A stretch of DNA of 64,000 nt from assembly GCA_963718295.1 (NCBI GenBank), contig CAVQYV010000006.1:310001-374000 (forward strand), in the 5' to 3' direction. The number at the start of each line of letters is the position of its first letter. Position 1 is the stretch's first letter. This document shows, in pieces, positions 1 to 64,000 of this stretch. The position numbers and the translations under genes are program-made. Under the pieces are notes generated by a model. It saw only the letters and a list, made by a program, of their open reading frames with translations, did no database searches and was not told where the DNA came from. The DNA comes from CAVQYV01 sp963718295 [NCBI: uncultured Methylomirabilota bacterium]. GTDB lineage: Bacteria; Methylomirabilota; Methylomirabilia; CAVQYV01.

Positions 1-8
1 TTTCCCCT

Positions 9-1193
9 CTATTCCCTGACCTGCAGATAATCATGCAGTATCTCTACCTTCCCCGTGGCCAGGATCTCCTTGCCCCGGGAAAAGGCCTTCCGGATCTCTG
101 CCAGACTCGGCTCCCGACCACCCAAACCGTAAATGTAATTATAGGTCAAGGGAGGCCTCTCCAGACCCAAGAGTGCCGAGCGCACCTCAATGAAGACCGG
201 GCCGCCCATGGCCCCAAAGGACTCGGATCGGTCCATAATCGCCAGTACCTTTAGGTCCTTGAGGGCAGCGGCGAGTTCCTGATAGGGGAAGGGGCGGAAG
301 ACCCTCATTTTCACCAGCCCTGCCCGAACCCCGCTGGCCCTCATTTCATCCACTATCTCCTTGGCGGTCCCGGCGGCGGAGTTGAGGATGAGCATGCCGA
401 TCTCGGCCCCATCCATCCGGTACTCCTCAAAATAGCCATATTTCCGGCCCGACAACTTCCCATATTCCTCGCCCACCCGCAGAATAATAGGTGCAGCATT
501 CTTCATCGCCTCCACCTGCTGCCGCTTGTGTTCCGTGTAATAGTCCTGCAAATCCACCGGCCCGTAGGTCACCGGGTGCTCCAGGTCGAGGAGGGGATGA
601 AACTTGTTCTGATAGGGGCCCACGAAGCCCTTCACCTCGTCGTCTTCCAGGATCTCCATCCGTTCGATGGAGTGGCTAATAATGAATCCATCATAGCACA
701 CCGCCACCGGGAGGCGCACCGAAGGCTCCTCCCCAATCCGCACGGCCTGGATGAAGTTATCGTAGCCCTCCTGGGCATTCTCAGAATAGAGCTGGATCCA
801 CCCGGAATCCCTGGCTCCCATGGAATCGCTGTGATCCCCATGAATATTGAGGGGGGCGTTCAGGGCCCGGTTGACGATGGTCATGACGATCGGCAGGCGC
901 AGCCCGGAGGCGCAATACATGATCTCCCACATGAGGGCCATCCCTTGAGCCGAGGTGGCAGTCATCACCCTTCCTCCGGCAGCGGAGGCACCCACGCAAG
1001 CGCTCATGGCCGAATGTTCGCTCTCCACCGTTACTAACTCCGTATCTACCATGCCGTCCGCAACAAAGGAAGCAAATTGCTGCATGAGCTCCGTCTGCGG
1101 AGTAATCGGGTAGGCCGCGCAGACATCCGGGTTGATCTGCCGCATGGCCTCTGCTATGGCCTGATTCCCGCTATATGCCACAATCTTTCCCAT
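9..1193 (-). CDS. porA: 2-oxoacid:ferredoxin oxidoreductase, alpha subunit (PorA type)
   Basis: This is the alpha subunit of a pyruvate/2-ketoacid:ferredoxin oxidoreductase, which with the TPP-binding beta subunit oxidatively decarboxylates a 2-oxoacid to acyl-CoA and reduces ferredoxin in the cytoplasm. The 394 residues open with the typical pyrimidine-binding domain (AAYPITPQTELMQ near residues 27-39, then VESEHSAMSACVGASAAGG) and end with a domain II of transketolase type, the normal length for separate PorA chains. It is the last of three genes in order gamma-delta-alpha on the minus strand. The beta subunit is not in the window and is expected just beyond the left edge. The exact substrate (pyruvate, 2-oxoisovalerate or other) cannot be read from the sequence. 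Confidence 0.93.
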   Translation of the reverse strand: MGKIVAYSGNQAIAEAMRQINPDVCAAYPITPQTELMQQFASFVADGMVDTELVTVESEHSAMSACVGASAAGGRVMTATSAQGMALMWEIMYCASGLRLPIVMTIVNRALNAPLNIHGDHSDSMGARDSGWIQLYSENAQEGYDNFIQAVRIGEEPSVRLPVAVCYDGFIISHSIERMEILEDDEVKGFVGPYQNKFHPLLDLEHPVTYGPVDLQDYYTEHKRQQVEAMKNAAPIILRVGEEYGKLSGRKYGYFEEYRMDGAEIGMLILNSAAGTAKEIVDEMRASGVRAGLVKMRVFRPFPYQELAAALKDLKVLAIMDRSESFGAMGGPVFIEVRSALLGLERPPLTYNYIYGLGGREPSLAEIRKAFSRGKEILATGKVEILHDYLQVRE

Positions 1194-1261
1194 ATCCTCT
1201 CCCTTCGTCCTCCGTTGAAAAAAACTCGTCCACCGTTCCTGTGTCCATCACCATTATGACC

Positions 1262-1582
1262 CTATGCCCCCTCATCCGCCTTGAGAGCCTCCCCTTCCTC
1301 CACCATGCTGATGGCGCTCGGCTTGTGGGGACACACTTTGGAGCAGATGCCGCACCCCTTGCAATGATTGAGGTCAAATCCCGTCATTTTGCCATCCTTC
1401 ACAATGATCGCCGCATCCGGACAATAGAACCAACAAAATAGGTCATGAGTACATCTGTCGGGATGAAGAATGGGCCGAAAGGCCCTCCAGGTTCCTGTGT
1501 TATATTGCTCCGAGTTCCCGGGCTCGACAATCACGCCTCCGATGGGCAGTTCTTTCCAGCCCTTAAGCCGTTCCTCGCTCAT
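1262..1582 (-). CDS. porD: 2-oxoacid:ferredoxin oxidoreductase, delta subunit (ferredoxin-like)
   Basis: A 106-residue 2x[4Fe-4S] ferredoxin-like subunit that passes electrons from the TPP site of the complex to external ferredoxin. The C-terminal cluster motif is the usual CxxCxxCxxxCP (Cys74, 77, 80, 84). The N-terminal motif reads C-x2-D-x2-C-x3-C (Cys44, Asp47, Cys50, Cys54), so the second ligand is aspartate (codon GAC), as in the well-known Pyrococcus furiosus ferredoxin. The start overlaps the end of the gamma gene by four bases (ATGA), so the two are translationally coupled. Confidence 0.92.
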   Translation of the reverse strand: MSEERLKGWKELPIGGVIVEPGNSEQYNTGTWRAFRPILHPDRCTHDLFCWFYCPDAAIIVKDGKMTGFDLNHCKGCGICSKVCPHKPSAISMVEEGEALKADEGA

Positions 1583-2151
1583 TCTCCCTTTACCTCCTCA
1601 TGGGCCCGCCTCACCGCGTTCAGGTTTCCCTCTACCACCTTGGCCAGGAATTTCTTTCCCAGCGTCTTTTCGACTTCTTTGAGGATATTCTCCAGCTTCA
1701 ACTGTCCCGTCACCTTCACCAGGGCCGCCATCATGGGAGTGTTGGGGATGGGCCGCCCCATCTCCTCCAGGGCAATCTTGGTCGCGTCCACCGTGAAGAT
1801 CTTCCTGCCCCGAAGCCCCATTTTCTTGCGCATTTCGGCCGGCGAGTTGGGGGTGTTCACAATAATTGAGGCATCCTCCGGGGTCCCCTCGGTAACATCC
1901 ACGATGCCAATCAGCGTGGGGTCCAGTACCACCACCACCTGGGGGTTGATCACCGCACTGTGGAGGCGGATGGGTTTATCGCTGATTCGATTGAAGGCAC
2001 GCAGCGGTGCCCCAGCCCTTTCCGGCCCGTATTCAGGGGCGGCCTGAACATATTTGCCCTCCTGCAGGGCGGTCTCGGCCAGGGATTTCGCCGCGGTCAC
2101 TGCCCCCTGGCCCGCCCGGGCATGCCACCTAATCTCCAAGACGTCCGACAT
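1579..2151 (-). CDS. porG: 2-oxoacid:ferredoxin oxidoreductase, gamma subunit
   Basis: A 190-residue gamma subunit. It begins with the family hallmark WHARAGQGAVTAAKSLAE and continues with the conserved region APEYGPERAGAPLRAFNRIS, which contacts CoA and the other chains in known PFOR structures. It is the first gene of the visible por operon and overlaps porD by four bases. The length is standard for the separate gamma chain. I see no strong terminator between it and recR upstream, so readthrough from the recR side is possible. Confidence 0.93.
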   Translation of the reverse strand: MSDVLEIRWHARAGQGAVTAAKSLAETALQEGKYVQAAPEYGPERAGAPLRAFNRISDKPIRLHSAVINPQVVVVLDPTLIGIVDVTEGTPEDASIIVNTPNSPAEMRKKMGLRGRKIFTVDATKIALEEMGRPIPNTPMMAALVKVTGQLKLENILKEVEKTLGKKFLAKVVEGNLNAVRRAHEEVKGE

Positions 2152-2223
2152 CGCATCCTCCCCTATTCAAAAGATTCCCTAACCAGCACCCATCTCCTAC
2201 CCAAAGGGGCAATTTGACTGAAG

Positions 2224-2826
2224 CTATAACTCCCTCCTTCCCTCCATGGCCTTGGCCAAAGTCACCTCGTCGGCATATTCCAGGTCTGAGCCCATGGGAA
2301 GGCCATGAGCCAACCGAGTGATCACGACTCCCAGGGGTTTCAGCAAGCGATGCAAGTAGAGGGAGGTCGCCTCTCCTTCCACGTTGGGATTGGTGGCAAT
2401 GATGACCTCGCGGACGCCGCCTCCGTGGAGGCGGCGAAGGAGGGCCTCGATCTGCAAATCATCGGGACCTCTCCCATCCAGGGGAGAAAGGGAGCCACCC
2501 AGGACATGATAGAGTCCCTTGAATCCCCTGGTTTTCTCGATCGCCAGAAGGTCGTTGGCCTCCTCCACCACGCAGATGACCGATCTGTCTCTCTCCTCGC
2601 TTCGGCAGATCCCGCATTGCTCCTCCTCCGCCACGTTGAAACAGGAGGAGCAGATGCGGATCTGCTCCTTGAGATCCACCATCGCCTTAGCCAGAGAGAA
2701 GACCTCCTTCTTGGATATCTTCAATAGATAGAAGGCCAATCGCTGGGCAGACTTGGGGCCGATCCCGGGGAGCTTCACCAGTTCCTCTATCAGGCGATCT
2801 AAGGAGCGGGGATAAACAGCCGCCAT
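2224..2826 (-). CDS. recR: Recombination mediator protein RecR
   Basis: RecR acts with RecF and RecO to load RecA on gapped DNA. About 200 residues show the helix-hairpin-helix region (ELVKLPGIGPKSAQRLAF), a four-Cys zinc site (CSSC...CGIC near residues 57-75) and the Toprim domain (ICVVEEANDLLAIE). I prefer the ATG at 2826. A TTG two codons upstream (2832) is possible, but neither has a clear ribosome binding site. It closes the common bacterial order dnaX-ebfC-recR. Confidence 0.95.
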   Translation of the reverse strand: MAAVYPRSLDRLIEELVKLPGIGPKSAQRLAFYLLKISKKEVFSLAKAMVDLKEQIRICSSCFNVAEEEQCGICRSEERDRSVICVVEEANDLLAIEKTRGFKGLYHVLGGSLSPLDGRGPDDLQIEALLRRLHGGGVREVIIATNPNVEGEATSLYLHRLLKPLGVVITRLAHGLPMGSDLEYADEVTLAKAMEGRREL

Positions 2827-2852
2827 TAGCAAGTCGCGCCGATCCGTCCCAC

Positions 2853-3167
2853 TCAGAAGATCCCGGGCGGTATGCCGAATCCTCCAGCCATCTTGCTCAC
2901 TTCCTGGCTGAACAGCTCCCGCGATTTTCGGAGGGCCTCGTTGACGGCCGCTACCACAAGATCCTGCAGCATTTCCAGGTCCCCGGATTCCGCTGCTTCC
3001 GGGTCGATCTTCACCGACACGATCTCTTGCCGGCCGTTGACCACTGCGGTCACCATTCCTCCGCCCGATGAGGCCTCCACCGTCTTGGAGCCCATCTCCT
3101 CCTGGAGGCGGTCCATCTCCTCCTTCACCTTCTGCGCCTGCTTCACCAGATTCCCCAGATTTTTCAA
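2853..3167 (-). CDS. ebfC: YbaB/EbfC family nucleoid-associated protein
   Basis: A 104-residue DNA-binding protein of the YbaB/EbfC family, which forms dimers and coats the nucleoid. The N-terminal helix (NLVKQAQKVKEEMDRLQEEM) and the core strand segment (GGGMVTAVVNGRQEIVSVKIDPE) are typical. The start is TTG at 3167, chosen because a good GGAGGT ribosome binding site lies about five bases ahead. It sits between dnaX and recR, the usual position, and probably shares their transcript. Confidence 0.93.
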   Translation of the reverse strand: MKNLGNLVKQAQKVKEEMDRLQEEMGSKTVEASSGGGMVTAVVNGRQEIVSVKIDPEAAESGDLEMLQDLVVAAVNEALRKSRELFSQEVSKMAGGFGIPPGIF

Positions 3168-3195
3168 GGGTACCTCCCCCTCTTTTTCGACTGCC

Positions 3196-4911
3196 TTATC
3201 CCCTCTTGACCACCCGGCCCTCGAATACCTCCAGGGCTTGCTCCAACAGGGAGTTGGCCGGAGCTGAGGGCATGGGAGGGGAAATGGGATGGAAATCCGT
3301 GGACTTCTCCTCGACGGAAGCCCTCTTCCCTTCGCCCCTCTTGTCGTTCTTCTTTCGCTCGAATTCGTAGCGGATTCGGAACTCCTGTCCGAAGACTATC
3401 CTGGCTGCCCCCTCGAGGATCTTTCGGTTGGCCTGATCCTCCAGCGCCTCCGACAGATAGGTGTTTGCCCCCTCCACCAGGATCATCAGATCCTTCTCCT
3501 GGGGACAAACGGAGGAGAAGTGTTCCAGGAGGGGGGCCAGGGAGACTTTCTCCCGCTTGACGAGCCTTTTGAATTCCTGCCATCGCGGATCATGCAGCCA
3601 GTTGATAGAAGGGTCCTTTGGTGCAGCGTCATCCTCTAATGCCGGCTCCGGCATCGGTTCCCGCTCCTCTTCTTGGGGCCCGCTCGAAGCCGGGGGGACT
3701 GCGGCCTTCCCATCCTTTGCTCCCTCCGTCCTCGGTGGGGCATCCTTCCTCGGAGTTCCTTCCCTGAGGGCGAGCCTTTCCTCCATCCGAGAAAGCCTGC
3801 CCCAGATCTCCTCCACGGAGGTAAGCTTCTTCCCCTCGCTCATGCGCAACAGAGCCATCTCCAGGATGAAGCGAGGATATGGGGATCTTCGCATCTCGAC
3901 CTCGGCGCGAATCAAGATCTGCAGAAGCCGGTCGAGCTCCGGAAAGCTCAGCCCCCCATTCTTTCTCAGCCAGCTCGAAATGGCCCCACTCTCCCTCGCA
4001 AGAGAGGTGGCAGAGTCGGTGATGTGGGCCACCATGAGATCCCTCACCCACTCTAACAGGGCAATGGAGAATAATCGAAGGTCATGGCCTGCCGAGCAGA
4101 GTCCTTCCACCAATTGAAGCAGGGCCGCTCCATCCCCCTCCAGGACATGGAGGGCGGCCTTCTCCACCTGCTCCTGATCCACCAAGCCCAAGATGGTGCT
4201 GACATCCTCGGCGCGAACCCGGGCTCCACTGTAGGAGACGACCTGGTCGAGGAGGCTCTGGGCATCCCGCAGGCTCCCCTCGGCCGCCGAGGCGATCATC
4301 TTCAAGCCCTCTGGATCGATCTTTATGTCCTCCGCTTTTCCCATTTCCTCCAGGCGTTCGATGATATCGGCGGAGGCAATCCTGCGAAACTCGAAACGCT
4401 GGCAACGGGAAAGGATCGTCATCGGCACCTTATGGGATTCCGTAGTCGCCAGGATGAAAACCACCCGGGAAGGGGGCTCCTCCAGAGTCTTGAGGAGGGC
4501 GTTGAAGGCCGGCTCGGTCAGCATATGCACCTCATCGATGACGATGACCTTATGGCGACCTCGGTAGGGGGAAAATCTCACATTTTCTCTCAGCTCCCGG
4601 ACCTCATCGATCCCCCGGTTGGACGCCCCATCCACCTCGATGACGTCGAGATGGCGTCCTTGGGTGATGTCCTGGCAAGAAGAACATGTGTTGCAGGGCT
4701 CCCTGGAAATGCCGGCTTCACAATTGAGGGCCTTGGCCAGAATCCGGGCCGCCGTCGTCTTTCCCACCCCCCGAGGACCCGCGAATAAATAGGCATGCCC
4801 AATCCGATTGGACGCCAGAGCGTTCATAAGGGTCTGGGCAACGGCTTTCTGCCCCACGATCTCCCCGAAGGTCTGGGGCCTCCATTTTCTGGCGAAGACC
4901 AGGTATGACAT
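3196..4911 (-). CDS. dnaX: DNA polymerase III subunits gamma/tau
   Basis: The clamp-loader ATPase of the replicative polymerase. The 571 residues show a Walker A motif (GPRGVGKTTAAR near residue 45), a four-Cys zinc module (one Cys at about 64 plus CNTCSSC), Walker B with DEVHML and the SRC sensor motif (LSRCQRFEFRR). A Pro/Glu/Lys-rich linker around residues 380-440 precedes a tau-like C-terminal part. I do not see an obvious A-rich slippery site that would produce a short gamma form. It lies directly downstream of the SRP RNA gene. Confidence 0.96.
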   Translation of the reverse strand: MSYLVFARKWRPQTFGEIVGQKAVAQTLMNALASNRIGHAYLFAGPRGVGKTTAARILAKALNCEAGISREPCNTCSSCQDITQGRHLDVIEVDGASNRGIDEVRELRENVRFSPYRGRHKVIVIDEVHMLTEPAFNALLKTLEEPPSRVVFILATTESHKVPMTILSRCQRFEFRRIASADIIERLEEMGKAEDIKIDPEGLKMIASAAEGSLRDAQSLLDQVVSYSGARVRAEDVSTILGLVDQEQVEKAALHVLEGDGAALLQLVEGLCSAGHDLRLFSIALLEWVRDLMVAHITDSATSLARESGAISSWLRKNGGLSFPELDRLLQILIRAEVEMRRSPYPRFILEMALLRMSEGKKLTSVEEIWGRLSRMEERLALREGTPRKDAPPRTEGAKDGKAAVPPASSGPQEEEREPMPEPALEDDAAPKDPSINWLHDPRWQEFKRLVKREKVSLAPLLEHFSSVCPQEKDLMILVEGANTYLSEALEDQANRKILEGAARIVFGQEFRIRYEFERKKNDKRGEGKRASVEEKSTDFHPISPPMPSAPANSLLEQALEVFEGRVVKRG

Positions 4912-4945
4912 CCTATTCCCTTATCGGCTCCTGGGAAAAAATCTT

Positions 4946-5217
4946 GGCCGTGCACCCACCTTTGATCTCCCTCCCCGAGCGATATCGCCCGCGTCCTGCT
5001 CCGGCCAGGCATCCCCACGGCACCCAAGAGCAACTGCTTACCGCTGCTTCCTTCCGGATCTGACGGGGTTCGCAGGGTCTCGTCGCGTGGGACCTGGCCC
5101 TCAACGCTCTCTGCGGCCGATCGACTCCCAGGAAGATGAAGACCGGGGGTGGGGATTCGACCCCGCTATAGCGGATTGCGAGTACAGGGTGCCGCTACCT
5201 CCCCATCTAGCACGGCC
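4946..5217 (-). ncRNA. ffs: Signal recognition particle RNA, long form with Alu-like domain
   Basis: Read on the minus strand, the gene starts at GGCCGTGCTAG and ends at GGTGCACGGCC, so the termini pair. Between them lie the Alu-type features known from Bacillus scRNA (GGGGAGGTAGCGG, CTGTA..CGCAATCCGCTATAGC) and the universal helix 8 core GTCAGATCCGGAAGGAAGCAG. The length of about 272 nt is that of the long bacterial SRP RNA, not of the roughly 100-nt 4.5S type. The exact ends are inferred from pairing only. Confidence 0.93.
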
Positions 5218-5371
5218 AAGCCAAACCTGCTCTGCTGATGCGCTCTCCAAGAGGATCGAACTGAAGTGACGAACGGATCGTGCCCCGCAAGATGCGCCTG
5301 AAATATCATTTCATTTCCCGGGAGCCCCTCCTGCGGGCGGACAGCCTGACTCCTGACTTCTTGCCTGGGAC

Positions 5372-5443
<72 letters not shown>

Positions 5444-5467
<24 letters not shown>

Positions 5468-5920
5468 TTCCCATTCTTCTTTCTTCGCACGGCGCTGATT
5501 CTCAAAGAAAGAACGAATCAGGAGGCGGCATTCTTCCTCCCGGACACCTTCCAGGATTTCTACCCGATGATTGAGCCGCCCATCGGTCAGGGTTTGATAT
5601 AGCGAGACGACCCCGCCCGCCTTGGGATCGCGGGCTCCAAAAACCAATCGTGCCAGGCGAGCCTGAACAATCGCCCCCGCACACATGTTGCAGGGCTCAA
5701 TCGTCACGTAAAGGGTCGAGCCCGTCAGGCGATAGTTCCCTATTCTTCTGGCCCCCTCCCGCAAGGCCAGAATTTCGGCATGGGCGGTCGGGTCATTCAG
5801 ATGGATGGGGGAATTGCAGGCCCTCCCCAACTCTTCTCCATCGGGGGAGACCAGGACCGCCCCTACGGGAACTTCCCCTCCTTCGGCCCCCTTCTTTGCC
5901 TCTTTCAGGGCAAGGCCCAT
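5444..5920 (-). CDS. tadA: tRNA-specific adenosine deaminase TadA
   Basis: TadA deaminates A34 of tRNA-Arg(ACG) to inosine. The 158 residues carry the catalytic HAE motif (TAHAE, His47/Glu49) and the PCxxC zinc ligands (Cys77, Cys80). I start it at the ATG at 5920; the upstream frame runs through the tRNA-Arg gene and cannot be coding. No Shine-Dalgarno is obvious, and homologues usually have a few residues before this Met, so a non-ATG start up to 7 codons upstream is possible. The frame stays open into the following tRNA-Ser(CGA): the last seven residues (GEVPKWS) and the TAA lie inside the tRNA. Upstream, its substrate tRNA-Arg(ACG) ends only 28 bases before the start codon. Confidence 0.92.
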
Positions 5921-5948
5921 AAAGAAATCATCCGATGCCAGGGGAGTC

Positions 5949-6025
5949 TGGTGCGCCCAAGAGGATTCGAACCTCCGGCCTACAGATTCGTAGTCTGCCG
6001 CTCTATCCATCTGAGCTATGGGCGC
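5949..6025 (-). tRNA. tRNA-Arg (anticodon ACG)
   Basis: A 77-nt tRNA with encoded CCA. The acceptor GCGCCCA pairs with TGGGCGC, the anticodon stem/loop is GCAGA-CTACGAA-TCTGT giving ACG, and the T arm is GGAGG-TTCGAAT-CCTCT. This is the tRNA whose A34 is the known bacterial target of TadA, the gene directly downstream. Confidence 0.96.
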
Positions 6026-6045
6026 CCCTTTTTGAAAGGATGCGA

Positions 6046-6135
6046 TGGCGGAGAGGCCGGGATTCGAACCCGGGGAGCAGTTTCCCGCTCACACGCTCTC
6101 CAGGCGTGCTCCTTCAACCACTCGGACACCTCTCC
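6046..6135 (-). tRNA. tRNA-Ser (anticodon GGA)
   Basis: A 90-nt type II tRNA with CCA. The acceptor is GGAGAGG/CCTCTCC, the anticodon arm is CACGC-CTGGAGA-GCGTG giving GGA, and there is a long variable arm. It decodes UCC and UCU. It is 20 bases upstream of tRNA-Arg(ACG) in the same orientation. Confidence 0.96.
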
Positions 6136-6257
6136 TTGACCCTCCATCCTTCTTTCTCTTGGCTGAAACTTGATTTCCCGCTCCCCTTTTTCCCCGTCAG
6201 CAAGCACCATGGCGCCCTTTGCCTGCTTCCGGCTGGGAGGCATTTCCCAAAGGGGGA

Positions 6258-6350
6258 TGGCGGAGAGGCCGGGATTCGAACCCGGGGTACATCTTTCGAC
6301 GTACACTCGCTTAGCAGGCGAGCACCTTCGGCCGGCTCGGTCACCTCTCC
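6258..6350 (-). tRNA. tRNA-Ser (anticodon GCT)
   Basis: A 93-nt type II tRNA with CCA. The anticodon arm CTCGC-CTGCTAA-GCGAG gives GCT, which reads AGC and AGU. The acceptor is GGAGAGG/CCTCTCC, and the large variable arm lies around 6275-6300. It is the third member of the serine tRNA block. Confidence 0.96.
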
Positions 6351-6416
6351 CAGTGCCGGACCTTGGCTGCCGGAATGCATCAGCCAAGGCAATTCGAAGC
6401 GAACATAAAATTGGGT

Positions 6417-6508
6417 TGGCGGAGGGAGTAGGATTCGAACCCACGTCTCCCCGATATGGGAGAAACGGTTTTCAAGACCGCCGCCTTAAGCCACTCGGCC
6501 ATCCCTCC
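6417..6508 (-). tRNA. tRNA-Ser (anticodon TGA)
   Basis: A 92-nt type II tRNA with CCA. The acceptor is GGAGGGA/TCCCTCC and the anticodon arm GCGGT-CTTGAAA-ACCGT gives TGA, which reads UCA and probably UCG. It lies 77 bases downstream of serS, in the same direction, and opens the tRNA block. Confidence 0.96.
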
Positions 6509-6585
6509 CCTGATCTCGCCGACCTTTGATCGATACCGGTGGGACCCCTGGATCGATCCCCTCGGTCCGCCCCCGATCCCTTCAT

Positions 6586-7863
6586 TCAGGAGGCAGCGAT
6601 CTTCTCCAGTCCCCCCATATAGGGACGCAGGGCCCCGGGGATCAAGATGCCGCCATCCTCCTGTTGGAAATTCTCCAGGATGGCGACCAGGGTTCGACCG
6701 ACCGCCAATCCAGATCCATTCAGGGTGTGGACGTATTCCAGCTTCCCTTTGCCATCAGGCCGATAGCGAATGCCAGCCCTCCGGGCCTGGAACTCTTCAA
6801 AATTGCTACAAGAAGAGATCTCACGATGCGTTTGCTGGCTGGGGATCCACACCTCGATATCATAAGTCTTGGCCGCAGCAAAGCCTAAATCGCCCATGCA
6901 AAGCGAAACCACCCGATAGTGAATTCCGAGCCTCTGCAGAACCGTCTCCGCATCCCGGACCAACGTCTCCAGCTCCTCGTAGGATTCCTCGGCGGAGGTG
7001 AATTTCACCAGCTCTACCTTGTTGAATTGATGCTGGCGAATGAGGCCCCGGGTGTCTTTCCCGTAGGAACCTGCCTCCCGGCGGAAACAGGGGGTATACG
7101 CGGCGTACTTGAGGGGCAGCGCCCGGGCATCTAAGATCTCATCCCGATGGATGTTGGTCATCGGAACCTCCGCAGTGGGGATGAGAAAAAGGTCGTCCTC
7201 GATGATGCGAAAGAGGTCCGCTTCGAACTTGGGGAGTTGTCCCGTCCCCGTCATACTGCTTCGATTCACCAACAAGGGCGGGAATATTTCCTGGTAGCCG
7301 TGCTCCCTGGTATGCAAATCCAGCATGAAATTGATGAGGGCCCTCTCCAGGAGCGCTCCATGGCCTTTGAGCAAGGGGAACCTCGCCCCAGCAATCTTGG
7401 CAGCCCTTCCAAAGTCAATGATGTCCAGCTCGCTCCCGATCTCCCAGTGGGGCTTGGGATCGAAGCCGAAGGAGGGCGGCGTTCCCCAACGCCGGATCTC
7501 CTCATTCTCTTCGCTGCCTCTCCCCGGAGGGACGCTGGCGTGAGGGAGGTTGGGGATCCGGAACAAGATCTCCTGGAGCCTGCTCTCACACCTCTCCGCC
7601 TCTTCATCCAATTGCTTGATCCGCTCTGAGACCTCCTTCATCCTGGCAATCTCCGGCTCAGGGTCTTTCTTCTCCTTTTTCAGGAGGGCCACTTGCTCGG
7701 AGACCCGATTCCTCTCTGCCCGGAGCGTCTCGATCTTTTGCAGGAAGCGCTTCCTCTCCCCGTCCCAATGCAGAAATTCCACCGGGTCGAAGGCCTCCCC
7801 CCTTTGCCCCATCCTCTCCGTGATCAACTCGATATTCTCGCGGACAAATCGCAGATCCAGCAT
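6586..7863 (-). CDS. serS: Seryl-tRNA synthetase
   Basis: A class II aminoacyl-tRNA synthetase that charges serine onto tRNA-Ser (and tRNA-Sec where present). The 425 residues have an N-terminal antiparallel coiled-coil arm (about residues 30-100, rich in KE repeats) that binds the long variable arm, then motif 2 ([21 protein letters not shown]) and motif 3 ([17 protein letters not shown]). The length is normal. It lies immediately upstream of, and co-directional with, three serine tRNAs, with the fourth beyond tadA. Confidence 0.97.
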
Positions 7864-7940
7864 AAATGCTTTAAATCCTTGGCAGAGTCAAAATCTTCTA
7901 TGCTTTAGCACGATCAGGCCCATCCGTCAATATCTTTGCC

Positions 7941-10400
7941 CTACCGAAGACCCACCGAAGGGGGATAGGCGTTTTCCCCCTCTTCCTCCTCGCTCACCAA
8001 TCGGGTAATGGCCGCCACCCGATCCCCTTCCTCCAGGCCCTGCAGCTTCACCCCCTGGGTATTCCTCCCGATCCCCCGGATCTCCCCCACCCGAAGACGG
8101 CTGACCCGCCCTTCCTGAGAGATCATCATCAGATCGTCCTGGGGAGAGACCTGCATCAAGCCTACCACTTGCCCATTTCTTTCGCTGGTCCGAATGTTGA
8201 TAATCCCCTTCCCTCCCCGTCGCTGAATGCGATATTCTGGGAGGTGGGTCCTCTTGCCATAGCCATGTTCCGTCACGGTAAGGATGGCATTTCCTTCGGC
8301 GACCACCTCCATGCCGACCACTTCGTCTCCCTGCGTCAGGTCAATGCCTCTGACCCCCTGTGCCGCCCTACCGATGGGCCTCGCGTCCTTCTCGGAGAAG
8401 CGGATGCAGAGGCCCGATCGGGTGCCCAGGAAGACCTGGTCCTCCCCCTGGGTCGTTCCCACTCCGATCAGTTCATCCCCGTCCTCCAGGGTGATGCCTA
8501 TGATCCCCCCGCTTCGCGGATTTGCGTAAGCGGACAGGGCGGTCTTCTTGATGATCCCCCTCTTGGTGGCCATGATCAAATAATGACCATCCCGAAACTC
8601 CCGCAGGGGTATCATCGCGCTGATCCTCTCCTGGGGGGACAATGCCAAAAGGTTCGAAATCGATCTGCCCTTGGCTGCCCGGCCCAACTGGGGAATCTGA
8701 TGGACCTTCAGCCAATGCACCCTTCCCTGGTTGGTGAAGAAAAGGATCTGGCTATGGGTGGAGGCTACGAAGAGATACTCCACATAGTCCTCCTCCTTGG
8801 TGGCCATGCCGGTAGAGCCCTTTCCTCCTCGCCTCTGGCTCCGATACAGGTTGAGGGGGCTGCGTTTGATGTAGCCTCCGTGGGAGATGGTAACCACCAT
8901 CTCCTCATCCGCCAGCATGTCCTCCAGACGGATCTCGGCCTCCTCCTCCAGGATCTGGGTCCTTCTGTCGTCTCCATAGGTCTCCTTGAGGCCTTGTAGC
9001 TCATCGATAATCGCCTGCCGCAGGAGGGCTTCGCTTTCCAACAGGGCCTTGAGCTGGGAGATCCTCTTCAAGATCTCCTGATATTCTTCGGCTATCTTCT
9101 CGCGCTCCATTCGGGTCAAGCGCTGCAGTCTGATATCGAGGATGGCATTGGCCTGGATGGCAGACAGCACAAACCGAGCCATGAGGCCCTCCCTGGCCTC
9201 TTCCACCGACCGCGATCCGCGAATGAGCGCAATCACCTCATCGATCCGATCCAGGGCAACCCGGTAGCCCTCCAGGATGTGGGCGCGCTCCTCCGCCTTT
9301 CGCAGACTGAACCGGGTCCTCCGCAGAATCACCTCTTTGCGGTGATCGATGAAGTGTTGCAGCACCCGGTTGAGGGGGAGGACCTGGGGTTGGTTGTCCA
9401 CCAAAGCCAGCATGATCACCCCAAAGGTGGTCTGCATGGGGGTGAACTTGTAAAGCTGGTTCAGGATGACCTCCGCCACCTCGTCCTTCTTTAGCTCGAC
9501 CACCACCCGCATGCCCTCTCGGTCCGATTCGTCCCGCAGGTCCGCAATTCCCTCGATTCGCTTCTCCCGGACCAGCCTCGCGATCTCTTCGATGAGCTTC
9601 GCCTTGTTCACCTGATAGGGCAGTTCGGAGACGATGATGCTCTCTTTGCCCCCCCGAGAATGCTCCACGAAGGCTTTGGCCCGCATCTGGACGAGTCCCC
9701 TCCCGGTGCGATAGGCATCCAGGATTCCCCCCCTGCCGTAGATATATCCTGCGGTGGGAAAGTCGGGTCCCTGGATGAACGCCATCAATTCCTCTAGCGA
9801 TGCCTCCGGCTTTTCCACCAGGAAAGCGAGGGCATCCGCCACCTCGTTTAGATTGTGGGGAGGGATGTTGGTGGCCATCCCCACCGCGATGCCGGAAGAG
9901 CCGTTGATCAGAAGATTGGGAAGGGTTGCCGGCAGAAGGCGCGGCTCCACCAATGAGTCGTCAAAATTGGGAACGAAGTCGACGGTTTCCTTGTCGATGT
10001 CACCCAACATCTCCTGAGCGATCCTGGCCAAGCGGATCTCGGTATAGCGCATGGCCGCCGCCTCATCCCCATCCACCGAGCCAAAATTGCCCTGCCCATC
10101 GATCAGCGGATAGCGGAGGGAGAAATCCTGGACCAAACGGACAATCGTATCGTAAATCGCCACATCGCCATGGGGGTGATATTTCCCCAGGGTCTCTCCC
10201 ACCACCCGGGCGGCCTTCTTGTAGGGCCGGTTATAGGTCAGCCCCAGCTCGTGCATCGCGTAGAGGATACGGCGGTGCACTGGCTTTAACCCATCCCGAA
10301 CGTCCGGCAGGGCCCGTCCAATGATGACGCTCATGGCATAATCCAGATAAGAGCGCCTCATTTCGTCTTCGATGTTGATTGGGGTTTTGGAAAAGGCCAT
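7941..10400 (-). CDS. gyrA: DNA gyrase subunit A
   Basis: The breakage-reunion subunit of gyrase, 819 residues. Visible are GRALPDVRDGLKPVHRRILYAM near residue 28, the active-site tyrosine in AAAMRYTEIRLA (Tyr119) and a GyrA box (QRRGGKG) at the start of the C-terminal beta-pinwheel, with a second QRRGGKG further on. In the quinolone-resistance region the sequence is HPHGDVAIYD, so the position equal to E. coli Ser83 is Val80, while the Asp87 equivalent is kept. It lies 15 bases downstream of gyrB and is clearly co-transcribed. Confidence 0.97.
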   Translation of the reverse strand: MAFSKTPINIEDEMRRSYLDYAMSVIIGRALPDVRDGLKPVHRRILYAMHELGLTYNRPYKKAARVVGETLGKYHPHGDVAIYDTIVRLVQDFSLRYPLIDGQGNFGSVDGDEAAAMRYTEIRLARIAQEMLGDIDKETVDFVPNFDDSLVEPRLLPATLPNLLINGSSGIAVGMATNIPPHNLNEVADALAFLVEKPEASLEELMAFIQGPDFPTAGYIYGRGGILDAYRTGRGLVQMRAKAFVEHSRGGKESIIVSELPYQVNKAKLIEEIARLVREKRIEGIADLRDESDREGMRVVVELKKDEVAEVILNQLYKFTPMQTTFGVIMLALVDNQPQVLPLNRVLQHFIDHRKEVILRRTRFSLRKAEERAHILEGYRVALDRIDEVIALIRGSRSVEEAREGLMARFVLSAIQANAILDIRLQRLTRMEREKIAEEYQEILKRISQLKALLESEALLRQAIIDELQGLKETYGDDRRTQILEEEAEIRLEDMLADEEMVVTISHGGYIKRSPLNLYRSQRRGGKGSTGMATKEEDYVEYLFVASTHSQILFFTNQGRVHWLKVHQIPQLGRAAKGRSISNLLALSPQERISAMIPLREFRDGHYLIMATKRGIIKKTALSAYANPRSGGIIGITLEDGDELIGVGTTQGEDQVFLGTRSGLCIRFSEKDARPIGRAAQGVRGIDLTQGDEVVGMEVVAEGNAILTVTEHGYGKRTHLPEYRIQRRGGKGIINIRTSERNGQVVGLMQVSPQDDLMMISQEGRVSRLRVGEIRGIGRNTQGVKLQGLEEGDRVAAITRLVSEEEEGENAYPPSVGLR

Positions 10401-10415
10401 GGTCCTCTTCTACCT

Positions 10416-12860
<2,445 letters not shown>

Positions 12861-12881
12861 TCATAACTGGATTGGCCGCCC

Positions 12882-13970
12882 TTAACCTTGATTTGCCCAT
12901 TCGACTCGGCCTCCCTGGATCCGGTAGATCCCTGCGCCGGGCAAAAGGGGCTGGGCCATTCCCATATCCGTACAGCTGACCATGGCCTGACCGCCCGCCA
13001 GTACCGCCCCGGCCACCTTCTCTTTTCTCGTCTCATCCAATTCGGAAAAGATATCATCCAGGAGGATCACCGGGGGCTCACCTCGCACTTGCTGGATGTG
13101 ATATAGCTCGAAGATCTTCAGTGAAAGGGTTAGTAGACGCTTTTCTCCCCGCGAGCTGAATCTCCGGGCATCGTATCCGTCCAACTCGACCAGGACCTCA
13201 TCCCGATGGGGGCCAAAAAGGGAGAAGCCCGCCCTCATCTCCTCATCCCAGTGTTCCCGAAGATGCCGCAGGAGATGGGAAGAGGAAAATTCTGAGTCCT
13301 CGATCAGCAGGGGGCGATACCTCACCTTGACTTCCTTTTCCCCTCCCAACGAGTTCAGGATGGGAGGGATCTCCCGGTTCAATTTGGAAACCATGCCCAT
13401 CCGTCCCCTGTAGACATTGCCCCAGGAGGAGACCATCTGCTCATCCCAGAACGGCAATTGTCGCTTGTCCCGCAATTTCAGGAGACGGTTTCGTTGAATC
13501 AGGATCCTGCGCAGCCTCCCCATTTCCTGGAGGTATGCCGCATCCCCCAGGGCGAGACAACGATCCAGGAAGCGCCTTCGCAGCTCGTGCCCCTCGGCGA
13601 TCAGGGCGATGTCATCAGGGGAAAACATCACCGCCGCCAGCCGATTGCAGTACATGCCCGGCTGGCTGATCCTTTTCCCACCCATCCAGAGCCTCCTCCC
13701 AAATTCCCCAAAATAGACGGTGAGGTCCCTTTCCGCGGTCCTGTCCTCCACTCTTCCCTTAATGGAAAAGCCGCTGGCTCCGTGGCGGATCATCTCTTGG
13801 GGGTGGCAGTTGCGGGGGGAGGAGAGGGAGGAGAGGTAATAAATGGCCTCCAGCAGATTGGTTTTCCCTTCGGAATTCCTGGCATGAAAGAGGGTGATCT
13901 TCGTCGGGAAGGACAAAAATACCTCCTCATAATTTCGGAAATTCCAAAGCCATGCCTCTTTTATAATCAC
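12882..13970 (-). CDS. recF: DNA replication and repair protein RecF
   Basis: An SMC-like ATPase that helps load RecA at single-strand gaps with RecO and RecR. The 362 residues show Walker A (HARNSEGKTNLLEAIYYLS, with an unusual ARNSEGKT where GxNGxGKT is usual), a signature region (SSRGEKRLLTLSLKI) and Walker B (VILLDDIFSELDE). The order dnaN-recF-gyrB supports the call. The altered first glycines of the P-loop are within the variation I would expect for RecF. Confidence 0.95.
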   Translation of the reverse strand: MIIKEAWLWNFRNYEEVFLSFPTKITLFHARNSEGKTNLLEAIYYLSSLSSPRNCHPQEMIRHGASGFSIKGRVEDRTAERDLTVYFGEFGRRLWMGGKRISQPGMYCNRLAAVMFSPDDIALIAEGHELRRRFLDRCLALGDAAYLQEMGRLRRILIQRNRLLKLRDKRQLPFWDEQMVSSWGNVYRGRMGMVSKLNREIPPILNSLGGEKEVKVRYRPLLIEDSEFSSSHLLRHLREHWDEEMRAGFSLFGPHRDEVLVELDGYDARRFSSRGEKRLLTLSLKIFELYHIQQVRGEPPVILLDDIFSELDETRKEKVAGAVLAGGQAMVSCTDMGMAQPLLPGAGIYRIQGGRVEWANQG

Positions 13971-14060
13971 CCGCTTTTCATGAACAAAGGCATCATAGAT
14001 GCCTTTGCAGGAAAGAAAATCTGAGAAGCCTGAGCCTTCGGTCCGGATTTCTCATCGCCT

Positions 14061-15161
14061 TCAGATCCGCATGGGCATAATCACACACTGGTAGGAGTCT
14101 TTGCCCAGCGGCTGGAATAGAGTAGGACTCAGGCTATCGGTGAGGTGAATTACGACCCGGTCCTCGTCGATTGCCCCCAAGAAGTCCATCAGATATTTGG
14201 CGTTGAAGCCAATAGCCACATCTTCTCCTTCGTACTCCACATCAAGCGACTCTTTCGCCTCACCGATGTCCAGATTGGTGCAGGTGACCAACATCTGGTC
14301 TTTTCTCACCTCGATTGTGGTGGGCGTTCCCCTTTCCCCTGCGATGGCAGAGGTTCTTTTCAGTGCCGCCAGGAGGTCATGCCGGTTGAGCACCGCTTTT
14401 CTTCCGCCTGCTTGGGGAATTACTGCCGAATAGTTAGGGAATTGCTCCTCGATCAGGCGAGCCATGAGGGTCGATTTTCGAAATTCGAATACCACCTGAG
14501 AATCTATGAAACGCAACCCAACGGTCTCCTCTTCGTCTCTTGCCATCCTCAATACTTCAGAGAGGGCCTTCTTGGGAATGATGGCCTCTCTTCTGAGTTC
14601 TCCTGCAATCTGGGTTCGCGGTCTCTTGACGATGGCAAGGCGGTGGCCATCCGTCGCTACCATCCGTATATCATCTTTGATCTGGAAGAAGACCCCTGCT
14701 AGCGAATATCGGGTCTGGTCGCTCGATACTGCAAATATGGTCTTGGCAATCATATCCCGGAGCGCATCGGTTGGGATGGAAATCAACTCCCCTCCCTCAA
14801 TGCTGGGCAATTGAGGAAAGTCCTCTTTGGGAACTCCCTTGAGACGAAAGTCCGATCTCTCGCAGTGGATGGTCAATACGTGTTCTTTATCCGCTTGAAC
14901 CTGCAAGGGAACGGAGGGTAATTCACGGAGGATATCGTGAAATCTCTTGGCTGGCAGAGCAATCTCGCCTGCCTCTAAAATCTCCGCGGGAATTCCCACC
15001 CGCATGCCCACTTCCAGGTCGGTACAAAAGAGGACAACTTGATGATCCAGGGTTTCCACAAGCATATGTGAAAGGATGGGGATGGTCTTCCTGGTCTCCA
15101 CCACTCCTTGGATCTGGGAAACTGCATTCAGTAAGATATCTCTCTCGATCTGAATATCCAT
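14061..15161 (-). CDS. dnaN: DNA polymerase III beta subunit (sliding clamp)
   Basis: The processivity clamp. The protein is 366 residues from the ATG at 15161, which I choose because AAAGGAG lies about eight bases ahead. An in-frame Met seven codons upstream (15182) would place the ribosome site inside the gene. The N-terminus MDIQIERDILLNAVSQIQGVVETRKTIPILSHMLVE is split here for brevity (MDIQIERDILL, then TIPILSHMLVE) and is typical, as is the C-terminal hydrophobic tail ending VIMPMRI. It lies 653 bases right of gene recF's start region in standard dnaA-dnaN-recF order. Confidence 0.95.
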   Translation of the reverse strand: MDIQIERDILLNAVSQIQGVVETRKTIPILSHMLVETLDHQVVLFCTDLEVGMRVGIPAEILEAGEIALPAKRFHDILRELPSVPLQVQADKEHVLTIHCERSDFRLKGVPKEDFPQLPSIEGGELISIPTDALRDMIAKTIFAVSSDQTRYSLAGVFFQIKDDIRMVATDGHRLAIVKRPRTQIAGELRREAIIPKKALSEVLRMARDEEETVGLRFIDSQVVFEFRKSTLMARLIEEQFPNYSAVIPQAGGRKAVLNRHDLLAALKRTSAIAGERGTPTTIEVRKDQMLVTCTNLDIGEAKESLDVEYEGEDVAIGFNAKYLMDFLGAIDEDRVVIHLTDSLSPTLFQPLGKDSYQCVIMPMRI

Positions 15162-15182
15162 CCAATCACTCCTTTCACACAA

Positions 15183-15332
15183 TGCAGGCTTTCCACTATA
15201 CTAATTCTATTTAATATCCTTTAATCAACTTAGTAGTATTAATATAGATCATCGGAAGAAGTGGAAACTGGAATCAGCCGGTTGATTACAAAGGGGTTTC
15301 CACTTAGAAGAACCCGTTGATAACATATGGAA
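15183..15332. promoter_or_regulatory. AT-rich dnaA-dnaN intergenic region
   Basis: 150 bases, markedly AT-rich compared with the rest of the window (for example the stretch around 15197-15250). They contain TTATCAACG-like and TTTCCACTT-like sequences resembling weak DnaA boxes. It must hold the dnaN promoter or leader and could serve as the DNA unwinding element of a bipartite origin. I cannot assign an exact promoter. Confidence 0.45.
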
Positions 15333-16679
15333 TCAAGAGGAAGTAATCTTGGTAGTAATGGTCTCTATGTCCTTACGGAAAACCTTTTCTTGAACCATCT
15401 TGTTTTTTATCTTGTTGCATGCGTGGATCACGGTCGTATGGTCTTTGCCCCCGAAGACCTTACCGATCTCAGGCAAGGAAGAGTTGGTCAAAGTTCGGGC
15501 AAGATACATGGCTACCTGGCGGGGAAGCACCACCGATTTGTTTCGATTTTTTGATTTCAGGTCCGAGACTTTTAGTGAGTAGTGCTCCGCCACCACCCGT
15601 TGGACGTCGAGGACCGTGACGATCTTTTCATCATTATCAACCAATTCCTTGAGGATCTCTTGGGCCAGCTCAATATCGATTTTGCGCCCAGTCATGGAGG
15701 AAAAGGCGACAATCCGCACAAAACAGCCTTCCAGCTCCCGAATGCTGGACTTGATCTTATTGGCAATAAAGAGCGAGACCTCATCGGATAGAATGATTCC
15801 TTCCAACTCCGCCTTCTTTCTCAGTATGGCGGTCTTGGTCTCCAGATCCGGGGGTTGGATGTCGGCAATGAGACCCCACTCGAAGCGCGACCGCAATCTT
15901 TCTTCCAGAGTTGGAATCCCCTTGGGAAGGCTGTCGCTAGAGATCACAATCTGTTTGTGAGCCTCATGGAGCGCATTGAAGGTGTGGAAGAACTCCTCCT
16001 GAGTTCTCTCCTTGCCCGCGATGAATTGAATATCATCTACCAACAAGAGATCCACACCCCGATATCGGTTCCTGAATTCCGCGGCCGAATCGTAGCGGAT
16101 GGAGTTGATCAGCTCGTTCATAAATTTCTCGGAAGAGAGATAGCAGACCCTCAGAGAGCCATCTCTTTCCAGGACTTGATTGCCGATGGCATGGAGCAGA
16201 TGCGTCTTGCCCAAGCCAAATCCACCGTAGATAAAAAGAGGATTATAGGCCCGGGAGAGTTCTTCAGCTACCCGTAGGGATGCGGCCCTGGCGAATTGGT
16301 TGGAAGAGCCAACCACGAAGCTCTCAAAGGTATACTTCGGGTTGAGGTTGGCGGGATGATTCTCCAATTTGGGGCTCATCGGCGGGTCCTTTCTCTCTTG
16401 AGGGCCAGATGGGGCAACGGATCCCTCAACGGAGGAAAACACGACCTTCACTTTGCTGGAAAGGACCTCTTCCATGGCCTGGCGTACGATTTTCGCGTAA
16501 TGCTCCTCGATCCATTCCTTGAAGAAGCGATTTGGGACTCCCACCCGAACCATTTCTCCTTCTACCGATATAATTTGGGCAGGACGCAGCCAAGTATCCA
16601 GACTCTGCCTATTGACTGCTTGGCTGATTTGGGCCAGGGTTTTTTCCCAGAGGTCATCCTTGGATGTTATGTTAGGCAT
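15333..16679 (-). CDS. dnaA: Chromosomal replication initiator protein DnaA
   Basis: The initiator ATPase that binds oriC and opens the DNA. The 448 residues from the ATG at 16679 show domain I ([23 protein letters not shown]), Walker A ([16 protein letters not shown]), Walker B ([20 protein letters not shown]) and the domain IV signature ([15 protein letters not shown]). I prefer this ATG, preceded by AAGGGGAG about 13 bases away. A GTG nine codons upstream lies inside a DnaA box, so longer starts are less likely. Confidence 0.96.
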
Positions 16680-16689
16680 TTCGAATGCG

Positions 16690-16830
16690 AAGCTCCCCTT
16701 ATCCACAACAGATCAGATGGGTAACTATCGGAAATGAAAGGGGCGAAAAAAAGGAGGCAGAACAATAGGGGCGTAAAATCTCTAAGATACGGTTACTCAC
16801 AGTTTTATCCACAGTTGTGGATAGAGGAAA
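16690..16830. other. Probable replication origin (oriC): DnaA box cluster
   Basis: Perfect DnaA boxes TTATCCACA occur at 16699-16707 and 16805-16813. An inverted near-perfect box (TGTGGATAG) follows at 16816-16824, and a weaker TTACTCACA lies at 16793-16801. The cluster is between dnaA (minus) and rpmH (plus), exactly where gene polarity flips from minus to plus. That is the classical bacterial origin position, and the boxes probably also autoregulate dnaA. The remainder of the 16708-17163 gap shows no gene. Confidence 0.8.
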
Positions 16831-17108
16831 ATACCTTGCAATATCAATATGTTATCGCTCCCAATCCCCCTCTCTTCTCACCAGGCGTTAGGGAGCACTG
16901 AATTCACAACCCATAACCGAAATCCATATTAACACAAGGAATCGCCTTAGGCAAATTCTTTTTGTCCTGCTATCTTGGGTGCGCGATTCTCGGGCAAAAC
17001 AGGACCTTTTCCCTATCTGTCCCACGGAGGGCATTGGCCAGATGGCCGCCCGAGACGAGCAGGTCGGAGTCTCATTGGTTGGAGGGTTGGCCGTCCGCCA
17101 TTTGAGGG

Positions 17109-17137
17109 TTGACACAGGGGAGACGAAGAATTATACT
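17109..17137 (+). promoter_or_regulatory. Sigma70-type promoter of the rpmH operon
   Basis: TTGACA at 17109-17114 and TATACT at 17132-17137 are separated by exactly 17 bases. They sit about 27 bases ahead of the rpmH start, so the predicted leader is short. It would drive rpmH-rnpA and probably the genes behind. Confidence 0.8.
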
Positions 17138-17163
17138 CTCCAAAATTCCCCGGAGGTTCGAGA

Positions 17164-17301
17164 TTGAAAAGGACTTATCAACCCAAGAAAAGTAAGCGGC
17201 GCAACACTTGCGGCTTTTTGGCGCGAATGAGCACCCCATCGGGTCGCAGGATCATCAACCGAAGAAGGGCAAAGGGCAGAAAGAGATTAGCCCTGGCGTA
17301 A
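17164..17301 (+). CDS. rpmH: 50S ribosomal protein L34
   Basis: A 45-residue, very basic ribosomal protein. It begins (M)[17 protein letters not shown] and ends with the usual [23 protein letters not shown] tail. The start is TTG at 17164, fixed by family length and by CGGAGG seven bases upstream. It is located between dnaA and rnpA as in most bacteria. Confidence 0.95.
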
Positions 17302-17338
17302 TGAAGCTGCCCCGACGAGGGGCGATCTGGATCGAGCT

Positions 17339-17692
17339 GTGTACCCCAGCACCATAAAGAAGAAGCGGGAGTTTCAGGAGGTCCTGGCAAGAGGCAGAAG
17401 GATGGCCGGGGAGTACTTTCATCTCATCCTTGCCCCCAAAGGCCAACCCACGAATGTGCGCCTGGGGATCAGCCTCAAAAGGAGCGTGGGGTCGGCGGTC
17501 GCCCGGAATCGGTCCAGGAGATTGGTGCGAGAGGCCTTTCGGCTCCACGGCCACAAACTCCTGCCTGGAACGGATGCGGTTGCGATGATCGTGAGGGACC
17601 TTTCCCCGTTGAAACTGAAGGAAGTGGAAGAGAGGCTTTGTGAGATGATCGGCCGGGTCAGCCCTGGGGCTTCGAAGGGTGAGGGAAGATGA
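17339..17692 (+). CDS. rnpA: Ribonuclease P protein component
   Basis: The protein subunit of RNase P, which matures tRNA 5' ends. The 117 residues show the central RNR motif region (GSAVARNRSRRLVREAFR) and the N-terminal KKREFQEVLARGRR. The start is GTG at 17339; no ATG is available in frame, and an ATG at 17301 overlapping the rpmH stop is in another frame and closes after 18 codons. The ribosome binding site is weak. The end overlaps yidD by four bases (ATGA). Confidence 0.93.
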   Translation: MYPSTIKKKREFQEVLARGRRMAGEYFHLILAPKGQPTNVRLGISLKRSVGSAVARNRSRRLVREAFRLHGHKLLPGTDAVAMIVRDLSPLKLKEVEERLCEMIGRVSPGASKGEGR

Positions 17693-17916
17693 AGGTCTCC
17701 TCAATGGCAAGAATCGCCCTTTGTGCGGCGATCGAGCTCTATCAAAAGGCGATTTCTCCCCTCTTTCTTCCAAGTTGCCGATTCCATCCGTCATGTTCGG
17801 AGTATGCGAAGCAAGCAGTCGCCAGATACGGCCTCATCGGGGGGTGTCGACTGGCCCTTATCCGGGTCCTCAAGTGTCAGCCCTTCCACCCCGGGGGCCT
17901 CGATCCTCTCGCTTGA
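17689..17916 (+). CDS. yidD: Membrane protein insertion efficiency factor YidD
   Basis: A 75-residue protein of the YidD family, associated with membrane insertion next to YidC. The hallmark CRFHPSCSEYAKQAVARYG and the C-terminal GGLDPL are both present. It overlaps the rnpA stop by four bases and lies 48 bases ahead of yidC, the standard order. Confidence 0.95.
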   Translation: MKVSSMARIALCAAIELYQKAISPLFLPSCRFHPSCSEYAKQAVARYGLIGGCRLALIRVLKCQPFHPGGLDPLA

Positions 17917-17964
17917 ACCCGCTGTTTCTCTGCCCGATCCCCGAGCGACCTCAATCACCAAGCA

Positions 17965-19593
17965 ATGAAGATGAACGATATGGATCGTAGAACCTTAGTG
18001 GCCGTCGTGTTGATGCTTGTCATCTTGTTTGGCTACCAGTACTATGCGGACAGGAATAAGCCCAAGGTTTCTCCACCCCAGCGACAAGAGGAGCCTCGGT
18101 CCGTCCCATCCTCAGGGGAGATGGAGGAAAGAGCGACCCTGGCGGAGGCGGACCTTTCCCCTGCTCCCCCCCGAAGTCAGCTTGCCAAGGAAAAGGACAT
18201 CGTGGTGGAGACGGACCTTCTGCGGGTGGTGGTCAGCAATCGAGGCGGACAGATCAAGAGCTGGCAGCTGAAGAAATACCTGGAGTCCGATGGGACCCTG
18301 GTGGACATCGTAGGCAAGCGGACCGAGGTCCATGAGACGATGGCCTTGAGGACCTGGTCCGGCAATCAGGAGGCGAGCCATGGGATCTATTCGGCGAACC
18401 TGGATCAACTTCTCCTTTCCGAGGAAGCGGAGAAGGGGACCCTTGTCCTGCGGCATCGGACCTCCACCGGCCTGGAGTTCACCAAGTCGATCACGTTCTT
18501 CCAGAACGACTACAAGATCGACCTTGAAACCCGGGTCAAGAATATGGGCCGCAGAGAAGGGGCGGTAACCTTTGATCTCCTCTGGGGGCCTGGCATCCGA
18601 GGCGGTGGGGGAAGCAAAGAGAAGCCCATCAAGCCGGTCACTACCCTGGTAAACGGTCAGCGGGTACAAGATAAGTGGGAAAAGCTGGATCGAGGCGTGA
18701 AGCGCGAAGGAACGGTTTCCTGGACCGCAATTCACGACAATTACTTCTGTGCAGCCCTTATTCCGCTGGAGAAAGGGGGTTGGGCCCAAGTTGACAGGAT
18801 CCGGGAGGCAGGTCCTTTGGTCGGCCTCGCCTTTCCCAAGAGCAGGCTTCTTCCCGGGGAGTCGGCCAGCGAGAGCTATTCCCTTTTCGTGGGTCCCAAG
18901 GAAATCGAGCGCCTCACCCGGATGGGGCTTCAGATGCGCGACATCATCGATCTGGGCTGGTTCGACTTCCTGGCCCGCCCCGCGCTCTATTTCCTGAAGT
19001 ATACCCAGAAATACCTCCAGAACTATGGGCTGGCAATCATCGTCCTAACCTTCCTGGTCCGGATCATCCTCTTTCCCCTGACCTATAAGAGCATCAAGTC
19101 GATGCAAGACATGCAGAAGCTGCAGCCCAAGATGGGTGCGATCCGGGAGAGGTGGAAGGGCGATTCGAAGAGAATGAACCAGGAGTTGATGGATCTGTAC
19201 CGAAAGCACAACATCAGTCCCCTGGGGGGATGCCTGCCCATGCTGTTGCAGATCCCCATTTTTATTGCCCTTTATAATGCGCTGATCAACTCCGTCGAGC
19301 TGTGGAAGGCGCCGTTCGTCTGGTGGATACGCGACCTCTCCTCCAAGGACCCCTTCTACGTCTTGCCGATTCTGATGGGGGCCTCTTGGGTGATTCAGCA
19401 GGCGATGACTCCTACCGTTGGTGATCCCAGGCAGGCCAAAATGATGCTCCTGATGCCCATCGTTTTCACCTTTATGTTTCTCAATTTCCCCTCCGGGCTG
19501 GTCCTCTATTTCCTGGTGAGCAACCTGCTGGGCATTGGCCAACAGCTGATCATCAATCGCCAGCTGAAGGCGCCCTCCCCGGCAGGAGGATAA
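17965..19593 (+). CDS. yidC: Membrane protein insertase YidC
   Basis: The YidC/Oxa1 insertase of the inner membrane. The 542 residues show one N-terminal transmembrane segment (LVAVVLMLVILFGYQYY), a large periplasmic beta domain (about 80-330) as in Gram-negative YidC, then the five-helix insertase core (NYGLAIIVLTFLVRIILFPL, with its conserved Arg; PLGGCLPMLLQIPIFIALY; FPSGLVLYFLVSNLLGIGQQ). The large periplasmic domain supports a diderm host. The jag start is three bases after its stop. Confidence 0.96.
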   Translation: MKMNDMDRRTLVAVVLMLVILFGYQYYADRNKPKVSPPQRQEEPRSVPSSGEMEERATLAEADLSPAPPRSQLAKEKDIVVETDLLRVVVSNRGGQIKSWQLKKYLESDGTLVDIVGKRTEVHETMALRTWSGNQEASHGIYSANLDQLLLSEEAEKGTLVLRHRTSTGLEFTKSITFFQNDYKIDLETRVKNMGRREGAVTFDLLWGPGIRGGGGSKEKPIKPVTTLVNGQRVQDKWEKLDRGVKREGTVSWTAIHDNYFCAALIPLEKGGWAQVDRIREAGPLVGLAFPKSRLLPGESASESYSLFVGPKEIERLTRMGLQMRDIIDLGWFDFLARPALYFLKYTQKYLQNYGLAIIVLTFLVRIILFPLTYKSIKSMQDMQKLQPKMGAIRERWKGDSKRMNQELMDLYRKHNISPLGGCLPMLLQIPIFIALYNALINSVELWKAPFVWWIRDLSSKDPFYVLPILMGASWVIQQAMTPTVGDPRQAKMMLLMPIVFTFMFLNFPSGLVLYFLVSNLLGIGQQLIINRQLKAPSPAGG

Positions 19594-19595
19594 AG

Positions 19596-20255
19596 ATGAG
19601 AAGCGTCGAGAAGGAGGGCAGGACTGCCGAAGAGGCCATCGAAAAGGCCCTGGAAGAATTGGGGGTGGGACGAGAAGAGGCCCAGATCGAAATCCTGGGC
19701 GAATCGCATCGGAACCTTTTCAAGTTCCTGGGGGGGCGAAGTATCCGTGTCAGGGCGACAGCCCGGGGAGAGGATCCGCTCCTTTCGGAGGCGAAGAGGG
19801 CCTTGGGCAAGATCCTGGAAGAGATGGGAATCGAGGCCGAGCTCTTGGGGGAGAAAAGGGAGGACTGGGTATGCTTGGAAGTGAAGAGCCAGGCTGCCGG
19901 GTTGCTCATTGGAAGAAGGGGCAAAACCCTGGACGCCCTCCAATACCTCGTGAATCGAATCCTGAATCCCGATGGAAACAAGAGGGCTCGGATATTGCTG
20001 GATGCCGAGGGATACCGCGCCAAGAAGAGAGAGGAGATCGTTTCCTTTGCCCACCGATCTGCCGAGAAGGCCAAGGCCAGGGGCGAAGAGGTCGTCCTGG
20101 TGCCGCTCGGCCCATTCGAGAGAAGGATCATCCATCTGGAGTTGCAGGATGACCCAGAGGTAAAGACCTTGAGCGAAGGGGATGGCTATCTGAGAAAAGT
20201 CCATGTGGTCCCCGCGAGATCGCTTCCGCCCGAATCCAAGGGCAACGAGCCATAG
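19596..20255 (+). CDS. jag: RNA-binding protein Jag/KhpB
   Basis: A 219-residue RNA-binding protein with three parts: an N-terminal Jag_N domain (KEGRTAEEAIEKALEELGV), a KH domain with the GRRG loop (GLLIGRRGKTLDALQYLVNR) and a C-terminal R3H domain ending in the conserved ERRIIHLELQ...VKTLSEG. An AGGAGG ribosome site overlaps the end of yidC, so the two are coupled. Confidence 0.94.
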   Translation: MRSVEKEGRTAEEAIEKALEELGVGREEAQIEILGESHRNLFKFLGGRSIRVRATARGEDPLLSEAKRALGKILEEMGIEAELLGEKREDWVCLEVKSQAAGLLIGRRGKTLDALQYLVNRILNPDGNKRARILLDAEGYRAKKREEIVSFAHRSAEKAKARGEEVVLVPLGPFERRIIHLELQDDPEVKTLSEGDGYLRKVHVVPARSLPPESKGNEP

Positions 20256-20279
20256 CTCTCCTTCCTAAGACGAGGTTTC

Positions 20280-21680
20280 ATGGGGGGCTTGAATCACGAT
20301 ACAATAGCTGCAATCTCCACCCCCATGGGAGAGGGTGGGATTGGGATTGTGCGCATGAGCGGCCCCCTCTCCCTCTCCATTGCCGATCGACTATTCCAAT
20401 CCCCCCGCCCGGATAGACCCCCCTCCTTTCCCAGCCACACCCTCCACTACGGCTTCATCATCGAACCCCAGAGGCAGGAAAGGATTGACGAAGTCCTCCT
20501 TGCCGTCATGCGAGCCCCCCATTCCTATACCAGAGAAGATGTGGTTGAGATCCACGCCCACGGTGGTCTGGTCTCGCTCCTTCGCATCCTGGAGCTGATC
20601 TTGCAGCAGGGTGTCCGTCCCGCCGACCCGGGGGAGTTTACCAAGCGGGCCTTCTTGAATGGAAGGATCGATCTGGCCCAGGCGGAGGCGGTGATGGACA
20701 TCGTGCAGGCGAAGACCGAACGGGGATTGAAGCTGGCCCTGCGCCATCTCGATGGCTCTTTGTCGAGGAGAATTGGGGCCCTGCGGGACCGTATCCTCTC
20801 CATCCTGGCCCAGGTGGAGGCGAGCATCGACTTCCCCGAGGAGGATTTGGGCGCCTGTCCCCAAGAGGAGATGGGCAAAGAGATAGAGGAGATGGGCTCG
20901 CAGCTGAGGAGGCTGATCCTTAGCTTCCGAGAGGGAAGGATCGTGCGGGAGGGGGTCGCTACCGCCCTGGTGGGTCGGGCCAATGTTGGCAAATCGAGCC
21001 TTTTTAATTCTCTCCTCAACAGGAGCCGGGCCATCGTAACTCCCCATCCGGGGACGACCCGGGATTCTTTGGAGGAGGTCATCCATCTCCAGGGCTATCC
21101 CTTTCTCTTGATCGATACGGCCGGCATGCGGGCGGACGATCGCGGTCTGGACATGGCGGAGAAGGAGGGACTGGAGAGGGGAAGGGACTGGATGGGGAAG
21201 GCAGACCTTCTCCTGGTGGTGATGGATGGAAGCGAGAATCTGACCGAGGAGGATCGAGCCCTCCTGGGCCAGGTGAGGGGGCGGAGAGGCCTGCTGGTGA
21301 TCAATAAGATCGATCTGGAAGGCAAGGTAAAGGAGCAGGAAATCGTGGCAGCCTTGCCCGAGATGCCACGGATGAGGATCTCCGCAACAGATGGGACCGG
21401 ATTGCAGGAGCTGAAGGATTCGATGGTAAAGGCTATGCAGATCGATGGTTTGGATGCGACCCAGGACCTGGCCATTACCCATCTGCATCATCAGCGGGCC
21501 CTGGAGAGGGCGGAGGTGGCCCTGGGGAGGGCCAAGGAGGCTCTGGCTGACGGCCTATCCTACGAATTTGTAAGCCTGGATTTGCACGAATGCCTGGATG
21601 CCCTGGGAGAGATCACCGGAGAGACCACCCCGGAAGATCTCTTGAATGAGATTTTTTCCCGTTTCTGCATCGGCAAATGA
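20280..21680 (+). CDS. mnmE: tRNA modification GTPase MnmE
   Basis: With MnmG it installs the 5-carboxymethylaminomethyl group on wobble uridine of certain tRNAs. The 466 residues show the N-terminal folate-binding domain ([21 protein letters not shown]), helical domain, the inserted G domain ([25 protein letters not shown]) and the C-terminal CIGK that carries the catalytic cysteine. It lies just ahead of mnmG. Confidence 0.97.
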
Positions 21681-21687
21681 GGAGGGG

Positions 21688-23526
21688 ATGGCGAGACCGA
21701 AAGCCTATGAGGTAATTGTGGTGGGGGCAGGCCATGCCGGATGCGAGGCCGCCCTGGCCGCCTCCCGCATGGGAGTCCGAACCCTCCTGTTGACCATCAA
21801 CCTGGATCGGATAGCGCTCATGTCCTGCAACCCTGCCATCGGAGGGCTGGCCAAGGGCCATCTGGTTCGGGAAATCGACGCCCTGGGAGGGGAGATGGCC
21901 CGATCGATCGATGCGACGGGCATCCATTTTCGAATCCTCAACACGGGAAAGGGCCCCGCGGTCCGGGCCCCCCGGGCCCAGGCCGATCGGTTGCACTATC
22001 GACTTTACATGAAGAAGACCCTGGAGGAAACGCCGGGTTTACAGATCCAGGAGGGTATGGTTGAGAAGGTGTTGATCGAAGGGGGAAGGGCGGTGGGGGC
22101 GGTGGATCACTTGGGAGAGGTCTACCGGTCCGATGCCCTGATCCTGGCTCCGGGGACCTTCTTGAAGGGTCTGGCCCATGTGGGTCTGAGGAATTTTCCG
22201 GCGGGAAGGGCAGGAGACCCCCCCTCCCTCGGCCTCTCCCAGAGCCTGAGGGAGGCTGGCCTCAGCCTGGGACGCCTCAAGACCGGCACTCCTCCCCGCC
22301 TGGACGGCAGGTCCATCGATTTCTCGCGCCTGGCCGCGCAGAGGGGTGATGATCCCCCCCGGCCCTTCTCCTTCCGGGCCAGGGGCCTTGCGTTGAAACA
22401 GCTCTCCTGCCACATCGCCTGCACCAACCCCAGGACCCATGAGGTGATCCGAAGGAACCTGGACCGATCGCCGCTTTATAGCGGCAAGATCAGTGGAATC
22501 GGTCCGCGATACTGCCCCTCCATCGAGGATAAAGTGATGCGTTTCCCGGAGAAGGAAAGCCACCAGATTTTCCTGGAGCCGGAGGGAAGGAATACGTGCG
22601 AGATTTACCCCAATGGTATCTCCACCAGCCTCCCCATCGACGTTCAATGGGAGATGGTCCGCTCGATAGAGGGGCTGGAGCATGCAAGCATCCTGCGGCC
22701 GGGATACGCAATCGAGTACGATTTTGCCTTTCCCACCCAACTGGGGCCTACCCTGGAGACCAAGGCCATCGCTGGCCTCTATCTGGCGGGCCAGATCAAC
22801 GGAACCTCCGGTTATGAGGAAGCAGCTGCCCAGGGGCTGATGGCAGGAATCAACGCCGTGCTCAAATTGAGGAGACTGGAGCCCCTCATCCTGGGGAGGG
22901 ATGAGGCCTACATCGGGGTCATGATCGACGATTTAGTCACCAAAGGGACCCAGGAACCCTACCGCATGTTTACCTCTCGGGCGGAGTTCAGGCTTCTGCT
23001 TCGCCAGGACAATGCGGACCTCAGGCTGGGCCAGCATGGGTATCGGTTGGGCCTTTTGCGCCGGGAGGATCGGGTGAGGCTGCAGGAAAAGAGAGAGGCC
23101 ATCGAAAAGGGATTGGAGCGGCTTCGGTCCTGCCGGGTCAGATGGGGAGGGGGCGAGCCGTTGACCTTGGCCCAGATCCTGAAGAGGCCGGGGATGAGCT
23201 TGAGGGACCTGGAAGGCCTGGACCCGGAGATCGGTCGCATGAGCCCAGAGGCGGCGGAGCAGGTGGAGGTCCTCCTCAAGTATGAGGGATACATTTCCCG
23301 TCAGAGGGATCAGGTGGAAAAGATGCACCGGCTGGAGGAGCGCAAGATCCCCGCTGACTTTGAGTACTCGACCCTGGAAGCCCTCTCCTGGGAGGTGAGG
23401 CAGAAATTAAGAGAGGCGAGACCCTCTTCTGTGGGCCAAGCGATGCGGGTCCCGGGAATCACGCCAGCTGCCATTTCCCTTCTCCTGATCTATCTGGAGA
23501 GGGGAAGGCGAGGGCCGATTGGATAA
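21688..23526 (+). CDS. mnmG: tRNA uridine-5-carboxymethylaminomethyl modification enzyme MnmG
   Basis: The FAD-dependent partner of MnmE. From the ATG at 21688 it has 612 residues; this start has GAGGAGGGG directly ahead and begins seven bases after the mnmE stop, whereas the upstream Met lies inside mnmE. Visible are the FAD motif ([17 protein letters not shown]), the family signature ([23 protein letters not shown]) and [11 protein letters not shown]. The rsmG start overlaps its last codons. Confidence 0.97.
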
Positions 23527-24220
23527 AGAACCTCCCGGCCTGCCATTTCAAGAGCTCCTGCAGCAGGGGGCGAGGGATGTCGGGTTGCTTCTTACCATCG
23601 ACCAGACCAGGGCATTTGCCCTCTACGCAGAGGAGTTGCTCCGCTGGAATCGTAAAATGAACCTCACTGGCGCGCGGGAGGCAATGGAGATAGCGGTGAA
23701 TCATTTCCTGGGCTCTCTGGCTTTTTTCCTGGGCTTTCCGCAAGACGTCCCTCAGAAGCTGGTGGACGTGGGGAGTGGCGCTGGATTTCCCGGGTTGCCC
23801 ATCAAGATTGCCCGCCCCGCCCTACAAGTAACGTTGGTAGAGGCATCTCGCAAGAAGACCTCCTTCTTGGGGCATATCTGCAGACTCCTGCACCTGGAAA
23901 GGATCGAATGCATACGGGCCAGGGCCGAAGAGCTGGCAGGCGATCCTGCCTATCGGGAGTCGTTCGATGTATGTGTGGCGCGGGCCGTGGGGAAAACGGA
24001 CTTCCTGGTCGAGATTTCAGAGGGGCTACTGCGCCCGGGTGGCCGCCTGATCGCAGCCGGCAAAGAACGGGCGGAGGGCCCAGTTTCCGGGGGAGGCTCA
24101 CTGGTATTCCAGGAGAACCGGAAGGTTAGATTCGCCTCCCTCGGCCTGGAAAGGCGGCTTTTGATCTGGGAGAAAAAGGGCGGCCTGGCCCGGGATCCCC
24201 TCATCCCCCAAGCCACCTGA
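23519..24220 (+). CDS. rsmG: 16S rRNA (guanine527-N7)-methyltransferase RsmG
   Basis: A SAM-dependent methyltransferase acting on G527 of 16S rRNA. The 233 residues show motif I ([17 protein letters not shown]) and the preceding conserved [12 protein letters not shown]. The start is TTG at 23519, overlapping mnmG by eight bases; no better start lies nearby. It follows mnmG and precedes parAB, as in many genomes. Confidence 0.94.
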
Positions 24221-24283
24221 GGAGAAGGTAAGGGCGGGGGGAGGCCACGGAGAACTCCCCCGCTCCGGTCGGGGGACCCATGA

Positions 24284-24299
24284 TGTTCCACGTGGAACA
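24284..24299. promoter_or_regulatory. parS centromere site
   Basis: TGTTCCACGTGGAACA is a perfect 16-base palindrome and differs from the Bacillus parS consensus TGTTNCACGTGAAACA at one position only. It lies about 80 bases ahead of parA, where ParB (encoded two genes on) would nucleate. Confidence 0.93.
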
Positions 24300-24381
24300 A
24301 GAACGGATTTTCCTCGACCCTCGACCTCCCGTTGTGCTACTATTTCCATGTTTCGGTATCCCCCCGGGGGTGGATTGTCCA

Positions 24382-25158
24382 TTGGCCAAGATTATCGCAG
24401 TAGCCAACCAGAAGGGCGGGGTGGGGAAGACCACCACTGCCATCAACCTCTCGGCATGTCTTGCGGCGGCGGAGAAGAGGACGCTCCTCGTGGATCTGGA
24501 TCCCCAGGGAAGTGCAACCAGTGGGGTGGGGATCCCCAAGGAGAGGGCGGAGGCGAACATCTACCATGTGCTCTTTGAGCAGACCACCCTGAAGGAGGTG
24601 GTGTGCGCCACCGCTGTGCCTTTTCTAGAGGTGGCGCCCGCGAACATAGAGTTGATCGGGGCCGAGGTGGAGTTGGTGGGAATTCTGGCCCGGGAGAGTC
24701 AGCTCAAGAAACACCTGGAGTCGGAACGAGGCGGCTACGACTACATCATCATCGATTGCCCCCCCTCGCTTGGCCTCCTGACGATCAATGCGCTGACCGC
24801 CGCAGATTCAGTGCTCATTCCGCTTCAGTGTGAATATTATGCGCTGGAGGGGCTCAGCCGCCTGTTGCAGACCGTGAAGCTTGTCAAAAGGGCGCTCAAT
24901 CCGGAGCTGAAGATCGAAGGGATTGTGCTCACCATGTATGATGTGAGGGTGAACCTTTCCGCCCAGGTCGAAAGGGAGGTGAGGGAACACTTTCCGGAGG
25001 AGGCGATGGAGACGGTCATTCCGCGGAATATCCGGCTGAGTGAAGCCCCCAGCTTTGGAAAACCCATCGTTTTGTACGATATCCGATGCGCGGGAGCAGA
25101 GAGCTACTTGAATCTGGCAAAGGAGGTGATGGATCATGGAAAGAAAAGCGTTGGGTAA
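24382..25158 (+). CDS. parA: Chromosome partitioning ATPase ParA (Soj family)
   Basis: A Walker-type ATPase that segregates origins with ParB and parS. The protein starts (L)AKIIAVANQKGGVGKTTT, with deviant Walker A, then DLDPQGSATSG and the Walker B region DYIIIDCPPSLGLL. I take the TTG at 24382 as start (258 residues) because homologues begin right at this strand. A GTG at 24370 is an alternative. The frame is open further upstream but there it runs through parS, so that part is not expected to be coding. It overlaps parB by 23 bases. Confidence 0.95.
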   Translation: MAKIIAVANQKGGVGKTTTAINLSACLAAAEKRTLLVDLDPQGSATSGVGIPKERAEANIYHVLFEQTTLKEVVCATAVPFLEVAPANIELIGAEVELVGILARESQLKKHLESERGGYDYIIIDCPPSLGLLTINALTAADSVLIPLQCEYYALEGLSRLLQTVKLVKRALNPELKIEGIVLTMYDVRVNLSAQVEREVREHFPEEAMETVIPRNIRLSEAPSFGKPIVLYDIRCAGAESYLNLAKEVMDHGKKSVG

Positions 25159-25984
25159 AGGCCTGGGGGCTCTGATCCCCCTGGGAGAGGAGAAACCGGG
25201 GACCGGGATCTCGGAGGTTCCCGTAAAAGAGATCCGCCCCAATCCGTACCAGCCCCGCCGGGCCTTTCCCGAAGAGAAGATGAAGGAGTTGGTGGCCTCT
25301 ATCCGTGCCCGAGGGATCCTTTCTCCCGTGATCCTCCGGCGCTGGATGGATGGATACGAATTGGTCGCGGGGGAGAGACGTTGGCGGGCCGCCAAAGAGG
25401 CAGGATTGAAAACCATACCCGCCCTGGTCAAAGACGTCTCCTCGGATGAGATCTTGGAAATTGCCTTGATCGAAAATCTCCAACGGGAGGACCTGAATCC
25501 GCTGGAGGAGGCGGAGGCCTACCAGCGCCTGATGCAAGATCACGGGCTGACCCAGGAAGAGATCGCACGCCGGGTGGGACGCGACCGGGCCTCCGTTGCC
25601 AACTCCCTTAGGCTGCTGCAACTCCCTGCTCAGCTGAAGGATGATCTGGCCCATGACAGACTTACGATGGGACACGGCCGAGCCTTATTGGGCCTGGAAG
25701 GGGAAGGAGACCAGATCCGGGGAAGGAACTTCGTGATCTCCCGGGGGCTCTCGGTGAGGGAGACAGAAAGGTGGGTTCGGACCCAGAAGGAAAGGCGGCA
25801 GAGGAAGCCAAGGGTCAGGGATCGGACCCTGAACCCGGAATGGAGGGCCATAGAGGATGACCTGCGGCGGATTCTGGGGACCCAGGTGAAGGTGGTCAAG
25901 GCGAAAAGGGGAGGGAGGCTGGAGATAGAGTTCTATTCGGAAAAGGACTTGGATCGAATCTGGCGGCTCATCTGCCAGGGGTGA
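25136..25984 (+). CDS. parB: Chromosome partitioning protein ParB
   Basis: A CTP-dependent DNA clamp that loads at parS. The 282 residues begin with the conserved ParA-stimulating N-terminus (KALGKGLGALIP), then the CTPase motifs (VAGERRWRAAKEAG and IENLQREDLNPLEEAEAY), the helix-turn-helix (EEIARRVGRDRASVANSLRL) and a C-terminal dimer domain. It is transcribed with parA. Confidence 0.96.
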   Translation: MERKALGKGLGALIPLGEEKPGTGISEVPVKEIRPNPYQPRRAFPEEKMKELVASIRARGILSPVILRRWMDGYELVAGERRWRAAKEAGLKTIPALVKDVSSDEILEIALIENLQREDLNPLEEAEAYQRLMQDHGLTQEEIARRVGRDRASVANSLRLLQLPAQLKDDLAHDRLTMGHGRALLGLEGEGDQIRGRNFVISRGLSVRETERWVRTQKERRQRKPRVRDRTLNPEWRAIEDDLRRILGTQVKVVKAKRGGRLEIEFYSEKDLDRIWRLICQG

Positions 25985-26014
25985 GATGAGAAGCGAGAAG
26001 GAGGTGAAAAGGGC

Positions 26015-26722
26015 ATGCTGCGCGTCAGGGAGGCCATAGAGTTTCCCTTCCGTGGTCCGAGATGGCCATATCGGTTGGGCCTGGGAGGAATCTTGTGCGC
26101 ATTTCCGATATTTGCCTTTACGATCTTGGGACAGGCAGTCGACCTCTGGAAGTCGTTGGTCGTCTCTGTGCCCTTCGGTCTGCTGTATTTTTTGATCGGC
26201 GGGTATGTTTTTAATGTGTTCAGGGCCGCTTTTCACCAAGAGGCAGAGGCCACCGAACTTTCCGCTTGGGATGATTGGACGGGCCTTCTCTTCCGGGGAT
26301 TCTTGCTCTTCGTCATCGAGGTAGGCTATGGTCTTCTCCCCCTTCTGATCATGGCCCTGGGGATCGGCGTGCTCTATCGGGGAGGATGGTGGCTGTTCAC
26401 GGGCATGCTTTTGTTGATGATTGGGATGCTGACGTTCCTCCTGGTGGGGTTCTTTTTTCCCATGGGGGTTTCCCAGTACATCCGTTGGAAGAGGCTGGAG
26501 GCGGCTTTTCTCTTTCCCTCCCTGTGGCGGGCGATTCGGTCGGTCCTGGTAGAATACGTATCCGTCTTCCTGTTCTGCGTGTTGGCACTTCTGGCCTTAG
26601 GCTTCGTGGCACTGATCCCCGTGCTGGGACCGATGCTCTCTTCCTTCCTTAGCTTTTACCCGATCGTGGTCGCCGTGAAACTATTCGGCGAGGTCTGCAG
26701 CAGATCGGGCACCAAAGCATAG
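26015..26722 (+). CDS. DUF4013 membrane protein
   Basis: A 235-residue integral membrane protein with about six hydrophobic segments in two halves (for example LGGILCAFPIFAFTILGQAV and GGWWLFTGMLLLMIGMLTFL). The pattern and the N-terminal REAIEFPFRGPRW resemble DUF4013 proteins. Function unknown. A GGAGGTG ribosome site precedes the ATG. It is the last gene of the plus-strand origin block and converges on tatC. Confidence 0.7.
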   Translation: MLRVREAIEFPFRGPRWPYRLGLGGILCAFPIFAFTILGQAVDLWKSLVVSVPFGLLYFLIGGYVFNVFRAAFHQEAEATELSAWDDWTGLLFRGFLLFVIEVGYGLLPLLIMALGIGVLYRGGWWLFTGMLLLMIGMLTFLLVGFFFPMGVSQYIRWKRLEAAFLFPSLWRAIRSVLVEYVSVFLFCVLALLALGFVALIPVLGPMLSSFLSFYPIVVAVKLFGEVCSRSGTKA

Positions 26723-26931
26723 CCACCGCGTCCCCTTTATCCCGCGACCTTTACTGAAATCTATGCCTCGTTCGGAGGCACGGGAAACCCTGGAGCCTCT
26801 GTGCCCTAAGGGTCCCGCGGGCAGCGAGCCATCTGGCCCTTTTATGAGCCCGGCCCTTGCCTCATCTCAGTGTAGGGTGAAAAAGAGGAAGGGCGAAAGG
26901 GCTTGAGCCCGAAAGTCGCTGGGCAACGGGG
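26723..26931. other. Convergent intergenic region, no gene seen
   Basis: 209 bases between the ends of two convergent operons. A small hairpin TGCCTC-GTTCG-GAGGCA lies near 26763-26779, but without a T-tract, so I do not call it a terminator. No RNA gene or reading frame with support is visible. Confidence 0.5.
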
Positions 26932-27726
26932 CTAATCGGAGGGCGCCTCTTCCTCGGCAGTCTTCCTCTTGCGCATCAGACGAGAACCGAAGATTCCCAC
27001 CTCATAGAGGATGCAAAGGGGAATGGCCATGAGGCTTTGGTTGAAGACATCGGGGGTGGGAGTCAGGATCGCCGCCAACAAGAAGTTCACGAGGATGGCA
27101 TACTTGCGATTGCGCGCCAGGAATTCGGGGGTCAGAAACCCGAGACGGGTGGCCAGGACCATGGCCAAGGGCAACTCGAAGATGAGACCAAAGGCTAACA
27201 GGAATTTGAGGCTGAAGTCGAAATAGTTGCCAATGGAGAGCATGGGGCGGAGGTGCTCGGTTTTGTAGGTCAGGAGAAACTGAAAGGCGAAGGGCAGGAC
27301 GATGAAGAGACAGAAGGCCGAGCCGACCACAAACTGGAACGTCGAGAGGACGACGAAGGGGATCACGTAGCGTTTTTCCTTGGAGAGAAGCCCGGGGGAT
27401 ACAAACAGCCAGACTTGATAGAAAAGGAAAGGCAAAGCCAAAAACACCGCAGCGAAGAAGGCCAGTTTCATGTGTACCCAAAAGGCCTCAGCGGGAGCCA
27501 GGAAAATGAGTGAAGGCACATCGGGGCGGGAGGAATACGCGAAGAAGGGATATTTTCTGATCAAAACCAGGTGGTGATTCAGGGGGCCCAATAGGAATCC
27601 CAGGATTGATTCCGAAAAATGGAAGCAAAGTGCGAAGCCAATTCCTATGGCGAGGAAGGAGGAGATAAGTCGCTTTCGCAATTCCTCTAAGTGCCCGAAA
27701 AAGGGCATCTTGTCTTCAGTGGGCAT
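26932..27726 (-). CDS. tatC: Sec-independent protein translocase TatC
   Basis: The receptor subunit of the twin-arginine translocase, in the inner membrane. From the ATG at 27726 it has 264 residues, begins with the conserved [13 protein letters not shown] and has six transmembrane helices, including the P-rich periplasmic region. A longer in-frame start (27837) lies inside tatA and would add a low-complexity Arg/Pro stretch, so I reject it. It overlaps tatA by 11 bases. Confidence 0.94.
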
Positions 27727-28063
27727 GGTCTTCCTCTTTCTCCGCTGGTGTCTCCGCCGGCTTCGCCTCGGAAGGGGAGGAGGACGTGGCCGTCTCGGCC
27801 CCAAGTCCCCGCCCTTGCTGGGGGGAGCCGAATGCATAGGGAAAATGCGTCAAATCCGCAGCCTGGCTTTTCAAATCCGCAGCCTGTTTTTCAATCTCCT
27901 GGACCTCGGAGGAGATCTCGCCCTTTATCTCTTCGGTGGCCCGCTTGAATTCGGCCAGCCCACGGCCCAATGCCTTGCCCAACTCGGGCAGCTTCTTGGG
28001 ACCAAATACCAGTAGGGCGACAACGAAGATGACAATTAGCTCCGGGACACCGATTCCAAACAT
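27716..28063 (-). CDS. tatA: Sec-independent protein translocase TatA/TatB
   Basis: A 115-residue Tat pore component. The start at 28063 is set by AAGGAG nearby and by the family N-terminus [20 protein letters not shown], followed by the FGP hinge ([17 protein letters not shown]) and an amphipathic helix. The C-terminal tail is acidic and Ala/Pro/Glu-rich. Whether it works as TatA or TatB cannot be told; it is the only such gene here. Confidence 0.92.
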
Positions 28064-28088
28064 TGAATTCTCCTTGCTCTGGGTTCTT

Positions 28089-29057
28089 TCACGCCGGATT
28101 GTCCTCCTGAAACTGCCATTTGCCACATCGGTCTCCCCACCGTGCCACGGTCTTCCCCTCGATGAGGACCCCTACGATCTCGCAGGCATTGGGGCAGTCG
28201 GGGCATTCGAAGCCCATGGTTCGGCTTTCCTTCTCGCTGACCACGAAACCCCTGAATCGGCTATTTCCGTTGCGATCCGGCCAATCCTTCACCAATAAGG
28301 CCGCCCCGATCGCTCCCATGATGTGGTAGTGGGGCGGGACGATAACCTCCGTGGCCAGCGATCTTTGCAGGGCACTTCGGATCCCAACATTGGCCGCCAC
28401 TCCGCCCTGAAATACCACCGGAGGAAGGAGTTCCTTCCCCTTTGCCACATTGCTCAAATAATTGCGCACCAAGGCATCACAAAGGCCGGAAATGATATCG
28501 GAGAGCGAGTGCCCCATCTGTTGTTTGTGAACCATGTCCGTTTCCGCGAAGACGGTACATCGGCCGGCGATGTGGGTGGGCGAGGCCGAGAGCAGGGCAT
28601 GGGAGCCAAACTCCTCGATGGGGATGCCCAATCGGGCAGCCTGCTGGTCCAGGAAGGAGCCGGTGCCTGCCGCACAGACGGTATTCATGGCGAAATCGAC
28701 CACTGTGCCTTGCCGGACGATGATGATCTTGCTGTCCTGCCCTCCGATCTCCACGATCGTTCTTGCCTCGGGAAGGAATTGCAGGCCCGCAATGGCATGG
28801 GTGGTGATCTCATTCTTAATGATATCCCCCCCCACGAGTGCACTGGCCAACTGACGGCCGCTGCCGGTGGTCGCCACGCCTGCGATCGAGGCCCCTGGCG
28901 GCAGAGAATGTCTGATCTGCTGCAGCCCTTCCTGGAGAGAGCGGATGGGCTGCCCCTGGGTCCTGAGATACACATGATCCACCAACTGGCCGCCCTCCTG
29001 TACCAGGGCGATGTTGGTGCTTACGGACCCTACATCGATTCCCAGGTACAGCCTCAT
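28089..29057 (-). CDS. Acyl-CoA dehydratase activase, single ATPase domain (BcrA/BadF/HgdC family)
   Basis: An ASKHA-fold ATPase of 322 residues. It shows [14 protein letters not shown] at the N-terminus, [22 protein letters not shown] and the cluster-binding [18 protein letters not shown] plus [13 protein letters not shown]. Family members drive ATP-dependent one-electron reduction of 2-hydroxyacyl-CoA dehydratases or benzoyl-CoA reductase. A C-terminal extension has a Cys pattern (CPDCPNAC) resembling the one in the tandem activase upstream. It overlaps the upstream gene by four bases. No dehydratase subunits are next to it, so the partner is unknown. Confidence 0.88.
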
Positions 29058-31099
29058 TCCCCCCGACCTTTCCTATTGTCCTCGCATACCTGATACATGA
29101 AGGCCTCCAGCCGAGTCTGAGAGTGGACCTCATCTACGCCATCGTAGGCAAGGGAAAGAAAGGGAATGTGGCGGCAGTCCTCTCGAAGCCTCTTGGAGAT
29201 GGCAGTCACAATCGTACCTGGCATGCAGGTGAAGGGCATGACGGCAATCAGGCCCGATATGCCCTTTTGGACATAATCGATCGATTTGCCGATGGAAAGA
29301 ACCGCTTCCCCCTCATAGGAGGGATCCAGGTAGGGGCGTGCCCGGTCCAAGAGCACCTCGGGTGGGGGCTCCTCCAAATTCTTCAGGATGCCGTGAAAGG
29401 CGGAAGTCAGTCGGTGCTCGTCCCACCTTTGGACCCGGTCCTGGACCCAGATGGAAAGCAGGCCCATCCACCTTCCCTGCTGGCGGGATTTTCTCTTGTA
29501 CATGGCGTTGGTGTAGAAGATCCATTCCATGATGGGGGCCACCCAGACTTCCCCCCCCAATTCCTCAATCCTGCGGACCAGATCGTGATTGCTGAAGCGG
29601 TGGGCTCGAAGGAAGATCTCTCCCACGATGCCCACAACGGGTTTCTTGCGATCAGGCTGCCTTGGGATCTGGGAAAAGGCCTCCCGGGCATCCAGCAAGG
29701 TAGGTTTGGGATCCTCGCCGGCAGAGATCGCCCGGGAAAGCCGGGAAAGGGCGTTCCGGTATACGCGATCGGTATCCCCTGCTAAGAGCTCATAGGGCCT
29801 GAACTCCCGGCACATCTTCTCCAGGAGGTCGACAGACACCACCCCTCTCCAGGCGTTACGACGAAAGGAAGTGCCGAGGCCGCCATAGGAATCCTTGGAG
29901 TCCGGAGAAATCAGGGCAGCCTCTCCGAATCCCAATTCCCTCAGGACCTGTCCCTGAAAGGTAGCGTACTGGCCAAAGCGGCAGGGGCCGTTCGCTGAGG
30001 GCATGAAGAAAGCGGAACGGGACGGGTCAAAATCCTTCTCCTTGGCCTTCTTCAAGAGATCCCCCAGGGTGACGATGCAAGGGAAACACTCGCGACCGGA
30101 GGTATATTTTCGTCCGAGATTCATGGCCTCCAGGTCCGTCTCGGGAAGGACCTCGCTCCTGATGCCCCGCTCGGAAAAAGCCGCCTGCAGGATGAAGGCG
30201 TGATCCGACATGTAAGGGATATAGAGGGTTCGGGAGGCCAAACCATCTGCCTTGGGGCGCGGCCTGGAGGCCAACAGGGATCCTCGAGCCGGTGCGTTCT
30301 TTATGCTGTCGAGGAAGGCCTCACAGCGAGTGATGATGCCGGCGTCGGCAGAGTGCTCGTCGATCTCGAGCTGGAGAAAGGGCTTTCCTCTCATCCGTTC
30401 TTTAAAGAAATGGGTGATGAATGAATCGGGCCCGCAGGAGAAGTTGGTAATGTAAATGGCATAGATCCGGGGATCTTGGACGATGGTCTCCGCAACGCGC
30501 AGGATGCGCTGCCCATAGTGCCAGCACATCTGGGGATACTCCTGGGAGACCTTGAAATCCGAGTCGGGGAGGCAATCCATGGGAAAGGCAAGGACGCCCA
30601 GATCCCTGAGCTTGGCCGGGAGATCGAGATTGATGCCCCGGTCGTACCCATTGTAAGAGCGGCTCAGGATCACCAGGGCCAGGTCCTTTTTCCCGAGCCG
30701 ATCCAGGACCTCTTTCCCTCTTCTTTGCATCTGGGCCTGGTAAGTCCTCAAGGCCTCATACGCAGCATCCAGGCCCCTCAGGATTTCGCTCTCTTTGCAC
30801 TGCAGCGCCTCTTTCATCTGGAGCAAGGAGTCCCGGACCAGTTTACGGCCTCCGTGAAAATGCAAGGGCGGTGAGAGGAGGCGCACCCCCTTGTCTCGCA
30901 GTGCCAGGGAGGATTCGATCAGGTAGGGAATGGTCTGGACATAAGGGCAAGCAAAGGCCTCCTCCATTTCCGGATCGGAGGAGGGCAGGCTGATGATGCT
31001 GGGCAAGAAGATGGTATCGATCCCTTTTTCCAGCAAATTGAGGACATGCCCGTGGGCCACCTTGACGGGGAAACAGGTCTCCGCCGCCACACCCTCCAC
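29054..31099 (-). pseudogene. C-terminal DUF2229-type half of a giant activase, frame-disrupted
   Basis: 681 residues of the DUF2229/CoA-activase-associated domain. Near the N-terminus is AAETCFPVKVAHGHVLNLLE, and later parts carry motifs such as NFSCGPDSFITHFF and FMPSANGPCRFGQY. In homologues I know, this domain continues the same chain as the two activase domains encoded just upstream. Here that upstream frame ends with TGA at 31131-31133, and the expected linking sequence (SDPTNKAIIHESVEGV) is present one frame off, starting near 31134. The apparent start is only an internal GTG. Either one base is extra, or the ribosome shifts frame, or there is an assembly error. Its function as a separate protein is unproven. 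Confidence 0.8.
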
Positions 31100-31130
31100 G
31101 GACTCATGGATGATCGCCTTGTTGGTGGGA

Positions 31131-33284
31131 TCAGAGCAGGACCAGATGAAAGCCTAACTCCCGGAAGAAGGCCCTCCAGAATGGGTAGAGGTCATGGAAG
31201 GGGATGAGGGTACGGGGGAACCCGATGGGCGCGGAGCCTGGAGGATGTGCATCCGGCCCCCCAGCATCGACCCCCAGGAAAAGGGATTCTCGCTCGGCGA
31301 AGAGATCGGGGAAGGGAGCTTCCTTCTTCTCCCTGCCGATCTCATATCGATCGCAGCGGGATCCATAGAAGAGCGGCCTCTCGCCTTCCATGTTCACCCG
31401 GTTGATCTCACATTGGTTAGAGCAGGCATTGCAGCGAAACGAATCCAGGGAATACTTCCGGGTGGCCAGGTCGAAGCCCTTGAAACGGCTCAAGCGGATG
31501 CCGGCATCCATGGCCAGAAGGGCTGCTCCGATGGCGCCCGTGACGTCATGGTGGGGTGGGACGATCACCCTCTTTCCCATCACCTTCTCGAAGGCGGATA
31601 CGACGGCCTGATTCGCTGCGACCCCTCCCTGGAAGAAGATGCGATCTCCGACGCGGCGGTCCCCCACCACCTTGTTCAGATAGTTGTGGACGATGGAGTA
31701 GCTCAGGCCCGCCACCAGATCCTCCCGTTTCACCCCTTTCTGCATGAGGCCGGTGAGGTCCGACTCCATGAAAACGGTGCATCTTTCCCCCAAGCGAGCG
31801 GGCCGAGATGCGCGGAGCGCAGTCTCCCCGAACTCCTCTTCGATGCGCAGGCTCAGCTTCTCGGCCTGCTCTTCCAGAAAGGAGCCAGTTCCGGCGGCGC
31901 AGACCTTGTTCATCTCGAAGTCAACCACCACCCCGTCGCGGAGGGAAACGTACTTTGAATCCTGACCTCCAATCTCAAAGATCGTGTCCACGCCCGGATC
32001 GATTTCCATGGCCGCCCGGGCCTGAGCGGTGATCTCGTTCTTCACCAGGTCCGCCCCGATAAAATCTCCGATCATGTAACGGCCGGAGCCGGTCGTGGTA
32101 GCGCCCAGGATGACCACTTCCCCTTTCATCTCTTGGGCCACCTCTCGTATCCCTCGCCGGACGGCCTCGATGGGACGTCCTGCAGTCATGAGATAGCGGC
32201 GGGCCAATAGCCTTCCTTTCTCGTCCAGCAAGACCACATTCGTGCTGATCGATCCGACATCTACCCCCAGGTAAGCCTCAATCTTGTCGGAAGAGAAGGC
32301 AGAAGGCGTGATGGTTGTCCGACTGCCCTTCGGGGTATCCGGGGGGGGAGGAAGGGGATCGAGGCCGGCGTAATCGTCCTTTTGGCTCTGCTCCAAATTC
32401 GCCAGGGCATCTTCCCACCCCCGGAAGTGGTTCCAATTGGAGGTGGGATTGGCAGCTGCAACCAGGGCGGCTCCGATGGCCCCCATGGATGCATGATAGG
32501 GGGGGACGATCAGCCCCCCTCGCTCCATCTCCAGAACGTCCTCGAAGGCCACCACCATTCCCCGATTGGCGGCCACCCCTCCCAAGAAAGAGATCGGGCC
32601 TTGGATCCTCTTTCCCTTGGCGATGGAGCTCTTGAAATTCCTGGCTACCGCATAGCAGAGGGCAGCCACGATATCGTAGTCGGGGGTGGCAACCTGCTGG
32701 AGATGAATCATATCGGATTTAGCGAAGACGCTGCACCGCCCGGCGATCCGGGGAGGATTCTTTGATTGCAGGGCGAGGAGGCCAAATTCCTCCTCGATGG
32801 AAAGGCCCAAGCGATGGGCCTGCTGATCCAGGAAGGAGCCGGTGCCGGCGGCACAGATCGTGTTCATGGCAAAATCGGCCAGCCCCGTCTTCCCTTCAGA
32901 ATCCGGATCGAGGCAGATGAGCTTGGAGTCCTCCCCCCCCATTTCGATGATGGTCCTCGCCTGGGGCTGGAAGAGGGCGGCGGCGCGGCAGTGGGCCACC
33001 ACCTCGTTGACGAAATCGGCGGATAGCGCAGGGGCGACGAGCATGCCCGCCGATCCCGTAACCCCCGCACCGGCAATCCGGGGGAGAGACCCCGCCTTTT
33101 CTAAATCGCGGATGATTTGAACGACCGTCTGAACCGGACGGCCTTGATGGCGCAGGTAGCGCTCATCCCTCACCCGATTTTGCCCATCGAGGAGGACGAA
33201 GTTGACGCTCACCGAACCCAAATCAAGGCCCATGATCCAGGGCTCGGAATTCTGCTTCTTGGAATTCATAAAAGCCATCTCCAT
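31131..33284 (-). CDS. Tandem acyl-CoA dehydratase activase (N-terminal half of DUF2229 giant protein)
   Basis: 717 residues with two complete BcrA/BadF-type ATPase domains. The first is GLDLGSVSVNFVLL...IEMGGEDSK...[14 protein letters not shown]; the second, from about residue 340, is GVDVGSISTNVVLL...IGGQDSK...[15 protein letters not shown] Cys cluster (CNACSNQC) and the beginning of the following domain (FPRTLIPFHDLYPFWRAFF) come last. The frame stops abruptly at LGFHLVLL, where homologues run on into the next reading frame. Known members activate radical dehydratases or reductases; the target is not visible here. Confidence 0.88.
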   Translation of the reverse strand: MEMAFMNSKKQNSEPWIMGLDLGSVSVNFVLLDGQNRVRDERYLRHQGRPVQTVVQIIRDLEKAGSLPRIAGAGVTGSAGMLVAPALSADFVNEVVAHCRAAALFQPQARTIIEMGGEDSKLICLDPDSEGKTGLADFAMNTICAAGTGSFLDQQAHRLGLSIEEEFGLLALQSKNPPRIAGRCSVFAKSDMIHLQQVATPDYDIVAALCYAVARNFKSSIAKGKRIQGPISFLGGVAANRGMVVAFEDVLEMERGGLIVPPYHASMGAIGAALVAAANPTSNWNHFRGWEDALANLEQSQKDDYAGLDPLPPPPDTPKGSRTTITPSAFSSDKIEAYLGVDVGSISTNVVLLDEKGRLLARRYLMTAGRPIEAVRRGIREVAQEMKGEVVILGATTTGSGRYMIGDFIGADLVKNEITAQARAAMEIDPGVDTIFEIGGQDSKYVSLRDGVVVDFEMNKVCAAGTGSFLEEQAEKLSLRIEEEFGETALRASRPARLGERCTVFMESDLTGLMQKGVKREDLVAGLSYSIVHNYLNKVVGDRRVGDRIFFQGGVAANQAVVSAFEKVMGKRVIVPPHHDVTGAIGAALLAMDAGIRLSRFKGFDLATRKYSLDSFRCNACSNQCEINRVNMEGERPLFYGSRCDRYEIGREKKEAPFPDLFAERESLFLGVDAGGPDAHPPGSAPIGFPRTLIPFHDLYPFWRAFFRELGFHLVLL

Positions 33285-33340
33285 CGTGTTTCGAGTATTG
33301 TCAAGGCACCGTCGGGGAAGGAGCGAGATTGCCCCTGTTG

Positions 33341-34693
33341 CTATGCATCTGCAGGGCCGATCTTCTCCGAATCGTCCCCGGAGGGATCAGAGGGAGCCAT
33401 CTCCGCCTTCACCTTGGTGATCCTCTTTCCATCGACATCCACAATCGTGAACTTCCAATCCTGATATTGGACGGATTCCCCGCCCTGGGGGATCCTCTGA
33501 AGCTGAGAAAGCATAAAGCCGGCCAGCGTCTCGAAATCGGGGGATTCGGGGAAGGGGAGCCGATAGCGGCTTTGCAGATCGTGGATGGAGAGGTGGGCCT
33601 CGATGAGCAAGGAGCCATCTCTCGACCTCTCCACCCCCGCCTCTAATGGCTCATATTCGTCATGGATCTCCCCGATTAACTCCTCGATCAGATCTTCGAG
33701 GGTGATGAGGCCCTCCACGCTTCCATATTCGTTGACGATCAGGGCCATATGGGCCCTTCGCCGCAAAAGCTCGGGCATCAGATCCGAGATCATCTTGGTC
33801 TCCGGCACGAAATAGGCAGGGTGCAGCAGTCTGGAGAGGATGATCGGTTTCTCGCCTGCAAGCAATCGAAGCACGTCCTTACTATACAAGATGCCGCGCA
33901 CATCATCCAGATCCTTGCCGTAGATGGGAAAACGGGAGAAGCCGGCCTTCTGGATCGTCTTCAGGGTCTCCGAGGGAGGCGAATCGATCTGGAGGGCTTG
34001 AATCCGGGGGCGGGGAACCATCACCTCTTTCACCAAGGTGTCGGTGAATTCGAAAACCGAATGAATGAGCTGCTGCTCTACCTGATCGAACACCCCCTTC
34101 TCGATGCCCTCTCGTACCATCATCTTGACTTCGTCTTCCGAGACCAAGGGTGCCTCCGCGTGGCCCTTCAACCCGAGGGCCTTCAATACCAACCGATTGG
34201 AGGAGGTGAGGATCCTGATAAAAGGAGAGGAAAATCGGGAAAAGAGGTCGATGGGGCGGGCCACCCACAATGCCACCTTCTCGGAGTGTTTGAGGGCCAA
34301 GGACTTGGGCACCAATTCCCCCAGGACCAGGAGGAGATAGGTAATGACCAGGACCACTAAGAGCAAGGAGAGGGTTTCGCTGGATCGGCTGATCCCCCGC
34401 AGCGGAACCTTCTCCAAGAGAGGTTTGAGGAATTCGATCGCTATGGCCCCCCCGATGGCGGAGGCCAGAGAACCCAGGAGGGTAATTCCGATCTGAACCG
34501 CAGCCAAAAAGCGGTCTGGATCGTTTTGGAGCTGATAGACGAGCCTGCCAGCCTCGTTGCCCGTCTCCGCCTTATGTCGCATCCGGCCCCTCCGAACCGA
34601 AATGAGGGAGATCTCCGAGGCCGAAAAGAACCCATTGGCCAAAATCAGGAGGAAGATGAGAAGGACTTCGAGGACCACATCTTTGATCATCAT
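33341..34693 (-). CDS. CNNM/CorC-HlyC family membrane protein with CBS domains
   Basis: 450 residues: an N-terminal CNNM (DUF21) membrane domain with about four helices ([21 protein letters not shown]), a CBS-domain pair (about 215-330, including [11 protein letters not shown] and [20 protein letters not shown]) and a C-terminal CorC_HlyC domain with acidic residues. Family members are linked to magnesium/cobalt homeostasis; older names such as haemolysin are misleading. It is in line with two further membrane-protein genes. Confidence 0.88.
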
Positions 34694-34715
34694 ATGGGAT
34701 CGGCCACCTTATGGC

Positions 34716-35300
34716 CTATCGCTGACCTTTGGCGGGCAGGTAGCCCCTGATCCGCTGGCGCTTCTTTTGGCGATAGGCCTGGACGAAATGCAGGCCCACG
34801 AGGTAAAAGAGGACCGAGAGGAATAGGGCAAGGAGGATGTTGCCCAAGAGGTACACATACACCCCAGCCCCCACTCCCTTGAGAATCCATGCCCAACCCC
34901 CCCGGGTGGTAAGATCAGTAACGCTCAAATGGGAGAAGAAGGCCTGGACCATTTCCAGGGTCCGATGCCAGTCACGATTGGCCAAGAAGGCCCCCAGCAC
35001 TGAACTCGCGGCCCAAAAAAAAGGGGTCGTAAGCGGATTCATAATGAGGCTGCCCAGGATAGAGGCCGCCTTATTGAACTTGAAGCGGATCGCCAGGGCC
35101 AAGGCGATCAGGATTCCCAGTCCGAAGGTGGGCAATATCCCAAGAAAAACCCCCACCGCCAAACCCGCCGCGACCTTCTGGGGAGAATCGTTGATTCTCA
35201 CCATGCGGATGTAGGTATATCTTGCCCACCGCGAAAAAGCGAAGCGAGAGCCGGAAGCCCTTCTCTTTCGGCTCGACCTTTCACCGGAGGAAGAATACAT
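34716..35300 (-). CDS. DUF2062 membrane protein
   Basis: 194 residues with an N-terminal basic stretch, then DSPQKVAAGLAVGVFLGILPTFGLG, typical of DUF2062, followed by two to three more hydrophobic segments, NPLTTPFFWAA being characteristic. Function unknown. The ATG at 35300 overlaps the end of the upstream exchanger gene by 20 bases; an internal ATG at 35204 would give a shorter form. Confidence 0.8.
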   Translation of the reverse strand: MYSSSGERSSRKRRASGSRFAFSRWARYTYIRMVRINDSPQKVAAGLAVGVFLGILPTFGLGILIALALAIRFKFNKAASILGSLIMNPLTTPFFWAASSVLGAFLANRDWHRTLEMVQAFFSHLSVTDLTTRGGWAWILKGVGAGVYVYLLGNILLALFLSVLFYLVGLHFVQAYRQKKRQRIRGYLPAKGQR

Positions 35301-36285
35301 AGGTCAAGTAAGAGGCATAGAAGAGGCCGCCCACCAGGAGGACCTGGGAGGGCAGTCTTTTTTTGATCAACATCGTCGAGAGGACAATGATGGAGGAAGC
35401 AAGGGCGAATGTCAAATTGAGCATCTCCGTACGCCCCAACTTCCATTCGGTGAGGAACAGACCGATGGCTACGGGGATCATCGATTGAAAGACCATCGCC
35501 CCGGTGACATTGGCCAATGCCAGGGTGTCCTGGCGTTTGATGGTCCAGGTGATGGAGTTGTACTTCTCCGGCAGCTCGGTGGCGACAGGGGCAATGAGAA
35601 GGGACATGATCAGGGGAGAGAAGCCAAGGACAGCGGACATCCCGGAGATGCTTCCGACGAAAACCTTCGCGCCCAAGATAATGCCCAGCAGGCCCGCAAT
35701 GAGTTGGAAGGCAATGCCGGGTCCATTGCAGGGCACGCGCAGATACTTGCCGAAATAGAAGTGGTCACAATACTCCTCTCCCTCCTTCCCCTCGTGCCCC
35801 AGGGATGCCTTCACATAGACGGCATAGAGGAGGAGGAGAATCACACCCGCAATATAATTAATAGTGCGATTGCCAATCAGGGAGACGATGAAGACGAAGG
35901 CAAAGATTGGGACGAAGAATTTCATCTCGAAGGTCATGGCCTTCAGGTCCACGTTGAAGTTGAGGTCATCGCGCTTTCCCCTCCAGTGGAGAATTTGCAT
36001 GGTGAGCCCCAACAGAAAGAAGGCCAGGGTGCACAGCATGAAGGGCGCCCCCAAGATGGCGCCGATTCCGATCTCCTCCCCCACATGTCCCTTGCCAAAG
36101 ATGAGGGCCAGGATGGGAATCATGGTTTCCGGCATCGCAGTCCCCACCGCAGCCAGGAGAGAGCCGGCGGCGGCATGGGACATTCCAAGCTTGTTTCCCA
36201 CATGCTCCACCGCATTGGCGAAGAGCTCACAGCTCAAAAGGATGATGGCGATGGAACCAAGCAACTCAAGCACCAAAGTAACCAT
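35281..36285 (-). CDS. Cation/Ca2+ exchanger family (CaCA) membrane protein
   Basis: 334 residues and about ten hydrophobic helices. The two alpha-repeats of the CaCA superfamily are recognisable: GSLLAAVGTAMPETMIPILAL near residue 41 and LIAPVATELPEKYNSI near 235, the ExxP/GT-type ion-binding motifs. It probably exchanges Ca2+ or another cation for Na+ or H+ across the inner membrane. Specificity is unknown. It stands in a run of ion-handling genes with the TrkH/KtrA pair. Confidence 0.87.
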   Translation of the reverse strand: MVTLVLELLGSIAIILLSCELFANAVEHVGNKLGMSHAAAGSLLAAVGTAMPETMIPILALIFGKGHVGEEIGIGAILGAPFMLCTLAFFLLGLTMQILHWRGKRDDLNFNVDLKAMTFEMKFFVPIFAFVFIVSLIGNRTINYIAGVILLLLYAVYVKASLGHEGKEGEEYCDHFYFGKYLRVPCNGPGIAFQLIAGLLGIILGAKVFVGSISGMSAVLGFSPLIMSLLIAPVATELPEKYNSITWTIKRQDTLALANVTGAMVFQSMIPVAIGLFLTEWKLGRTEMLNLTFALASSIIVLSTMLIKKRLPSQVLLVGGLFYASYLTYVFFLR

Positions 36286-36368
36286 TCAGTCAATCCTCCT
36301 CCCGCGACAATTGGAATTTTGCAAATGGCATTTGTGGCCTTTCTTGCCGCTCCTATTTCTTCCAACCT

Positions 36369-37031
36369 CTATATGTCCCTCAGCCGGCGAAGATCGGTCT
36401 CTTGACCGATGATCACCAGGATATCTCCTGTATTGATGATCACCCCCGGGCCTGGATTGGGAATGATTTCCTCTCTCTCCCCGGCCTTGCGGATGGCGAC
36501 GATGGTGACTCCATATTTGGAGCGCACCCCGAGGTCTCCGATGCTCTTCCCAAAAAACCGGGCCGGGCACAGCAGCTCCACCACGCTGAATCCCTTGGAG
36601 ACCTCCAGGTGTTCGAGCATATTGGGCGAGACCAGACTTTCCGCGATTCGCTTGCCCATATCCCGTTCGGGGAATACCAGGCGATCGGCCCCCGTCTTCC
36701 GTAAGACCCGGCCATGAATTGGGGTGACCGCCTTGGCGATGATTTCCTTCACCCCCAGCTCTTTCAACAGGAGGGTGACCATTACCGCGGCCTCCATGTT
36801 TTGGCCCAGGCTCACGATGGCCACATCGACCTCCCGGATTCCAATGGCTCGGAGGGATTCCTCATCGGTCACATCGGCCTGGACCGAATGAGTAGCGAAG
36901 TCCCTCACTGCCGCCACCCTCTCCGGATCGGAGTCTACACAGAGAACCTGACATCCCTCCTGGGCCAAGGTCTGAGCGACCGAATATCCAAAATTTCCGA
37001 GTCCGATGACTGCAAATTGCCGGGTCTTCGT
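36369..37031 (-). CDS. Potassium-uptake regulatory subunit (KtrA/TrkA type), apparent ACG start
   Basis: A cytoplasmic RCK protein that gates a Trk/Ktr channel. The Rossmann motif FAVIGLGNFGYSVAQTLA and the TrkA_C domain (SIGDLGVRSKYGVTIVAI) are complete only if translation begins at the ACG at 37029-37031 (220 residues, the usual family length). The first ATG-like starts lie past the nucleotide-binding glycines. AAGGGG lies seven bases before the ACG, and the in-frame stop of trkH is 12 bases before it. So the gene looks intact apart from an ATG-to-ACG change, or starts at a non-standard codon (ATA at 37035-37037 is the other option). Confidence 0.85.
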   Translation of the reverse strand, partial: TKTRQFAVIGLGNFGYSVAQTLAQEGCQVLCVDSDPERVAAVRDFATHSVQADVTDEESLRAIGIREVDVAIVSLGQNMEAAVMVTLLLKELGVKEIIAKAVTPIHGRVLRKTGADRLVFPERDMGKRIAESLVSPNMLEHLEVSKGFSVVELLCPARFFGKSIGDLGVRSKYGVTIVAIRKAGEREEIIPNPGPGVIINTGDILVIIGQETDLRRLRDI

Positions 37032-37043
37032 AGATATTCCCCT

Positions 37044-38411
37044 TTATCCGATCAGGATCTTTTCCTCTGGGTAATGGAACCTGGGTTCAGTAGCCCGGGA
37101 GAGGAAGGCCACTCCTGCCGTAATCGGCCCCACCCTGCCCGCATACATAGTCAAGACAACCAGCAGCTTTCCCCAAGGGGAAAAGATGGTCGAAAGGCTG
37201 CAGGGAGAGCCGGATGTCCCCACCGAAAGCCCCACCGTTCCGAAGGCGGAGACCTCCTCGAAGAGAACGGGAAGCAAAGACTGCCTCTCCATGATCATGA
37301 GGAGGATGGAAATGAAAAAGACGAGAAATAGGGAGAGGACCGACAGGGCGAAGGCCTTGTTGATGCTTTCAGGAGACACTCGGCGACTGAAAAGGTTGAT
37401 ATCTCTCCGGCCCCGCAGGGCCGACCAGGTCGTAGCAATCAAGGTTCCAAAGGTGGTGGTCTTGATCCCTCCCCCCGTCCCCCCCGGGGAGGCCCCCACG
37501 AACATCAAGAATATGGTGAGGAAAAGACAGGCCTCGGTCATGGCCCCCACGCGCAGCGTATTATATCCTGCCGTACGAGGGGTGACTGCATGGAAATAGG
37601 ATGCCATCATCTGGGCCGGGAAAGAGAGATGCCCCAAGGTCTCCGGGTTGGCCCGCTCGAGCAAGTAAATGAAGAGGGTTCCTCCGATGATAAGAGACGC
37701 CGTAATCGTAAGGGTTAGCTTGGTGTGGAGAGAGAGGTGAACCCCTTTCTTGGAGCCTCGCCAATGCTCATACAGCTCAGAGATCACCAGATATCCAATT
37801 CCCCCCAGGATGATATTGGAGGTGATGACCAGGTTGACCAACGGACTCGCAACCCAGGTCTCCAAGTTATTGGAGAAGAGGCTAAATCCCGCGTTGCAAA
37901 AGGCGGAAATGGAATGGAAAAATCCCAAGAAAAAGGCTCGCCGAAAAGGATATTGGGAAAGGAAGTGAAGGGTCAACAGGATGCCTCCAATTCCCTCCGC
38001 CACGAGAGTAATCCATAGGACGCGCTTCAGGAAACGAACCAGACCCTCCATGGTCAATCGATTCAATGCCTCCTGGAGAACCATCCTCTCTCGAAGAGAG
38101 ATGCGGCGTCCCATGGTGAGGGCGATCAGGCTGGCCATCGTCATGTAGCCCAGGCCCCCCACTTGGATCAATAGAAGAATGATTGCCTGCCCGATGGTGG
38201 AGAAGGATACCGGGGTGTCCAGGACAATGAGGCCCGTAACGCACACAGCCGAGGTAGCAGTGAAAAGGGCATCAACCAGGGGAGTTCCCTTCCCGGTGGT
38301 CGTGCAGATGGGCAGTGTGAGAAGGAAGGCGCCCACCAAAATAACAGCGGCAAAACCCGCAGCCAGCGCCTGTGCGGGAGTGGCCCGCCGCTTCAGAAAT
38401 GAAATCGGCAT
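37044..38411 (-). CDS. Potassium uptake membrane protein (TrkH/KtrB family)
   Basis: 455 residues, about eight membrane helices with four pore-loop repeats: ATSAVCVTGLIVLD, SAFCNAGFSLFS, VTPRTAGYNTL and FGTVGLSVGTSG. This is the K+ translocating subunit, paired with the RCK regulator encoded 12 bases downstream in the same frame. Length and loops match KtrB-like forms. Confidence 0.93.
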   Translation of the reverse strand: MPISFLKRRATPAQALAAGFAAVILVGAFLLTLPICTTTGKGTPLVDALFTATSAVCVTGLIVLDTPVSFSTIGQAIILLLIQVGGLGYMTMASLIALTMGRRISLRERMVLQEALNRLTMEGLVRFLKRVLWITLVAEGIGGILLTLHFLSQYPFRRAFFLGFFHSISAFCNAGFSLFSNNLETWVASPLVNLVITSNIILGGIGYLVISELYEHWRGSKKGVHLSLHTKLTLTITASLIIGGTLFIYLLERANPETLGHLSFPAQMMASYFHAVTPRTAGYNTLRVGAMTEACLFLTIFLMFVGASPGGTGGGIKTTTFGTLIATTWSALRGRRDINLFSRRVSPESINKAFALSVLSLFLVFFISILLMIMERQSLLPVLFEEVSAFGTVGLSVGTSGSPCSLSTIFSPWGKLLVVLTMYAGRVGPITAGVAFLSRATEPRFHYPEEKILIG

Positions 38412-38678
38412 CCTGCAAAACCGGCCCCCGAAATCCGGGGGATCCGATTACCTCGCAATCTATTGCATCACATCTTCCGTCCCGCCCAGGAGAGAAGTCG
38501 GCGGTGGGGGTTTGTCCATGCCCTTGGCCACAGCGAGCCTTGCAAGATGGCCCTGGGGGCGGTGACTTTGCTAAATCCCCTTTATATCTTGCACCCCCGC
38601 CGTTGTCAAGTCCACACCCTTGTGGGATTGCACCCCTGGTATGTCCACGCCCTCGGTAATGCCCTTGGTAATGATCCC

Positions 38679-39833
38679 TCAAGCAAGCTTCAAGGGATAC
38701 TGCCCATACTGGGCTCCGGCCCGAAACATGGCCACTACATTCTCAGGAGGGACATCCGGCTGGATGTTGTGAACGGAAGCGATCATATATCCCCCGCCCG
38801 GTCCCAGCTCTCGGATCCTTTGCCTTACTTCCTCCTCCACTTCCTCTTGGGTTCCGTAGGGCAGTACATGTTGGGTGTCGATCCCGCCGGAGAAGGCAAG
38901 GCGGTCTCCGAATTCTTGCTTCAGGCGCAGAGGCTCCATATCCTTAGCGGAGACTTGGACGGGGTTGAGTATATCGACCCCCGCGTCGATCAGATCGGGG
39001 ATCAGGGGATAGACATTACCACAAGAGTGTAACATCAGGGAGGCGTCGGTGTGCTCCTTGATGAAAGAGAAATATTCCTGGTGATAGGGTTTGATCATCT
39101 CCCGATAGAGGGCCGGGGAGAAGAAAGGCTGCTGCTGGGTCCCCATGTCGTCTCCTATCCGGACGACGTCCAGATATTTGCCGCACCTCTTCAGAAACTC
39201 GCCATATTTGGCCTTCTGCAGGTCCGTCACCTTTCGCAGCAGGGCATGGACGAAAGGCTTGTCAGCAATCAGGTCCATCAGCAATTGATCCAAACCGCGC
39301 AGATACCAGCTGAGCTCGAAGATGTTGACCGGACCCCCCGGGGTGCCCACGACCGCATAATCCGTGTTTTCGTGCAGCTCTTTCGCCTCCTCCTCCACTC
39401 CGGCGACCCTTCCCGGGTCCAAGGGATCGGGGAAGGGATAGAATTCCAGGTCTTTCAGCGTGGCCTCTCTGAGAGGGGAGGCGATGATATCGTAGTAAAG
39501 ACCTCCGGGGGGGCGTCGAAAGGTTACTCCCCATTCATCCACGAAGATGCCGTCGGGATGAAACCCGCCCTTCGACTGAGAGGGCCCCTTGCCCATCACC
39601 GGGCGAAGATCGATCTCAAACTCCCGGAGGATGGCTTCTTCTACCAGGACCAGCTGGAACATCACCGAGATGAGGCGCTTCTCCCCTGAGATTCCCAAAT
39701 GCTGCTTCAATCGCTCGTGGGCCCCGTCGACCATGGTGGTGCTGGTGGTGGTGCCCAGATCGAGGGGAACTCGATCTGGCTCCTGCCGGCGAATGGCACG
39801 CCTCACCCTTTCTCTGGGGGTTAATTTGGACAT
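38679..39833 (-). CDS. Uroporphyrinogen decarboxylase-fold protein (MtaA-like), copy 1
   Basis: 384 residues of the URO-D superfamily. It lacks the HemE-type N-terminal active-site motif but has a metal-site pattern, HSCGNV near residue 270 and SVHNIQPDVPPENV near the C-terminus. In methyltransferases such as MtaA the pattern is HxC...C; here the last Cys is His. Such proteins are usually corrinoid-dependent methyltransferases or relatives. It stands alone between trkH and hemB, so a role in heme synthesis cannot be excluded but is not indicated by the residues. Confidence 0.82.
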   Translation of the reverse strand: MSKLTPRERVRRAIRRQEPDRVPLDLGTTTSTTMVDGAHERLKQHLGISGEKRLISVMFQLVLVEEAILREFEIDLRPVMGKGPSQSKGGFHPDGIFVDEWGVTFRRPPGGLYYDIIASPLREATLKDLEFYPFPDPLDPGRVAGVEEEAKELHENTDYAVVGTPGGPVNIFELSWYLRGLDQLLMDLIADKPFVHALLRKVTDLQKAKYGEFLKRCGKYLDVVRIGDDMGTQQQPFFSPALYREMIKPYHQEYFSFIKEHTDASLMLHSCGNVYPLIPDLIDAGVDILNPVQVSAKDMEPLRLKQEFGDRLAFSGGIDTQHVLPYGTQEEVEEEVRQRIRELGPGGGYMIASVHNIQPDVPPENVVAMFRAGAQYGQYPLKLA

Positions 39834-39929
39834 CCTCTTCCTCCTACTCTATCCAGTTAATCTGCCTCCGACAGACCTCCCTCCTCTCCCTGTGACCCAA
39901 AGCCGAAGGGGGAGACCGCCGCGATGCCC

Positions 39930-40904
39930 CTATCGGGCGAGGAGACGAGCCGCCTCGCGGGCGAAATAGGTGATGATCAAGTCCGCCCCCGCTCGCTTGA
40001 TGCTGATGAGGGTCTCCATCATCACCCTCTCCTCGTCCAACCAACCCAATTGGCAGGCGGCCTTGATCATGGCAAACTCTCCGCTCACACTGTAAGCGGC
40101 CACCGGGATTCGAAATTCCTGTTTAGCCCTCCAGAGCACGTCCAGATAGGAGAGGGCTGGCTTCACGATGATGATGTCCGCCCCCTCCTCCAGATCCAGC
40201 GCGATCTCCCTTATGGCCTCATCGGTATTGGCCGGGTCCATCTGGTAGGATTTTCGATCGCCAAATTGAGGGGTCGAACCGGCGGCCTCCCGGAAGGGCC
40301 CATAGAAGCTGGAGGCGTATTTGGCCGCATAGGACATGATCGGGGTCTGGGAGTATCCCGCCTCATCGAGCCTCTCCCGAATGGCAGCCACCCTTCCATC
40401 CATCATGTCGGAAGGGGCCACGATATCGGCCCCTGCCTCCACCTGGGAGAGGGCCGTCCTGGCCAAAAGATCCAGGGTCGGGTCGTTTTGAAGGCACCCC
40501 CCCTCGATGATGCCACAGTGCCCATGGCTGGTATACTCACAAAGGCAGACATCGGTAATGACCAACAGCTCCGAAATCTCGTTCTTCACCGCCCGAGTTG
40601 CCTCCTGGACGATGCCGTGAGGATTATAGGCCTCGGAACCGACCGCATCTTTGCTCGCGGGGATGCCGAAGAGGAGGATGGCAGGGATCCCCAACCTCTC
40701 CGCCTCTCGCGCCTCCTTCACCAGCTCGTCCACGGAAAGCTGGTAAATCCCGGGCATGGAGGAGATACTCTGGCGGATTCCCTTCCCGTGCACCACGAAG
40801 AGGGGGTAGATGAGATCATCTACCGCCAGCTGGGATTCTCGCACCATGGAACGAAGAGCTTCACTTTGGCGCAGGCGCCTCGGCCGATAAACGGGGTAGT
40901 GCAT
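39930..40904 (-). CDS. hemB: Porphobilinogen synthase (delta-aminolevulinate dehydratase)
   Basis: It condenses two 5-aminolevulinates into porphobilinogen. The 324 residues show both active-site lysines ([21 protein letters not shown] and [11 protein letters not shown]) and the zinc-type cysteine triad ([13 protein letters not shown]). The ATG at 40904 has GGAGGAGG ahead. It is adjacent to ahbC, which fits a combined tetrapyrrole unit. Confidence 0.96.
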
Positions 40905-40979
40905 AAATCCTCCTCCGGCAAGTCCCGATGTCTCGCGGCATCCGGGAAAAATGCGACTGGATAAGATCTGCCGAGCAGC

Positions 40980-42182
40980 TCATGCCCGGGGCAAATCTGT
41001 CTGTTCTTGGACCTCCTCCTCGGTCAGATAGCAGGCGGGATCCTCCGCCCAGACATCCTGAAAGGCGGCCTCCGCCCTCACCCGAAAGTTTCCGTTGCAG
41101 ATCTCGAAGAAATGGCAGCGGCTGCACTTTCCTTTGATCAGCCCCCGGCGGTTTCTGAGGCCGCGAAGGATGGGGTCAGAGGCCTCCTGCCAGATAGCGG
41201 AGAAAGGCCGCTGCCGGATATTGCCCAGAGAATGGTGCTGCCAGAATTGGTCGGGGTGGACATCTCCCACATGGTCGATATTGCCGATGCCCACTCCAGA
41301 GCTATTGCCCCCGTTCCAGGACAATAGCTGCCAGATCTCCTGTGCCCGCTCGGGATGTTCTCGCTTCTCTCGAAGATACAGATAGACCCCATCGGTATGA
41401 TTGTCTACGGTCAAGATCTCCTGGTCCAGGCCCGATTGGCAGGACCCCACCGTCCTGGCGAAGATGAGGTCGACCAGGGCCCGCGTCTGGGGAGGAGAGA
41501 TATCCTGATCTTGAAGCATCTTGCCCCGACCGGTGTAGACCAGATGGTAAAAGCAGCACCGGGAGATCCCTTCCGCCTCCAAGAGATCGAGTATTCCAGC
41601 CACCTCTTGATAGTTATATCGGCAGATGGTGAACCGCAGTCCCACCTTGATGCCCGCCTGTCGGCATTCGCGGATTCCGGAGAGGGCCTCCCGGAAGGCT
41701 CCTCTATGGGCTCGGAAGCGATCGTGGGTCTGCTCCAGGCCATCGACGCTGATTCCCACATAGGAGAACTGGGCTTCCTTGATCTTTTGGGCGGCCCGAT
41801 GATCGATGAGGGTTCCATTGGTGGAGATCACCGCGCGAATCCCCAGGGAGGCCGCATAATGCCCCATATCGAAGAGGTCCTCCCTCAGGAGGGGCTCTCC
41901 CCCCGAGAAGAGCAGGACCGGGGCGCCGAAGCTGGCCAGGTCCTGGATCATGGAACGAGCTTCCTGAGTGGTCAGCTCATCGGGATCTGCCTGAGTGGAC
42001 GCATCGGCATAGCAGTGGAGGCAGGCCAGGTTGCATCGCCGGGTCGCATTCCAGACCACCACCGGGCGCTTGTCCCGAGAGAACCGCTGCAGATGAGAGG
42101 GGAGGCGGGCAGAGTCCCTGCCATAGCGGAGGACGTCCGCGGGCTTCGCTTTTCCGCACAGCAATCGGGTGACGTCGATCAT
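40980..42182 (-). CDS. ahbC: Radical SAM heme-biosynthesis protein, AhbC/NirJ type
   Basis: 400 residues. The radical SAM motif is CNLACLHC (near residues 54-61), the SAM-binding FSGGEPLLREDLFDM follows, and a C-terminal second cluster region has CSRCHFFEIC and a final Cys. The layout matches AhbC, which removes the acetate side chains of 12,18-didecarboxysiroheme on the siroheme route to heme. AhbD and NirJ are close relatives, but the neighbour hemB and the motifs favour AhbC. I put the family at high and the exact member at moderate certainty. Confidence 0.82.
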   Translation of the reverse strand: MIDVTRLLCGKAKPADVLRYGRDSARLPSHLQRFSRDKRPVVVWNATRRCNLACLHCYADASTQADPDELTTQEARSMIQDLASFGAPVLLFSGGEPLLREDLFDMGHYAASLGIRAVISTNGTLIDHRAAQKIKEAQFSYVGISVDGLEQTHDRFRAHRGAFREALSGIRECRQAGIKVGLRFTICRYNYQEVAGILDLLEAEGISRCCFYHLVYTGRGKMLQDQDISPPQTRALVDLIFARTVGSCQSGLDQEILTVDNHTDGVYLYLREKREHPERAQEIWQLLSWNGGNSSGVGIGNIDHVGDVHPDQFWQHHSLGNIRQRPFSAIWQEASDPILRGLRNRRGLIKGKCSRCHFFEICNGNFRVRAEAAFQDVWAEDPACYLTEEEVQEQTDLPRA

Positions 42183-42206
42183 GTTTTTATGTTTCTCTCT
42201 TCTTTC

Positions 42207-44330
42207 CTATTTTATCCCACTAATGGAGCGGAGATCAAAGCTAAATTGAAAAACCTGCTCATCCGGCCTCTTGATGTAGCCCAGGGTGGTAGACCAGCAA
42301 CGCCCGTAATAAGTCAGCTCCACCTTGTTTTCCACAAAGCTGCTCTGGGCAAAATTGTAAGAGGTGTAGTAGGAGAGGGAGGCCTTATCCTTCCACTTGA
42401 GTCCCAGCTTTCCGTCGATGGCATGGATCTTCAGCTCCGGGGCATAATGGTACCCCGCCCTGATATTCAGATAAGGTGAGAATTCCCAGCGAAAGGAGGG
42501 GTCGATGGTATCGAAGTGATTTCCTTTGGGGTCATAGTTGGCTTCCAGGGCCAGGTCGAGAGAACGGGTAGGCTTCACTCCCAGATAGGCATTGATGTCC
42601 GAAAAACGCCTCTCCGAGAATCGCAGCCGCAGGCTGTCCCGCAGCTCATTGTACGCGATTCCCAGCAATGAGTCGGGAGCTTGCTGGTGGGGGCCGTGGA
42701 TGTTGTAGCTCTGGCTGAGTCGGAGGAGGAGCATCTCCTGGAGACGGCTGCCTTCGGCGCTCTTGAATCTGGCCCAGAGCCGGTTGGTAAGGGAATAGGT
42801 GATCCCATTCTGGGGGCTGATGAAGTCTGCGTAATCGTAGAGGGGCAGGTCCGTCTGATCCACCTCCGGGATGTATTCGTAAGCGACCATGGGTTCGATG
42901 GTATGCCGGATCCCTTCGATCTTCTTTCCTTCAACCGAAAAGGTCCGAGCCAGACGGGAATCCAGACGGGCCTGAAGCTGGTAGATTTCGCGGCTAAAGG
43001 ATCGATGTTCCCCTGGAACCCGGGTATAGAAGGTCTCCCGAAAGGCGGCCAGGGGAGTCAAAGTGGCAAATCCCCCCAGGCTCAGGGGAAGGGTGAGCCG
43101 GGGATAGAGATCGAAGCGCCCTAGGTCCTGGCCCTGATAGCTCTCAAAATAATCCCCCGAGGAATTGAGGTGTAGGTGGAGGGGAATGCCCCCCCAAGGC
43201 TGACGAAAAGAGAGAAGGCTCAGCTCGGGCAGCCGATACAGGTGGTCATGAATACGCAGGTCCTTAGTGTAATTGCCCCAGAACATGAGGGATTCGTGGT
43301 TCCAATTCTGGCATATATATCCCTCCGCTGGCAGAAGCCGCTGAGATCGAACCTCGATATCCTGATCATAGATCCGTTGATAGTCATTGGTATTCTGCAG
43401 GTTCAGGTTCAGCTTCCCGTTGAGGTTGGACGCGATCTCCTGCTGATGGCGGTAGGCGATCTTCCAGCGGTTTTCGTGATCCACCTGGTCGTAGGTGTAG
43501 AGGCCGTCGAAATGTCCTTTGGTGTTCTTGGACAGGATATATCGGTACTCCACGCCCTCCTCCAATCCCCTTTTGGTCCGATAGTTCAAGGAGAAGGTGG
43601 CGTCCTGGGAGGGATTGATGGCCCAGAAATAAGAGGTCTTGAAGATATACCCCTCCTTGCTCCCATAGCCCACAAAAGGGATGAGGAACCCGGATTGCCG
43701 CTCTCCTGCGGGGGCGGTGAGGAAAGGAGAATAGAGGAGGGGGATCCCCTTGGCCCACAAGGAAGCTCCCCTGGCAACCGTCTTCTCGTTGAGGTGGACG
43801 GTAGCGCGCTGGGCTCGGAGCTCCCAATCGGGATGGGCCTCTCCCTCCGTGGGGCAGGGCGTCAGGGTAGCGCCGGAGAGGTGATAGGTCTCCTCGTCCT
43901 CCCTCCGGATCTCCATGCCTGTCACCCAGAGGAATGGGGAGAAGAATCCATTCCCCTGGTATAGGGTTCCTTGGCCGCTCTCGGTATTATATTCCAAACG
44001 AGCCCCCTCCAGGCGGCTCTTTCCATCGGTGATGAAGACCCCCCCCTCAGCCAATACCTCGCCGCTCTGTCGATCATACCGGACATGATCGGCCCGTATC
44101 CAAATCTGTTCGTAAGAGATGTTGACGTTTCCGGTCGCCTCGAGGACTTGACCCCTTTCCAAGAACTCCAGCCGATCGGCATCCATGCGGCCCCTGCCCC
44201 TCTCTTCTCCCTCCCCCGAGGGAAAAGGCTGGGAAAGCTCACTCCCGGCAGCCCCCAAGGGTAAAGGGAGGAGGAGGCCGATGAGTAGGATCGAGAGAAT
44301 CCAGGAAAGGGTCGATCTTGTCCCGATCAT
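42207..44330 (-). CDS. lptD: LPS assembly protein LptD
   Basis: A 707-residue outer-membrane protein that inserts lipopolysaccharide in the outer leaflet. A signal peptide (ILSILLIGLLLPLPLGAAG) is followed by an OstA-like domain (DRLEFLERGQVLEATGNVNI) and a long beta-barrel rich in alternating aromatic residues ending in ...FQFSFDLRSISGIK. It is direct evidence for an LPS-bearing outer membrane. The four disulphide cysteines of E. coli LptD are not conserved. Confidence 0.92.
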   Translation of the reverse strand: MIGTRSTLSWILSILLIGLLLPLPLGAAGSELSQPFPSGEGEERGRGRMDADRLEFLERGQVLEATGNVNISYEQIWIRADHVRYDRQSGEVLAEGGVFITDGKSRLEGARLEYNTESGQGTLYQGNGFFSPFLWVTGMEIRREDEETYHLSGATLTPCPTEGEAHPDWELRAQRATVHLNEKTVARGASLWAKGIPLLYSPFLTAPAGERQSGFLIPFVGYGSKEGYIFKTSYFWAINPSQDATFSLNYRTKRGLEEGVEYRYILSKNTKGHFDGLYTYDQVDHENRWKIAYRHQQEIASNLNGKLNLNLQNTNDYQRIYDQDIEVRSQRLLPAEGYICQNWNHESLMFWGNYTKDLRIHDHLYRLPELSLLSFRQPWGGIPLHLHLNSSGDYFESYQGQDLGRFDLYPRLTLPLSLGGFATLTPLAAFRETFYTRVPGEHRSFSREIYQLQARLDSRLARTFSVEGKKIEGIRHTIEPMVAYEYIPEVDQTDLPLYDYADFISPQNGITYSLTNRLWARFKSAEGSRLQEMLLLRLSQSYNIHGPHQQAPDSLLGIAYNELRDSLRLRFSERRFSDINAYLGVKPTRSLDLALEANYDPKGNHFDTIDPSFRWEFSPYLNIRAGYHYAPELKIHAIDGKLGLKWKDKASLSYYTSYNFAQSSFVENKVELTYYGRCWSTTLGYIKRPDEQVFQFSFDLRSISGIK

Positions 44331-44402
44331 CTCTTTGCAGATTTAACTGTTTCTCGCATGGCCTCAGCCCGGCTCTCTGGATCCCGCTCCCCAGAGAAGC
44401 GC

Positions 44403-46247
44403 TCAGGCACCATGATCCGGTGGTGGAAATACCAATGCCTCCACGAATGTTTCCTGAAAATCAGGCCGGGAGGCAAGCTCGATGAACCTGACAGTACGGG
44501 CTATCCGGGAGGCCTCCCTCCTGGCACTCTGCGAAAGCAAGGCCATTTTGGCCCCTTCTCCCGCCGCATTTCCCACCGGAGAGATCCTCTCCTGAGGATA
44601 GGGAGGCAACAAGCCGATAGTCTGGGCATTGGCCGGATCGATATAGTTGCCAAAGGCGCCGGCCAGCCAGATCTCTTCCACCTGGGAGATGTCGATCCCG
44701 AGCTCATCGAGAAGGATATCGATCCCCGCCCGGATCGCCCCTTTGGCCAGTTGGAGTTCCCGAATATCCCTCTGGGCCAGAATGACGGGCCGGGACCCTT
44801 CACCGCCTTTGTCCAGAAAAAAATCCCACCCGTCCTGGGCGCGCCGCATGCGGCCTCGGATCTCTTGGGGAACGGAGGCGGGTAGAAGGTCAGGCCCTCG
44901 AAATCGGCCTCCCTCATCGATCAGGCCGAGCCGGAGGAGGACGGCCACGAGATCTACCAGTCCGGAACCGCAGAGCCCCCGGGGCGGGACCTCTCCCACC
45001 ACCTTCCAGCGGATATCCCCATCCTCTGCCAAGACTTGGCTGATCGCTCCAGGCTCGGCCCTCATGCCACAGGTGATTTGAGATCCCTCGAAGGCGGGAC
45101 CGGCAGCGGCAGAGGCAACCAGGATCTGGTTTCGAGAACCCAGGGCCATCTCCCCATTGGTGCCGATGTCGATCCCCAGGGCGATCTTCTCCCGCTCGGG
45201 GAGACGGGTGGAGAGGATGCCGGCCACGATGTCGGAGCCCACATATCCTGCCACGTTGGGAAGCAGGAAAATGGGGGCCTGGGGGCAGATTCGAATCCCG
45301 AGATCCGAGGCAGAGACCTCCAGGGAATCCGCCAGAATGGGATTGTAGGGGAGGTGTCCCATGCCGGATGGATCCAGGCCTAGCAAGAGATGATGCATGG
45401 TGGTGTTACCCACGACCGAAAGGGCATAGATCTCATCGGGAGAGACGCCGGCGGATCCCGCCGCCTCCTCGACCAGGGAGTTGACGGCGTGAATGATTCG
45501 GGCTTGAAGGAGCGAAAGCCCTGAGGGGTTGGTGCCGGCAAAGCTGATCCGGGATATGACATCGGCGCCAAAAGCGGCCTGGGGATTAAGGGTGGAGGCA
45601 AGGGCCAGCTGGCTGCCTCTCACCAGATCCAGCAGATATCCAACCACCGTGGTGGTTCCGATGTCAAGGGCCATCCCATAGACCCGATCCGTCGTATCTT
45701 TGGGCTCGATTCCCAAGAGGCGCGATCCGGCCAGGACGGCGGTCCAGGAATCCCAGGTCCAGATCTGATCTGCCAGCGCCTGCAGGGTCCGCCAGTCGAT
45801 CTGGGGGTCCTTCACCTCTCTTTGAAGGATCTCTTGCACGATTCCCCAGGTGGAGGAGGAGGGGGACCGGAGGGAATCGGGCCGGGCCAGGCTCCATTTC
45901 CGGATTCCGGGGTCGACGGCGAAAAGGGGACTGATCGTCCTTCCCAAGGCCTTTTCCATCTTGCCAAGTCCAGTCGGGAGGATCTGGACTTCTGCATCAC
46001 CCCAAATCTGCACCTGGCAGGCCAGCCTCTCTCCGGGTGCCAGGGCAGAGGATGACTGAAACTTCTCCTCTGCCAGGCTGAGGGGAGAAGCCTCGCCTTG
46101 GATCTTCACCAGGCATTTCCCGCAGGTCCCCCTCCCTCCACAATAGGAATTGAGGGGGATGGAATGCCGCTGGGCCAGATCGAGCAGACCGATTCCCTCC
46201 TCTGCCTCGAAGGAGGAATGAAGGGTGGGAAAATGGATCTTGATCAT
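44403..46247 (-). CDS. ASKHA/DUF4445 ferredoxin-type corrinoid activation protein (RACo-like)
   Basis: From the ATG at 46247, which overlaps the stop of the upstream gene by four bases, it has 614 residues. An N-terminal 2Fe-2S domain has ligands Cys36, Cys42, Cys45 and Cys about 77 (SYCGGRGTCGKC...ACQV). A linker and an ATPase domain follow (YGMALDIGTTTVVGYLLDL; LGIDIGTNGEMALGS). Such proteins (RACo, RamA-type functional analogues) reduce inactive Co(II) corrinoid proteins using ATP. It fits the cobalamin-binding protein encoded about 5 kb upstream. Confidence 0.9.
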   Translation of the reverse strand: MIKIHFPTLHSSFEAEEGIGLLDLAQRHSIPLNSYCGGRGTCGKCLVKIQGEASPLSLAEEKFQSSSALAPGERLACQVQIWGDAEVQILPTGLGKMEKALGRTISPLFAVDPGIRKWSLARPDSLRSPSSSTWGIVQEILQREVKDPQIDWRTLQALADQIWTWDSWTAVLAGSRLLGIEPKDTTDRVYGMALDIGTTTVVGYLLDLVRGSQLALASTLNPQAAFGADVISRISFAGTNPSGLSLLQARIIHAVNSLVEEAAGSAGVSPDEIYALSVVGNTTMHHLLLGLDPSGMGHLPYNPILADSLEVSASDLGIRICPQAPIFLLPNVAGYVGSDIVAGILSTRLPEREKIALGIDIGTNGEMALGSRNQILVASAAAGPAFEGSQITCGMRAEPGAISQVLAEDGDIRWKVVGEVPPRGLCGSGLVDLVAVLLRLGLIDEGGRFRGPDLLPASVPQEIRGRMRRAQDGWDFFLDKGGEGSRPVILAQRDIRELQLAKGAIRAGIDILLDELGIDISQVEEIWLAGAFGNYIDPANAQTIGLLPPYPQERISPVGNAAGEGAKMALLSQSARREASRIARTVRFIELASRPDFQETFVEALVFPPPDHGA

Positions 46248-47398
46248 GTTGTGATCCGGTATTTGGCCAGGACCTCTTCCCGCACCTCGACTCCCAGGCC
46301 TGGTGACGTGGGTATTCTGACCCATCCCCTCTCCAGGGAGAAGGGCTGGGTGGTCAATTCCTCCCGGATGGGATGGGGGGTTCTATCGAACTCCAGGGCC
46401 GGGGTTTGGTAGAAAGGCAGGGGATTTCGGCACAATGGGACTTCCGGCAGCGTGGCCATGAGATGGAGTGCAGCAGCCATGGCCACCGGAGTCCCCCAGA
46501 CATGGGGAAAATAGGGAACCCCCCAAGCGCTGGAGAGGGCGGCGATCTTCTTGGCCTCGGAGAGACCTCCCACCCTGCAGGTATCGGGTTGAACGATGTC
46601 GACCGCCCGGCGGGAGATGAGGTCCCGGAACCCAAAGCGGGTATATTCGCACTCCCCTCCGGCAATGGGGATATCGAGGGCCTCCTTGACCTCCAGATAC
46701 CCCTGGAGATCCTCGGGGATGACGGGTTCTTCAAACCAGAAGACCTGGCTTTTCTCCAGCTCCCTCCCTACCTGGATCGCGGTCACCGCGTTATAGGCAT
46801 GATTTGCATCCACCATGAGCAGGACCTCGGGGCCGATCGCCTCCCTTACCGCCCGCACATTGGCCAGATCCTGAGCGGGATGCAGCCCGCCGATCTTCAT
46901 TTTGACTGCCCGGAAGCCCTCCTTAACGTAGTCCAAGGCCTCCTGGACCAGCTCCTCCATAAGCCGGGGAGATTCCTTGTAGTAGAGGCCTGTGGCATAG
47001 GCCATGACCTGGTCCCGCATGGCCCCGCCCAGAAGCTTATGGACGGGCAATCCCAGGGCCTTTCCCATCACGTCCCAAAGGGCGATATCGATGCCGCTGA
47101 TCGCATCGATGGGAATCCCCTTTTGGCCATAGTCCCTCATCTTGGCATACATCCTCTCCCACAGGACCTCCCGATCAAAGGGGTCCTGGCCTATGAGCAG
47201 AGGCCTCAGGATCTCCGAGATTACCGCCGCAGTTGCTTTGTGGCCGGGGACACCGGCCTCTCCCCATCCGGTGATCCCCTCATCGGTGGCAATCTCCACC
47301 AGGAGGGCGGATCTCTTATCCGTCCACTGCAGGGACCATCCGAAGGGCCGATCCAATTGTGCCTGAAGATAATGAGTCCGTATGTCAGAGATCTTCAT
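46244..47398 (-). CDS. Enolase-superfamily enzyme (mandelate racemase/muconate lactonizing)
   Basis: 384 residues. The catalytic KxK (VKMKIGG, near residue 165), metal ligands (MVDANHAYN; FEEPVIPED; GGECEYTRFGFRD) and the C-terminal catalytic His (PHVWGTPVAMAAALHLM) are all present. Members abstract a proton next to a carboxylate and often dehydrate or isomerise sugar acids. The substrate is not identifiable. It is the first gene after the terminator at 47531 and is coupled to the RACo-like gene. Confidence 0.9.
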   Translation of the reverse strand: MKISDIRTHYLQAQLDRPFGWSLQWTDKRSALLVEIATDEGITGWGEAGVPGHKATAAVISEILRPLLIGQDPFDREVLWERMYAKMRDYGQKGIPIDAISGIDIALWDVMGKALGLPVHKLLGGAMRDQVMAYATGLYYKESPRLMEELVQEALDYVKEGFRAVKMKIGGLHPAQDLANVRAVREAIGPEVLLMVDANHAYNAVTAIQVGRELEKSQVFWFEEPVIPEDLQGYLEVKEALDIPIAGGECEYTRFGFRDLISRRAVDIVQPDTCRVGGLSEAKKIAALSSAWGVPYFPHVWGTPVAMAAALHLMATLPEVPLCRNPLPFYQTPALEFDRTPHPIREELTTQPFSLERGWVRIPTSPGLGVEVREEVLAKYRITT

Positions 47399-47530
47399 CT
47401 TCTCTCCCGAATCAGAGTGCGGCGGCCTTCAAGCCTCATCCAAAAATGCAGCCAGGGATATACGTATGATACCGCATCCATTACAGTGCCAAAAATCGTT
47501 TAGGGGGAACGAAACGCTTCCTTAGATGAC

Positions 47531-47563
47531 AAAAAGGTCAGGGGCTGAGCCCCTGACCTTTTT
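47531..47563 (-). terminator. Rho-independent terminator, bidirectional
   Basis: AAAAAGGTCAGGGGCT-G-AGCCCCTGACCTTTTT is a near-perfect inverted repeat with an A-tract and T-tract at the two ends. It lies 18 bases past the SMP-30 gene stop and separates that operon from the enolase/RACo operon. Confidence 0.93.
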
Positions 47564-47581
47564 GTCCCAAGCCATCGCCCT

Positions 47582-48628
47582 TTATTTCGATGGCAACTGG
47601 TAGCCGTTTTTCGCCATCTTGATCTTGTACAGGATCTTGGCCGCCGTCACATAGAGGGTCTTGATCTCCGAGCCGCGCCCCCATGCCGCATTGGTCGGGA
47701 GGTCTGGAGTGGGTATGTAGGCCAGCTCCTTCCCTGCCGGGGAATAGACATAGATCCCGGGCCGGGTCTCATCCCGCACCGCCACATACAGGTTGCCTTC
47801 GGCATCGCAGATCATCCCGTCGGGCCCATCCTGAGGATAGTAGTCCACCAGCTTCTCCCGGAGCTTCGCCGTGCCATCCGGCGCTAAATCGTAGGCAAAC
47901 AGGGCCATCTGCCCCTTTTGAGGGACGGCCCCTTCGGGCAGACGATGTTGGCCCGTGGTGCCGTTGTTGTTGCAGACCACATACAGGGTCTTTTGATCGG
48001 GGGAGACGCATACCCCATTGGGCTTCCCTGCATCGGTGATGATGAGATGGACCGAGCCGTCCGGGTCGATGCGATACACTCCCATGATGGGCTGATCGAC
48101 CGCCTCATGTCCGAGATACCTCGGATCGCTGAAATAGATCCGACCCTGCAAATCGACAGTGATATCGTTGGGGCCATTGAAAGGACGGCCATCATAGAGG
48201 CCGGCAACGATGTAAGCCTTGCCCGTCTTCATGTCGGTCCTGGTAATGCGGCGTCCGCCGTAATCTGCCCCCTCGGCCACGATCATGTTGCCCTGGGCAT
48301 CGAATTTGATGCCGTTGGACATCCCGCTGGGGGAACGGAAAATGACGGTCTTTCCGGTCCGGGGGTCATATTTCCAGATGTGTCCGGCCTGCATGCCAGA
48401 GCCAAAGGTAAAGGTGATGTCGCTGAAATAGAGGCATCCATCCAACCCGACTGCGGGGCCTTCCAGGAAGAGGCCCTCGGTAAAGACAGGGATCAGTTTC
48501 GAACCCGCCGGCAGGATGCTCGGATCGCCTGTGGGATCTGCGATTTCGGCCGCTGCGATCGAGAGACCGAGCGTCAGACCCAGGATCAAACTCAAAGCTA
48601 AAAGGAGGCTCGTGCGTCGTCTCACCAT
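47582..48628 (-). CDS. SMP-30/gluconolactonase-like secreted beta-propeller protein
   Basis: 348 residues from the ATG at 48628, set by an AGGAAAG site and by a clean signal peptide (LLLALSLILGLTLGLSIAAA). The mature part has the SMP-30 features GPNDITVDLQGRIYFSD, FRSPSGMSNGIKFDAQGN and PNGVCVSPDQKTLYV, which give the calcium-binding lactonase site. It probably hydrolyses a lactone in the periplasm. It is the last gene before the terminator at 47531. Confidence 0.88.
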   Translation of the reverse strand: MVRRRTSLLLALSLILGLTLGLSIAAAEIADPTGDPSILPAGSKLIPVFTEGLFLEGPAVGLDGCLYFSDITFTFGSGMQAGHIWKYDPRTGKTVIFRSPSGMSNGIKFDAQGNMIVAEGADYGGRRITRTDMKTGKAYIVAGLYDGRPFNGPNDITVDLQGRIYFSDPRYLGHEAVDQPIMGVYRIDPDGSVHLIITDAGKPNGVCVSPDQKTLYVVCNNNGTTGQHRLPEGAVPQKGQMALFAYDLAPDGTAKLREKLVDYYPQDGPDGMICDAEGNLYVAVRDETRPGIYVYSPAGKELAYIPTPDLPTNAAWGRGSEIKTLYVTAAKILYKIKMAKNGYQLPSK

Positions 48629-48714
48629 TTGTTCTTTCCTTTCTTCTAAAGGTGAAATGATCGGGGGAACCATTCCTCCCCGGTTTCCATGGCATGGGGT
48701 TTTCTGGTTCGTTC

Positions 48715-49857
48715 TCACCTCCTCTCCTCCTGATACCTCCCGAACTCCTTCGCCGCCTCGAACATGGCGACGATGTTCTCGGGAGGGACCTCGGACTGCA
48801 GATTGTGGACGGAATTAAGGACATAACCGCCGCCGGGGGCCAGATCCTCGATCCTGCGCTTCACCTCGGCCCGCACCTCCTCCGGAGTGCCGAAGGGCAG
48901 GACTTTGTGGGTGTCGATAGCCCCCCAGAAGGCCATCCGATCGCCGAATTCCCTCTTGAGCCGTTGGGTGTCCATATCCTTGGCCGAGACCTGGACCGGA
49001 TTGAGGCAGTCTACGCCGACCTCGATCAGGTCCTCCATGAGGGGATAGACCGAGCCACAGGAATGGAAAACCAGAGGGACTCCGGCCTTCGCCTTGAGAT
49101 GAGCAAAGAGCTGTCGGTGCCGCGGCTTGATGATCTTCCGATAGAGGTCTAAGGACATCATAGGACCGCCCTGGAAGGCGACATCGTCTCCATAGAACAT
49201 CGCATCAAAATGCCCACCCGCCGCCTCGATCATCCTTTCCCCGATGATCAGATAGATCTCCAGGAGCCGGTCCATCAAGGCCTCCGCAAAGGTGGGGTTC
49301 AGGATGAGGTCCATCAGCCATTCCTCATATCCCCGGAGAAACTGGGCCTGATGGACAAATCCCACGGGGAAATTGAGGACCACGGCGAAGTCCGTCTCCT
49401 GGTGGAGCCTGCGGGCCTCCTCTGCCAGGCCCTGCACATATCCTGGATCATAGGGATCCGGCCAGGGATGTTTGCGGATGTCCTCTGAGGTGGGCTCCCC
49501 GGCAAAGGGGGATCCACTCACATAGAAGTGTCCTCCCTCCGGAGGCCGGCTCCGGATGACGCCCCATTCATCCTGATAGGATCCATCGGGGAAAACCTGA
49601 TCTGCCCATCCCGCAGGGCCTTTGGGTTGGATGCCCCGGGTATCGATGTCGAAGTGCCGGAGTACCTCCTCGTGGGGCTGGGCTACCTGGCTACGCCTGC
49701 TCATAATGATGGTCTCTTCCTGGATCCCCAGGTATTCCTTGAGCCTCTGGTAGCCCTCTAAGGTGATGGTGCTGGCAAAGGTGCCCGCCAGATCCATGGG
49801 CACTCGATCGGGCTGCTTATGGTTTAGGGCCGCCAGGACCCTTTCCCGGTGGGTCAT
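48715..49857 (-). CDS. Uroporphyrinogen decarboxylase-fold protein (MtaA-like), copy 2
   Basis: From the ATG at 49857 (GGGAGG six bases ahead) it has 380 residues. It is closely similar to copy 1 at 38679, sharing LNPVQVSAKDM and HSCGSVYPL. The metal-site pattern is again HSC...SVHNL, with His where MtaA has the last Cys. It lies in a tight run with LarA-like and SMP-30 genes, suggesting a methyl-transfer or decarboxylation role in the same catabolic unit. Confidence 0.84.
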   Translation of the reverse strand: MTHRERVLAALNHKQPDRVPMDLAGTFASTITLEGYQRLKEYLGIQEETIIMSRRSQVAQPHEEVLRHFDIDTRGIQPKGPAGWADQVFPDGSYQDEWGVIRSRPPEGGHFYVSGSPFAGEPTSEDIRKHPWPDPYDPGYVQGLAEEARRLHQETDFAVVLNFPVGFVHQAQFLRGYEEWLMDLILNPTFAEALMDRLLEIYLIIGERMIEAAGGHFDAMFYGDDVAFQGGPMMSLDLYRKIIKPRHRQLFAHLKAKAGVPLVFHSCGSVYPLMEDLIEVGVDCLNPVQVSAKDMDTQRLKREFGDRMAFWGAIDTHKVLPFGTPEEVRAEVKRRIEDLAPGGGYVLNSVHNLQSEVPPENIVAMFEAAKEFGRYQEERR

Positions 49858-49879
49858 CTGAATCCTCCCTCCCAAGGCC

Positions 49880-51118
49880 CTACGATTCCACCAAGTACTG
49901 CAAGGTGCTGCAAGGGAATACGCCCACCTTGGAGCCGGCGGGATAATGCCTCTTTAGCTCCTCGATCAGGCTGGACCATTCATTGAAGAGCTGCACCTCT
50001 TCCGCGTAATAATCTCGAAGGTCGGGGAGGGTAGCGTTGGGCGAGAAGAAACATACCCTCCGGTCCTGGAATATGTTTGCCACATGCCCTCTCTCGTTGA
50101 CCTTCATATAGAGGCGCATCCCTTTGGACATGAGACCGTGGAAGCCTCGCCCCTCGGAGCAGGCGCTGGAGATGATCACCGCTCCTTCCTTGCGCACCAG
50201 GTCCCGATATCCAGTTCTCCACACATTGAAGGCGTTCACCGCCTGCAGGAATTCCGAATCCTTGGGCCAGGCATTGAAGATGCCGATATCCAGCAGCGGG
50301 GGAGCTGGGGTGGCATAGACCCTCGTGGCCAGCTCCACTGCCTTCCGATGGGCTGTCACCAGGTCTCCGGCAAAGATGCCGGCGGTTTGGGCCGAAGAGT
50401 TCCCCACCACATTGATGCTGAACTCCAGCCCGACCTTTCTGGCCACATCCTCGATCTCTGCCCGGACCTCATTTCCCTCCACGAACCCGATTCCTCCGGA
50501 TACGCCCCGTACCCCGGGCCGGTGATTCTGCTCCAAGGTATCAATTCCTCCCAGGCCGGGGAGGATGATCTTGCCTCCGCCTCCGAATCCCGCCATGGGG
50601 TGCGGGGTAATGAAGCTCAATCCGATCTTCAGATCCGCATCGGCAAAAAAACGACTGACATAGATGTCCGTCCCGCGGCTGGATTTTCCCACATGGAGGA
50701 GGTGTTCGTAGGGGTGATGGTTATAGATGGCCATCGTCTGTACGATCTCCTCACCCAGTTTCTTTACCATGTCCTTCTTGTCCATGGAGCGATGGGCACC
50801 CAGGGCGATGACGATGGTCACATCCTTGCGGGAGAGCCCAGCCTTCTCCAGGTGGCGAAGCAATATGGGCAAGATACGGTAGGCCTGGGTGGGACGGGTC
50901 ATGTCGTCCACAGCAATCGCGGCGCTCTTTCGACCTTTGGCCATCTCCGATAGGGGCTGGGTTCCGATAGGATGAAGGAAAGCCTCCTCGATCTGGGCAT
51001 CCGAGACATCGGGGCCATCCCTCATGGCACAGCGGATGATTTCCCATTCATCGGGAAAGGTCATCTCGAAGGGGGCCTTGCTATACCACAGGCCCCAGGG
51101 AACGCTCAATCGTTGCAT
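49880..51118 (-). CDS. LarA-like lactate racemase family protein (DUF2088)
   Basis: 412 residues. The residues known from Lactobacillus LarA to bind the nickel-pincer cofactor and substrate are all visible at nearly the same positions: Asp72 and Arg75 (DDMTRP), His109 (ALGAHR), His173 (PHPMAGF), Lys183 (GGGGKIILPG) and His199. It is thus probably a nickel-pincer-dependent racemase or epimerase of an alpha-hydroxy acid. The cofactor-making genes larB, larC and larE are not in this window. Confidence 0.85.
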   Translation of the reverse strand: MQRLSVPWGLWYSKAPFEMTFPDEWEIIRCAMRDGPDVSDAQIEEAFLHPIGTQPLSEMAKGRKSAAIAVDDMTRPTQAYRILPILLRHLEKAGLSRKDVTIVIALGAHRSMDKKDMVKKLGEEIVQTMAIYNHHPYEHLLHVGKSSRGTDIYVSRFFADADLKIGLSFITPHPMAGFGGGGKIILPGLGGIDTLEQNHRPGVRGVSGGIGFVEGNEVRAEIEDVARKVGLEFSINVVGNSSAQTAGIFAGDLVTAHRKAVELATRVYATPAPPLLDIGIFNAWPKDSEFLQAVNAFNVWRTGYRDLVRKEGAVIISSACSEGRGFHGLMSKGMRLYMKVNERGHVANIFQDRRVCFFSPNATLPDLRDYYAEEVQLFNEWSSLIEELKRHYPAGSKVGVFPCSTLQYLVES

Positions 51119-51233
51119 GAATGGCTCCTCTCAGCCGTCTTCATTCCGTCTCCTCAAATCCCAGATGACTGGCAGGCGGATCTCCCCAACTGCTAAATCA
51201 GCGCGAATCTAGAAACAACCAAGCTCCTATGGT

Positions 51234-51875
51234 TTAGGCAGCGATTCCCAATAGCTCCTTGGCCTTCTCCACGGCGCTTGCCGCATCCGGGGAATATCCA
51301 TGCGCTCCAATCTCATCGGCATATTTTTGGGTCACCGGGGCGCCCCCGATCATCGTCTTGATCTTGTCGGCCAGTCCTGCCACCCGGATGGCCTCCACGG
51401 TGTTTTTCATACCGGGCATGGTGGTAGTCAGAAGGGCGGACATCCCAATCACCTGAGCATCATTATCGATCGCCGCGCTGACAAACTTCTCCGGAGGCAC
51501 ATCGATGCCCAAGTCTACGACCTTGAATCCAGCCCCTTCCAGCATCATGGATACCAGGTTCTTGCCAATATCGTGCAGATCCCCCTTGACCGTTCCGATT
51601 ATGATCGTCCCGATCTGCTTGACACCCATTTCTGCCAGAAGAGGCTTCAGGATATTGAGACCGCCCTGCATCGCACGAGCCGCTACCAGGACCTCCGGGA
51701 CATAGAATTCATTCGCCTTGAATTTCTTACCCACCACATCCATGCCCGGTATCAGGGCCCCATTCAGAATCTCCGCCGGGGTCTTCCCTTCCTCCAGGGC
51801 CTTGTGGGTCAATTCCACCACGACCGGGGCCTTTCCGTTGATCAATGCCTCCGAGATCTCCACCAGATTTACCAT
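51234..51875 (-). CDS. Cobalamin-binding (corrinoid) methyl-carrier protein
   Basis: 213 residues of the MtaC/MtbC/MttC type. An N-terminal helical cap domain (PAEILNGALIPGMDVVGKKF) is followed by the B12 domain with the cobalt-ligating GDLHDIGKNL (His101), then VVDLGIDVPPEKF and GGAPVTQKYADEIGAHGY. It carries a methyl group on cobalt between two methyltransferases. No MtaB/MttB-like partner is adjacent; URO-D-fold proteins are. Confidence 0.94.
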   Translation of the reverse strand: MVNLVEISEALINGKAPVVVELTHKALEEGKTPAEILNGALIPGMDVVGKKFKANEFYVPEVLVAARAMQGGLNILKPLLAEMGVKQIGTIIIGTVKGDLHDIGKNLVSMMLEGAGFKVVDLGIDVPPEKFVSAAIDNDAQVIGMSALLTTTMPGMKNTVEAIRVAGLADKIKTMIGGAPVTQKYADEIGAHGYSPDAASAVEKAKELLGIAA

Positions 51876-51947
51876 CTTTCACTCTCCTTTCTGCGCCACG
51901 TGAATGGGATATGAAAGCTCAAGCCTCCAAGGGATCGGTCGAGCAGT

Positions 51948-52628
51948 TCAAAGGCGGAACATCGCCTCCGTCACTTCTGTTCCAGGTTCGACGATCAGGA
52001 AATCCCGGCCCCATTTGCCCATTGCCAGATCATGTAGAAGTCGAATGGTCCCCGGGAGCTCTTCCAGCCGCAAGCCGAAGAAATCGGCGAATTGCCGGGC
52101 ATAGGAACGATAGCCATCCAGATCATAGGCCCCTGTATCAACCAGTGCCACCCGGGTGTAGTTCTTGAGGAGCTCCCGGGCGAGCCAGAGGGCAGTCTCG
52201 GGATCGTACTTTTCAAGATGCTCCTGATACTGCTGATAGGGGGTTTTTCCGTGCTCGATCCAGCCTTTGGTGAGGTAATAGGTGCCCGGTTCGCGGGCAA
52301 AATGTTCCAGATAGGCCTTGCGGGAACCCAGCAGCAGGCTGATGCAGTCGTCTACCCGAGGGATGATGAGCCACTTATCCGGGGAGCGAAGGCCGATGAC
52401 CCCATTGGAACACAGCCCATAGCCCAGGAGGATGATATCCCCCTCCTTCACCTCCAAGACCGCCTCCTGCAGCTTCTCCCTCAGCAGATCAGGGGTCCGG
52501 TGAAGGCCATGCTCTAAGAAGCGGCAGGGAAAGCCCCGGCGATTGACCTTGTGGATCTCATCGTCGATCGTCTCGCATGCAATGATATTGGCTCGGCCAT
52601 CCCGCAGGGACGGCTTCCTGGTAGCAAC
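51948..52628 (-). CDS. DUF1638 protein
   Basis: From the ATG at 52628 it has 226 residues, with NIIACETIDDEI near the start, ILLGYGLCSNGVIGL, IIPRVDDCISLLLGS and FREPGTYYLTKGWIE-like segments (here AREPGTYYLTKGWIE), characteristic of DUF1638. These proteins commonly neighbour corrinoid methyltransferase genes; their biochemical role is not known to me. The frame is open to 52760, but that part is of low similarity. No clear ribosome site marks either start. Confidence 0.8.
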   Translation of the reverse strand, partial: VATRKPSLRDGRANIIACETIDDEIHKVNRRGFPCRFLEHGLHRTPDLLREKLQEAVLEVKEGDIILLGYGLCSNGVIGLRSPDKWLIIPRVDDCISLLLGSRKAYLEHFAREPGTYYLTKGWIEHGKTPYQQYQEHLEKYDPETALWLARELLKNYTRVALVDTGAYDLDGYRSYARQFADFFGLRLEELPGTIRLLHDLAMGKWGRDFLIVEPGTEVTEAMFRL

Positions 52629-52928
52629 CATGAGGATACGAGAATCAGCATTCCCTGCAGCCTGCAGGGAATAGCAAAGTAAAAATGAGGGAAAAAGACC
52701 GACCGGGGACTGCCGCGCATGCCCCGCATCGTGGACTGAAAGTTCGATTCTAATTATCATAAAGAATGGGCCAAGGCAATTCTTTTTTCCCCAGAGCCCC
52801 AGAAGATCGAAAATGACCCATTGAAATCACCCTTCCGTTGTGCTAATTCTTTCCCTGATGGATCTGAGATCAAGACGGCTCACAAAGTCCGGAATTCATG
52901 GGGGAACGGAAAGGAAGTGAAGAAAGAT

Positions 52929-53519
52929 ATGCGCCATCCTTTCGGAAAATGGCCCACGGTCCTCGTTATGCTTCTGGGCCTCTGCGCGATCGCCAGTGCC
53001 GTCGTTGCCCAGGAATTCTCCGCGGATCAGATCACCATCACCGGGGGCAAAAAGGAGGTGGACACCCTATATTATCGCCCTGACCGTTGGAGGGTGGAGG
53101 AGCAGGGTGGGGCCTTTCCCGTGGTGACCATATTTCGTCTCGATAAAAAGGTGATCTGGAGGATTATGCCCAAGGACAAGAAGTACATGGAAATACCTCT
53201 TATGCCGGAGAATCTCCCCCTGCCCGAAAGATTCCCGGGGGAGATCGAACGCAAGGTAGTGGGCCAGGAGGAGATCGATGGGTTCCTATGCGATAAGATG
53301 ATCATCCGTTATTCTTCCGAGAGTGGGGAGAGTGGGATTGCCGAGATGAGTCTCTGGATCTCCCAACAGCTGAAAGTCCCCCTTCGGACCGAGGCACCGG
53401 ATTTAGACTGGAAAACCGAGCTCAAGCGCATCCAGGCGGGACCCCAGGCGGACGGGCTCTTTGAAGTTCCACAGGGATTTGAGAGTTTCGTTCCCCCGAA
53501 AGAATTCCTCACCTACTAA
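52929..53519 (+). CDS. Secreted protein, DUF4412-like
   Basis: 196 residues from the ATG at 52929; GGAAAGGAA lies about 12 bases ahead, and a GTG four codons upstream (52917) is possible. A signal peptide (WPTVLVMLLGLCAIASAVVA) precedes a beta-rich domain that includes RVEEQGG, WRIMPKDKKYMEIPL, VGQEEIDGFLCDKMIIR and LWISQQLKVPLR. This pattern resembles DUF4412 or LolA/LolB-like periplasmic domains. Function unknown. It diverges from the DUF1638 gene. Confidence 0.72.
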   Translation: MRHPFGKWPTVLVMLLGLCAIASAVVAQEFSADQITITGGKKEVDTLYYRPDRWRVEEQGGAFPVVTIFRLDKKVIWRIMPKDKKYMEIPLMPENLPLPERFPGEIERKVVGQEEIDGFLCDKMIIRYSSESGESGIAEMSLWISQQLKVPLRTEAPDLDWKTELKRIQAGPQADGLFEVPQGFESFVPPKEFLTY

Positions 53520-53588
53520 AACCCGGATGATCCTGAAAGATCAAAGGGCAACGAACCCAGGATCGGAGAAAGAGAAGGAGGGATCCGG

Positions 53589-54707
53589 TTGGGAAAGGTC
53601 TCGATCAGGAGAGTAGGAACCCGGGAAGATCTCCATCGTTTCATCCGCCTTCCCTGGAAGATCTATGAGGCCTATCCCCACTGGGTTCCTCCCTTGCTCT
53701 CGGAGCAGAAGGACTTCCTGAACAGGGAAAAGGGACCCTTCTTTGAGATAGGCGAGGCAGAGTACTTCCTGGCGCTCCAAGGCGCTGAGCCGGTCGGTCG
53801 GATCTCAGCGCATATCAATCGTCAGTGGAACCAGCACTATAAGGACGAAAAGGGCTTTTTTGGATTCTTTGAATGCGTGGAAGATCCCGAGGTGGCGGCC
53901 CTCCTCTTCCAGGCAGCCGGAGACTGGCTCAGGGAGCGGGGAAGGACTTCCATTCTGGGCCCCATGAGCTTCTCCGTCTATGACGAATTGGGCCTCTTGA
54001 TCGATCGCTTCGATCAGGACCCGGTGGTGCTCCTGGCGTACAATCCACCCTATTATGTGGATTTGATCGAGAACCTCGGCTTTCAGAAAACCATCGACTG
54101 GTATGCCTATCTCATGACGGATCAGACGCCGATCAATCGGGTTTTCTTTGAGGTAAGAGACAGGGTACTCAGGCGGAATGGACTGGTGATCCGGAATGCA
54201 AACCTGAAGGACTTCGACCAGGAGGCCGTGCGGGTCAAGGCAATCTTCAATGAGGCCTGGTCGGAGAATTGGGGGCATCTCCCCTTCACCGATAAGCAAT
54301 TCGACCATCTGGCCAAAGGGCTCAAAATGATCTTAGATGAGCGCTTGGTGTTCATCGGGGAAATCATGGGAGAGCCCGTCGGGGTCTGCGTGAGCATCCC
54401 GGATGTGAACCAGGCCTTGAAGCGGGCCAATGGGAGGCTGCTGCCCTTTGGATGGTATCATCTCTGGCGAGGCCTGAAAAGGGTCAGGAAGCTGAGGACC
54501 ATCATCATGGGGGTGAGAAAGGAATATCGCCACGCCGGGATCGATGCGGCCTTCTATGCAGAGACCGTGGAAAAGGGCAAGGGGCTGGGCTATACGGAAT
54601 CGGAATGCTCGCTGGTGGTAGAGACCAACACTTGGATGCGCAAGGCCCTGGAGGATTTAGGGGCCGGGATCTACAAGACCTATCGGCTTTACGAAAAGCC
54701 TCTATAG
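53589..54707 (+). CDS. GNAT-superfamily-like protein of unknown substrate
   Basis: 372 residues. The start is TTG at 53589, preceded by GAAGGAGGGA. The N-terminus (LPWKIYEAYPHWVPPL) and the middle part (GPMSFSVYDELGLLID, NPPYYVDLIENLGFQK) belong to a family of long GNAT-like proteins, and the C-terminus keeps a GNAT-type fold (IIMGVRKEYRHAGIDAAFY). The acyl donor and acceptor are unknown. The next gene begins close behind, so they may be co-transcribed. Confidence 0.78.
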   Translation: MGKVSIRRVGTREDLHRFIRLPWKIYEAYPHWVPPLLSEQKDFLNREKGPFFEIGEAEYFLALQGAEPVGRISAHINRQWNQHYKDEKGFFGFFECVEDPEVAALLFQAAGDWLRERGRTSILGPMSFSVYDELGLLIDRFDQDPVVLLAYNPPYYVDLIENLGFQKTIDWYAYLMTDQTPINRVFFEVRDRVLRRNGLVIRNANLKDFDQEAVRVKAIFNEAWSENWGHLPFTDKQFDHLAKGLKMILDERLVFIGEIMGEPVGVCVSIPDVNQALKRANGRLLPFGWYHLWRGLKRVRKLRTIIMGVRKEYRHAGIDAAFYAETVEKGKGLGYTESECSLVVETNTWMRKALEDLGAGIYKTYRLYEKPL

Positions 54708-54780
54708 GAGAGCCGCCATCAGAGAATCGATCACCTATCCGGCGGAAGCAGGGGAGTTAATCCACCGGGCCAAGCAGTGG

Positions 54781-55710
54781 TTGCTGGAGGCGAGGCCGGT
54801 GGAGACCTCTTCCGTTTTCTTTATCCTGATCTTCCTCGGCTTGACCCTCCTTTTTTCCCACGCGATCCCCTCCTCTCGGCTCTTGCTGGTGAGATACGTG
54901 GGCCTGCTCTTGCTGATCGCATTGGCTCGGTGGGCGGCAGAGTCGATCCCCAAGAGGGGATGGTTGCTATTGCGCGACTTTCTCCCCGCCCTCCTCATCT
55001 TCGAGGTCTACGACGGCCTCGGCGACATGCTTCACCTGATCAACCCTCACGATGCCGATCCCGCCCTGATGCGGATCGAACGCTTCCTCTTCGGGACCGA
55101 CCCCACGCTTTGGCTGGAGCGGATCGTCAGCCCGCCCCTGAATGATCTCATGCATCTTGCCTATTTCTCCTTCTATTTCCTGCCTGTCCTCCTGGGGATC
55201 GTCCTCTGGGTGAAGGGGAAAAGGGAGGCCTTCAATCGTTTGGTTCTGGGAGTCACGGGGGCCTTTTATCTTGCCTTTATCGGGTATATCCTCGTCCCTG
55301 CCGCCGGGCCGCGTTATGCCCTGGCACAATTCTACCGGATACCCCTGGAGGGGTCCTTTGTTACCGACTTCGTAAGGGGTGTCGTCGCATCCGCCGAGAA
55401 CCTTCGATGGGACTGTTTCCCGAGCGGACATGCGGCAGTTACCCTGGTTGTCCTCTGGTATGCATTGCGGGAAGAGCCGGTCGTTTTCTTTCCCATCTTG
55501 CCTGTGGGCGTCCTCCTGCTGGTCTCCACCGTCTATTGCCGATACCACTATGGGGTCGACCTGATCGCGGGGGCCGCCGTGGCCGCCTTGTCGATCCTTT
55601 CCGCCGACTGGCTGGAACATTTGAGCTTCCGGTATCGCGAACGAAGCGGACTCCGATCCCCCGGGATTTGTCCCCCGCCCCTGCCCATCTCTATCCGGGA
55701 AAGGGAATGA
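54781..55710 (+). CDS. PAP2-type membrane phosphatase / inositolphosphotransferase-like protein
   Basis: 309 residues, about six membrane segments. The PAP2 signature is in two parts: WDCFPSGHAAVTLVVLWYAL and YCRYHYGVDLIAGA, with the histidines of the phosphoryl-transfer site. Layout resembles Aur1/Ipt1-like enzymes acting on lipid phosphates. Start codon choice is open: the TTG at 54781 has no ribosome site. The frame continues upstream, and TAGGAG at 54705 stands seven bases before an in-frame ATC (54718), which would add 21 residues. Confidence 0.82.
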   Translation: MLEARPVETSSVFFILIFLGLTLLFSHAIPSSRLLLVRYVGLLLLIALARWAAESIPKRGWLLLRDFLPALLIFEVYDGLGDMLHLINPHDADPALMRIERFLFGTDPTLWLERIVSPPLNDLMHLAYFSFYFLPVLLGIVLWVKGKREAFNRLVLGVTGAFYLAFIGYILVPAAGPRYALAQFYRIPLEGSFVTDFVRGVVASAENLRWDCFPSGHAAVTLVVLWYALREEPVVFFPILPVGVLLLVSTVYCRYHYGVDLIAGAAVAALSILSADWLEHLSFRYRERSGLRSPGICPPPLPISIRERE

Positions 55711-55723
55711 TTTCTCTCCTCCC

Positions 55724-56752
55724 TCAGGCCCGGCCAGCCTGCAGCAGCGTCCTCGCATTCTCGCAGGGCACATCGGGAGGAATGTCACAGCCGGTCATCA
55801 GGATGTAGCCATCGCCGGGCGACGCAGCCTCGATGCACTTTCTCGCCTCCTCATCCACCTGCGCCTCTTTCCCCCGCAACATGATCTCCACCGGATCGAC
55901 ATTCCCCGCCAAGCAGGTTTTCCCTTGCAGGGTCACTCTGGCGGAGGCCAGGTCCACCTTATGATCCAGGCTGAAGCAGTGAATCCCCGATCCGGCCACC
56001 AGATCCAGGCGGTCGGCGGTGTTGCCGCAGATGTGAAGAAAGAGGTAGGCCTCCCTTTCCCGAATCCATTGTGCGATCTGGCTGATGCCCGGCAGGGCGA
56101 ATTCCTGGAAGGTTTTCCGGGAGATGAGGTCTCCGGAGGCGGTCGGATCGGCCAGGGCCGCACCATCCACTACCCCCTCTTCCAGGAGCGGCTCCAGGAA
56201 GAGGCAGATCGCCTCACGTGAGACCTCCAGGAGCTCCTGGACCCGATCCGGGGAATCGAGGAGCGCCATCATGAGCTGATTCACTCCCAGGAGCTGCCCA
56301 GCGAAGGTCAGGGGGCCGTTGGCCACGATGGCCAAGAAGGCCCTGCCCTCCAGGGAGCGCTTGAGGGATGCCGCTGCCGTCCTTACCGCCCTCAGGATCG
56401 AATCTCGATGGATTTTCTCCAGGGGCAGATCTTTTGCCCCTGCCAGGTCTTTCAGCACGGGGCCTTCCAGCTTGGGGGCGCTGATGCCCTCGAATCGCAG
56501 CTTGCCGCCCAGTGCCCCATAGAGGGCGTTGGGATAGCCGGACCCCACAAATACGATATCGAAGGGAATCCGCTCATGAGCCATCTGGAGCGCCTTCGCC
56601 ATCTGTTCCCCATCCCGGCTCAGATCGAGCAGGGTGGTGCCCATCATGCGGGCAGTCCACATCCCCCCTCCCCAGACCGAGACCGGGATCCGGGGCGGCC
56701 TCCCCAAGGAGAGGGCCTCTAACACCACCCCTTTAGAATCCCTCGAGCCCAT
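55724..56752 (-). CDS. Uroporphyrinogen decarboxylase-fold protein (MtaA-like), linked to hgc operon
   Basis: 342 residues from the ATG at 56752 (GGGAGG eight bases ahead), a GTG three codons upstream being an alternative. The zinc-site pattern of corrinoid methyltransferases is complete: HICGNTADRL in the second half and TGCDIPPDVPCENA near the end (HxC...C), unlike the two other URO-D-fold proteins in the window. It lies downstream of hgcAB in the same direction and overlaps the DUF169 gene by 20 bases. A methyl-transfer role is plausible; HemE is excluded by the missing N-terminal motif. Confidence 0.84.
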   Translation of the reverse strand: MGSRDSKGVVLEALSLGRPPRIPVSVWGGGMWTARMMGTTLLDLSRDGEQMAKALQMAHERIPFDIVFVGSGYPNALYGALGGKLRFEGISAPKLEGPVLKDLAGAKDLPLEKIHRDSILRAVRTAAASLKRSLEGRAFLAIVANGPLTFAGQLLGVNQLMMALLDSPDRVQELLEVSREAICLFLEPLLEEGVVDGAALADPTASGDLISRKTFQEFALPGISQIAQWIREREAYLFLHICGNTADRLDLVAGSGIHCFSLDHKVDLASARVTLQGKTCLAGNVDPVEIMLRGKEAQVDEEARKCIEAASPGDGYILMTGCDIPPDVPCENARTLLQAGRA

Positions 56753-57485
56753 CACCCTCACCTCCCTTGTGCTCGCTACTCATGTATTTGCGGAACTCCG
56801 GAGGTATCTCGATCGGGGCGGTCCCGGCCCCGCAGCAGGGGACGCTCTCGATCAGGTTATGCATCCTGGGGAAGGGGACCGTTACCAAGAGCTCATCCTT
56901 TGCGAAGCGGCGCATCCTTCGGGCGGTGTAATCGAAAAGGCTCAGATTGATCTCCCCGGAGACCAGAGGATAGGCAATTGTGGTGTAACAGGCTGCACCC
57001 ATCAGCTGCATCTTCGGGGGGATGCCATCCATGTAAGTTGCCAGGGTGAGAAGACGGCAGGCCTGCTCCGGGTTGACCAGGAAGATGACCAGATCTGGCC
57101 TCTGCTCCGCTGCTTCGAGCGGACAAATGATGACATGCTCAGCCAATCCCGTGGGAGGGGGAAGGGTGAGGGATCGCATTCGGTGCAATGCCGCCAAAGA
57201 ACAAAATAGTTTTTCCCCCTGAACCAGGAACTTCTTGAGGGCCACATCCGCCTCTCCGCTGGGGCGGGGACCCAGGCCCAGATGAGAAGTCCCTCCGCTG
57301 CAGGCGGAGTTGCCCCGGTTGAGGCTCAGGATTTCTCCATCCCGAGCCCGCTGCAAAGCGGCACAGACCCAGCAGCGCCCCTCTGCCCCCCGGGGATCCG
57401 CCTCCAGGGAGTAGGTGACGGCAATGGGGCTCCCCCGCAGTCCCAAAACCGGCTGGAGCTTCTCCGCATATTCCTTCCATTCCAT
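56733..57485 (-). CDS. DUF169 protein
   Basis: 250 residues from the ATG at 57485, chosen because AAGGAGG lies about eight bases ahead. The reading frame is open far upstream, but that part overlaps other genes. The protein begins EWKEYAEKLQPVLGLRGSPIAVTY and has conserved Cys residues (CWVCAALQRA, CSGGTSHLGLG, VPCCGAG), as DUF169 members do. These are suspected metal- or cofactor-binding proteins of anaerobes. Function unknown. Confidence 0.83.
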   Translation of the reverse strand: MEWKEYAEKLQPVLGLRGSPIAVTYSLEADPRGAEGRCWVCAALQRARDGEILSLNRGNSACSGGTSHLGLGPRPSGEADVALKKFLVQGEKLFCSLAALHRMRSLTLPPPTGLAEHVIICPLEAAEQRPDLVIFLVNPEQACRLLTLATYMDGIPPKMQLMGAACYTTIAYPLVSGEINLSLFDYTARRMRRFAKDELLVTVPFPRMHNLIESVPCCGAGTAPIEIPPEFRKYMSSEHKGGEGDGLEGF

Positions 57486-57553
57486 ACTGGAACCTCCTTC
57501 CGTTTCGATCTTCCCTACCTGTTTTCGTGCCCCCGGCCTTTGGCTGTCCCGCC

Positions 57554-58075
57554 TCAATCCGGGACCCTGGGGACGAGAAAGGATACCCGGCTGCGATACT
57601 CCAAATACTCCTGTCCAAAGCGGCGGATGAGGTGAGGCTCTTCGATCTTTTTGAGATAAAGGATGGCCAGGGCACAGAGGAGGGGATACAAGAGCATGAG
57701 GGCCGAGAGGCTGCGAGCGATGAAGAGAATGCCGAGGAGGTTCAGGAGGAACCCAAGGGCCATGGGATTGCGGGTATAAGCGAAGGGGCCGTCGATGACG
57801 ATCTTTTGGGTGGGCGGCAGGAGGGGATAGCCAAAGGCCTCCTGGGGGTGCCCCTTGCCTAAGCGAACCAGGATCTGCCAGGCTGCCTTGACAAAGGAGA
57901 GGCCGGCCAGCATCAGGGCGACTCCCAGAACGTAGGCAACGTATCTCCACGGAAGGAGAGGCCAGTGAAACAGTCGATCCAGGAGGCGTCCTGCAAAAAT
58001 GGTCATCCCCGGGGCCAAAAAGAGGAAAAGGAAGATAGAGCCGGAATAGACGAATATCACCTTCAGCCGCGACAT
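57554..58075 (-). CDS. Isoprenylcysteine carboxyl methyltransferase-like membrane protein
   Basis: 173 residues from the Met at 58075 (the frame upstream overlaps hgcB). Four to five membrane helices, then the ICMT/PEMT-type SAM site: GPFAYTRNPMALGFLLNLLG, followed by KKIEEPHLIRRFGQEYLEYR. In bacteria such proteins methylate small or lipid substrates. It lies 91 bases downstream of hgcB on the same strand; whether it is tied to mercury methylation is open. Confidence 0.8.
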   Translation of the reverse strand: MSRLKVIFVYSGSIFLFLFLAPGMTIFAGRLLDRLFHWPLLPWRYVAYVLGVALMLAGLSFVKAAWQILVRLGKGHPQEAFGYPLLPPTQKIVIDGPFAYTRNPMALGFLLNLLGILFIARSLSALMLLYPLLCALAILYLKKIEEPHLIRRFGQEYLEYRSRVSFLVPRVPD

Positions 58076-58166
58076 GGGAGAAAAATAGCATGCCGCCGAT
58101 TTCCTCGTAAAGAGAAAATCTTCCCCATTGGAGCTCTCCTTAAGGGGATCACCCCGTCGTCTCCTT

Positions 58167-58499
58167 TCAGTGGTCATCTCTTACATCATTGTCCACAGAG
58201 CACGAACACCCCATCCCCGCCGAATCCACAGCGCAGCAGGCGCTTTTCCGCTTCAGCTTGGAGTTGAGCACCGCCACGGCGCAGCCCACTCCTGCCTGCA
58301 CGCTCACGGCCCCGGCCGGGCAATTTCTCGCACAGGCTCCACACTCCATGCAGGCATCCCGGTTCGCGATCTCAGCCGTGCCGTTCGTCATGGTCAAAAC
58401 CGCCTGGGGGCAAACGAGCAGGCACATCCCACAGCCGGTACATTTAGCTTGATCGAGTTCCAAGGTGACGACATCCTTGAGATAGGTCATCTCTCCCAT
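58167..58499 (-). CDS. hgcB: Mercury methylation ferredoxin HgcB
   Basis: A 110-residue 2x[4Fe-4S] ferredoxin that reduces the corrinoid of HgcA. Ligands are Cys20, 23, 26, 30 (CTGCGMCLLVCP) and Cys50, 53, 56, 60 (CMECGACARNCP). The HgcB-specific cysteine follows at Cys73 (VQAGVGCAVAVLN), and the C-terminal vicinal pair is Cys88-Cys89, with extra cysteines at 98 and 100. It begins three bases after the hgcA stop. These features separate it from ordinary ferredoxins. Confidence 0.95.
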   Translation of the reverse strand: MGEMTYLKDVVTLELDQAKCTGCGMCLLVCPQAVLTMTNGTAEIANRDACMECGACARNCPAGAVSVQAGVGCAVAVLNSKLKRKSACCAVDSAGMGCSCSVDNDVRDDH

Positions 58500-58502
58500 G
58501 AT

Positions 58503-59573
58503 TCAAACTCCTCCCGCGATGAATTGCGAACCGATCCAGAGAACGAAACCCAAGATTCCCGCACCAATCTCCAACGGCAAAGCCCAGCGCATCTCTTTCC
58601 TGACTCCCGAGAGGGAGGTGTAAGTCGATGCTCCTGTGAAATTCATCGCCAGAAAAGCGGAGAGCGCAGGGATGAGAAGAAACCAGCCCAATGTCTCCAG
58701 ACGCCCTCCCACTGCGGTCCAGTTTCCCCAAGACGAAGAGAAGAGCGCCAGAGCGGCCACAAACCCCACGATCGTGCCTTTGAGCGAAAAGGCCCTACCG
58801 GGCACCCAGGGCAAGAGCAGGGGAGTCAAAACGGCACCGGAAAAAATAGCCACCAGCATCGCCAGAACAGAGGAGAGGCCGTGGTGGGCCGCCTGCGTCC
58901 AACCCTCTCCGGCCCTGCCCAGAAAGGCCAGGAGGAAGAGGATAGGAAGAACTACGAGAGTAGGTCTCAACGCTCCCACGATCTCCATCGGGACGAGAAC
59001 CAGGCGCTCCGCGAGCGTGAAAGTCTTGAGCCGCATCTTGGGGGTCGCTTTCAGTCCATTTTCAAGGAAGGCCGGCAAGTCCTTGGCGCGGATGGGCCCG
59101 TAGATCACCCTGAAACCAGACAACTTTGTGACGAGGTGCGCCGCAACTCCCGGACCCGATAGCTGGGGAAGGATCAATTCCCGGTGGGAGACGATCTGGT
59201 CCAACCCGGTGGATTGGATTCGGCTGACAAGCTCCTTGCTTCCGAAGGTCCCTTTGCCAGAGGCGCACCAGACATTGACACCCTTCGTATCCAGGACCAG
59301 GATCCAGGCGTCCCTGCCCGGCAGTGCTTCCCGCAGCTTGTCGAAGCTCATCTTGTAATTGGCGGTTACGAGGACGGGAGACTTTTCGCCCGGCTTTCCC
59401 AGTGCGTAGAGGCCAGGCTCCACGGTGTAATTCATCCTGCCTACTCCCCAGCGAGCCTTGAAGGTTCCGAGGCGGTCCGCCCAGGTCAACGAGGAGGAAA
59501 CCTGAGGCAGAAGGCCCACTCGGGTCGGGATCGAACCCATTACAAAGGGTTGTTTGATATGAGGAAGGCTCAA
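58503..59573 (-). CDS. hgcA: Mercury methylation corrinoid protein HgcA
   Basis: HgcA transfers a methyl group from its corrinoid to Hg(II), giving methylmercury. The protein is 356 residues from the TTG at 59573. It has the diagnostic cap-helix motif NVWCASGKGTF (Asn100 to Phe110; Cys103 is the cobalt-side ligand), preceded by FKARWGVGR and VEPGLYALGKP. A C-terminal membrane domain of about five helices starts near residue 205. AAAGGAG lies about eight bases before the TTG. The same reading frame continues upstream across one UGA (59592-59594) into a Cys-rich 21-codon frame with its own ribosome site, so a longer protein made by UGA decoding is possible. Confidence 0.96.
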   Translation of the reverse strand: MSLPHIKQPFVMGSIPTRVGLLPQVSSSLTWADRLGTFKARWGVGRMNYTVEPGLYALGKPGEKSPVLVTANYKMSFDKLREALPGRDAWILVLDTKGVNVWCASGKGTFGSKELVSRIQSTGLDQIVSHRELILPQLSGPGVAAHLVTKLSGFRVIYGPIRAKDLPAFLENGLKATPKMRLKTFTLAERLVLVPMEIVGALRPTLVVLPILFLLAFLGRAGEGWTQAAHHGLSSVLAMLVAIFSGAVLTPLLLPWVPGRAFSLKGTIVGFVAALALFSSSWGNWTAVGGRLETLGWFLLIPALSAFLAMNFTGASTYTSLSGVRKEMRWALPLEIGAGILGFVLWIGSQFIAGGV

Positions 59574-59585
59574 CCGAGCCTCTCC
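59562..59585 (-). promoter_or_regulatory. Hairpin right after the in-frame UGA of hgcA (possible SECIS)
   Basis: Reading the minus strand after the UGA, 16 bases separate it from a GGTT loop (59575-59572). The loop closes the 7-pair stem GAGGCTC/GAGCCTT, counting one G-U pair at its base, and the stem can extend past one mismatch by two more pairs. Loop position and its leading G's fall within the published description of bacterial SECIS elements as I recall it (apical loop 16-37 bases from the UGA, G in its first two bases). The stem also covers part of the hgcA ribosome site and its TTG, so a plain translational-control role is equally open. Confidence 0.45.
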
Positions 59586-59591
59586 TTTGAG

Positions 59592-59657
59592 TCAGCCGCA
59601 TCCCGACTGGGTAAGGGCCTTCCGCTCCCCGTCGAGGCAGCACCCTGTTTCATTCAT
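59592..59657 (-). CDS. 21-codon Cys-rich reading frame in phase with hgcA
   Basis: It encodes MNETGCCLDGERKALTQSGC plus a final Gly, then UGA. AAGGAG stands eight bases before the ATG, a good ribosome site. It is in the same frame as hgcA, and only six sense codons lie between the UGA and the TTG assigned to hgcA. Three cysteines in 21 residues (Cys6, Cys7, Cys20) suggest metal or thiol chemistry. It may be a leader peptide, or the true N-terminus of HgcA if the UGA is read as selenocysteine (giving Cys-Gly-Sec), or a mutation-split N-terminus. Confidence 0.6.
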   Translation of the reverse strand: MNETGCCLDGERKALTQSGCG

Positions 59658-59711
59658 GTTCGCATCTCCTTGGCTTGAAGGTTTCTCGAGTAGTCTTGCC
59701 GGAACGGAGGC

Positions 59712-59996
59712 TCAATCGGTAGCCATCTCTTTCATCATGGGACCCAGAAAACCCTTCACCTGCTCGGCAATATGTTCTGCTTTGATCAGATAAAGGCAGC
59801 AAATCTCTCCTCCCTTGTCCCAACTCACGACCGCCAACTTATCCCCGGCTCGGATATTCGCCTTTTCTCTCAGTTCTTTCGGCAGGACCATCTGCCCTCG
59901 CTCATCGACGCTGACGATCGACTCGACCTTACAGCAGGTCCCCCCTTCCTTGTCCACAGGGGAGCAGGAGACCCTCTTTTGATTTATCCTGGACAT
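59712..59996 (-). CDS. AbrB/SpoVT-type HgcAB-associated protein
   Basis: 94 residues from the ATG at 59996 (GGAGGTG ahead). The AbrB-type swapped-hairpin DNA-binding domain is VDERGQMVLPKELREKANIR (residues 30-49) followed by AGDKLAVVSWD. Cysteines stand at 11, 21-22 and 66-67, unusual for the fold and suggestive of metal binding. I recall that small AbrB-like proteins are annotated as HgcAB-associated in other genomes. It is the first gene of the locus and probably autoregulates it through the repeats at the promoter. Confidence 0.85.
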   Translation of the reverse strand: MSRINQKRVSCSPVDKEGGTCCKVESIVSVDERGQMVLPKELREKANIRAGDKLAVVSWDKGGEICCLYLIKAEHIAEQVKGFLGPMMKEMATD

Positions 59997-60022
59997 CGAT
60001 TCACCTCCCATTGCAGTGTCGT

Positions 60023-60065
60023 CTGATAAGAATGCATAATCAGATATATCAGATTACGCTGATAA
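60023..60065. promoter_or_regulatory. Four CTGATAA/ATCAGAT half-sites at the hgc promoter
   Basis: CTGATAA at 60023-60029, ATCAGAT at 60039-60045, ATCAGAT at 60048-60054 and CTGATAA at 60059-60065 form two inverted pairs (CTGAT...ATCAG and ATCAG...CTGAT). The last one overlaps the -10 box. They are placed as expected for a repressor site, most simply that of the AbrB-like protein encoded first in the operon. Confidence 0.6.
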
Positions 60066-60090
60066 TAGTCGAGCAGGAGGAGGATGTCAA
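60062..60090 (-). promoter_or_regulatory. Sigma70-type promoter of the hgc operon
   Basis: On the minus strand a perfect TTGACA (60090-60085) and TATTAT (60067-60062) are separated by exactly 17 bases. Transcription would begin near 60055 and give a leader of about 60 bases before the AbrB-like gene. Confidence 0.82.
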
Positions 60091-60339
60091 GTCCTTTTCT
60101 TCGCTCCTTCCCCAGAGGCCCTCCCACCATCATATTGAGCTTGACAAAATCCATCCACAGGGCTAAGAAGAAATTGACAGATTTGGAAGCAATGAGTGGC
60201 CCAGGCGCCTGCCGTGGAGTGGCTTCGAGCATTACGGCGCCTGGTCGAACGCGGAGGTTTCCCAAAACGAAGACCTCATGCCTGCGGTTTCGAGTGGCGT
60301 TGTGGCGATACCACGGAAAGCTAATAGGCTATTTGCGGA

Positions 60340-60437
60340 GAAAAAGACGAGGCTATCTCAATCATCCTGAAATCCATTTTCAGGGATGTTGCAGTCGAAC
60401 AGTCGAGGACGGCCCGTTGAGCGGTTGATCTTGGTCG
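60340..60437 (+). pseudogene. Detached 3' end of a lipoprotein gene paralogue
   Basis: The last 26 codons and 17 bases downstream match 63665-63762, the end of the lipoprotein gene at 62759-63745. The encoded ends are AISIILKSIFRDVAVEQ plus SRTAR here and PSTAR there. Many differences are synonymous (TTG/CTG, ATT/ATC, TCT/TCA, AAG/AAA), so the two copies diverged while coding. The upstream part of this copy is missing. The rest of 60091-60493 shows no other gene. Confidence 0.85.
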
Positions 60438-60493
60438 TTTCAGCAGCCGGCCGGCCATAACCGTTTCGCAGACTCTAAGGAACGAGCACATTC

Positions 60494-60949
60494 TTGCTGC
60501 ACATTTTCGTGGACGCTGATGCCTGCCCGGTAAAGCAGGAAGTGTATCGTGTAGCGAAGCGGTACGATCTCGAGGTGACTCTTGTGGCCGGCTCCTGGAT
60601 GCGCATTCCCGACGAGAGATGGTTATGTCTTCAGGTTGTCAAGGGGGCTCTCGATGCGGCCGATGATTGGATTGTCGAACACGTTGGGCGTGGCGACGTC
60701 GTCATAACAGCAGACATTCCTCTCGCAGCCCGGTGCCTCGAAAAGGGGGCGTCTGTCATCGGGATCAGCGGAAGGCCCTTCATGGACAACAACATCGGCC
60801 AGGCGTTGGCAACCCGAAATCTCCTTTTCGACCTTCGAGAGTTTGGCGCCACTACAGGTGGTCCGCCTCCTTTCGGTAAGCGAGACCGGTCGCGGTTCCT
60901 TCAGGAACTGGACAAGGCGATTAATGCTATCAAGCGCACAGCGCCGTGA
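60494..60949 (+). CDS. DUF188 family protein (YaiI/YqxD type)
   Basis: 151 residues of the YaiI/YqxD family. IFVDADACPVKQEVYRVA at the start carries conserved acidic residues of a PIN-like fold; DDWIVEHVGRGDVVITADIPLA and the C-terminal TGGPPPFGKRDRSRFLQELD are characteristic. Function unproven; nuclease-like activity is suspected from the fold. The start is TTG at 60494. The last 98 bases of the gene and its flank recur at 62185-62282. Confidence 0.92.
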   Translation: MLHIFVDADACPVKQEVYRVAKRYDLEVTLVAGSWMRIPDERWLCLQVVKGALDAADDWIVEHVGRGDVVITADIPLAARCLEKGASVIGISGRPFMDNNIGQALATRNLLFDLREFGATTGGPPPFGKRDRSRFLQELDKAINAIKRTAP

Positions 60950-61030
60950 AACCACGCAAGAAACAATGTCCCGGATCCCCCGCCTCATGCGCCCCGTTGG
61001 GCACTCAACCACCCAACAAAGGAGAGAATA

Positions 61031-61280
61031 ATGTCCAAATGCATGTACTGCGAGTCAAGTAGCTTTGGGCCTTGCAGCAACAGTCCACATCAGAAGCATG
61101 AGCACAGCGGTATGGATGAAAAGAAAGTGTGTCTTCTGCGGTTCATCCAGCTACGGCTCTTGTAGCAACAGCCCGTTTAAAAAGCACAAACATGGCAGCG
61201 GAAACTATAAATGCGTTTATTGCGGGTCACGCAGCACTGGCTCATGTAACCATAGCCCTCATGGAAAGCACGAAAAGTAA
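61031..61280 (+). pseudogene. Cys/His repeat (zinc-knuckle-like) protein, interrupted by a frameshift
   Basis: Three tandem units of the form KCxxCxSSSxGxCSNSPxxKHxH are encoded: KCMYCESSSFGPCSNSPHQK first, then KCVFCGSSSYGSCSNSPFKK and KCVYCGSRSTGSCNHSPHGK. The first unit starts at the ATG at 61031 (AAAGGAGAG ahead). Units two and three are in the +1-shifted frame, the change falling at AAGAAAGTGTGTC near 61120-61132. The first frame ends at TAG 61163-61165. Joined, the protein would be about 82 residues with many potential zinc ligands. I do not recognise a named function. Confidence 0.75.
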
Positions 61281-61416
61281 CCGCGCCGAATTCACGTTAG
61301 GTTGCTTGCCTTCATGGAAATGCGTGCCGTACATCCGAAGAAATATGGTTCACGGAGTGGCGCGCCAAGCATCCTGGATTTGTTGCGGATGGTAGGGGAA
61401 ACTCCAGGGACACCAG

Positions 61417-61833
61417 ATGCTAAGAATATCCAATGAAGTAACGATACCGATCTCTGAGATAGACATCCAGGCTATACGTGCTCAAGGTCCTGGTGGCCAG
61501 AATGTGAATAAAGTGTCTACCGCCGTTCATTTGCGGTTCAATATAAAGGCATCGTCATTGCCAGATGTTTACAAAGAAAGGCTGTTGATGCTAAAGGATC
61601 AAAGAATTTCGGAAGATGGCGTGGTTATCATCAAGGCGCAACTGTATCGCAGCCAACTGAAGAATAGAGAGGATGCCCTCAACAGGCTCCGGGATCTTAT
61701 CAAGAGCGTAATCGTTACCCGTAAAAAGCGGCAAGCGACGAAGCCGACGAAAGGGTCCCAGGAAAGGCGTTTGGAGAGCAAAATCAAACGAGGTCGGGTC
61801 AAAACGCTAAGAGGAAAGGTTGATGATCAGTAG
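61417..61833 (+). CDS. arfB: Alternative ribosome-rescue factor ArfB (YaeJ type)
   Basis: 138 residues. The GGQ motif is at residues 26-28 (RAQGPGGQNVNKVSTAVHL), which hydrolyses peptidyl-tRNA on stalled ribosomes; a basic C-terminal tail (KKRQATKPTKGSQERRLESK) inserts in the empty mRNA channel. The combination and size distinguish it from RF1/RF2. Flanks are accessory and base composition is lower in GC than the core genes, so acquisition is possible. Confidence 0.93.
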   Translation: MLRISNEVTIPISEIDIQAIRAQGPGGQNVNKVSTAVHLRFNIKASSLPDVYKERLLMLKDQRISEDGVVIIKAQLYRSQLKNREDALNRLRDLIKSVIVTRKKRQATKPTKGSQERRLESKIKRGRVKTLRGKVDDQ

Positions 61834-62032
61834 TTGTGGTCATATGGCTTCAACAACCAGGTCAACCCGGGGCCTGGAAACTACGTCTCCAGGGGACTCT
61901 CCTTACGACGCGGGTTACTCGTGATCTGGGTCAAACAGGGATATGCGTTGACGCAAACAAAGAGGGAATTAACGACGCAGCGGCGTAATCATGGCATGAA
62001 GATGAGGGAAAATGGGTAGAGGAGGCGCACAA

Positions 62033-62143
62033 ATGGGAGACAAAGGCAAGAAGGATAAGGAAAAGGGTCAGAAGCAGAGCACCGAAAAAAAGCAACAAAA
62101 GGATAAACAGAAGATGGACAAACAGCCGAAAAGAACCACTTGA
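62033..62143 (+). CDS. Lys-rich microprotein
   Basis: 36 residues, MGDKGKKDKEKGQKQSTEKK then a Gln/Lys-rich tail ending QPKRTT. A GGAGG site stands about seven bases ahead of the ATG. Similar tiny MGDKGKKDKEKGQKQ proteins are known to me as conserved hypotheticals in diverse bacteria. Presumably disordered and nucleic-acid-binding, but no function is established. The 199 bases between arfB and this gene show nothing else. Confidence 0.7.
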   Translation: MGDKGKKDKEKGQKQSTEKKQQKDKQKMDKQPKRTT

Positions 62144-62184
62144 CAGAAGGCAGAAAAATCGGCACGGTCTCACTTATTACCTTA

Positions 62185-62282
62185 GTGGTCCGCCTCCTTC
62201 CGGTAAACGAGACCGGTCGCGGTTCCTTCAGGAACTGGACAAGGCGATCCATGCTATCAAGCGCACAGCGCCGTGAAACCAC
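62185..62282 (+). repeat. Partial copy of the 3' end of the DUF188 gene
   Basis: 98 bases that match 60858-60955 with four substitutions and no gaps. They span the codons for GPPPFGKRDRSRFLQELDKA to the stop plus six flanking bases. The rest of the gene is absent here, so this is a leftover of a duplication or recombination. Confidence 0.92.
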
Positions 62283-62758
62283 AGGCAAACGGTGGGGCCA
62301 AATAATTCGCACAACGATGTGGCCTAACACCTCACTGGTGTGCCCTGCAAAGCCGTCGTCTGCTAACCGGTAGGTCCGGTTGTGAAGAGTTATGCAATGT
62401 AGGAAACAACGATCCCCGGATCCCGTCTCCCGGATCCCGTCCCGATGACCTCGTAGGGGACAATCCTGGGCCTCTCACCGACCTTGGGAATCTGGATAAG
62501 GGATGATGGGCGGCCCAGAAGGGCACGCCGGATCAAGATAGCGATGAGATACGAGGTTCGATCCCGGTGAGAGACTCGTCGCAGAAACGAGAAGCCTGCT
62601 ACCAAAAGGCTACAGGAGGGGTTTGCCCAGAAAGCAGACCCACTTCTATCTTATTGAAATCAAACGTCTTCTAATGCGTGAACTATTCTCTTGACAGGGG
62701 GAAGATAGGATGTCCCGTTTCCCGTCCCGTTTCCCGTTTCCCGTTTTGGAGATCGGAC
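62283..62758. other. Gene-poor stretch with short repeats
   Basis: Apart from the preceding gene fragment I find no supported gene. It includes GATCCCGTCTCCCGGATCCC-like repeats near 62407-62445 and five TCCCGTT-like units in 62712-62747, directly before the lipoprotein ribosome site. A minus-strand frame at 62390-62605 has no recognisable family and no ribosome site, so I leave it uncalled. Confidence 0.55.
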
Positions 62759-63745
62759 ATGCGAAAGACATTGGTTGCATTGATCATCACGGCGAGTCTG
62801 ATAGCGGGCTGCAATCATGTGTTCGGTGAAACCTCCGGCAAGATGGACGGGGGAAAACTGCTCCAGCTTGCGCCGCGCATCTCTCTGGAGGAGAAGGGCA
62901 TCTCGACCTTCGAGGTGAAGGGCACGCTCGACCTTGACGGAATCCGATTGCGATTTATTGTTTCGGGAAGGCAACCCGACCAGCTCGCGCTGAGACTTCT
63001 GGACCCTCGGGATGGAATGCCAATCCTGGTCGGTGCCGGCAACTCCTTCATGTTTTACGATCCGATCGCATCGGAGGTCTTGTTGGGTCAGGCAGTCCCA
63101 CGGTTCACCTTCAAAATGGATCCCAAAGACCAAGAGCTTACGATAGGTTTTGGATTTCATTCGATAAGAAACGAAAAAGAGAAAAAGGGAGAAGAGAAGC
63201 CCGAAACCACACTGATCGATATCCATTCGCTCCTGGCCTCACTGAAGCAGGGCCTCGAGATCGGGACAAAGGAGGATCATCGGCTCGTTGTGGAAGGCAA
63301 GACAGAGCGCGGGGGCAGGATCGTCGCCTATGTCACGCCATCCCGGAGAGAAGGACCGTATACCCGGGTAGAACTCTTCACGTCCGATCCTGCCGGCTCC
63401 CCACCGTTTCTCGTGATCGATGAAATCGTCCTCAATCAGCCGTTGCCGGCAGAACGCTTCGCTTCTTCCGAAAAGAAACTGTTAGAGTCGGCACTGATCA
63501 CCAGGCGCATATCGGACGACCTGGCGATCAAAGAAACGCTTTCCCTGGACAAGTTCTATCGGGTCGTCATGGCTCGTCTTGTCTTGGCAGGGCTGGACAA
63601 TCCGGAGCTGAAATCGACCGTGGAAAGAATGAGCGAGAGCAAGGTCGATTGGAAACAGGTAGAGAAAAAGGACCGAGCGATCTCTATTATCTTGAAGTCC
63701 ATTTTCAGGGATGTTGCAGTCGAACAGCCGAGCACGGCACGCTGA
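62759..63745 (+). CDS. Lipoprotein of unknown function
   Basis: 328 residues from the ATG at 62759, set by GGAG eight bases ahead and by a clear lipoprotein signal (LVALIITASLIAGC, lipobox LIAGC at residues 16-20). The frame upstream runs through TCCCGTT repeats. The mature part is beta-rich (GTLDLDGIRLRFIVSG, PRFTFKMDPKDQELTIGFGF) and has a helical C-terminal tail ending AISIILKSIFRDVAVEQ. It recalls LolA-like or DUF4292-like folds only vaguely. A detached copy of its 3' end lies at 60340. Confidence 0.75.
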   Translation: MRKTLVALIITASLIAGCNHVFGETSGKMDGGKLLQLAPRISLEEKGISTFEVKGTLDLDGIRLRFIVSGRQPDQLALRLLDPRDGMPILVGAGNSFMFYDPIASEVLLGQAVPRFTFKMDPKDQELTIGFGFHSIRNEKEKKGEEKPETTLIDIHSLLASLKQGLEIGTKEDHRLVVEGKTERGGRIVAYVTPSRREGPYTRVELFTSDPAGSPPFLVIDEIVLNQPLPAERFASSEKKLLESALITRRISDDLAIKETLSLDKFYRVVMARLVLAGLDNPELKSTVERMSESKVDWKQVEKKDRAISIILKSIFRDVAVEQPSTAR

Positions 63746-63939
63746 ACGGCTGATCTTGATCGTAGGGGGCCACTACACTTACTTTTTCCAGCCAGGCATG
63801 GCCGCATCGGTAGGCCATCGAACACCGAGGGCTTGGTGCTTTCGGATAGCGGGGGCCTTGGGTCGAATCGTGCGGAGCAATGGGTTGGTCCCAAGGGGCG
63901 AGAGGAGATCCGGGAACCAGCCGACGTCACAAATATAAG

Positions 63940-63999
63940 TTGAGTATGGCGTCCCCGGAATTTGTCCGGAAAAGGAATTGAGCATGGTGTCTCCCGGAA
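63940..63999 (+). repeat. Two short direct repeats at the window end
   Basis: TTGAGTATGGCGTCCCCGGA (63940-63959) and TTGAGCATGGTGTCTCCCGG (63978-63997) are near-identical 21-22-base units spaced 17-18 bases apart. The rest of 63746-64000 holds no supported gene. More units may follow outside the window. Confidence 0.6.
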
Positions 64000-64000
64000 G

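What the first reader, a model, noticed from the sequence alone, without database searches (positions are those of the whole stretch)
59562..59657. In-frame UGA plus hairpin joins a Cys-rich 21-codon frame to hgcA: possible selenocysteine or leader control
A frame with its own ribosome site encodes a peptide with CC and CG, ends at UGA, and is in phase with hgcA only six codons upstream of the TTG. The UGA is followed after 16 bases by a GGUU-capped stem, a spacing and loop that fit bacterial SECIS rules as I know them. Read through, HgcA would gain an N-terminus containing Cys-Gly-Sec. The alternative is a leader peptide whose translation opens the hairpin over the hgcA ribosome site. Either would be, to my knowledge, undescribed for hgcA.
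Basis: partly seen in the sequence, partly recalled or inferred. Interest (0 to 1): 0.88.

Follow-up and report, generated by a model that had tools for sequence, protein, structure and literature searches.

The report
Selenocysteine-containing HgcA, a predicted selenoprotein
The apparent stop codon near the start of this mercury-methylation gene is most likely read as selenocysteine, the rare 21st amino acid; this was already predicted for the gene family, so the window holds a new and slightly unusual member rather than a new phenomenon.

Summary
A 21-codon Cys-rich frame with its own ribosome site (ATG 59657) ends at UGA (59594-59592), in phase with hgcA, followed after 16 nt by a GGUU-capped hairpin (59586-59562). 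The frame is the N-terminus of HgcA, and the UGA is most likely selenocysteine (Sec22).

Of the 80 best HgcA loci in one genome scan, 74 could be classified: 39 carry an in-frame UGA at this place (no UAA/UAG), 22 a Cys within one codon of it (9 exactly there), 13 neither. The hairpin core with a loop G is present in 36 of 40 UGA genes (window included) and 0 of 35 others; 6 of 7 pairs show compensatory changes. All 39 UGA genomes match SelB and/or tRNA-Sec over cut-off, but so do most non-UGA genomes tested. The window's own genome is not held, so its Sec machinery is untested.

This is not new in kind: a 2026 review lists HgcA as a predicted selenoprotein ("CU" motif), citing Haft & Gwadz 2023, which I could not read. 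New here: a divergent member with Cys-Gly-Sec, its UGA one codon nearer the hairpin (16 not 19 nt), and covariation evidence for the SECIS. The leader-peptide alternative is not supported; an internal UUG start remains possible.

The parts
58503..59657 (-). hgcA read through UGA: 384 residues plus stop, Sec at position 22
   Evidence: NF040863 HgcA_corrinoid 467.3 bits (cut-off 275) on the read-through translation (that tool shows 385 letters because the final stop is also TGA); tblastn matches of several relatives reach query residue 1, upstream of the UGA
59666..59671 (-). AAGGAG ribosome-binding site, 8 nt before ATG 59657
   Evidence: sequence; anti-SD duplex -8.5 kcal/mol
59592..59594 (-). 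UGA, predicted selenocysteine codon (Sec22), preceded by Cys20-Gly21
   Evidence: in-frame UGA 14-16 codons before Q(P/S)FV in 39 of 74 classified loci; Cys within one codon of that place in 22
59562..59586 (-). bSECIS-like hairpin, 10 bp with a 1-nt bulge, loop GGUU 59575-59572
   Evidence: core stem and loop G in 36 of 40 UGA genes and 0 of 35 others; both-side changes in 6 of 7 pairs
59571..59573 (-). UUG overlapping the SECIS loop, the start a mechanical ORF caller picks; possible weak internal start
   Evidence: SD-like AAAGGAG 59588-59582, -8.7 kcal/mol; 14 of 40 UGA genes have a start-like codon with SD <= -5 kcal/mol here
58167..58499 (-). hgcB, ferredoxin; GVGC (Cys form), not GVGU
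   Evidence: NF040864 113.2 bits, cut-off 99
59712..60011 (-). hgcC, HgcAB-associated AbrB-like protein directly upstream
   Evidence: NF040962 129 bits, cut-off 70

Best explanation
hgcA starts at ATG 59657. The UGA at codon 22 is decoded as selenocysteine, directed by the hairpin that follows it (a bacterial SECIS bound by SelB with Sec-tRNA). The product is a full-length HgcA with a chalcogen-rich N-terminal tail (CC...Cys20-Gly-Sec22) before the corrinoid domain. Supported by comparison: UGA/Cys alternation, a conserved covarying hairpin, and Sec machinery in relatives. Inferred: actual Sec incorporation in this organism, and the chemistry. I think the Cys/Sec pair binds Hg(II) or methylmercury, or guards the redox state, much as HgcB cysteines are thought to.
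For: Of 80 loci from one genome scan, 74 were classified: 39 UGA, 22 Cys, 13 neither; no UAA or UAG in the last 18 codons before Q(P/S)FV. Cys stands exactly at the commonest UGA position (-15) in 9 of the 22, 8 of them as a Cys-Cys pair in place of Cys-Sec. Hairpin at constant distance from that anchor: mean 5.98 of 7 pairs formed in 40 UGA genes, 3.27 in 22 Cys, 3.46 in 13 others; slid controls in UGA genes 2.05-4.28. Covariation: 87% of cells paired, 23 cells with both sides changed, score 0.300 against 0.190 in shuffles (0 of 500 as high) and at most 0.176 when slid by 1-3 columns. Core stem plus loop G in 36 of 40 against 0 of 35. SelB over cut-off in 36 of 39 UGA genomes; tRNA-Sec over cut-off in 36 of 39, one of them (G005) borderline at 47.0 bits; each genome without one has the other. 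The best upstream start has SD <= -5 kcal/mol in 32 of 40, best start chosen by SD. In the HgcA tree the window lies among UGA forms, nearest L002, 73%.
Against: No genome is held for the window, so its selA, selB, selC and selD are untested. Sec machinery does not discriminate: 33 of 35 non-UGA genomes also have SelB over cut-off. The window breaks the usual Cys-Sec pair (Cys-Gly-Sec) and has the shortest spacing of the bSECIS model, 16 nt. In 10 of the 22 Cys forms the Cys is only at -16, where UGA genes usually have the Cys of Cys-Sec, so the exact Sec/Cys match rests on fewer genes. Relatives are not independent: only 2 independent UGA/non-UGA contrasts lie on well-supported branches; the hairpin goes the same way in 1.9 of them on average, never the other way, sign test not significant. 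4 of 40 UGA genes (L047, L062, L065, L078) miss the core stem at the fixed place. The window's place in the tree rests on no starred branch. A strong SD plus UUG in the loop would also permit internal initiation.
Confidence: 0.92

Rival explanations
1. Leader peptide: UGA is a true stop, and translation of the 21-codon leader opens the hairpin over an internal hgcA ribosome site so that hgcA starts at UUG 59573.
For: AAAGGAG 8 nt before UUG, -8.7 kcal/mol, lies mostly inside the hairpin.
Against: All 40 in-frame stops at the site are UGA; a leader could end at any stop. The 22 Cys forms have no stop there. 13 of 40 UGA genes have no ATG, GTG or TTG at the loop position.
Confidence: 0.03
2. Dual output: Sec-HgcA when selenium is available, plus a short HgcA initiated at the UUG/GUG in the SECIS loop.
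For: 27 of 40 UGA genes have GUG or UUG at the loop; SD <= -5 kcal/mol before it in 20 of 40 against 21% of 600 random hgcA codons. Three of 75 sequences (L028, L045, L050) have no Cys or Sec in the 25 codons before the anchor, so the motif seems dispensable.
Against: Only 14 of 40 combine a start codon with SD <= -5; the loop sequence and AGG-rich stem of the SECIS can give both features by themselves.
Confidence: 0.05
3. Nonsense mutation or sequencing error; the N-terminus is dead or the gene is a pseudogene.
For: None beyond the UGA.
Against: UGA stands at this place in 39 other hgcA loci, most with the hairpin; the rest of the gene is intact.
Confidence: 0.005

Closest known systems
HgcA selenoproteins (NF040863, CU motif), Haft & Gwadz 2023, J Bacteriol 205:e00259-22, as listed in the review PMC13188914
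   Same: Same protein family, one Sec in a Cys/Sec motif
   Different: The window has Cys-Gly-Sec instead of Cys-Sec and 16 nt instead of 19 nt to the SECIS loop. The original paper is not held, so whether it covers CxU forms or the SECIS is unknown to me.
Bacterial SECIS consensus (bSECIS model as given in PMC13188914)
   Same: 4-nt loop with G first, 10-bp stem, 16 nt from UGA, energy below -7.5 kcal/mol
   Different: No difference in the criteria; the spacing is at the lower limit.
HgcB selenoprotein form (GVGU, NF040864, listed in PMC13188914)
   Same: Partner gene, next to hgcA
   Different: The window's hgcB is GVGC; no GVGU among the 73 HgcB found by pattern in 81 sequences.

Membership tests
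HgcA (mercury methylation corrinoid protein) | Match to NF040863 over cut-off | tested here: met
   467.3 bits, cut-off 275
HgcA (mercury methylation corrinoid protein) | Cap-helix Cys motif N(V/I)WCA.GK (motif recalled; conserved Cys also in PMC7305189) | tested here: met
   NVWCASGKGTFG; 63 of 81 sequences have NVWCAAGKGTFG, 3 (window included) have this Ser form
HgcA (mercury methylation corrinoid protein) | hgcB next to hgcA | tested here: met
   NF040864 at 58499-58167, 3 nt after the hgcA stop
HgcA (mercury methylation corrinoid protein) | Methylates mercury | not testable with these tools
   needs an assay
Selenoprotein | In-frame UGA aligned with Cys in homologs | tested here: met
   39 UGA, 22 Cys within one codon (9 exactly at -15), 13 neither among 74 classified loci
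Selenoprotein | bSECIS: loop 3-9 nt, stem 4-16 bp, G in first two loop positions, 16-37 nt from UGA, energy <= -7.5 kcal/mol | tested here: met
   4 nt, 10 bp with one bulge, GGUU, 16 nt, -14.5 kcal/mol
Selenoprotein | Sec machinery in the same genome | not testable with these tools
   No genome held; in relatives with UGA, SelB and/or tRNA-Sec over cut-off in 39 of 39
Selenoprotein | Selenium in the purified protein | not testable with these tools
   needs 75Se labelling or mass spectrometry
CU-motif HgcA as listed in PMC13188914 | Cys directly before Sec | tested here: not met
   Cys20-Gly21-Sec22; Cys directly precedes UGA in 34 of 40 UGA genes

The most novel reading that the evidence does not exclude
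The SECIS of hgcA doubles as a start-site switch: its loop carries a UUG/GUG with an SD in or next to the stem, so cells make Sec-HgcA when SelB occupies the hairpin and a short, Sec-less HgcA when selenium is scarce, coupling methylmercury chemistry to selenium supply.
Probability: 0.05. Interest if true: 0.7.

Novelty: new member of a known kind. Interest (0 to 1): 0.36.

Why it matters
If Sec is incorporated, ORF calls that stop at UGA would cut such HgcA N-termini short, as happens in this window, and tests of such proteins without Sec would miss a likely metal-binding residue. It also links methylmercury production to selenium supply in a testable way. Because the family-level prediction is published, the gain here is independent support (covariation, Cys alternation, 39 further UGA loci) and a variant register.

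Tried and rejected
Leader peptide: rejected because all 40 stops at the site are UGA and the Cys forms have none. Reassigned code: rejected, TGA is the commonest stop of large ORFs in the window. Using SelB presence as a discriminator failed: 36 of 39 UGA genomes and 33 of 35 others are over cut-off. L051 (AGA at the UGA position, decayed hairpin, no SelB over cut-off) looked like a natural loss of Sec, but tRNA-Sec is present at 75.9 bits in that genome, so an assembly gap at selB is as likely. Selenium in HgcB: no GVGU in the 73 HgcB found by pattern (8 of 81 sequences gave no match to the pattern). Codon-position tests upstream of the UGA were too short to be informative. The viral contigs pattern scan and the plasmid tblastn found nothing. 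PDB: only distant corrinoid/iron-sulfur proteins. Rfam hits in the window at gathering score were only SRP RNA and tRNAs.

Literature: Haft & Gwadz 2023 and Haft & Tolstoy 2025 are not held; I saw only their titles in reference lists and what PMC13188914 and PMC11588087 say. PMC13188914 also cites Zhang & Gladyshev 2008 for HgcA, but the words CO dehydrogenase, acetyl-CoA synthase and gamma subunit do not occur in the held main text of that paper (PMC2398784, term search). PMC12013277 does not mention HgcA (term search). PMC10418091 passages only cite the 2023 paper.

Full report
What is there. On the minus strand, hgcC (60011-59712) is followed by AAGGAG, 8 nt, ATG 59657, a 21-codon frame MNETGCCLDGERKALTQSGCG, UGA 59594-59592, and without change of frame the body of hgcA. 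The read-through protein matches NF040863 HgcA at 467.3 bits (cut-off 275); hgcB follows at 58499-58167 and hgcC precedes (NF040864 and NF040962). A mechanical ORF caller starts hgcA at TTG 59573. The hairpin 59586-59562 has a GGUU loop 16 nt after the UGA; the fold of 49 nt gives -14.5 kcal/mol, z -2.18, 4 of 200 shuffles as stable. It meets every bSECIS criterion quoted in the review PMC13188914 (passages). Alone this is weak evidence: 16 of 400 synonymous recodings give as stable a bSECIS-like hairpin and 157 of 400 pass the energy limit.

Relatives. Matches of several reach query residue 1, upstream of the UGA. I placed the site by counting codons back from the conserved Q(P/S)FV. Of the 80, two are cut off by the contig end (L006, L031) and four could not be placed (L039, L070, L075, L076; L070 also shows a C-stop-P before AQLSLP but is broken by Ns). 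The other 74: 39 UGA, 22 Cys within one codon of the same position, 13 neither. With the window there are 40 UGA genes: UGA at codon -15 in 34, -14 in 4 (window included), -16 in 2; no UAA or UAG in the 18 codons before the anchor in any of the 75. Of the 22 Cys forms, 9 have Cys at -15 (8 of them a Cys-Cys pair at -16/-15, as in L022), 19 at -16 and 3 at -14. Of the 13 others, 10 have a Cys elsewhere in the 25 codons before the anchor and three have none (L028, L045, L050). Cys directly precedes UGA in 34 of 40 and Pro follows it in 25 of 40. The exceptions before UGA are L009, L020, L024 (Cys-Ser-Sec), L027, L052 and the window (Cys-Gly-Sec).

The hairpin. In most UGA genes a stem of the type AAGGCUC/GAGCCUU with loop AGGU or AGUU sits at a fixed distance from the anchor, encoding Lys-Ala-Gln-Val/Leu-Ser-Leu-Pro. 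Mean pairs formed of 7: UGA 5.98 (n 40), Cys 3.27 (22), neither 3.46 (13); slid controls in the UGA set 2.05 to 4.28. Six of seven pairs show changes on both sides, 23 cells in all, score 0.300 against 0.190 shuffled (0 of 500) and at most 0.176 slid; RNAalifold finds the 5-bp core. Core plus loop G: 36 of 40 UGA genes, 0 of 35 others (Fisher 3.6e-17, not corrected for kinship). With kinship, only 2 independent contrasts lie on starred branches (8 on all); the hairpin goes the same way in 1.9 of the 2 on average and never the other way, so the class contrast is consistent but not significant by that test. An unconstrained search for each gene's best hairpin separates the classes less sharply: best hairpin within the model's limits and with a loop G in 28 of 40 UGA, 4 of 22 Cys, 4 of 13 neither. 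Because the window's UGA lies one codon later than usual, its spacing to the loop at the fixed place is 16 nt; that figure is 19 in 34 of 40, 16 in 4 (L010, L032, L047, window) and 22 in 2. L047's own AGGU loop is at 19 by my reading of its sequence.

Sec machinery. SelB (TIGR00475) over cut-off: 36 of 39 UGA genomes; G020 has it in two neighbouring pieces, G018 and G034 have none over cut-off. tRNA-Sec (RF01852) over cut-off: 36 of 39, G005 only at 47.0 bits; G013, G016 and G019 are below. Every genome without one has the other. SelB is as common in the non-UGA genomes (33 of 35), so it permits the reading but does not prove it. Controls over cut-off: 2 of 14 genomes for SelB, 5 of 14 for tRNA-Sec. 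These genomes are mostly MAGs, so absences mean little. The window's genome is not held; its DnaX is at most 50% identical in the best match (380 residues) among 14 relatives' genomes, so it is a distant lineage. In the HgcA tree of 75 rows the window groups with UGA forms (L002 nearest, 73% identity), without starred support; the UGA label needs 8 changes against 25 in shuffles.

Mechanism. Translation starts at ATG 59657; the SECIS recodes UGA to Sec22. The tail with CC and Cys-Gly-Sec precedes the corrinoid domain. I infer that it binds Hg(II) or methylmercury or guards the redox state; PMC7305189 (passages) proposes such shuttling for HgcB cysteines. Since three relatives lack any Cys or Sec there, the role is probably accessory. 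An internal UUG with an SD (-8.7 kcal/mol) lies in the hairpin region. Across the family 27 of 40 UGA genes offer GUG/UUG at the loop, 20 of 40 have SD <= -5 and 14 of 40 both; random hgcA codons reach SD <= -5 in 21% of 600. The SECIS sequence itself may explain this enrichment.

Known or new. The review PMC13188914 lists HgcA (NF040863, motif CU, one Sec) citing Zhang & Gladyshev 2008 and Haft & Gwadz 2023, and HgcB (GVGU) citing the latter (passages). PMC11588087 says some hgcA and hgcB homologs may be selenoproteins, citing the 2023 paper (passages). In the held open-licence library exactly four papers hold both 'hgca' and 'selenoprotein': these two and two that by title are off topic (listing only). 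The wider searches listed 25 of 3,522, 20 of 120 and 15 of 47 papers; by their listings I saw no other paper on HgcA as a selenoprotein. The finding is therefore a new, divergent member of a published selenoprotein family, with independent comparative support.

Noticed in passing
58167-58499: The window's HgcB ends ...GCSCSVDNDVRDDH without the C-terminal Cys-Cys seen in many of the relatives listed, and its end overlaps the next gene (start 58177).
   Followed up: partly
55724-58177: Downstream of hgcB, close or overlapping genes on the same strand: a phospholipid/isoprenylcysteine-type methyltransferase (PF04191), a protein without NCBIfam hit (56733-57584), and an MtaA/CmuA-like methyltransferase (PF01208). 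None of the three matched any of the 80 hgcA loci at 1e-5 (flanks limited to 5 kb or the contig end).
   Followed up: partly
L051:5001-6029: HgcA with AGA where the UGA stands in relatives, a partly decayed hairpin and the peptide KAQLSLP retained; no SelB over cut-off in that genome but tRNA-Sec present. Possible recent loss of Sec.
   Followed up: partly
L026 and L028, near 5001: Non-UGA forms grouped with UGA form L009 in the tree, still with 6 of 7 hairpin pairs; may be relics of a SECIS.
   Followed up: no
L022:5001-6086: Cys-Cys form (TGT TGT) in a MAG titled Nitrospinota that keeps 6 of 7 hairpin pairs but has lost the top one; looks like a recent Sec to Cys change.
   Followed up: no
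61065-61280: Small protein with repeated CxxCGS...SC units, no Pfam or NCBIfam hit at 0.001.
   Followed up: no
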